Assembly (NCBI GenBank): GCA_026197095.1
Contig: JAPHTF010000100.1
Span: 1-35,322 of the forward strand
Direction of reading: 5' to 3'
DNA length: 35,322 bases
Source: Gammaproteobacteria bacterium
GTDB lineage: Bacteria > Pseudomonadota > Gammaproteobacteria > UBA6429 > Thiohalophilaceae
Below are positions 1-35,322 of this stretch, in pieces. Every line of letters starts with the position of its first letter. Position 1 is the stretch's first letter. Both the position numbers and the translations under genes were made by a program. The notes below the pieces were generated by a model, which saw only the letters and a program-made list of their open reading frames with translations, made no database searches and was not told where the DNA came from.

Positions 1-852
1 ATCTTCGCGCAATGCAATGGTATTGCCGTATGACTTGGACATTTTTTGACCATCCAAACCAAACATTTTCGAGGCGGGTGTTAACATTGAATCAGGCTCA
101 GGTAAGATAATACGCCCACTACCCTCTAAAAAGCCAAATAAACGCTCTTTATCACCCAGTGTAATATTTTGCTGGGTATCTAATAACGCTTTGCCTTTTG
201 CGAGGGCTTCAATATCACCCTTTTCCTGATAACTCTTACGTAAGTCATTGTAAAGTTTAGCATTTTTCTTTCCCATTTTCATGACAGCGGCTTCTGCTTT
301 TTCTTCAAAGCCTGATTCACGACCATAGATATAGTTAAAACGCCTGGCCACTTCGCGAGTCAACTCGACATGTGCAACTTGATCTTCACCCACCGGTACT
401 AAGCCGGCTTTATACATCAAAATATCAGCACTCTGTAATAATGGATAACCTAAAAACCCATAAGTACCCAAATCACGTTCTTTTAGTTTGAGCTGCTGAT
501 CTTTATAACTCGGGACACGCTCTAACCAAGAAAGTGGTGTCATCATAGAAAGCAATACATGTAATTCTGCATGCTCAGGCACTTTTGATTGAACAAACAA
601 TGTCGCCGAGCCAGGATTTACCCCGACGGCTAACCAATCAATCACCATATCCCAGACACTATCCTTAATGATGTGCGCTTCTTCATAATGTGTCGTCAAG
701 GCATGCCAGTCAGCTACAAAAAAATAGCACTCATATTCGTGTTGAAGTTTGATCCAGTTTTTTAATACACCATGATAATGACCAAGATGTAAAGCGCCGG
801 TAGGACGCATGCCAGACAGCACACGTTGCTGTTGATTCGTTAAGGAATTCAA
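1..852 (-). CDS. trpS: Tryptophan--tRNA ligase (TrpS), long form, 3' end cut off by the window
   Basis: Class I aminoacyl-tRNA synthetase that charges tRNA-Trp in the cytoplasm. Reverse-strand translation gives a HIGH-type motif (GALHLGH) near residue 20 and a KMSKS motif at about residues 270-274, just before the window edge; 284 codons are visible and no stop is reached. KMSKS lies roughly 75 residues later than in the short E. coli enzyme, so this is the roughly 400-aa form that carries an insertion in the catalytic domain. I chose a TTG start at 852-850 because AGGAGA sits 5 nt upstream (858-863). The first in-frame ATG (810) would leave only a few residues before the HIGH motif and has no better ribosome binding site. 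Confidence 0.93.
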   Translation of the reverse strand, partial: MNSLTNQQQRVLSGMRPTGALHLGHYHGVLKNWIKLQHEYECYFFVADWHALTTHYEEAHIIKDSVWDMVIDWLAVGVNPGSATLFVQSKVPEHAELHVLLSMMTPLSWLERVPSYKDQQLKLKERDLGTYGFLGYPLLQSADILMYKAGLVPVGEDQVAHVELTREVARRFNYIYGRESGFEEKAEAAVMKMGKKNAKLYNDLRKSYQEKGDIEALAKGKALLDTQQNITLGDKERLFGFLEGSGRIILPEPDSMLTPASKMFGLDGQKMSKSYGNTIALRED

Positions 853-951
853 TCTTTTCTCCTGAGAGTTCCCAGATTTAGTGCTTGTGCGGGATTAGAA
901 ACATAAAGAGTGCAATAAATAGTGTTAGTTTTATTATTCGCATTATGCGGA

Positions 952-957
952 ATTATA
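952..957 (-). promoter_or_regulatory. Candidate sigma70 -10 element for trpS
   Basis: A perfect TATAAT on the minus strand, with TTTACG (4 of 6 matches to TTGACA) 16 nt upstream. It would give a leader of about 90 nt before the TTG start of trpS. This is pattern matching only. Confidence 0.4.
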
Positions 958-1023
958 CCTGATTCTGCCTGAGCGTAAAAAGGCATTTTATAGAAGTTAA
1001 AGTAATTTATAACTTGTCGCTGG

Positions 1024-1647
1024 CTACTCAAAGGGTGTGGGATCACCTTCTCCTCTGCGAATAATTTCAGGCACATCGCCGGTCATATCAACCACCGTTG
1101 TGGGCTCAAGCCCACAATAGCCACCATCAATGACTAAATCGACCTGGTGTTCTAAAATGTCACGAATATCATAGGGATCTGTCAGTGGCATAGTATCACC
1201 AGGAAGAATTAAGGTGGTACTGATAATCGGTTCTCGATGCTCGACAAGTAGAAGATGAGCAATAGGATTCGCAGGCACCCGTATGCCAATGGTGCGGCGT
1301 TTTGGATGCATCATGCGCCGAGGTACTTCTGAGGTTGCATTCAATATAAAAGTATAGGGCCCGGGAGTATGCGCATTTAGACTCCGGTAAAGCGAATTAT
1401 TCGATAATTTCGCATAAGTACTGATTTCGGATAAATCACGACACATTAAGGTAAAATTATGCTTGGCATCAACCTCACGAATACGACGGATACGATCCAG
1501 GGCTTTTTTATCACCAACATGGCAGCCCAATGCATAGGCTGAATCAGTTGGATAAACAATCACTGCACCTTCACGCAACATTTGTACTGTCTGATGAATC
1601 AAACGGAGTTGAGGGTTATCTGGATGAATCTGGAAAAATTGACTCAT
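1024..1647 (-). CDS. yciO: YciO-type Sua5/YrdC/TsaC family protein
   Basis: A single YrdC domain of 207 aa. This family binds threonine/ATP, and TsaC/Sua5 members make threonylcarbamoyl-adenylate for tRNA t6A. The start (MSQFFQIHPDNPQ), the PTDSAYALGC segment and the VPRRMMHPKRRTIGIRVP segment match the E. coli YciO subgroup (206 aa) rather than TsaC proper, so a role in t6A synthesis should not be assumed. The start overlaps the stop of the upstream rnm in an ATGA junction at 1644-1647, so the two are probably translationally coupled. The same gene pair is adjacent in E. coli (yciV-yciO). Confidence 0.92.
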   Translation of the reverse strand: MSQFFQIHPDNPQLRLIHQTVQMLREGAVIVYPTDSAYALGCHVGDKKALDRIRRIREVDAKHNFTLMCRDLSEISTYAKLSNNSLYRSLNAHTPGPYTFILNATSEVPRRMMHPKRRTIGIRVPANPIAHLLLVEHREPIISTTLILPGDTMPLTDPYDIRDILEHQVDLVIDGGYCGLEPTTVVDMTGDVPEIIRRGEGDPTPFE

Positions 1648-2504
1648 TTTACCTCACCAATTTTTTCTTTCCAGGCATTACTGTGCCAGAGCGGGATACT
1701 GCCTGCCTGAATATCCTGCATTGCACCTAATTCTCGATAGATACTATCTGGGCTATGAAAGTCAGAACCCTTAGATATAAAAAGTTCGAACTGATTTGCT
1801 AATTGTGTCATACGCTGTTCTTCATCAGGACTGTGGCTACCAGAAATGGCTTCAAAACCCAGTCCACCAAGTTCTTTGAATTCGGAAATAAGTTGGCGTA
1901 AACGGGTGGCTGAAATTTTATACCGGGCTGGATGGGCAATGACAGCAATTCCTCCCGCACCATGAATCCAGGCTAAAGCCTCTTCAAGGCTGGCCCACTG
2001 TCCAGCAACATAGCCTGGTTTACCATTAACCAGGTAACGCTTAAATACCTGGCGCACATCCTTGGCTTTGCCCTGCTCTACGATATATTGCGCAAAATGC
2101 GTTCTACTTAAAATCTCACCATTGGAATACTTCTTTGCGCCTTCAAGGGCATCGACAAAACCGGCCTTTTCGAGCTTATGCGCAATCTTCGCACCGCGTT
2201 CTTCCCGAAATTCTCGCAAACCTTTAAGTCCCTGATTTAATGCCACGTCATCGCGGTTTATGCCGAGACCGACAATATGAATCGTCTGGTGACTCCAGGT
2301 CACTGAAAGCTCAATACCCGGTACAAAAGGCAATCCAACTTTTTCCGCCGCCTGAGCGGCTTCATGCAAACCTTCTGTTGTATCATGATCAGTTAATGCA
2401 AACATCTCAACGCCATTATCATGCGCACGCACAACCAGTTCGGTTGGCGTTAATGTGCCATCAGAAACGGTGGAATGACTATGTAAATCACAACGCAAAT
2501 TCAT
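1644..2504 (-). CDS. rnm: PHP-domain 5'-3' exoribonuclease RNase AM (YciV/TrpH family)
   Basis: 286 aa, close to the 293 aa of E. coli Rnm/YciV, which trims 5' ends of rRNAs and degrades short oligonucleotides. Metal-binding PHP motifs appear in order: DLHSH (residues 6-10), LTDHD (37-41), the IAHPARY segment in the middle, and SKGSDFHSPD near the C-terminus. The ribosome binding site is weak (GCCCGCACTT before the ATG). It is first in a two-gene unit with yciO. The exact substrate is inferred from the family; older annotation calls this a 3',5'-nucleoside bisphosphate phosphatase. Confidence 0.9.
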   Translation of the reverse strand: MNLRCDLHSHSTVSDGTLTPTELVVRAHDNGVEMFALTDHDTTEGLHEAAQAAEKVGLPFVPGIELSVTWSHQTIHIVGLGINRDDVALNQGLKGLREFREERGAKIAHKLEKAGFVDALEGAKKYSNGEILSRTHFAQYIVEQGKAKDVRQVFKRYLVNGKPGYVAGQWASLEEALAWIHGAGGIAVIAHPARYKISATRLRQLISEFKELGGLGFEAISGSHSPDEEQRMTQLANQFELFISKGSDFHSPDSIYRELGAMQDIQAGSIPLWHSNAWKEKIGEVK

Positions 2505-2601
2505 AAGTGCGGGCAGTCTACATGAATAAAGTCATGACTGTCATGGAACGATACGAAATTGTGAAAAAAGACTCGTTTGATTGGGCATTTAATTTTTATG
2601 A

Positions 2602-2630
2602 TTCAACTGAAACAATTTAGCCATTATACT
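2602..2630 (+). promoter_or_regulatory. Candidate sigma70 promoter for the 2669-5260 gene group
   Basis: TATACT at 2625-2630 preceded, 17 nt upstream, by TTCAAC at 2602-2607. The -10 is good and the -35 weak (3 of 6). It lies about 39 nt before the ATG at 2669. Confidence 0.35.
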
Positions 2631-2668
2631 GTCCCAAAATTAATTGAATATTTTAAGGCCGTAGTCCA

Positions 2669-3409
2669 ATGCCATTTAGTGGCAAAATTTATCCACTTTC
2701 AGAAATCAAACACAATGCACTTGATATTATTGACTCAATTAATGAGCAATCAATTCATGGAGAGACTGATTATTTTATTCCCTTAGCCAAACTAACGACT
2801 GCATTGGCGCAGTTTTTTGATATTTGCGAAAAAATTGAATCACAACCAGAATTACTAAATTCAGATAAGAGTGAATTTGGCTCGGTGTCTGAGCTTGGTG
2901 ATTATGGATTACAGCTCTTTTCTTGTCTGGAACAATGGGTTAAAGCCGCCCGGCTGGATAGAAATGGACAGCTGCAAATATCCATAATTAGCCTTGCAGT
3001 GTGGTTACATGAGCATGATGGCATATTGCTACAACTCGAAAGCGTGGTAAATGCTCTCTCGCAAATAGCAAATCAAACAAGTCAGCCAACAGCGCTTATT
3101 AAACTACACAAAATTGCTGAAATAATAACCAATTCTGCCCATGACATGATAAAAGCAGATATTGACAAGTCAGAGCCTGGACGCGCATGGCGAATATTGA
3201 ACTTGAATCACGGTATAATTGCCACTAGATCACATAATATTGAAATTATGAATTCAGTATTTGAACAACTAATACACCGTTTACCCAACGATGCGCCAAC
3301 ATTTTTTGCTGAAGGGATGAAACAAATGGATATCATTAATTATCCAGAACATGTAAAACATGCTATCGAACATTTTTACCAGTTAACGAATAAACCCACG
3401 TTACATTAA
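2669..3409 (+). CDS. Hypothetical cytosolic helical protein upstream of yciB
   Basis: 246 aa, not recognised. It has no signal peptide or membrane segment and looks mostly alpha-helical, with several regular amphipathic stretches, two cysteines and a fairly acidic composition. AAGG about 10 nt before the ATG supports this start. It is 36 bp ahead of yciB on the same strand and probably shares its transcript, which gives a weak hint of a cell-envelope role. An overlapping ORF at 2577-2786 in another frame is less credible because it ends inside this gene. No function is proposed. Confidence 0.72.
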   Translation: MPFSGKIYPLSEIKHNALDIIDSINEQSIHGETDYFIPLAKLTTALAQFFDICEKIESQPELLNSDKSEFGSVSELGDYGLQLFSCLEQWVKAARLDRNGQLQISIISLAVWLHEHDGILLQLESVVNALSQIANQTSQPTALIKLHKIAEIITNSAHDMIKADIDKSEPGRAWRILNLNHGIIATRSHNIEIMNSVFEQLIHRLPNDAPTFFAEGMKQMDIINYPEHVKHAIEHFYQLTNKPTLH

Positions 3410-3445
3410 ACCAATTATAATGATTAAGAAAAGTGATTTTTAACT

Positions 3446-4123
3446 ATGAAGTTTTTATTTGATTTTTTCCCCATCGCGCTATTTTTCATATTTTATAAAC
3501 TCTATGGGATTTATGCCGCAACAATTGTGGCTATTGTAGCGGCAATAGCTCAAAACGCTTTTTACTATTTACGTCATAAAAAGTTTGAAACAATGCACCT
3601 CATTACTCTTGCAGCCATTACAATACTTGGTGGCTTGACATTATTTTTTCAAAATAAAACATTTATTATGTGGAAGCCGACGGCCGTATACTGGATCATT
3701 GCTATCGCATTTATACTAAGTCAACTTGTATACAAGAAACCGCTAATTAAAAAAATGATGGGGAGCATAATAGACGTTCCTGATAAAATATGGCGTAACG
3801 CAAATTATGGCATGTCTTTTGGCTTTATATTATTTGGCATAATTAATATATATGTAGCTAATCTATACTTCAAAGCAGAAAGTCTAATCGTTGCAAAATC
3901 AAATCTCGAAATTAAGCTGGATAATTGTGCAACTTACTATACTGGTGAGCTAATCCAGCTATGTAATAATGCAAAAATCATGGAAGAACAATGGGTTAAT
4001 TTCAAACTATTTTGGATGCTAGGTTTAACTTTTGTTTTAATGGCATTATTAACTGCTTATCTCTACAAGTACGCAACAAATAAAGATGATGATGGAAGTT
4101 TAATCAATGCTGAAAATGATTAG
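3446..4123 (+). CDS. yciB: Inner-membrane protein YciB (septation protein A family) with a loop insertion
   Basis: 225 aa against about 180 in the family. The N-terminus ([14 protein letters not shown]), the MWKPTAVYW segment and the WVNFKLF segment identify YciB, an intracellular-septation/envelope protein with about five membrane helices. Helices are visible near residues 5-40, 50-68, 79-96, 121-140 and 186-209. Between the last two helices, about residues 142-180, there is an extra soluble segment absent from the usual family, with cysteines C161 and C173. The C-terminal tail is acidic. yciI follows 8 bp later, as in the E. coli yci neighbourhood. Which side of the membrane the extra loop faces is not certain. 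Confidence 0.9.
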
Positions 4124-4131
4124 GGAATAAC

Positions 4132-4431
4132 ATGTTATATGCAATAATTTCACAAGATATAGAAAACAGTCTCGACAAGAGACTTTCAGTTCGACCTGCA
4201 CATATCGAACGCTTACAAAAATTAAAAGAAGAAGGCCGTTTGATTTTAGCAGGGCCGCATCCTGCTATTGATAATATCGAACCCGGCCCCGCTGGTTTTA
4301 CCGGTTCATTGGTCATTGCGGAATTTGATTCGTTAGAAACTGCGCAAGCATGGGCAGATGATGATCCCTACATTAAGGCAGGAGTTTATGACGCAGTTAC
4401 TGTTAAACCCTTTAAAAAAATCTTACCCTAA
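4132..4431 (+). CDS. yciI: YciI family protein
   Basis: 99 aa, the full length of a stand-alone YciI domain (ferredoxin-like fold). The N-terminal MLYAIIS strand, the [11 protein letters not shown] helix with a conserved His, the AGPHP turn and the [14 protein letters not shown] segment are all family hallmarks. The biochemical role of YciI is not established; the His-Asp pair has been suggested to be catalytic. AGGGAA sits just upstream of the ATG and the gene follows yciB by 8 bp. A parvulin gene starts 28 bp downstream, so yciB-yciI-ppiC is probably one operon. Confidence 0.9.
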
Positions 4432-4459
4432 TTCTATTAAAGTTATCAAGGAAAATATA

Positions 4460-5260
4460 ATGAAGAAACTTACACTCAGCGCTGCGAGTTTATTACTCGT
4501 AACATTATTTACCAGCACGGCCTTTGCCCTCGATAAAAATACTGTCGCATCAGTCAATGGTAAAAACATTTCGCAAAAACAATACGAAGAACATTTGAAA
4601 TTATTATCTTCTCAGGCACCACAAGGCAAGCAAGCACCAATCAACCGCCAGGCAGTATTAAATGACTTAATCAATAAAGAAATTCTTTTGCAAGAAGCAA
4701 AGAAGAAAAAACTTGATAAAGATAACCAGGTAAAAGTGCAACTTGAAAAAATTAAAAACAACCTTATGGTTCAGGTACTTCTTTCAAAATCACCTGCTGC
4801 CAAAGCCATTACTGACAAAGAATTACAAGAAGTCTATGATCAGCAAATTGGCAAAGCAGATCCAACCGAATATAAAGCACGCCACATCTTAGTTAAAGAT
4901 GAAGCAAAAGCGAAAGAACTTATCGCAAAATTAAATGATGGTGCAGATTTTGAAGAAACAGCAAAAAATGAATCTACAGGTCCATCAGGTAAAAATGGTG
5001 GAGACTTAGGCTGGTTCTCTTCAGCACAAATGGTTCCCGCGTTTACTGAAGCAACCGCGAAACTAATGAAAGGCACACATAGCCAGGAACCCGTAAAAAC
5101 TCGTTTTGGCTTTCATATTATTAAGCTGGAAGATTCTCGCATACGTGAGCTACCTAAGTTTGAAGAAGTAAAAGAACAAATACGCCCTGTTATTCAAAAC
5201 CAGCGTTTGCAAGAATATGTCATGCAGTTACGCAGCAAAGCAAAAATTGAAGTCAAATAA
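4460..5260 (+). CDS. Periplasmic parvulin-type peptidyl-prolyl isomerase (PpiC/SurA-like)
   Basis: 266 aa from the ATG at 4460, which has AAGGAAA upstream and opens a clear Sec signal peptide (MKKLTLSAASLLLVTLF, cleavage near AFA-LD). The longer reading frame from 4358 would bury this signal and is rejected. The N-terminal part is a SurA-N-like chaperone region; the parvulin domain spans about residues 125-235, with the ARHILV strand, the FSTGPS-like segment, GGDLGWF and the FGFHIIKLED end. It should assist folding of exported proteins in the periplasm. It ends the operon, followed by a strong terminator. Confidence 0.92.
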   Translation: MKKLTLSAASLLLVTLFTSTAFALDKNTVASVNGKNISQKQYEEHLKLLSSQAPQGKQAPINRQAVLNDLINKEILLQEAKKKKLDKDNQVKVQLEKIKNNLMVQVLLSKSPAAKAITDKELQEVYDQQIGKADPTEYKARHILVKDEAKAKELIAKLNDGADFEETAKNESTGPSGKNGGDLGWFSSAQMVPAFTEATAKLMKGTHSQEPVKTRFGFHIIKLEDSRIRELPKFEEVKEQIRPVIQNQRLQEYVMQLRSKAKIEVK

Positions 5261-5275
5261 GGTAAGCATATCGCC

Positions 5276-5305
5276 AAACCCCCCCCTTAACCGGGGGTTT
5301 TTGTT
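5276..5305 (+). terminator. Rho-independent terminator after the parvulin gene
   Basis: AAACCCCC (from 5276) pairs with GGGGGTTT (5293-5300); the loop lies between them and a T-run continues to 5302. It sits 16 bp after the stop codon of the parvulin gene and separates it from the AT-rich deacetylase. Confidence 0.85.
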
Positions 5306-5332
5306 GCGTGTAACAATATAAATATACCTCAT

Positions 5333-5977
5333 ATGTTTATATTAAATATATTATCTGACAAGATTCTGGGTGAGTGTATACGTGAAATCAAATCATCACA
5401 AAAATCAATTTACCTGACCTTTGATGATGGCCCAAATCAATTTTGTACTCCGCAAGTTTTGGATCTTTTAAAAAAATATAACATCCATGCAAGCTTCTTC
5501 TTAATTGCTGAAAACATTTTACCAAATATAGAAATTTTCAACCGCATAAAAAATGAAGGACATGCAATCGGTAACCATTCACTTGATCACAATACGCTAA
5601 CTTATTTTAAAGGTGAAATAGCATTAGAACACTGGATTGATTGTGGAGAGAAAATCATAGCTTCTTATCTTGGCCATCCTTCAATTGGCTTTCGTCCTCC
5701 AGCAGGTGTTAGAACACCGCCACTAAAAAAAATAATGAATAAAATAAATAGTAAGCCCATCATGTGGAAGCATCGGTTTTACGATACATACATAATTTTT
5801 ACAGATTCAGCATGGAAGAAAAAAATACAAAAGATAAAAGACGGTGATATTGTGCTACTACACGACACACATAAGACACCTGAAAAATTCTTAGCAAGCC
5901 TGGAAAATCTTATAAAATACTTAATAAAAAACAAATATCAAATTATAAAACTTCCAGCGACGAAAATATTTACATAA
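5333..5977 (+). CDS. Polysaccharide deacetylase family protein (NodB homology, CE4)
   Basis: 214 aa covering one NodB domain. Motif 1 TFDDGP (residues 29-34, catalytic-base and metal Asp 31/32), motif 2 HSLDH (82-86, metal His), motif 3 RPPAG (121-125) and motif 5 LLHD (His177) are present, so a metal-dependent N- or O-deacetylase is likely. Motif 4 is not obvious. No signal peptide is seen, which is unusual for enzymes acting on envelope glycans but not for those acting on cytosolic lipid-linked precursors. The ATG at 5333 lacks a visible ribosome binding site; a later start near GTGAG at 5370 is possible. The gene is richer in A+T (many AAA, ATA, AAT codons) than its neighbours, which suggests recent acquisition. 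It converges on the ABC exporter with only 3 bp between stops. Confidence 0.85.
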   Translation: MFILNILSDKILGECIREIKSSQKSIYLTFDDGPNQFCTPQVLDLLKKYNIHASFFLIAENILPNIEIFNRIKNEGHAIGNHSLDHNTLTYFKGEIALEHWIDCGEKIIASYLGHPSIGFRPPAGVRTPPLKKIMNKINSKPIMWKHRFYDTYIIFTDSAWKKKIQKIKDGDIVLLHDTHKTPEKFLASLENLIKYLIKNKYQIIKLPATKIFT

Positions 5978-5980
5978 GCA

Positions 5981-7012
5981 TTAATCCCATTTAAAAAGCC
6001 AGGCACCAAATAACAAAAACGCCACGCTCTGAACTAGTAATACCACTAAGTGGTAACTAATATCAGCCAACTCTGCGCCATCAATCATTATTGCACGCGC
6101 AGATGCTGTTACATGTGTTAAGGGAAATATTTCAGCAATCGACTGCATAATAGGTGCAGCCCCTTCTAAAGAAAACCATACTCCGGAGAAAAACATCATC
6201 GGCCAGCTAAATAAATTAAGCAGCCCCCCTGCTGTTTCTTCACTACTAATTCGTGCAGCAATAATTAGTCCAAGACTAATCATACTAAGTGAACCAAGTG
6301 CAAACACCAGGAATAGATTAAAGTGAGAACCATTCATGACAAAACCAACAAAATAATGCGTGCCATAAAATACAAAAGCAGTAACAAGGATTATTAACAT
6401 GAGTCGAGAAACAACTTGTGCAGATAAATATTCAAAAGCTGTAATGGGTGTCGCTTTAAGGCGTTTAAGCATACCGTTTTTTCTATAACGCACGATGACA
6501 AAGCCAACACCAAATAATGCGCTAAACATCATATTCATGGATAAAATCCCGGGAATTACCCAATCAATATAACGGATTTGTTTGCCGCTAACTGTCTGCC
6601 TGGTAAAATCACTTGATTTGGTGCCCAGCAATATTTTTTCTACAAGATAGCCTTTTGGTGATTCTGTATTAATCCAGTATTGATTTTTTTCTGCATCCAG
6701 CAAGAGATCAACCTGATGTCGTTGTACTTTTGATATAGCTCGACTAACAACCTCTCTATCCGACTCAACAGGATAAAACTCAATATGTTTGAGTTGTAAA
6801 AACTCACTTGCAATATCTGTAGCAGCCGCTTTATTAATCACCCCTACTTTATATTGCTTAGCGATATCCCCGGAAAAAGCAAAAGAAAACCCTGCAACAA
6901 TTAACACTGGCATAAGAATATTCCAGCTCAGTGAAGACCTGTCACGTATAAATTCTTTGTTACGCGACACTAATAAGGCTAAAAAACGTTTAAATGACAT
7001 CACAGTATTCAT
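5981..7012 (-). CDS. ABC-2 type transporter permease
   Basis: 343 aa with the ABC-2 permease layout: an N-terminal cytosolic stretch, one helix at about residues 28-47, a large extracytoplasmic domain of about 110 residues, then five more helices ending at the C-terminus. The first base of its ATG is the last base of the upstream ATPase stop (TAATG at 7012), so the two subunits are translationally coupled. Family members export drugs, lipids or polysaccharides, or insert outer-membrane precursors; the substrate cannot be read from this sequence. Confidence 0.9.
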   Translation of the reverse strand: MNTVMSFKRFLALLVSRNKEFIRDRSSLSWNILMPVLIVAGFSFAFSGDIAKQYKVGVINKAAATDIASEFLQLKHIEFYPVESDREVVSRAISKVQRHQVDLLLDAEKNQYWINTESPKGYLVEKILLGTKSSDFTRQTVSGKQIRYIDWVIPGILSMNMMFSALFGVGFVIVRYRKNGMLKRLKATPITAFEYLSAQVVSRLMLIILVTAFVFYGTHYFVGFVMNGSHFNLFLVFALGSLSMISLGLIIAARISSEETAGGLLNLFSWPMMFFSGVWFSLEGAAPIMQSIAEIFPLTHVTASARAIMIDGAELADISYHLVVLLVQSVAFLLFGAWLFKWD

Positions 7013-7896
7013 TAAGCCCTTAATTCCTTTCCGGTTAACTCAAGAAACAGATCATCCAGTGTTCTTGGCCGTATCTGCAGTTTAGAAAGCGACACATTAT
7101 TTTTATTTAAAAAAGAGACTGCCTCATTAACATCACATGTTGTAATTTCAATATACGAATTTCGTTTATGTATTGTGTACATGGATAAATCTATATCTTG
7201 CAATTCTGATTCGGGTAATTGCAGAATGACATCATTAAAGTTTTCTTCGAGCAAGGATTTTGGTGTTCCCTGTGCAATAATTTTTCCGTGATCCATGATT
7301 GCGATTTCATCGCACAATGAATATGCTTCATCCATATAGTGAGTAGTTAAGACAATTGTTTTTCCTTCTTCTTTAATATCATTAATCAAGTTCCAAAAAT
7401 TTCGCCTGGCCTGAGGATCTAAGCCTGTAGTTGGCTCGTCCAGGAAAATGATGTCTGGATTATTTACTAATGCAATCGCTAATAATAAACGTTGTCTTTG
7501 TCCACCGGATAATTGTCTGTTGTCCTGATCAAGATATTCAGTCAGGTTACAACGTAGAATTAACTGATCCAGGTCGGCATGCTGTGGATAGAATTGAGAA
7601 AACATGGTGAGTGTTTCACGCACAGTAATAAAATCTTGCAGTGCGGTGGACTGAAACATGATACCGGCTTCTTTACGAAACTGATCGCCTAATGGTTGTC
7701 CTTTATAAAGAATTTCACCTGAAGTCGCGCTATTAATTCCTTCAAGAATCTCAACAGTCGTTGTTTTTCCTGCACCATTTGGGCCTAATAAACCAAAACA
7801 TATTCCGGCTTGTAACGTAATATCAATGCCGTTAACTGCTTTAACTGAAGGGTAATGCTTAACAAGATTCTTGATTTGCAGTAAATCTGTTGCCAA
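7012..7896 (-). CDS. ABC transporter ATP-binding protein
   Basis: 294 aa nucleotide-binding subunit. Walker A GPNGAGKTT (residues 38-46), signature LSGGQRQR, Walker B IIFLDEPTTGLDP and the TTHYMDEA switch-histidine segment are intact. A C-terminal extension of about 80 residues (after the AIMDHG D-loop region) resembles the DUF4162-type tail of CcmA/NodI/DrrA-class ATPases. It pairs with the permease downstream through a one-base overlap. ligA lies 50 bp downstream of its coding start on the same strand, so the exporter genes may be read from the ligA transcript. Confidence 0.93.
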   Translation of the reverse strand: MATDLLQIKNLVKHYPSVKAVNGIDITLQAGICFGLLGPNGAGKTTTVEILEGINSATSGEILYKGQPLGDQFRKEAGIMFQSTALQDFITVRETLTMFSQFYPQHADLDQLILRCNLTEYLDQDNRQLSGGQRQRLLLAIALVNNPDIIFLDEPTTGLDPQARRNFWNLINDIKEEGKTIVLTTHYMDEAYSLCDEIAIMDHGKIIAQGTPKSLLEENFNDVILQLPESELQDIDLSMYTIHKRNSYIEITTCDVNEAVSFLNKNNVSLSKLQIRPRTLDDLFLELTGKELRA

Positions 7897-7946
7897 CCTG
7901 TTATTCCTTTAAATTTAGTATAAAAACTAGTGGTGCATTTAATAAT

Positions 7947-9962
<2,016 letters not shown>

Positions 9963-10727
9963 TTAATGTCGATTTTGTTTTTGGCGTAGTGCAGCTTGTT
10001 GTTTTAAGCGGTAAACATCAACTTTATCTTTTAAATGTGTAATAGTTTGTTGCGTTAAAACGGTCCGGCTTTCATCACAGAGTACACCGCTTAACGCCCC
10101 TGCGATACGCTTACCAATATCCAGCAAACTGTTTAATGCTTTACGACATTCAACCGGGCCAGGTAATTGTAAAAATAAGGCAAGGCCTGGTGTTGAAATA
10201 GATTTTAATTGAGAAAGCTCAAAGTAACCGGGCTCAATAGCATTTGCAATACTGAAGACAGCCTGGTTATCTTGCATGTAATGATAAATTTTATGTTCAC
10301 CATGGCTTAATCCTGCTGAAGTCATAACAGCATGTATACCATCTCCGGTAAAAACATGGCCTTTGGGTGACATAATATAAAGAATTATTAATAGTGACTC
10401 GGGGCCTGTTTCAGTAGCATCTTCAACAGCACTAAAAGGCATTTCTTGTTGTTTAGTATACTCTTCAACACGATCACGACCTGAAATAACCAGGCTCAAT
10501 GCCTCAAAATCACTTGAATCAGGTTCATCATCAATTGGAGTTAATACAGGTATAAGATCGTCATCTTCATTTAAAACAGTGCCGCTGGTGATGACAGTAT
10601 TATTACTTGGAGTGAATTTATTTTTTAGCCAAAAAAGTAAATCGTCATCAGATGAGCGGAATCTAAAATAAATTCCCGCTACGATGACAAATCCGATAAT
10701 AGCGATGGTTATACGTAATGAATCCAT
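9963..10727 (-). CDS. zipA: Cell division protein ZipA
   Basis: 254 aa. N-terminal membrane anchor (about residues 4-22, in the family's N-out orientation), a short charged linker rich in Asp/Glu around residues 50-100, and a C-terminal FtsZ-binding ZipA domain (about 112-240) with the VFTGDGIH-type segment. The linker is much shorter than the Pro/Gln-rich one of E. coli ZipA (328 aa). ZipA tethers the FtsZ ring to the membrane. Its position between smc and ligA is the standard gammaproteobacterial order. Confidence 0.95.
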   Translation of the reverse strand: MDSLRITIAIIGFVIVAGIYFRFRSSDDDLLFWLKNKFTPSNNTVITSGTVLNEDDDLIPVLTPIDDEPDSSDFEALSLVISGRDRVEEYTKQQEMPFSAVEDATETGPESLLIILYIMSPKGHVFTGDGIHAVMTSAGLSHGEHKIYHYMQDNQAVFSIANAIEPGYFELSQLKSISTPGLALFLQLPGPVECRKALNSLLDIGKRIAGALSGVLCDESRTVLTQQTITHLKDKVDVYRLKQQAALRQKQNRH

Positions 10728-10785
10728 ACTATTTGCCTGGCTAAAAATTATGGTGAATAGTGAATTTTTATTTATATGCTTTAGC

Positions 10786-10812
10786 TCTTCTCTTTATTTA
10801 TTAAAGAGAAGA
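10786..10812 (-). other. Perfect 11-bp stem-loop between smc and zipA
   Basis: TCTTCTCTTTA (10786-10796) and TAAAGAGAAGA (10802-10812) are exact inverted repeats around a 5-nt loop, 24 bp after the smc stop. Neither strand has a U-tract after the stem, so it is not a classical terminator. It may stabilise the 3' end of smc mRNA or mark a processing point. Confidence 0.5.
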
Positions 10813-10836
10813 ACTATTATGCAACTTTAACCTGCT

Positions 10837-13800
10837 TTACGCTGAAGCTAATTCAGCCGCAGCTTCAACATCAACAGCAACAAGACGAGATACACCTGGC
10901 TCGTGCATAGTGACACCCGTTAAGTGCTGCGAGATTTCCATTGTTATTTTATTATGCGTAATAAAGATGAACTGTGTTTTATCTGACATGTATTTTACCA
11001 TGTCACAGAAACGACCCACATTAGCGTCATCCAATGGTGCGTCAACTTCGTCTAGCATGCAGAATGGTGCAGGATTTAACTGGAAAATAGAGAATACCAG
11101 TGATACGGCGGTTAATGCTTTTTCACCACCCGATAATAAATGGATAGTGCTATTACGTTTGCCCGGAGGCCGCGCCATAATTGTTACGCCAGCATCGAGT
11201 AAATTATCATCTGTTAATTCAAGATATGCATGGCCGCCACCGAATAAACGAGGGAACAGTTCCTTAACACCACTATTAACTCTATCAAACGTTTCTTTGA
11301 AACGAGTCCGTGTTTCAGAGTCTATCTTAGCAATAGCATTTTCCAGCGTTGTTAATGCATCTGTTAAATCTTTATCTTGTTCATCAAGATATTTTTTACG
11401 TTCAGCTTCTTGCTCATACTCTTCAATGGCGGCAAGGTTAATCGGGCCAAGACGTTGAATTTTTTGTTCTAAATCATCAACACTTTGTTCCCAGGTAAAT
11501 TCATTTGCATCTTCTGGCATTTCATCAATTAATGTTTTTAGCTCAAAACGTGTTTCATTGATGGCTTCTTCTAACGTTTGTCTGCGAACTTTGACTTCCT
11601 GCCAGCCTATACGAATTGATTCTAAACCACTGCGTACTTCCTGAACGCCATTTTCAGCACCTGAACGCGCTTCTTCTAATTCACGCATGTGATGATCAAT
11701 GGTTTCTACAGCAGTCCTGGCCTGAGAGAGTTCTTCTTCAACTTTAATCCGGCTTGCAAGGAAAACGTCTAACTCTTTATTCATTTCATCAATTGGCGCA
11801 TCACTCTCTTCTCTGGCAGTTTGTAATTCATCACGCCTGGCAGCAAGTTGTTTCTGCCGCTCTTGCATACGCGCTAATGCCTGTTCAGTAGAATTTGATT
11901 CTGCACGTAATGTTTCAATACGCACTTTTATTTCATGTGCTGCATCGCGTTCAACACGTGCTTGTTCACGTTTAGTGCTCAAATTTTCCTGACAAACATC
12001 ACGACGTTGTTGCAGATTTACACGTTGTTCTTCAAGAGTAGACATCTGCTCCAATGCAACTTCAAGTTTTTCACGTGAAATAGCCAGGTCAGTGTTATCT
12101 TTTTCTACTTGCTGGCGAACTTCTTCTGCTTCACGGCGTTGCTCTTCCTTACGTGTTTGCATTTGTTCTAAGCGTGCTTTGCGTGCACTTAAATCAGACT
12201 GCCTGTTTGCACGCTGACGTGATAATTGATTTATGGTTGCTTGACTGCCATCACGATCCATTTCAGCTGTTGCAAGTTGTTCACGTTCTGTCTCAAGTTG
12301 TTGTTGAGTTTGAAGAACAACTGATTGTAACTCGTTTGTTTCTGCTGCAAGTGTTTTTAAAGTTTGTTCACGTTGCAAAATGCCGGCTTTTTCATCTTTA
12401 TCACGTGCAACACGTAACCAGTTTTTACCCAGCCAAATACCTTCACGTGTTACGACAGATTCTGAATCAGATAAATTTCCACGCATAGATAAAGCTTGTT
12501 GCAGATTTTCAGCAGTAAGCACACCTTTTAATAAACTGGTTAATTTCCAGGGTGCTTTAATTTTGCTTTCTAAGCTGTCAGCTTGAATTGTTGAACTCAC
12601 TGTATCTGCACGGGTATCAAATAAAGTCAGCGTACCTTCATCAAAGCTTTCAAGAACATCCACGAGTGGATCAACACCATCAACGCATACCGCTTCCAGG
12701 TTTTCACCTAAAACACATTCAGCCGCTTTCGCCCAACCGTCTTCTACTTCAAGCTCTTCAGCTAAACGTGGCGCATCCTGAAGATGTTGGTTATTCAGCC
12801 ATTGAGTAACAGCGCCTTCTTCCTTACCTAATGCTGCTTGTTGTAATGCTTCAAGCGATGCGCTACGACCACGTAAGTCTTGTAACTTGCCACGTGATTC
12901 ATCAAGTTGCGTATTGAGTAAATGTACCGAATCACGGAGTTGTCCGATTTGGCTTTGCTTTTCTTCCAGGATGGCTTGTGATTGCTGAATTTCAGCTTCA
13001 TCTTTTTGCAGAAGTTCTTCAAGTTCACCACTTTCACTGATTAACTGATCATGTGACTGATTTTGTAACTCTTCTTGCAAGCGTTCCAGACGTTGTTTTT
13101 GACGCTGTAAATGTTCTTCAACATGTTGAATATGGGTACGTTCAACTTCAGCATTTCGAGCAGGCTCTGTAGCCGCCTCACTAAAACTGTCCCATTCACT
13201 TTGCCAGGCCTGCATTGCACTTTCTGCTTCTGACAATGCCGCTGAAGACATTTCAGCTGTACTTTGTAGATGTTCAAGCTTGGGTTCAACTTCGGCCAAG
13301 TCTGCTTTTACCAGGCTCAAACGTTTTTGATCCGTTTCGAAATGCGCATGAGCTTCTTGCCAATCTTGCTCAAGTTGATTTAAATCTTGTTGTTGTTGTT
13401 GGCGACGTTCCTTGGCATGCTGTATTGACTGTTCAATTTTAGCGATATCCGTACCGACACTATAAAAACGACTCTGTACTTCATTAAACTTATCTGACGC
13501 TTCTGTATGAGATTCACGTTGTGATTCAATCTCTGCTTCAATGCTGCGTTGACGCGCGATAGCTGACTCTAAGGCTGTTTCCTGCTCACGAATTTGAGCT
13601 TCCGTTTTTTCTGCTTCACTTTGTTTTATTAACCAACGCAATGCCGTCAATTGTGCTTTGAGTAATCGTTCTTCTTCACGTAAAACTTTATATTTTTCAG
13701 CCGTATTAGCCTGACGTTTTAAACGCGCCAGCTGTTTTTCCAGCTCATCACGTAAGTCACTTAAACGATCTAAATTTTCACGGGTATGTTTAATTCTGGT

Positions 13801-14343
13801 TTCAGTTTCACGACGGCGTTCTTTATATTTTGAAATACCCGCCGCTTCTTCAAGGAATACACGAAGTTCTTCTGGTTTTGCTTCTATCAGCCGAGAAATC
13901 GTACCTTGTTCGATAATGGCGTAACTACGCGGCCCTAAACCTGTACCTAAAAAGATGTCGGTAATATCACGGCGACGACAACGTGTACCATTTAAATGGT
14001 AGAGAGACTGGCCATCACGAGTGACCGTTCGTTTAATGGCAATCTCATTGAAATTGGCATATTCACCACCGAGCTTGCCTTCTGAATTATCGAAAACAAG
14101 TTCTATCGTTGCCTGACCAACGGGCTTACGCCCCGTCGAGCCATTGAAAATGACATCCGCCATGGATTCACCACGCAAATGCTTGGCAGAGGACTCCCCC
14201 ATTACCCAGCGAACGGCATCAATAATATTCGATTTACCACAGCCGTTTGGCCCCACGACGCCGCTTAATTGGCTTGGGAATTCAACAGTTGTCGGGTCGA
14301 CGAAGGATTTAAATCCGGCTAATTTTAATTTACTTAAACGCAT
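10837..14343 (-). CDS. smc: Chromosome segregation ATPase SMC
   Basis: 1168 aa, full length. N-terminal head with Walker A GPNGCGKSN (31-39); two long coiled coils flanking a hinge near residues 510-640; C-terminal head with the LLSGGEKAL signature and Walker B/D-loop CMLDEVDAPLDDANV. It condenses and disentangles newly replicated DNA together with ScpA and ScpB, which are not in this window. Having Smc rather than MukB places the organism outside the enteric-Vibrio group. The first of three collinear genes smc-zipA-ligA. The ribosome binding site is weak, but MRLSKLKLAGFKSF is the family's conserved start. Confidence 0.98.
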   Translation of the reverse strand: MRLSKLKLAGFKSFVDPTTVEFPSQLSGVVGPNGCGKSNIIDAVRWVMGESSAKHLRGESMADVIFNGSTGRKPVGQATIELVFDNSEGKLGGEYANFNEIAIKRTVTRDGQSLYHLNGTRCRRRDITDIFLGTGLGPRSYAIIEQGTISRLIEAKPEELRVFLEEAAGISKYKERRRETETRIKHTRENLDRLSDLRDELEKQLARLKRQANTAEKYKVLREEERLLKAQLTALRWLIKQSEAEKTEAQIREQETALESAIARQRSIEAEIESQRESHTEASDKFNEVQSRFYSVGTDIAKIEQSIQHAKERRQQQQQDLNQLEQDWQEAHAHFETDQKRLSLVKADLAEVEPKLEHLQSTAEMSSAALSEAESAMQAWQSEWDSFSEAATEPARNAEVERTHIQHVEEHLQRQKQRLERLQEELQNQSHDQLISESGELEELLQKDEAEIQQSQAILEEKQSQIGQLRDSVHLLNTQLDESRGKLQDLRGRSASLEALQQAALGKEEGAVTQWLNNQHLQDAPRLAEELEVEDGWAKAAECVLGENLEAVCVDGVDPLVDVLESFDEGTLTLFDTRADTVSSTIQADSLESKIKAPWKLTSLLKGVLTAENLQQALSMRGNLSDSESVVTREGIWLGKNWLRVARDKDEKAGILQREQTLKTLAAETNELQSVVLQTQQQLETEREQLATAEMDRDGSQATINQLSRQRANRQSDLSARKARLEQMQTRKEEQRREAEEVRQQVEKDNTDLAISREKLEVALEQMSTLEEQRVNLQQRRDVCQENLSTKREQARVERDAAHEIKVRIETLRAESNSTEQALARMQERQKQLAARRDELQTAREESDAPIDEMNKELDVFLASRIKVEEELSQARTAVETIDHHMRELEEARSGAENGVQEVRSGLESIRIGWQEVKVRRQTLEEAINETRFELKTLIDEMPEDANEFTWEQSVDDLEQKIQRLGPINLAAIEEYEQEAERKKYLDEQDKDLTDALTTLENAIAKIDSETRTRFKETFDRVNSGVKELFPRLFGGGHAYLELTDDNLLDAGVTIMARPPGKRNSTIHLLSGGEKALTAVSLVFSIFQLNPAPFCMLDEVDAPLDDANVGRFCDMVKYMSDKTQFIFITHNKITMEISQHLTGVTMHEPGVSRLVAVDVEAAAELASA

Positions 14344-14565
14344 GGTGCAGAAGATACCGATCCCTGAGTCTACTTACAAGATTGACTTCAAATTAAAGCT
14401 GTGCCGAGTGAAAATAGTCGCAAAAACTGGCGAAAAAATACTCAAATTGATTTAATTAATTTCAATTCATCTTAATTAAACCTGATATTGAAATCAGTGC
14501 TAAAATCCAGCCTTAGAAAACACTCATTTTAATTTAGAAAATTGTAGAGAACTTAAGAGATCATA

Positions 14566-14955
14566 ATGGCAACCCAAGCAACTAAAGATTTAGAAACATT
14601 CGATAACCCCATGCCCGAACGTGATTACACGATTCGTATCGATATGCCCGAATTCACCTGTTTATGTCCAAAAACTGGCCAGCCCGATTTTGCCACCTTG
14701 CATCTCGAATATGTGGCCGATAAACAATGCGTAGAATTAAAAGCATTAAAATTGTACCTGTGGGCGTTTCGTGAAGAAGGTCATTTTCATGAGAAAGTGA
14801 CAAATATGATTCTTGACGATTTAGTCAAGGTCACTCAACCGCGTTTCATGCGTTTAACGGGGAAATTTAATGTCCGTGGTGGGATTTACACTACCGTTGT
14901 TGCCGAGCACCGTGATCCAAGCTGGAAGGCACCTGAGCATGTCACTCTGCCATAA
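14566..14955 (+). CDS. queF: PreQ1 synthase (NADPH-dependent 7-cyano-7-deazaguanine reductase), type I
   Basis: 129 aa, the short type I QueF. Reduces the nitrile preQ0 to the amine preQ1 in queuosine synthesis. Catalytic Cys34 and Asp41 lie in the LCPKTGQPD motif; the ELKALKLY segment followed by FREEGHFHE is the family's substrate/NADPH region. It is divergent from smc across a 222-bp intergenic region. The window also holds gluQ, which modifies the queuosine end-product, far away at 29694. No preQ1 riboswitch was recognised in the leader. Confidence 0.95.
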
Positions 14956-14979
14956 AACTGGTTAAGAGCGGCGGATACA

Positions 14980-16302
14980 GTGACCAATAAAAGTTACTCA
15001 TCTATTCTGGCTCGTCCTTCCTCACTTTTCATTGGCGTTGATCTCGGCACCTCTGGGTGCCGCGCCATAGCCATTAATGCCTCTGGTGATATAAAAGCAC
15101 ACGCAAAAGTGGATTATTTTCAGAATAAAGATCAGGGCCAGCAGAAACAAACACCGGCTAACTGGTGGCACGCTACCCAAAGCGTATTAAAAGACATCAT
15201 CTCGCAAGTTAAATTACAGCATATTGAGGCTATTTCCATTGATGGTACATCAGGCACCGTGATGTTATGTGATGACAGCGGTCAGCTTCTCACTCCAGCA
15301 TTGATGTATAATGATACACGCGCCAAAGCCCAGGCTCTGTTTCTCAAACAACATGCCCCCAAAGATTCAGTTGTACTCAGCCCTTCTAGTGGATTAGCAA
15401 AAGTGTTATGGCTGCTCGAACATTACCCACAAGAAAATAATTTTCATATTGTACATCAGGCGGACTGGATAGCCGGACTGTTAACTCAGCGCTTTGATGT
15501 GAGTGATATTAACAATACTTTAAAAACAGGTTTTGATCCGATTAATAAAATATGGCCATTATGGCTGACTGATTTATTACACCAAGCAAAAATCAATAAA
15601 TCGTGTTTACCCAGGGTACAGCTTCCTGCAACAAACATTGCAATCATTCATCCTCACATTGCCAGCGAACTGGGTTTACCCATTGATGTTGATATTGTAT
15701 CCGGCACAACGGATAGTACCGCCGCATTTATTGCAAGTGGCGCGCAGAATGTGGGTGATGCTGTCACTTCATTAGGTTCAACATTAGTTTTAAAAGTGAT
15801 CAGCGATACCCCCATTAATAAACCTGCATATGGTATTTATAGTCAACCTTATGATAATCACTGGTTAGTAGGAGGTGCATCAAATTCTGGTGGTGCAGTG
15901 TTGCGTTACTATTTTAATGATGAACAAATGAAGTTATTAAGTCATAAACTAAAACCAAATAAACCCACCAACTTAAAATATTACCCATTAATTAACAAAG
16001 GTGAACGGTTTCCGATTAACAACCCTGAACTTGAACCCAAACTTTCTCCAAAAGTTGATGATGATGTCATTTTCTTTCAAGCTTTATTAGAAGGCATTGC
16101 AGACATTGAACATGCTGGTTACAAGCTACTTGAACAATTAGGCGCGCCCTATCCCACTACAGTTAAAACCACGGGGGGCGGAGTAATAAACAAGGCCTGG
16201 TCACAAATACGAGAAAATAAACTCGGTGTACCTGTGGTAGATTCACTACATAGTTCAGCTGCATATGGTTCAGCCTTATTAGCTGCAAAAAATAATCCAT
16301 GA
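14980..16302 (+). CDS. FGGY-family carbohydrate kinase, D-ribulose-kinase-like
   Basis: 440 aa, shorter than typical xylulose or glycerol kinases (about 500). FGGY_N begins with the phosphate-binding FIGVDLGTSG (17-26), followed by the SIDGTSGTVML segment and the ALMYNDTRA substrate region; FGGY_C has the SGTTDSTAAF and LGSTLVLK segments and the KTTGGGVINK adenosine motif. The overall pattern resembles the cyanobacterial/plant D-ribulose kinases more than xylulokinase; substrate assignment is therefore tentative. It begins with GTG 24 bp after queF with AAGAGCGG upstream, and cysZ follows 28 bp later. A pentulose kinase would fit with the CbbY-type sugar phosphatase at 27624 in salvaging dead-end pentuloses. 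Confidence 0.85.
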   Translation: MTNKSYSSILARPSSLFIGVDLGTSGCRAIAINASGDIKAHAKVDYFQNKDQGQQKQTPANWWHATQSVLKDIISQVKLQHIEAISIDGTSGTVMLCDDSGQLLTPALMYNDTRAKAQALFLKQHAPKDSVVLSPSSGLAKVLWLLEHYPQENNFHIVHQADWIAGLLTQRFDVSDINNTLKTGFDPINKIWPLWLTDLLHQAKINKSCLPRVQLPATNIAIIHPHIASELGLPIDVDIVSGTTDSTAAFIASGAQNVGDAVTSLGSTLVLKVISDTPINKPAYGIYSQPYDNHWLVGGASNSGGAVLRYYFNDEQMKLLSHKLKPNKPTNLKYYPLINKGERFPINNPELEPKLSPKVDDDVIFFQALLEGIADIEHAGYKLLEQLGAPYPTTVKTTGGGVINKAWSQIRENKLGVPVVDSLHSSAAYGSALLAAKNNP

Positions 16303-16330
16303 ACACATAAGCATAAACAAGAGAATTAAA

Positions 16331-17071
16331 ATGATTAGCAACCCTGTTACCGGCGCAACCTATTTCCTAAGTGGTCTAAAATTAATATCAGAAAAAGGCA
16401 TACGTGCCTATGTAGTAATCCCTTTAGTGATTAATGTTTTGATATTTAGCATTGCACTATGGTTTGCCATTGGGCAATTTGAAATATTTATTACCTGGGC
16501 ATTATCTGATTTGCCGAGCTGGCTAAGTTGGCTGGAGTGGATAATGTGGCCGTTATTTGCATTAACATTTTATGGTTTGGTCTTTTTTAGCTTTACCATT
16601 ATTGCCAACATTATTGCTTCACCTTTTAGTGGGCCACTTGCTGATGCCGTAGAGAAACACCTTACTGGTAACAAAAGCCCGGTAACCAGCAAATCTTTTG
16701 CCGATGAAGTTAAAGAGGCAATCGGTAATGAACTCATCAAGTTAAAACACTCATTGTTTTTAATGATGCCACTGGCTTTTCTTTCTTTAATATCTTTTGC
16801 TTTTCCACTGATTTCTCCAGCCGTAGCAATGTTATGGTTTATGTATGCCGCCTGGATTTTAACGATAGAGTATGCCGATTTCCCGATGGCTAATCATGGT
16901 ATGGCTTTTCGTCATATCAGAGAAAAGCTCGCCGAAAAAAGACTGATGTCATTAGGCTTTGGTACCATGGTAATGGCCGCAACCATGATCCCTATTATTA
17001 ATTTTCTGGTTATGCCTGTTTCAGTTGCAGGTGCTACAAAAATGTACCTCAATGAATTCAAACAACGATAG
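16331..17071 (+). CDS. cysZ: Sulfate transport/assimilation membrane protein CysZ
   Basis: 246 aa, near the 253 aa of E. coli CysZ. Hydrophobic segments at about residues 27-48, 68-97, 140-180 and 205-232; the cytosolic EFKQR tail and the ASPFSGPLADAVE and EYADFPMANHG motifs are typical. CysZ is a sulfate-proton channel feeding cysteine synthesis. In E. coli cysZ adjoins zipA-ligA; here it lies nearby but in another unit, with mtgA 17 bp downstream. Confidence 0.94.
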   Translation: MISNPVTGATYFLSGLKLISEKGIRAYVVIPLVINVLIFSIALWFAIGQFEIFITWALSDLPSWLSWLEWIMWPLFALTFYGLVFFSFTIIANIIASPFSGPLADAVEKHLTGNKSPVTSKSFADEVKEAIGNELIKLKHSLFLMMPLAFLSLISFAFPLISPAVAMLWFMYAAWILTIEYADFPMANHGMAFRHIREKLAEKRLMSLGFGTMVMAATMIPIINFLVMPVSVAGATKMYLNEFKQR

Positions 17072-17088
17072 CGCTATTACCCATTAAG

Positions 17089-17820
17089 ATGTTTTTTAAA
17101 CAATTAAAAAAGAAAGCAAAGTCATTTTTTAAAATACCCAGCGTAATCACTACCCTAAAAGTAAGCTGGAAAATTTTATTATTAATTTTCGTGATGGACA
17201 CAGGTTATTTAATCGGTATCTGGCCTAACTGGAAAATTTATGCTGAAGGACCTATTCAGCAATCAAATTTTATTCGAAATTATATCTCTGAACATTATCG
17301 TCACAATGATTGGCCACAATTACATTGGCGACCGGTATCTATCAATGTTATCCCTGAGCATATGGTACGTGCACTGATCGTTGCTGAAGATGCACGCTTT
17401 TATTCGCACAGTGGTTTTGATACTGATGCTTTACAAGAAGTCATGGAGTATAACTTATCAAAAAATCGTTTTATTTATGGTGGCAGCACAATATCTCAAC
17501 AAACCATAAAAAATATTTTTCTTAGCCCGTCACGCAACCCCTTTCGAAAATGGCATGAGTTTGTTTTGACGATAGGTATGGAGCGCAATCTAAGCAAGCA
17601 ACGCATACTGGAACAATATTTAAATATCGTAGAGTTTGGCCGTGGAATTTATGGTGTTAATGCCGCCGCACAATACTATTGGGGTATTCCTGCATCACAG
17701 TTATCTGAAAAGCAAGCTATTGAACTTGCAGCAACCCTGCCTGCCCCGGTAAACCATAATCCAGGTACGCGGACAAAATTTTTCTTAAAACGTGTTAAAA
17801 AAATTGAGCAATATTTTTAA
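17089..17820 (+). CDS. mtgA: Monofunctional biosynthetic peptidoglycan transglycosylase
   Basis: 243 aa GT51 glycosyltransferase without a penicillin-binding domain. N-terminal membrane anchor at about residues 26-46, then the GT51 motifs: catalytic Glu100 in AEDARFYSHSGFD, GGSTISQQ (131-138), the ERNLSKQRILEQYLN segment and AAQYYW. It polymerises lipid II into glycan strands on the outer face of the inner membrane. Only 17 bp from cysZ, and ended by the hairpin cluster at 17893-17945. Confidence 0.96.
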   Translation: MFFKQLKKKAKSFFKIPSVITTLKVSWKILLLIFVMDTGYLIGIWPNWKIYAEGPIQQSNFIRNYISEHYRHNDWPQLHWRPVSINVIPEHMVRALIVAEDARFYSHSGFDTDALQEVMEYNLSKNRFIYGGSTISQQTIKNIFLSPSRNPFRKWHEFVLTIGMERNLSKQRILEQYLNIVEFGRGIYGVNAAAQYYWGIPASQLSEKQAIELAATLPAPVNHNPGTRTKFFLKRVKKIEQYF

Positions 17821-17892
17821 TCAGCTTGAATTACGAAGTTTTGAAAATGAAATGAACTTCAGAGATCGAATTGAATAATAAAAATATTTTGA

Positions 17893-17945
17893 GGTATTAA
17901 GAATACCTGTGAGGGCTTATAGAGCAAAAGCCCTCACAAGTGAGG
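17893..17945. terminator. Overlapping hairpin cluster between mtgA and nirS
   Basis: Three inverted repeats follow each other: GGTATT/AATACC (17893-17907), an 11-bp perfect stem TGTGAGGGCTT/AAGCCCTCACA (17908-17938) and CCTCAC/GTGAGG (17932-17945), the last two mutually exclusive. They lie between the convergent stops of mtgA and nirS, so a bidirectional terminator is likely, although U-tracts are poor. Confidence 0.65.
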
Positions 17946-17954
17946 CTACCGAGG

Positions 17955-19706
<1,752 letters not shown>

Positions 19707-19817
19707 TCAATATTAATAACTGAAAAAACAACGACAAAGTAAAAAGATAGAATGATTCTATAAATATATAAATATTATTATTTTTATCGAGAGTATGTGC
19801 TAGATCGAAATTAAAAG

Positions 19818-19831
19818 TTGATCTAGATCAA
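19818..19831 (-). promoter_or_regulatory. FNR/DNR-type operator upstream of nirS
   Basis: TTGATCTAGATCAA is a perfect match to the Crp/Fnr-family consensus TTGAT-N4-ATCAA. If it is a class II site centred at -41.5, the -10 hexamer should fall at 19790-19795, where the minus strand reads TACTCT (4 of 6), giving a transcript start near 19783 and a leader of about 85 nt. It suggests control of nirS by low oxygen and/or NO. Confidence 0.85.
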
Positions 19832-19876
19832 GAAAATTAATGATAGATCATCATTATAAAAGCTGATTGTGGGAAA

Positions 19877-21523
19877 TTAATTACTGTTATTATTAATAGA
19901 AGCCTGTTTGTTTATCGCCTGACGTCTTTCTATACGTTTTCTTCTTTCAGCCAGTGGTGGACATTTCTTATCATTCCAATAGGTCACCTGACAATCCAGA
20001 CAATAATGACACTCCTGGCTAATAATTTCTCCAGTTAAGCGAATGGCCCCCACTTCGCATTCTGCACGGCATGTTTGACAGGGTCTGCCGCATTCCTTAC
20101 GGCGCCGTAACCAATCAAAGATTTTAAATTTTGATGGGAAGGTCAATGCAGCCCCTAATGGACAGATATAACGGCAATAAAATTTACGGTTAAGCGCTGA
20201 GACTAAAATAAGCGCGGTGGCATACAATACATAGCCCCACTCACGATGAAAATGTAATGAAAACACCGTTTTAAAAGGCTCAACCTCAGCAACGACTTCT
20301 GCTCGCGCCAATGACTGTAATGAGAGACCGAATAAACCGAGCATCACGAGGTATTTAATCGCCCACAAACGTTCATGCACATAGGCTGGAAACTCAAAAG
20401 AGCGAACCCCAAGCTTCTCACCAATTTTGTAAACTATTTCCTGACTGGCTCCAAAAGGGCACAACCAGCCACAGTAAACTCCCCTTCCCCATAACAATAT
20501 TGTCATAGCAACAAACGACCAGAGAATAAATAACATGGGATCGATCATAAAAGTATCCCAGCTAAAGCCGTGCATAATGGAACTCACGAAAGTCAGAACA
20601 TTAACAATTGAAAGTTGAGCCAGCGAATACCAGCCGATAAAAATAACTGTGTAAATCAGAAAACCATAGCGTAGGTAAATAAGGAACGAAGGGTGATGAG
20701 CCAACCAATCCTGAAAAATCAAAATCAAAAATAAAATTAATAGTCCAGCAGATAAAACAATAATCTGAAATATTTTATTACGCCAGGCATAAACCCAGAT
20801 GGGTTCTTCTGCTGAAATAACAGTATTTTCCTCCGGTTTTATCAAACCGCGTAAAATGGCAATTTCCCGCAGAGCAGTAGTAATCGTACTATTCAGCACC
20901 ATTGCAGTAATAGTCGCACCTGTAATGCCATCGAATGTAACGTATCCTTCACGCTCACTACCACCTACTTGCGAGCGTTGATTAGCATTAAAACCCAGGT
21001 ACTGGTTTTTGAAATCCAGTAAATCCTGTTCAGAAACACCAGCTAATAAAATTGGCTCCTCATGACTCACTATTTCAATGCCAGTTATTTTTCCTGTTAA
21101 ATCAAAACCAACCAGCGTGTGCATAGGTTTTCCTGAATAACCTGGAATAGGCATTACATGATCTGTAAAAAAAACATAACCAACAAGTTTGTTATCTGAA
21201 TAAACGGCGGCTGACTCAGGATCCCCATCAAACGTGCCGAGGCTATCCGCAAAGGGGAAAAATGTCAGCGCATATGGTGTTGCTTCGGAAACGGGATCAA
21301 GCTTTGTTAATAAGCCTGCATTTACGTTGTAATTGAAAGAAAAAAATAAAAATACAAGATAAACAGTAACCAGGCCAAGTTGACGTAATGAATTATATAG
21401 TCTTAAAAATAATATATTTAAAACACGTAGCAAGAAATATTGAGTATGGTGTTTAAAATCAGATGGATGATTATTTCTATTCAATGATAAATACCTGACT
21501 TTAGAATCAAAAATCCCAGTCAC
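19877..21523 (-). CDS. nirI: NirI/NosR-family membrane FMN-binding polyferredoxin
   Basis: 548 aa. An N-terminal hydrophobic segment (about residues 50-65) precedes a periplasmic FMN-binding domain (about 100-225) with the TGATIT flavinylation motif (201-206). Transmembrane helices run through about 252-450 with two CxxxCP motifs (C351/C355, C450/C454), and two Cys clusters follow (C478-C489 and C505-C521) for 4Fe-4S centres. NosR and NirI of denitrifiers have this architecture but are usually longer (roughly 650-750 aa). Beside nirS, NirI is the better name; NosR would sit by nosZ. It likely feeds electrons to nirS maturation or activity or supports nir expression. The GTG start at 21523 overlaps the hemerythrin gene by 17 bp; TTG at 21484 is a possible alternative. 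nirS starts 179 bp downstream. Confidence 0.86.
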   Translation of the reverse strand: MTGIFDSKVRYLSLNRNNHPSDFKHHTQYFLLRVLNILFLRLYNSLRQLGLVTVYLVFLFFSFNYNVNAGLLTKLDPVSEATPYALTFFPFADSLGTFDGDPESAAVYSDNKLVGYVFFTDHVMPIPGYSGKPMHTLVGFDLTGKITGIEIVSHEEPILLAGVSEQDLLDFKNQYLGFNANQRSQVGGSEREGYVTFDGITGATITAMVLNSTITTALREIAILRGLIKPEENTVISAEEPIWVYAWRNKIFQIIVLSAGLLILFLILIFQDWLAHHPSFLIYLRYGFLIYTVIFIGWYSLAQLSIVNVLTFVSSIMHGFSWDTFMIDPMLFILWSFVAMTILLWGRGVYCGWLCPFGASQEIVYKIGEKLGVRSFEFPAYVHERLWAIKYLVMLGLFGLSLQSLARAEVVAEVEPFKTVFSLHFHREWGYVLYATALILVSALNRKFYCRYICPLGAALTFPSKFKIFDWLRRRKECGRPCQTCRAECEVGAIRLTGEIISQECHYCLDCQVTYWNDKKCPPLAERRKRIERRQAINKQASINNNSN

Positions 21524-21974
21524 GTCTGACCTGTTTATTTTGCATAGCTTTCAACCGCTCAATAATTAAATCACGTTGCATAAGTATTGACTGATTAGCC
21601 ATATTTAGAAACACTTTTTCTTCATGTTCATTATGTAACTTCATTGCTGTGTGTAAAGGTTCTATTGATTCCAGAAAATGATCGAAGTCATTACTTTTTA
21701 TAATATATGACAAATCATTAACAAGGTGAACAAGATAGTCATGTTCTTCGCTTAGGTGAGAGATCATGCCCTCTGGATCTCCATTCTCATTTATAAATAA
21801 TGGATAGAGCACTTCATCTTCCATTTGCATATGAAGTTTAAGATCCATTACAAAATTTTCAAACAGACGTTTAGCATTCTTCCACTCCCCGAGGTCAGCC
21901 GCCATTTCGCATTCATCAAGTGAAATATCATATTGACGATGGTCATGTACCAGCCAATTAGATGTGTTGTTCAT
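21507..21974 (-). CDS. Hemerythrin-like diiron protein
   Basis: 155 aa four-helix hemerythrin domain. Candidate diiron ligands occur at the expected spacing: His10, H48xxxE52, His73/His78, His108 and H114xxxE118. Such proteins bind oxygen or NO, or sense them. It is the first gene of the hemerythrin-nirI-nirS run and its end overlaps nirI, so its product is probably needed at the same time, for example to bind or detoxify NO or to repair iron-sulfur centres. GGGAG precedes the ATG. The gene ends the 226-bp AT-rich intergenic region 21975-22200, where no clear FNR box was found. Confidence 0.86.
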   Translation of the reverse strand: MNNTSNWLVHDHRQYDISLDECEMAADLGEWKNAKRLFENFVMDLKLHMQMEDEVLYPLFINENGDPEGMISHLSEEHDYLVHLVNDLSYIIKSNDFDHFLESIEPLHTAMKLHNEHEEKVFLNMANQSILMQRDLIIERLKAMQNKQVRRDWDF

Positions 21975-22200
21975 ATTACAACTCCCGTCTTACCTGATAT
22001 ATAATGCGTTTAACTATCTACCTAAAGAGCTTCCAATTAGAGAATAGATGTTTATTAACAACAACTAATACAGCTAGTTGAATATTTCAGTCAGCATGAA
22101 ATTTAAATTATAACTACTTATAAAGAAAGAAAATTTTAAAACATCAATAATATTATTTTAATTTGTTTGTATACTATTTGTTATTTATATAAAAACCTGA

Positions 22201-23925
22201 TTATTTATTGTAAATAAATTCAGGTAAATCAAAATAAAATGTCGTGCCTGCTCCAGCTTTCGATATAAAACTCAGCTCTCCGTTATGTTTTTCAATAATA
22301 GATTTTGTAATACTTAACCCTAAACCGGTCCCACCTTTTTGACGGGTATCAGATGAATCTTGTTGAGTAAATTTATCAAAAATCGTGGAGTAAAACTCTT
22401 TAGCGATACCTTCACCATGATCAGTAACAGACACCCTGATAACATTGACATCTGGTCGGGTAGCTGAAACTTCAACCGTTCCGTTTTTATGTGAAAACTT
22501 AACCGCATTAGAGAGTAAATTTGCCATTACTTGCATTAAACGATCTTTGTTTGCATTAATATATAAAGTTTCATCACATGACTCGAGTACAAGACTTACG
22601 CCATATTGTTCTGCATATGCATTATTGTCATTTATAGATTGCCGAAGAAATGAAACTAATTCGATTTTCTCAAGCTTCATAGCTAATTCGCCTGTTTCAA
22701 TTTTTTGAATATCTAAAAGATCATTGATTAACAGCAACAAACGTTCAGCATTATTCTCTGCAATCGTTAATATATCCTGAGCCTGTGAAGGTAACACACC
22801 CACTGCTCCTCCTGTCATTAAACCAAGTGATCCTTTAATAGAGGTTAGCGGTGTTCTAAGTTCATGACTAACAGTTGAAATAAATTCATTCTTCATTTTC
22901 TCAATACGTTTACGTTCAGTGATATCGCGAGCCAAAACGGAAACCAGTAAATCACTCCCCATCTGAACATAGCCAATACCAACCTCAACAGGAAATGTAG
23001 AACCATCTTTACGCCTATGTGTTGATTCAATACGAATATTTTCAGCTTCACTCAGCCTGGTCCAGTCAACAAGTGGCCCTCCTGTGTCAACATCAATATC
23101 AGATACTGACAATGTGACTAGTTCAGCCTTTGTATACCCAAGACTAAGGCATGCCTGGTTATTAACATCAAGAATACGTCCATCTAAATCATGCAAGAAA
23201 AAAGCATCAGTTGCAGTATCCAGTAATGTTTTATAACGATGCTCACTTTGATTTAAAGAATGTAGTTGTTCAGCATTATCGATACGCATGCAAATATTTT
23301 CTTTGTTTTTATCGTATGATAATTTTGCAGACTGGAAAAGCACGGCAAAATAAAGCGCTATCATTGAGCCCATAGCAAGACTTAAATCTGTTCCGCTATA
23401 AAAAAACCGAATCATCAATGGAACCAAAGTAAACAAAAGAAAAGTATAAACAGCTAATTTTATATAAGACAAACTTATTATGGCAGCTGCCGCCATACCA
23501 CCAACAACAAAGGCTAAAAACACCTGCCTGGCAAGATCATCTTGCGGAAATATCCAAATAGAAGAAGCGCCCCACATTATTGAAGCGGCAATGCTTCCGG
23601 ATATAAAATAACGTGCCCATATATGAGGCTGTTCAATTAGAGGTGATGTTTTTTTATACCGATAAGCAATAATGCCACGCAACAAACTTACGAACAGTAT
23701 AGAAAACAACCAGGACAACAATAATTCTGCTTCAACAACAGGCCATAAGACAAAAACCAGAATCAGAGAATTAATGACAGTCGCAATAATTGCATTAGAT
23801 ACATTAGCGTAAAGTTGCGAAGTCTGCTCAGCTAAAATAGCTAACTCGCTCGAACCCGACTCATTATGTCCTTTTAACTCTGCTGTTGTTTTTATTATAT
23901 TTGTCATACTCTCGCATAAAATCAC
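22201..23925 (-). CDS. Membrane PAS-domain hybrid-free sensor histidine kinase
   Basis: 574 aa. N-terminal sensor with six or so helices (about residues 44-200), a PAS domain (about 228-340), HisKA with phosphoacceptor His354 (VSHELRTPL), and HATPase_c with N-box Asn469/Asn473, DHGEGI (502-507) and GTGLGLSI (532-539). There is no receiver domain and no response regulator next to it, so its partner is elsewhere. The first codon may be GTG at 23925 or ATG at 23907; neither has a strong ribosome binding site. It sits between the nitrite island and cyclic-di-GMP-related genes, so a link to NO or redox is possible but not shown. Confidence 0.9.
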   Translation of the reverse strand: MILCESMTNIIKTTAELKGHNESGSSELAILAEQTSQLYANVSNAIIATVINSLILVFVLWPVVEAELLLSWLFSILFVSLLRGIIAYRYKKTSPLIEQPHIWARYFISGSIAASIMWGASSIWIFPQDDLARQVFLAFVVGGMAAAAIISLSYIKLAVYTFLLFTLVPLMIRFFYSGTDLSLAMGSMIALYFAVLFQSAKLSYDKNKENICMRIDNAEQLHSLNQSEHRYKTLLDTATDAFFLHDLDGRILDVNNQACLSLGYTKAELVTLSVSDIDVDTGGPLVDWTRLSEAENIRIESTHRRKDGSTFPVEVGIGYVQMGSDLLVSVLARDITERKRIEKMKNEFISTVSHELRTPLTSIKGSLGLMTGGAVGVLPSQAQDILTIAENNAERLLLLINDLLDIQKIETGELAMKLEKIELVSFLRQSINDNNAYAEQYGVSLVLESCDETLYINANKDRLMQVMANLLSNAVKFSHKNGTVEVSATRPDVNVIRVSVTDHGEGIAKEFYSTIFDKFTQQDSSDTRQKGGTGLGLSITKSIIEKHNGELSFISKAGAGTTFYFDLPEFIYNK

Positions 23926-23971
23926 AAGCTATTAAGAAAGATGAGGAAAGATTTACAGATGTTAAAAAATA

Positions 23972-24199
23972 TTAAACAGAAATAGAATAGCTGCCTGTTT
24001 CATATTCATTAACTAAAGCTCGTGCCTTTAATTCATTCTCATCATCCACGCTCACAAACGCAAAATCAATCGCGGCTAACTCGCCTATCGCGCCTTGTAA
24101 ATATTCACCCTCTACATAAGCAGGAATATCATTGGCCTCTAACATGCCTTTAACAATATGCGCTTCAACACTATTTTTGGCCGTAAATACTTTAATCAT
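23972..24199 (-). CDS. DUF2007 small protein
   Basis: 75 aa, a single DUF2007 domain (putative signal-transducing, related to the PII-like fold by its MIKVFTAKNSVEAHIVKGML start and the AYVEGEYLQGAIGEL segment). No enzymatic motif. Its ATG overlaps the stop of the EAL-HDOD gene (ATGA at 24196-24199), so it is translationally coupled to it. Confidence 0.88.
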   Translation of the reverse strand: MIKVFTAKNSVEAHIVKGMLEANDIPAYVEGEYLQGAIGELAAIDFAFVSVDDENELKARALVNEYETGSYSISV

Positions 24200-25407
24200 A
24201 ATGTATCGATTATAGCGCCGGCCCAGGTTACTGCCTCAATATTAATGACAAAAACATCATTTGCAGTAAGATTATCTATAAGTATATTGTCCCAATCCGA
24301 AACTTCATAAGCCAAGACACTGGTTAATACTTTTCCCATGATACCTTCACGTCGTAATAATGCATCAATAATATCATTGCTCAATGGAAGCGGTTTTAAT
24401 AATTCTGGTAAGGGGCGTTGCAGCAATAAATCCAGTGCTGAAAACATACCAACAGTAAAAAAACTCTCTAAATTCTGTGCGTTAATTTTTTCAGCTATTA
24501 ATTCGCACATCTTTGCGCGCACCATTGTCGTGCGCAGTATTTCAGATGGACGATCATCGAGCGAACTCATCGCTAACATTGAGGCCCAGCTCGCTAATTG
24601 TTTGCGTCCTAGCAACAAAATACCTTGCTCAATAGAATCAATTTTTCGCTGTAGCCCAAATGCGGCCGAATTAATTAACTTCAATAATCGATAACTTGTG
24701 GCAACGTCTGTATTAATGGCTTCTGCCAGGTCATCTGTATCTGAATCGGGATTATTAACAACAGATAACAAGTTTAAAACCGTGAGCCGATTAGTGGGTA
24801 ATTTTTCACCTTTAACAATTTGAGGCTTACTTAAAAAGTATCCCTGGAAGTAATCAAAACCTAATTTTCGACAAAACTCGAATTCCTGAAATGTTTCAAT
24901 TTTTTCTGCTAACAATTCAACATCATATTTCTTTAATTCCTTAAAGTGTTGTACCAGCTCTTGTTTGCTTATCGACATTAAATCAATTTTAATAATTTTT
25001 GCCAGTTTGATTAATGGGGCGTGATCTGGATTGTAAATATAATCATCTAATGCAATGATATAGCCAAGATCAACCAGTTTCTGAACCGCCTCAATTAACT
25101 CTGGCGTGATGGCGACATCTTCTAATATTTCTAAAATAACCTGTTTATTAGAAAACGGGATTTTATCGATATCATAAATAAAGTTTTCCGTTAAATTAAT
25201 GGCGGCATATTTATCACGCACCAAACTTTCCAGGCCAATTTCTACAAAAGTATTTATGATTGTTTGAGATGTTGCGCTATCTCCATCTGGCATCGCACTT
25301 GAACTATTATTATCTTTTGCTGAACGAAACAATAGTTCGTATGCAAAGACATTCAGGTTTTTATCAAAAATAGGTTGCCGTCCAACAAATACATTATTCA
25401 TACTCAT
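24196..25407 (-). CDS. EAL-HDOD signalling protein (YuxH/CdgJ family)
   Basis: 403 aa. The N-terminal domain starts with VGRQPIFDKNLNVFAYELLFR, the hallmark of YuxH-type proteins, and is a degenerate EAL domain: YELLFR replaces EALLR, DDY replaces DDF and several metal ligands are absent, while the QGYFLSKP end is kept. It therefore probably binds rather than hydrolyses cyclic-di-GMP. The HDOD domain (about 200-390) has no HD catalytic pair. In Vibrio, CdgJ influences motility and biofilm. It is coupled to the DUF2007 gene. Confidence 0.9.
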   Translation of the reverse strand: MSMNNVFVGRQPIFDKNLNVFAYELLFRSAKDNNSSSAMPDGDSATSQTIINTFVEIGLESLVRDKYAAINLTENFIYDIDKIPFSNKQVILEILEDVAITPELIEAVQKLVDLGYIIALDDYIYNPDHAPLIKLAKIIKIDLMSISKQELVQHFKELKKYDVELLAEKIETFQEFEFCRKLGFDYFQGYFLSKPQIVKGEKLPTNRLTVLNLLSVVNNPDSDTDDLAEAINTDVATSYRLLKLINSAAFGLQRKIDSIEQGILLLGRKQLASWASMLAMSSLDDRPSEILRTTMVRAKMCELIAEKINAQNLESFFTVGMFSALDLLLQRPLPELLKPLPLSNDIIDALLRREGIMGKVLTSVLAYEVSDWDNILIDNLTANDVFVINIEAVTWAGAIIDTL

Positions 25408-25446
25408 TGATTAAGCATCTTTAACACAAAAATATTTACGTACTGA

Positions 25447-26598
25447 TTACAAGTATTCATTTAGCCTTTTAATGCCTTCTTTTAATTGTTCTAACGAGGT
25501 TGTATAAGCAAAGCGCACATAGTTGCTCGCTTTGTAATCACCAAAATCTTTACCAGGCGTAATTGCAACACCAATATTCTCTAACAAATCGTAAGCAAAC
25601 TCATAACTGTCTTTAGTGAAACTCTCACTGTTCGCATAAATATAGAATGCACCTTGAGGTTCGACCTCGATTTTAAATCCTAATTTTTTTAACGCAGGCA
25701 ATAAAAAATCTCTGCGCTGTTTAAACTCTTGTTTATGTGATTCCAGTATCCCTATTGTTTCTGGATTAAATGCGGCAAGAGCAGCATATTGTGCTGGTGT
25801 AGGTGCTGCTAAAAAAATATTTTGTGCCAGTTTATCCATATCTCCAACAAGTGCTTCAGGTGCCACAAGCCAACCCAGGCGCCAACCCGTCATATTAAAA
25901 TATTTAGAGAAACTGTTAATTACAATAATATTTTCATCACCATCTAAAGCAGTAAAAATATCACCCTCATAAACAAGGCCATGATAGATTTCATCAACAA
26001 CAAGATAGGCTCCTTTTTCTTTTACAAACTGAGCCATTTTCAATAACTCTGACCTGGCTAAACATGTTCCCGTTGGATTAGACGGGGATGCAATCATGAC
26101 GACGGTTGTTTTCTCAGTCCAGTTATCCTGTAAATGGTTTAATGTCAGCTGAAATCCTGAAGAAGCATCAACAGGAATTGAACGTGTTTTACCCGATAAA
26201 AAACGTACGAAATTTCGATTACAAGGATAACCCGGATCAGCAAGTAACACTTCATCCCCTTCCTGCATTATTACGCCAAGTGCCAACATTAACGCACCAG
26301 ACGCTCCGGGCGTGATCACGACCTGTTTTGAAGAAACCTCTGTGTCATATCGCGTTTTATAAAATGCTGCAATGGCCTCACGCAAGGCAGGCAGACCTAA
26401 TGCAGGTGTGTAATGAACATTCCCGATACGTATTGCTTCGATACCCGCATTAATAATAGGTTGAGGTGTTGTAAAATCAGGTTCGCCAATTTCCATGTGG
26501 ACAATATCTTTACCTTGTGCCTCAAGTTCTTTAGCCCGGGCAAGTAGAGCCATGACATGAAAAGGCTGAATGTCTTTGATGCGTGATGAACGAACCAT
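25447..26598 (-). CDS. Class I/II PLP-dependent aminotransferase
   Basis: 383 aa, fold type I, aspartate-aminotransferase subfamily. PLP-binding Lys232 in SFSKYFNMTGWRLGW, Asp202 (VDEIYHG) to the pyridine nitrogen and Asn174 in SPSNPTG are present, plus the C-terminal substrate Arg (YVRFAYTT). A cytosolic transaminase; many such gammaproteobacterial proteins are annotated alanine or aspartate aminotransferase, and the amino acid substrate cannot be fixed from sequence. Its leader holds an unusual anti-Shine-Dalgarno-like stretch (see 26614-26632). Confidence 0.9.
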   Translation of the reverse strand: MVRSSRIKDIQPFHVMALLARAKELEAQGKDIVHMEIGEPDFTTPQPIINAGIEAIRIGNVHYTPALGLPALREAIAAFYKTRYDTEVSSKQVVITPGASGALMLALGVIMQEGDEVLLADPGYPCNRNFVRFLSGKTRSIPVDASSGFQLTLNHLQDNWTEKTTVVMIASPSNPTGTCLARSELLKMAQFVKEKGAYLVVDEIYHGLVYEGDIFTALDGDENIIVINSFSKYFNMTGWRLGWLVAPEALVGDMDKLAQNIFLAAPTPAQYAALAAFNPETIGILESHKQEFKQRRDFLLPALKKLGFKIEVEPQGAFYIYANSESFTKDSYEFAYDLLENIGVAITPGKDFGDYKASNYVRFAYTTSLEQLKEGIKRLNEYL

Positions 26599-26613
26599 AT
26601 TTTTGTATCTTTA

Positions 26614-26632
26614 TCCTGAATTTAAGGAGGTG
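26614..26632 (-). promoter_or_regulatory. Anti-Shine-Dalgarno-like leader element of the aminotransferase gene
   Basis: In the minus-strand leader, CACCTCCTTA (26632-26623) equals the 3'-end sequence of 16S rRNA, and its TCCT can pair with the gene's only SD-like AGGA (26617-26614) through a 7-nt loop. Such a hairpin could mask the ribosome site. The AGGA is 15 nt from the ATG, further than ideal. Confidence 0.3.
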
Positions 26633-26739
26633 TATACCAACTATTCTAACGTTATTAGAAAATAATAGTATTTGTTTTTAGGCACAAACCTCGCCAAACT
26701 TTGTAACTATTTTTTCTAAAGTATCTAAAAGTGAGTCCG

Positions 26740-26779
26740 ATACAATATACATCTAAGTCGTAGACATATTGTATGTCTA
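26740..26779. promoter_or_regulatory. Palindromic operator candidate upstream of the DsrC-like fusion gene
   Basis: TAGACATA-TTG-TATGTCTA (26761-26779) is a perfect 8+3+8 palindrome 25 bp before the ATG. A second, related element ATACAATAT (26740-26748) is an exact inverted copy of ATATTGTAT (26766-26774), overlapping the palindrome. The arrangement suggests one or two dimeric regulator sites overlapping the promoter; TACAAT at 26741-26746 could be a -10. Confidence 0.55.
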
Positions 26780-26804
26780 ACATGACTCGTACAAGGAGTA
26801 GCAC

Positions 26805-27533
26805 ATGTCAACTGCTGAAAAGTTAAATTTTGAAATATTAGCCGATGGCCGATTAGCGAATTTGAATGATTGGAGTAAGGAAGTCGCAATGGAGCTGGCA
26901 TCACGTGACAATATAACCCTAAATGAAGACCACTGGACTGTCATTGATTCAATGAGGGATTATTACAACGAGTATAATGTCTCTCCAGTCAATAAGCTGT
27001 TAAAACGTGATCTCAAAAAGCGAACAAACTCAGAACAATTCAGTGACGACTTTTTGAATAGCCTGTTTCCAAACGGGGTCTTATTACAAGGTTCGAAAAT
27101 TGCAGGCATCCCTCGCCCATATCTCGACGCAGAATTAGAACGAGATACTTATAAAGGAAAAGCCATAACAAGTTCGACACATTTTGTAGACTCATTTGAA
27201 TTTGAAGGTAAAAATTTTGAAGTTACATCATTAGGCAATCTTGTAGATTTACACCGATGGAATTCACACGTAGCAAACTATATGGCTCAAAAAGAAGGTA
27301 TTGAGTTAACAGAAGACCATTGGGAAGTGATCGAATTTTTGCGTGAGTTTTATTTTACCTATGGCATTAGTCCAATGGTAAAAATCATCATGAAACATAT
27401 TGAAGAGGATATTGGAAAAGAAAAGGCAAACAAAGAGTACCTATATAGTTTGTTTCCTAAAGGCCCTGCTCGGCAAGGTACAAGAATCGCGGGGTTACCT
27501 GAACCACAAGGTTGCATTGACTCTGATAATTAA
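26805..27533 (+). CDS. Tandem two-domain TusE/DsrC-family protein
   Basis: 242 aa, about twice the family's ~110. Domain 1 (about residues 7-108) and domain 2 (about 130-237) each carry the family's layout: L(N/H)xW segment, EDHW, RDYY/REFY and the (I)AG(I/L)PxP end. Canonical DsrC has two C-terminal cysteines; TusE keeps only the last. Here domain 2 keeps only the last one (Cys237, GLPEPQGC), followed by an unusual five-residue tail IDSDN, and Thr226 stands where the second Cys would be. Domain 1 has lost both (Ser97 and Asp108). If sulfur-carrying, it would use Cys237 alone, as TusE does. A clean RBS (AAGGAGT) precedes the ATG. It stands alone, between a possible operator and a hairpin; no dsr or tus genes adjoin. 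Confidence 0.9.
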   Translation: MSTAEKLNFEILADGRLANLNDWSKEVAMELASRDNITLNEDHWTVIDSMRDYYNEYNVSPVNKLLKRDLKKRTNSEQFSDDFLNSLFPNGVLLQGSKIAGIPRPYLDAELERDTYKGKAITSSTHFVDSFEFEGKNFEVTSLGNLVDLHRWNSHVANYMAQKEGIELTEDHWEVIEFLREFYFTYGISPMVKIIMKHIEEDIGKEKANKEYLYSLFPKGPARQGTRIAGLPEPQGCIDSDN

Positions 27534-27557
27534 TCGTATTAATACAATCTAATAACC

Positions 27558-27612
27558 CGATAAGCGCTTAATAATATGATGATAAGATCATACAAATACT
27601 AAGCGCTCATCG
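27558..27612. terminator. Nested stem-loop between the convergent DsrC-like and CbbY-like genes
   Basis: Outer arms 27558-27570 (CGATAAGCGCTTA) and 27600-27612 (TAAGCGCTCATCG) pair over 13 bp with one A-C mismatch that is a G-U pair in minus-strand RNA. Inner arms TATGAT (27575-27580) and ATCATA (27587-27592) form a second hairpin in the loop. It probably ends transcription from both sides, perhaps favouring the minus strand. Confidence 0.6.
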
Positions 27613-27623
27613 AGTTACTTCAT

Positions 27624-28385
27624 TTATCCAGCATGAAGCGCTTTAACCATTTCAATATTTAAATAGTTAAAACCCTGTGCATCACCCGCAATAACGCTAA
27701 AGGGTGAATCAGGTTCACCATATTGATCCAAAACAATCGTTGCCCCTGTGAAATCATGATCTTTGGTATAATCATTTATCGTGATGATTGTTTTCAAGTT
27801 AGCGCCTAACGATGACAAAATACCATTGCGAGAGTCTTCAAAAGCAATACATTCATCAGCCGTTAATGCCATTTTTTCTAAAGCAAAGTTATATATATCC
27901 GCTGCGGGTTTTTTAGCGGGCACAATATCACCTGCGGCAATCACCTCGAACCAGTCCATCGATTCTTTACCCAGGGTGTGTTCGAGTAAAGCAGATACAT
28001 TTTCAGGTGTTGTGGTAGTCGCAATCGCCAGTCTTAAACCTTTTTCACGTGCCTCATTCAACAAACGCTCTACACCCGGTCGTAGTGGAATAGCGCCTCT
28101 GGATAACAAGTCCGTGTAATGTGCTGTTTTTGCTTTATGCATATCAGCAATATAGCTTTTTAAGTTTTCGGGTTGATTAAATTGTGGTTTATATTTATCC
28201 AGAAAATATTGCATCCGTTCTTTGCCACCCGTAACGGTTAATAAATCTTCATATATTTCAACCGTCCAATCCCAATCTAAACCTGCATCCGCAAATGCCA
28301 AATTAAATGCAATGCGATGACCATCGCGCTCGGTATCAGCTAGTGTTCCATCCACATCAAAAATTAACGCTTTTAACTCAGGCAT
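27624..28385 (-). CDS. CbbY-like HAD-superfamily phosphatase
   Basis: 253 aa HAD subfamily IA hydrolase. Motif I DVDGTLADTE with nucleophile Asp10 and Asp12, motif II TTTTPEN region, Lys in the KKPAADIY segment and motif IV AFEDSRNG are complete. The cap sequence (NLAFADAGLDWDW, LLTVTGGKERM) is close to CbbY of autotrophs, which removes xylulose-1,5-bisphosphate, an inhibitory Rubisco misfire product. This suggests, without proving, a Calvin cycle in the organism; no cbb genes are next to it. GGAG/AAGG sit before the ATG. Confidence 0.87.
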   Translation of the reverse strand: MPELKALIFDVDGTLADTERDGHRIAFNLAFADAGLDWDWTVEIYEDLLTVTGGKERMQYFLDKYKPQFNQPENLKSYIADMHKAKTAHYTDLLSRGAIPLRPGVERLLNEAREKGLRLAIATTTTPENVSALLEHTLGKESMDWFEVIAAGDIVPAKKPAADIYNFALEKMALTADECIAFEDSRNGILSSLGANLKTIITINDYTKDHDFTGATIVLDQYGEPDSPFSVIAGDAQGFNYLNIEMVKALHAG

Positions 28386-28558
28386 TCCTTACTCCAAATT
28401 CTGTTTATTTAAATAATGTGACCTTAACAGCTTGATTTACAATGAAAATATCACATATCATGGTTGAATCTCGCTATTGTACCACTTCGAATAATTTTCG
28501 TACTTATTGCGTATTCGGCAACATTCTGGTATTAAAGCGCGTTGTATTTTTTATTTTT

Positions 28559-28564
28559 TATAAT
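28559..28564 (+). promoter_or_regulatory. Candidate -10 element of dksA with a GC-rich discriminator
   Basis: TATAAT 25 bp before the dksA start codon is followed by TCGACGGC, a GC-rich discriminator of the kind found at promoters repressed by ppGpp and DksA. No good -35 is seen at the right distance. Autorepression of dksA is known in E. coli. Confidence 0.4.
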
Positions 28565-28588
28565 TCGACGGCTGGAGAAAACTTTACA

Positions 28589-29182
28589 ATGCCTGCAAAG
28601 AAAAAAACTGCTGCTAAAAAGAAAGTTTCTAAGAAGAAAACTGTAGCGAAAAAAACTGTAGCGAAAAAAACCGCGGCTAAAAAGAAAGTTGTTGCAAAAA
28701 AAGCAGCGACTAAAAAAACAGCCACTAAAAAAACGGCTACGGCAAAGAAAAGCATTCCTTCAAACATTTCACAGGAATTTAAACAGTTCGAGCCTTACAA
28801 AGAGAAAAAAGGTGAAGAATATATGAATGATGCTCAAATTGAGCATTTTCGTCATATTTTAGGTGCATGGAAAAAGGAACTCATGCAAGAAGTCGATCGC
28901 ACCGTACATCATATGCAGGATGAGGCTGCAAACTTCCCTGATCCTAACGATCGTGCTTCACAAGAATCGGACTTTACAATGGAATTGCGTACACGCGACC
29001 GTGAGCGTAAGCTGATCAAAAAAATTGATGAATCGATTGATGATCTTGATTCAGGTGAATATGGCTACTGCGAAGAATGTGGTATTGAAATTGGTATTCG
29101 CCGTCTTGAAGCCCGTCCAACAGCAAATTTATGTATTGATTGTAAGAGCTTAAGCGAAATTCGTGAAAAATCTATGGCGTAG
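28589..29182 (+). CDS. dksA: RNA polymerase-binding transcription factor DksA with a Lys/Ala-rich N-terminal tail
   Basis: 197 aa from the ATG at 28589, which has GGAGA 10 nt upstream; a longer reading frame from 28442 would run through the leader and is rejected. Residues 2-55 are a lysine/alanine/threonine-rich tail like histone H1 or AlgP. The DksA core follows: coiled coil about 83-155 with the tip D118-D121-A123 (DPNDRA, equal to D71/D74/A76 of E. coli), and a four-Cys zinc finger C161, C164, C182, C185. E. coli DksA is 151 aa and lacks this tail. DksA sits in the RNA polymerase secondary channel and, with ppGpp, mediates the stringent response; the tail probably adds nucleic acid affinity. 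Ended by a strong terminator. Confidence 0.95.
28640..28684 (+). repeat. 15-bp tandem repeat inside the Lys/Ala tail of dksA
   Basis: ACTGTAGCGAAAAAA occurs twice in a row (28640-28654 and 28655-28669), then a diverged third unit to about 28684. The unit encodes TVAKK, so gain or loss of copies would stay in frame. Confidence 0.8.
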
Positions 29183-29202
29183 AAATTACACCATATAAAA
29201 AC

Positions 29203-29239
29203 AAAAAAGGAAGGCTGGTTTATCCAGCCTTCCTTTTTT
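29203..29239. terminator. Bidirectional terminator between dksA and the DUF3579 gene
   Basis: A 16-bp perfect stem, AAAAAAGGAAGGCTGG (29203-29218) with its complement at 29224-29239, closes a 5-nt loop. The A-run and T-run at the two ends make it work in both directions, between the convergent stops at 29182 and 29267. Confidence 0.92.
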
Positions 29240-29266
29240 TATTTTCAACCTTAACTTTTTAAAAGT

Positions 29267-29587
29267 TTAAACTGACAATGCACGTTCTCCAGTTCTGCGA
29301 TCTTCACGAATACAAAGTTGATTACTTTTCGCAAAGCCCATAATAAACGCATATGCATCAGGATCAATCTCATCCAGATTTCGCGCTACCACTAAACATT
29401 TTTCGCCATCAATCATGCATGGCGCTACGGCATTGGAATATTGTAAACGATGATCATTTCCAAAGCTGGCCAGGGTTGAGGAAAGGCGCTCAATCCAGTC
29501 ACTCGGACGTAATTTTTTGCCTTCTTCGGTGACACCTCGAATTACCCATTTATCATCTTTATTCACAACAGCGCCTTTATCCTGCAC
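29267..29587 (-). CDS. DUF3579 family protein
   Basis: 106 aa, matching the DUF3579 family of beta- and gammaproteobacteria by the GVTEEGKKLRPSDWIERL segment and the VAPCMIDGEKCLVV core. The start is GTG at 29587; the upstream ATG is in another frame. No signal peptide or known active site; the fold and function are unknown to me. It lies between dksA and gluQ, which adjoin each other in E. coli. Confidence 0.8.
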   Translation of the reverse strand: MQDKGAVVNKDDKWVIRGVTEEGKKLRPSDWIERLSSTLASFGNDHRLQYSNAVAPCMIDGEKCLVVARNLDEIDPDAYAFIMGFAKSNQLCIREDRRTGERALSV

Positions 29588-29693
29588 AGCATACTTATAT
29601 AATTGACTTGTTCTAGCTTCTATAACGACAGTAAAATTGATTACTTTAGAATTTCATTGGCAATAATTGTCTAATATCGAAGTATAATCAGGT

Positions 29694-30605
29694 ATGCCAA
29701 ACTCCAATGTTTACCGTGGCCGTTTCGCCCCCTCACCTACAGGACCATTACATTTTGGTTCATTAATTGCTGCTGTCGGGAGTTATTTGCAGGCAAAACA
29801 AATGCAGGGAGAATGGCTGGTACGTATTGATGATATTGATCCTCCACGTGAGTTAAAAGGCGCCGCTGATAATATATTAAAAACACTTGAAGCTTTTGGT
29901 TTTGAATGGGATGAGGATGTCCTGTATCAAAGTCACAGGCAGCCCTATTATCAAGAAGTTGTTAATGAGCTAGTAACACGAAAACTTGCTTATCCCTGCA
30001 GTTGTAGCAGAGCCAGCATTATTAAAAAGACTGGCAGCGCCAAAGGCGATATTATTTATCCCGGTTTTTGTCGCAACGGTCCCTTGAAAAAAGCAGTAAA
30101 ACCAGCCGAATACAGTATTCGTCTGCGCTGTAACAGTGAACCCATCATTTTTAAAGATACCGTTCAAGGTCAGCAAACTTTCAACCTGGAAAATAGTCAT
30201 GGTGATTTTATTATCCAGCGTCGCGACCAGCTTTTTTCCTATCATCTTGCATCGGGGATTGATGATGTAGAACAAAAAATCACAGAAGTGGTTCGCGGCA
30301 CAGATTTACTTAACTGTACGCCGAGCCAGATTCATGTTCAGCACACATTAAATTTAGTCAGTCCTCAATACTGCCATCTCCCTATTGTGGTAAATAACGA
30401 AGGACAAAAACTGAGTAAACAAAACCATGCTCCGCCAATTAGCGCAAAGAATTCAGCAGAATTACTCTATAAAACATTAAAGTTTCTAGGGCAAATGCCG
30501 CCTATAGACCTTATAGATGCAATTCAAAAAGATATCTGGTGTTGGGCAATAAAACATTGGCGAATTGATTTGGTTCCAGCAATATATCAACAAGGGATTA
30601 ATTGA
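29694..30605 (+). CDS. gluQ: Glutamyl-Q tRNA(Asp) synthetase GluQRS
   Basis: 303 aa, a catalytic-domain-only GluRS paralogue that attaches glutamate to queuosine in the anticodon of tRNA-Asp. HIGH-type APSPTGPLHFG (12-22) is present; the KMSKS equivalent is degenerate (GQKLSKQN); zinc ligands Cys102, Cys104, Tyr122 and Cys126 match the GluQRS set. No anticodon-binding domain. A TATAAT at 29683-29688 lies only five bases before the ATG, so any transcript from it would be leaderless. queF in the same window makes the queuosine precursor preQ1. Confidence 0.96.
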   Translation: MPNSNVYRGRFAPSPTGPLHFGSLIAAVGSYLQAKQMQGEWLVRIDDIDPPRELKGAADNILKTLEAFGFEWDEDVLYQSHRQPYYQEVVNELVTRKLAYPCSCSRASIIKKTGSAKGDIIYPGFCRNGPLKKAVKPAEYSIRLRCNSEPIIFKDTVQGQQTFNLENSHGDFIIQRRDQLFSYHLASGIDDVEQKITEVVRGTDLLNCTPSQIHVQHTLNLVSPQYCHLPIVVNNEGQKLSKQNHAPPISAKNSAELLYKTLKFLGQMPPIDLIDAIQKDIWCWAIKHWRIDLVPAIYQQGIN

Positions 30606-30689
30606 GTTAAAACAATTACAAATGTATGTAAAATAGAATACTCGATGACCTGTTAAAGCAACAAACAATAAACAATAAAGATAAAAATT

Positions 30690-31421
30690 GTGGAAACACC
30701 TAAAATAGATAACATAGAAAACATGGAGCATTATATGCTTTATGGGCGTGGCGAAATTATGCAAAAACTACGTCAACTGAGTAAAAAGAACTCACTCATT
30801 ACATTACATTTTAATGATCAAACCATGCTCAGTACAGTTGTCGATGTTCTGGCCGACAAAAATTTACTTGTACTTGATTATGGTGGTGATGAAAAACTCA
30901 ACGAAAAACTTCTTAAACATGATCGTGCTGTTATAAAAACAGATTACGATGGCATTACTGCACAATTTTCAATCAATGGTATTCGTAAGGCTCGCTTACA
31001 AGGTAAACCCAGTTTTGCCTGTCCCCTTCCTGAAAGTGTACTCTGGGTTCAACGCAGAGAATTTTATCGTGTAAGAATTCCGTTAAGTGAAGTGGTTACC
31101 TGTGAACTCATACATGGCGATAACAATCGCACTGAATATCCCGTTTTAGATATCAGCACAGGTGGCATAGCACTGTTCGATCAAAATGATGAACTTGAAC
31201 TCGAACCTGGCAATGTCTTTCATAACTGCAAATTAACCCTGGGTGAGCATGACGCGGCATTCATAAATCTCGAAATACGCAATCATATCCCCATAAATGC
31301 TTATGAAGCTTCAGAAGGAACCCGTTGTGGCTGTGCATTTTTAAATTTAAGCGGTGATTTTGAAGTCAGTGTACAAAAGTTTATTAACATTGTTGATCAA
31401 CAACAAAAAAGAACCGAGTAA
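30690..31421 (+). CDS. PilZ-domain protein of the YcgR (flagellar brake) type
   Basis: 243 aa with an N-terminal YcgR-like domain (about 20-115) and a C-terminal PilZ domain (about 120-238). The cyclic-di-GMP-binding RxxxR (R123-R127 in RREFYRVRIP) and D154xSxxG159 motifs are both intact, so it should bind cyclic-di-GMP. YcgR slows flagellar rotation when cyclic-di-GMP is high; no flagellar genes are here, so motility control is by analogy. The GTG at 30690 is the first start; ATG at 30723 is an alternative, and neither has a strong RBS. The EAL-HDOD gene at 24196 is also cyclic-di-GMP-related. Confidence 0.9.
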   Translation: METPKIDNIENMEHYMLYGRGEIMQKLRQLSKKNSLITLHFNDQTMLSTVVDVLADKNLLVLDYGGDEKLNEKLLKHDRAVIKTDYDGITAQFSINGIRKARLQGKPSFACPLPESVLWVQRREFYRVRIPLSEVVTCELIHGDNNRTEYPVLDISTGGIALFDQNDELELEPGNVFHNCKLTLGEHDAAFINLEIRNHIPINAYEASEGTRCGCAFLNLSGDFEVSVQKFINIVDQQQKRTE

Positions 31422-31560
31422 CCCCTCTCACTCATCAAATCTCACGATTAAATAATCAGTTTATTTTAATACTCTATTTTAGTTAAAAAAATCTTAATAT
31501 TACTTGATACCTGTTAAATCTCTTGTAAAGATAAGCCAGATAAGAAATCAGGAGTATTTT

Positions 31561-33513
31561 ATGTCAGAACAAAAACTATATGATGTTCCCGCTGAATTTG
31601 CGGCAAAAGCCAACATTACCGCAGAGCAATACAACACCTTATATAAACAATCTATTGATGATCCTGAAACGTTCTGGGCTGAACAAGCAAAACAATTTTT
31701 AAGCTGGTCCAAACCGTGGGATAAGGTGATGGACTACAGCTTTGATATCAATGACGTTTACATAAAATGGTTCCAGGGTGGCACGCTCAATGTTGCCTAT
31801 AACTGTATTGATCGCCATCTTGAGTCTAAAGGTGATCAAGTTGCGATTATCTGGGAAGGTGATGATCCCAATGATGATAAGAAAATCACCTTTAACGAAC
31901 TCCATCAAGAAGTCAGTAAATTCGCAAATGTATTAAAAGAGCGTGGTGTCAAAAAAGGGGATCGTGTTTGTATATATATGCCCATGATTCCTGAAGCGGG
32001 TTATGCCATGCTGGCCTGCGCCCGTATTGGCGCAGTTCACTCTGTTGTTTTTGGTGGTTTTTCTCCTGAAGCCCTCAAAGGTCGCATCCTTGATTCAGAT
32101 TGCCAGGTGGTGATTACCGCAGATGAAGGTGTTCGCTCAGGTAAAAAAATTCCGCTTAAAGCGAATACCGATAAAGCACTCGAAGAATGCCCTAATGTAC
32201 ATACAGTATTAACCATTAAACGCACAGGTGGCGATATTAACTGGCATGCTGATCGAGATATTTGGTATCACGAGATTATGGCTTCAGCTTCAGCAGATTG
32301 CCCCTGTGAAGAAATGGATGCTGAAGATCCATTATTTATTCTTTACACTTCAGGCTCAACAGGTAAACCAAAAGGAATATTACATACTACTGGTGGCTAC
32401 TTGCTGTTTGCTGCTATGACCACAAAATACACCTTTGATTTACAGGAAAATGACATCTACTGGTGTACCGCCGATGTCGGTTGGATTACGGGCCATAGTT
32501 ATTTGCTGTATGGGCCATTGGCGAATGCCGCGACGACCGTATTTTTTGAAGGTGTGCCTAACTACCCCTCTGCCTCCCGTTTTTGGGAAGTGGTTGATAA
32601 ACATGGCATTACCATTTTTTACACAGCACCTACCGCTATTAGAGCATTAATGCGTGAAGGTAATGAACCGGTCAAGAAAACCTCACGCAAATCATTGCGG
32701 CTTCTTGGGACGGTAGGTGAACCGATTAATCCTGAAGCGTGGCAGTGGTATTACAATGTTGTAGGTGACGGTCGCTGCCCCATTGTTGATACCTGGTGGC
32801 AGACTGAAACAGGCGGACATTTGCTCACTCCTCTACCCGGCGCGACTGCACTTAAACCAGGCTCAGCCACACAGCCCTTCTTTGGAGTTAAACCCGGCAT
32901 TATTGATACCGAAACAAATAAACTTATCGAAGGCACTGGTGAGGCTTCTGGTGCGTTAGTTATGCAAGGTTCATGGCCAGGTCAAATTCGCTCTATCTAT
33001 GGTGATCATCAGCGCATGGTCGATACTTATTTCAAGGATTATCCCGGCTATTATTTCTCTGGTGATGGTGCACGACGTGATGCGGATGGCTACTACTGGA
33101 TCACAGGTCGTATGGATGACGTACTGAACGTATCCGGTCATCGTATGGGTACAGCTGAGGTTGAATCGGCGCTTGTGTTACATGAGAAAATAGCAGAAGC
33201 CGCTGTTGTAGGCTATCCGCACGATATCAAAGGCCAGGGAATTTATGCCTATGTCACTCCCATTATTGGAGTTGAACCTTCAGATGAGCTTAAAAAGGAG
33301 CTGGTCGAACTTTGCCGGCAAGAAATTGGCCCTATTGCTAAACCGGACATTATTCAATGGGCGCCGGGCTTACCAAAAACCCGTTCAGGCAAAATTATGC
33401 GCCGCATTCTGCGTAAAATTGCAGAAAACGATCTAAGTTCACTCGGTGACACGTCCACTTTGGCGGATCCTGCTGTAGTCGATCACCTTATTGAAAATAG
33501 AGAAAATAAATAA
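31561..33513 (+). CDS. acs: Acetyl-CoA synthetase (AMP-forming)
   Basis: 650 aa, full length. Activates acetate through acetyl-AMP to acetyl-CoA. The P-loop-like [11 protein letters not shown], the [10 protein letters not shown] motif, the [16 protein letters not shown] hinge and the C-terminal [11 protein letters not shown] with the acetylatable catalytic lysine are all present. I use the ATG at 31561 with AGGAG upstream rather than the longer frame from 31504, which lacks a ribosome site. Transcribed alone; a GC-poor 10-bp stem follows the stop. Confidence 0.98.
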
Positions 33514-33521
33514 CGTTTTGT

Positions 33522-33546
33522 TCCAATTCCTATAACAGGAATTGGA
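33522..33546. terminator. Stem-loop after acs
   Basis: TCCAATTCCT and AGGAATTGGA form a perfect 10-bp stem around a 5-nt loop, 9 bp after the acs stop. No clear U-tract on either side, so termination is probable but not certain; it lies between the converging acs and lipoprotein genes. Confidence 0.5.
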
Positions 33547-33560
33547 GCACCTTCTCTTTA

Positions 33561-34127
33561 TTAACGTAGAGATTTAATCCTTCGTTGTATGCGTGATTGC
33601 CAGCCTGTACCTTCGGTTATTTCATACATATGCTTCAACACTTTGCGTTCTGTAGGATGCCGGACAGCACGAATATTAAATTTCCCTTTCTGAAAAATTC
33701 CCGGTTCTACATCGGTAATTTCATAGGCGCCAACATACTTCACTGCGCCTGGCTCGACATTAAACACCCATTGATATGAGGAGCGAGCATCTTTAACCAG
33801 GTTATATTCAAACTTATTGGCCTTAAAGCGTGAAATGTAATAATTAGCAGGTCTTAAATTTTCAGCTACAAAATTACCATTTCTAAAGATCATCACGCGA
33901 GGTGGAATTCTAAAGGGTGGCAAATAGAACTTGCCATATTCCCGTAATTCAATTTCAGTTACTTCATGCCCTGGAATATGAATATTGCCGTAAATCAAGC
34001 CATATTCCGGTGATTTCACTTCAAACGGTGGTTTTGGCTTTGTTGCACAACCAGCCATCCCCAGAGCCCATATGATGAGGCCTGCAATTATTCCAAATTT
34101 TGACCAAACTTTAGTACTTATCTTCAT
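33561..34127 (-). CDS. Putative lipoprotein, function unknown
   Basis: 188 aa. A lipoprotein signal (MKISTKVWSKFG, hydrophobic core to about residue 24) ends in a lipobox-like GMAGC with Cys27; Ala at +2 predicts outer-membrane sorting. The mature part is beta-rich with many Tyr/Phe/Pro and no recognised domain; a DUF2846-like or transthyretin-like fold is possible but unverified. Ribosome site is weak. Its 5' side faces the small CCGSCGG gene across a 239-bp divergent region. Confidence 0.78.
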   Translation of the reverse strand: MKISTKVWSKFGIIAGLIIWALGMAGCATKPKPPFEVKSPEYGLIYGNIHIPGHEVTEIELREYGKFYLPPFRIPPRVMIFRNGNFVAENLRPANYYISRFKANKFEYNLVKDARSSYQWVFNVEPGAVKYVGAYEITDVEPGIFQKGKFNIRAVRHPTERKVLKHMYEITEGTGWQSRIQRRIKSLR

Positions 34128-34366
34128 TATGAATACCCATAAAACAGTGTTTTACTTTAAATCATGTGATCTCTATGAAGATAAAAGCAGTTTTCATGCC
34201 AATAAAGAGCTAGTTCGTTATATATTCTTGTTATTAATGAGTCACCAAGTCACTAATATTGTTAAATTAGTTATCTGCCATCAATAATACTTAACATAAA
34301 TCAATTATCTCGGTCTTTAAAATGTGTAAGATGCACTTTTTTATATAAATGCAATGAGGACTGGAT

Positions 34367-34492
34367 ATGAGTTGTTGTGGAAGTTGTGGCGGTGAAGATG
34401 TTAATCAAACTAAAGAACAAGACAAAGAGCAGATCAATGACGAGAGTCAGATACAAGATAAGGAAGTAAATAAAACTGACGATCAGGAATAA
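34367..34492 (+). CDS. 41-aa cysteine-rich CCGSCGG microprotein
   Basis: A short gene with GAGGA 6 nt before its ATG. The product starts MSCCGSCGGED with three cysteines in the first seven residues, followed by a highly charged, Gln/Asp/Glu/Lys-rich tail to the stop. The CxxC-like knot could bind metal or be redox-active. It resembles a class of tiny CCGSC-motif proteins in gammaproteobacteria whose function is not known. It is monocistronic: the lipoprotein diverges upstream and a terminator follows at 34566. Confidence 0.75.
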   Translation: MSCCGSCGGEDVNQTKEQDKEQINDESQIQDKEVNKTDDQE

Positions 34493-34565
34493 GGATGAGA
34501 TAACCCTCTTCTTGTTTCATATTGAGCTTAACTCTAAGCTTAGCAACAGGCTGAAAGTTACCAAT

Positions 34566-34593
34566 AAAAAAGGGACCTGTTGGTCCCTTTTTT
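34566..34593. terminator. Bidirectional terminator between the CCGSCGG gene and pnp
   Basis: AAAAAAGGGACC (34566-34577) and GGTCCCTTTTTT (34582-34593) form a 12-bp perfect stem with a TGTT loop and A/T-runs on both ends. It can end both the small gene and pnp, whose stop is at 34618. Confidence 0.93.
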
Positions 34594-34617
34594 AATATTG
34601 CTAGTTAAGCAATCAAC

Positions 34618-35322
34618 TTATGCTTCAGCAGTTACCGCTTTCATACTCAAACGGATGCGACCTTGTTTGTCGATCTCGAGTACTTTTACTTTAACTGTTT
34701 CGCCTTCTGTCAGCTTATCGCTCACGTTTTCAACACGTTCTTCACAGATTTGTGAAACATGAACTAAACCATCTTTACCCGGTAAGATTGTAACGAATGC
34801 ACCGAAGTCCATCAGTTTAGCAACTTTGCCTTCGTAAATTGAACCGACTTCAACGTCAGCCGTTAACTGCTCAACCTGGCGACGCGCTTCTTCAGCCGCT
34901 GCGCCTTCACTTGATGCAATTTTTACCATGCCTTCATCGCTTATGTCGATTGAAACACCCGTTGCTTCAGTGATTGCACGAATAGTCGCGCCACCTTTAC
35001 CAATGACGTCACGAATTTTATTAGGATTAATTTTGAAAGTCACAAAACGTGGAGCATGTTCAGACATTACTTCGCGAGGCTTATCAAGAACAGCGTTCAT
35101 TGCTTCAAGAATAGTCAAACGACCTTCTTTAGCCTGTGCTAATGCAATTTCCATGATCTCTTTAGTGATACCTTCGATTTTGATATCCATCTGCAATGCA
35201 GTGATACCTGTTTCGTTACCGGCCACTTTAAAGTCCATATCACCCAGGTGATCTTCATCACCTAAGATATCAGTCAGAACAGCAAACTTGTTGCCTTCTT
35301 TGATTAAGCCCATTGCGATACC
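34618..35322 (-). CDS. pnp: Polyribonucleotide nucleotidyltransferase, C-terminal part (start outside window)
   Basis: About 234 codons of the 3' part of PNPase, open at the window edge. PNPase degrades RNA phosphorolytically, 3' to 5'. The visible part holds the end of the second RNase PH domain (VAGxxMG-type residues with [17 protein letters not shown]), the KH domain ([13 protein letters not shown]) and the S1 domain ([11 protein letters not shown] ... GLVHVSQI ... GRIRLSMKA). It ends directly after S1, without the RNase E-binding C-terminal tail of E. coli PNPase. Confidence 0.97.

Follow-up and report, generated by a model that had tools for sequence, protein, structure and literature searches.

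A two-domain DsrC-family protein with a single conserved cysteine in Gammaproteobacteria: an apparently undescribed variant and candidate sulfur carrier

The locus described here raises the question of why a protein of the DsrC/TusE family should contain its domain twice, with the sulfur-carrying cysteines missing from the first copy, and what such a protein does. The gene lies in a stretch of gammaproteobacterial DNA of 35,322 nucleotides, which is called the window below (features of the gene in Table 1). A first-pass annotation made from the sequence alone described one odd protein; a search for other double DsrC proteins revealed many of them, that is, a conserved family.

Table 1. Features of the tandem gene and its product (positions in the window)
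Feature	Position	Strand	Basis
Tandem DsrC/TusE-family gene, 242 aa, stand-alone	26805..27533	+	ORF call, Pfam, NCBIfam, own-genome search, 52 other tandem genes in 51 loci
AAGGAG, ribosome-binding-like site, 6 nt 5' of ATG	26793..26798	+	Direct reading
Domain 1, residues 10-111, DsrC fold without carrier cysteines	26832..27137	+	5.4e-27; 7syb Z 15.2 (residues 7-110); alignment
Ser97 codon, inner (CysB) position of domain 1	27093..27095	+	Sequence, profile alignment of halves
Asp108 codon, within [LM]-D-x-E end of domain 1 arm	27126..27128	+	Asp in 46/47
Variable linker, residues 112-128	27138..27188	+	22% mean pairwise identity; mean pLDDT 54 for residues 111-120
Domain 2, residues 129-242, DsrC/TusE-like, one carrier cysteine	27189..27530	+	4.9e-40; 1yx3 Z 15.9 (residues 120-237)
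Thr226 codon, inner (CysB) position of domain 2	27480..27482	+	Cys in 1/47 at position
Cys237 codon, putative sulfur-carrying cysteine	27513..27515	+	47/47
C-terminal tail IDSDN past Cys237	27516..27530	+	Acidic residue at +2 in 47/47

According to both profile collections the whole DsrC/TusE layout is present twice, as the annotation had supposed: Pfam DsrC (PF04358) matches the ORF in two stretches (4.9e-69, 230 bits versus a cut-off of 24.9), as does TIGR03342 (9.3e-70, 231.9 bits versus 53.5), and the halves align with each other in profile-profile comparison (hhalign) with a probability of 100 and an E-value of 3.8e-43. When the domains were scored apart in the search of the own genome (5.4e-27 and 4.9e-40), each half alone exceeded the Pfam cut-off. 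PF04358 is also matched by all 47 aligned tandem proteins, namely the window protein and 46 of the 52 obtained in the genome scan described below, the six near-duplicates L087, L088, L106, L113, L116, and L127 being kept outside the alignment. Mean pairwise identity among tandem proteins is 53% in domain 1, 61% in domain 2, and 22% in the linker. The profile scores together with the predicted DsrC fold place the tandem protein in the TusE/DsrC/DsvC superfamily. Thus, the product of 26805-27533 is a real two-domain DsrC protein whose layout is repeated in dozens of related proteins, most of them from sulfur oxidisers, and this recurrence marks it as a real variant of a known protein family. In the open-licence literature searched, including sections of PMC10504309, PMC11406059, PMC7787665, PMC6504805, and PMC3397948, no description of a two-domain DsrC was found; the variant is therefore apparently undescribed, although a prior description elsewhere is possible. 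The annotation's remark that no role is described for such a fusion agrees with this, since its many relatives include none with an established role in the literature searched.

The arm ends differ clearly between the two halves. Cys237 is retained in 47/47 proteins and is their sole conserved cysteine, and the inner DsrC cysteine is absent from domain 2 in 46/47, with Thr226 at this position in the window protein; L098:1973-2728 is the single tandem protein with a cysteine also at the inner position of domain 2. Because domain 2 has lost its inner cysteine as well, the whole protein possesses a single carrier-type cysteine. In domain 1 no column contains cysteine in more than 2 of the 47 proteins, and the commonest other cysteine column (3/47) lies in the linker. 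At least two residues follow the C-terminal cysteine in all 47 members, the second of them always acidic (Asp in 44, Glu in 3); C-I-D is the exact terminus in 10/47, and the cysteine, sixth from the end in the window protein, is never penultimate in the family. The one C-terminal cysteine and the extra IDSDN tail noticed at first were thus confirmed and refined, the inner position being Thr226 and the extra tail a trait of the whole family.

The further suggestion that Ser97 and Asp108 of domain 1 stand where the two cysteines would be held for Ser97, which occupies the inner position, while for Asp108 (conserved in 46/47, with one gap in L084) it depends on the alignment. An ungapped alignment of the halves places Asp108 opposite Cys237, whereas MAFFT and hhalign leave a two-residue gap facing Gly236-Cys237 and pair Leu107-Asp108 with Ile238-Asp239. 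Since both of these programs gap Gly236-Cys237, domain 1 may have lost Gly-Cys and kept the hydrophobic-acidic end, and such a loss describes the data as well as a Cys-to-Asp change does. Other DsrC paralogues show the opposite of the usual single-cysteine pattern: L004 / L079:7899-8231 (G000 contig 60) and L170 (G346) keep the inner cysteine (QAC), have no outer one, and end with RGWSTG and RAWSTG, respectively.

The AlphaFold2 model of the window protein, obtained with 47 sequences, has a mean pLDDT of 89.5 and a pTM of 0.83 for the two-domain chain, and a second model, of the Thiohalobacter thiocyanaticus protein (L093), gave 89.8 and 0.82; both were built on nearly the same alignment. In the predicted model, residues 120-237 superimpose on Allochromatium vinosum DsrC (1yx3) with Z 15.9 and rmsd 1.9 over 111 residues at 50% identity, and residues 7-110 on the DsrC-family sulfurtransferase 7syb with Z 15.2 and rmsd 2.1 over 101 residues. 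The first half is accordingly predicted to keep the DsrC fold, which is the opposite of what would have spoken against the annotation; with this predicted fold, no conserved cysteine, and a sequence constrained at 53% identity, the description of a silent copy fused to an active-looking copy is borne out. The high pTM suggests a fixed packing of the two domains. A decaying duplication without function would agree with the lost cysteines of domain 1 and with its lower identity relative to domain 2; however, 52 other tandem genes have open frames, and fold residues and the arm motif of domain 1 are kept, so that decay appears to be largely refuted by this conservation and is extremely improbable.

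The distribution of the tandem form was studied in two overlapping ways. At E up to 1e-45, relatives were counted in 10/40 genomes of the source's own family and in 16/369 genomes drawn from the class, two genomes being shared by these sets. When 84,980 species genomes were scanned with sequence patterns, 68 loci were obtained, of which 51 are tandem (52 genes), 2 are adjacent single-domain pairs (L130, L139), and 10 contain a lone single-domain gene with a tail (L142 and L143 come from one MAG), the rest being 4 TusE-like loci (Acidobacteria, KSB1) and 1 canonical DsrC. Many loci are the same contigs as in the counted genomes, so that the scan and the counts are not independent, and the patterns were derived from domain 2, so that distant tandem forms can escape them. 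All 51 tandem records bear the label Proteobacteria, Gammaproteobacteria, or a subgroup, one being Sulfuricellaceae, and all are MAGs except the cultured Thiohalobacter thiocyanaticus Hrh1 (HRh1; L093). In one locus, L100 (G138), two tandem genes adjoin (8916-9662 and 9986-10726), and the same MAG has the single-domain tailed L133. A mobile or viral origin was considered and rejected: 8 of 50,697 phage records matched, all 8 single-domain-sized; 18 of 72,556 plasmid records matched, with about one domain and no tandem form among the matches listed (10 of 18); and of 17 viral-contig stretches matching the pattern none was confirmed as a tandem form.

The tandem gene is associated with dsrA-bearing genomes. 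In the class set dsrA was found over the cut-off in 14/16 tandem carriers versus 98/353 other genomes (Fisher 2e-6, kinship uncorrected); at the same time 98 of the 112 dsrA-positive genomes have no tandem gene. The same 14 carriers have DsrE, but 40/40 dsrA-positive non-carriers picked from the 98 have it too, which means no specific link between DsrE and the tandem gene. The two carriers that have neither dsrA over the cut-off nor DsrE are G217, where the tandem gene is on a 3.9-kb contig, and G224, which is 81% complete and whose congener G084 has dsrA. In a section of PMC6504805 the extra dsrC/tusE copies of Thiohalobacter were suggested to replace DsrEFH; the "three dsrC/tusE genes" named there were not matched to L093 here. 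As an explanation of the tandem protein such a replacement was rejected as not general, DsrE being kept in 14/16 carriers.

In the own genome contig 138 contains one run named dsrA, B, E, F, H, C, M, K, L, where dsrA, DsrE, and DsrC were identified by searches and the others by gene order and sequence reading. The DsrC of this run is a canonical two-cysteine protein and the tandem gene is on a different contig, so the tandem protein is an addition to DsrC and not a substitute for it. Altogether the own genome has 7 DsrC-family genes, and G346 has 11 DsrC domain matches. In comparison with oxidative DsrC of A. vinosum, the tandem protein is similar in the fold and sequence of each domain and in the outer carrier cysteine, whereas it differs in two domains per chain, the missing inner cysteine, the 5-residue tail, and a position outside the dsr cluster. 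Of the features by which DsrC is recognised, two arm cysteines with a penultimate outer one and location in a dsr cluster, neither was found (Thr226, inner Cys in 1/47, Cys237 sixth from the end; dsr run with its own DsrC elsewhere). Consequently, despite the fact that the tandem gene occurs mostly in dsrA-positive genomes, it is very unlikely to encode an extra DsrC that serves DsrAB and DsrMKJOP as redox partner: 46/47 proteins lack the inner cysteine, the tail runs past the outer one, and the dsr run already has its canonical protein. According to part of PMC3397948, A. vinosum DsrC was persulfurated in vitro only at its penultimate cysteine, whose counterpart in the tandem protein is Cys237.

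The one-cysteine pattern resembles TusE (NF008562; single-domain 7syb), with which the tandem protein shares the single carrier cysteine and the alignment of domain 1 with 7syb, differing in two domains, a cysteine that is not penultimate, and a patchy distribution. That it is a TusE serving tRNA 2-thiolation with MnmA as acceptor is nevertheless unlikely. The score of 180.9 bits on the equivalog NF008562 comes near the cut-off of 191 but stays below it even with both stretches summed. Thiolation of tRNA is general, in contrast to the tandem gene, which at E 1e-45 was not found in 353/369 class genomes. Moreover, L003 of the own genome, which ends with GCS and has Asn at the inner position, could be its TusE. 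Domain 1, having no carrier cysteines, is also similar to RspA-type proteins, DsrC homologues without either cysteine. However, its fusion partner bears a cysteine, and in the tree domain 1 lies closer to this partner than to L005/L006, which are cysteine-less single-domain DsrC paralogues (support 90), and the tandem protein as a whole, with Cys237 in 47/47, does not belong to a type without carrier cysteines.

The domain tree included 103 DsrC-family domains over a small number of columns (114) and 28 of the 53 tandem proteins, after removal of 12 tandem fragments or exact copies and then 17 near-copies (120 to 103 rows); L053 is a repeat of L047. In this tree the 28 copies of domain 1 form one group (SH-aLRT 99), the 28 copies of domain 2 form another (93), and both join 13 single-domain tailed rows (support 90), the tree giving no firm branching order for the three. 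A single duplication and fusion fits the tree and would most simply explain the origin of the tandem protein, which would stem from the DsrC subfamily with C-[IVT]-D ends. In the full-length tree the window protein groups with nine loci (98), none of them among the nine known copies of its own family, and its identity reaches 67% to proteins of other families as compared with 50-54% to those of its own. The own-family copies are scattered, with at least 3 changes forced by the starred branches, while the families of the other loci are mostly unassigned. These placements speak for horizontal transfer or for old paralogues having been lost. There is no sign of recent transfer, as the G+C content of the tandem gene (37.7%) resembles that of its flanks (37.5 and 38.8%).

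The closest branch in the tree is formed by the single-domain DsrC-like relatives L133-L138 and L140-L143, which end with P-x-D-C-[IVT]-D, together with the adjacent pairs in L130 and L139, which resemble a pre-fusion stage. Like the tandem proteins, they have an acidic tail past the cysteine (C-[IVT]-D, mostly then one or two more residues); unlike them, they have one domain, both cysteines, and, in 5/12 loci, a nearby gene for two cyclic-nucleotide-binding domains and a rhodanese (tblastn; about 3 kb away in three, in stretches of unequal length). In L133 this gene lies about 290 bp downstream of the tailed gene; in L130 it is upstream of the DsrC-like pair with a Rieske gene between, and its product is also fused to an FGE-sulfatase domain; gene order in L139 is as in L130, with the first gene cut by the contig end. 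Pfam found both cNMP-binding and rhodanese domain types in all 3 loci scanned, and the encoded protein is a plausible sulfur donor for the single-domain tailed branch. The tailed-gene loci L130:3330-8321, L133:4870-6554, L137, L139, L140, and L141, several of them near a cNMP-binding/rhodanese gene, look like a regulated sulfur relay. By tblastn this gene is near the tandem gene in 0/51 loci. At genome level a match (E 1e-15) was obtained in 16/16 tandem carriers versus 28/40 picked dsrA-positive non-carriers (Fisher 0.012), which, being a post hoc comparison uncorrected for kinship and with some matches below full length, can be taken as a lead.

The surroundings of the tandem gene were compared in 52 tandem loci (51 and the window), as the annotation had suggested, and the gene stands alone: no neighbour suggesting a partner recurs among them. 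In the window its neighbours are an aminotransferase and a HAD hydrolase on the opposite strand. The largest neighbour cluster covers 9 loci at 2-8 kb in varying positions and orientations, and its representative was possibly miscalled by the simple ORF caller, with which L060 and L065 gave no tandem gene in an earlier look at 24 loci. The nearest recurrent neighbour lies 64-160 bp upstream on the opposite strand in 7 loci of one clade, and a glucosamine-synthase-like gene, identified by eye, is present in 6 loci that belong to two groups, with its distance varying widely. Two other places in the window deserve mention in their own right. At 28442-29182 (+) a DksA has a long lysine/alanine-rich N-terminal extension, weakly similar to histone H1-like Hc2 (below curated cut-offs), and 17955-21974 (-) encodes in a row a cytochrome c and cytochrome d1 protein, a NosR-like protein (651 bits, well below the NosR cut-off of 1000), and a small hemerythrin-like protein (by eye).

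This isolated position outside the dsr cluster would also suit a regulator or sulfur sensor, the main rival explanation, in which a fused DNA- or protein-binding DsrC-like pair would change the state of domain 1 upon persulfidation of Cys237. Domain 1 has weak structural matches to PerR/Fur and LexA (Z 3-5), weak Pfam matches were obtained to LexA in 2/47 and to PC4 in 8/47 proteins, and a putative role of DsrC in transcription regulation is repeated in a passage of PMC7787665 that cites Venceslau 2014. Nevertheless, Z 3-5 is within the range given by unrelated folds, and both domains are acidic, with net charges of -5 and -8 (about -4 for each on average in the family), though canonical DsrC L001 is acidic as well (-6). 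Just 5' of the tandem gene, at 26761-26779, lies a perfect 8-bp inverted repeat, which was rejected as an upstream operator. Its sole exact match in the own genome is itself, with one other place at 2 mismatches versus 5 for the reversed-pattern control; in the sequences upstream of the 52 tandem relatives no match is better than 5 mismatches in 16 positions, and their inverted repeats differ. The promoter scan gave 3 promoter-like sites, below the shuffle mean of 4.0 and none on the + strand, and the terminator scan gave 1 terminator-like site, within the tandem gene. Taken with the points on both sides, a regulator is a doubtful reading.

The preferred reading, to which a probability of about 0.5 can be given, is that the tandem protein is a soluble TusE-like one-cysteine sulfur carrier whose chain includes a partner domain that carries no sulfur. 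Three observations favour it: a single arm cysteine is conserved, the predicted fold is that of DsrC, and the gene is associated with genomes that have dsrA. Cys237, close to the end of the domain 2 arm, would be loaded with sulfane sulfur by a sulfurtransferase, such as DsrE or a rhodanese, and would pass it on to an acceptor, as TusE does; the two-cysteine disulfide/trisulfide chemistry with DsrAB and DsrMK is not expected, as the inner cysteine is missing. Domain 1 would be a fold-retaining copy that packs on domain 2 and offers an additional surface for docking; its arm remains conserved, ending with [LM]-D-x-E in place of Gly-Cys, and the retained arm and fold imply that it probably still binds something. 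Of the roles that the annotation proposed for such a fusion, namely an internal scaffold, a regulator, or a dominant partner of a separate DsrC or of a TusBCD/DsrEFH complex, none is singled out by the present data, which gave no sign of an interaction with these proteins. Against the carrier reading speak the lack of an accompanying partner gene, the rhodanese fusion included (0/51), the 98 of 112 dsrA-positive class genomes that do without the tandem gene, the presence of DsrE in non-carriers too, the two carriers that have neither dsrA nor DsrE, the never penultimate cysteine, and the TusE score below the cut-off.

A more far-reaching version is possible, though clearly less probable: the proteins may form a new class of covalent pseudo-dimer carriers with a single origin and a later spread among sulfur-oxidiser families, in which the silent domain occupies the carrier site of a donor or acceptor complex and either gates or positions the single active arm. 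If this is true, an internal competitor would control sulfur transfer. The function is testable, as the gene is present in the cultured T. thiocyanaticus HRh1. Proteins of the DsrC family have a central place in both sulfur oxidation and sulfate reduction, and many paralogues of them occur in sulfur oxidisers. The conserved internal non-carrying copy would separate "docking" from "carrying", and could reveal the routes of sulfur where several carriers compete.
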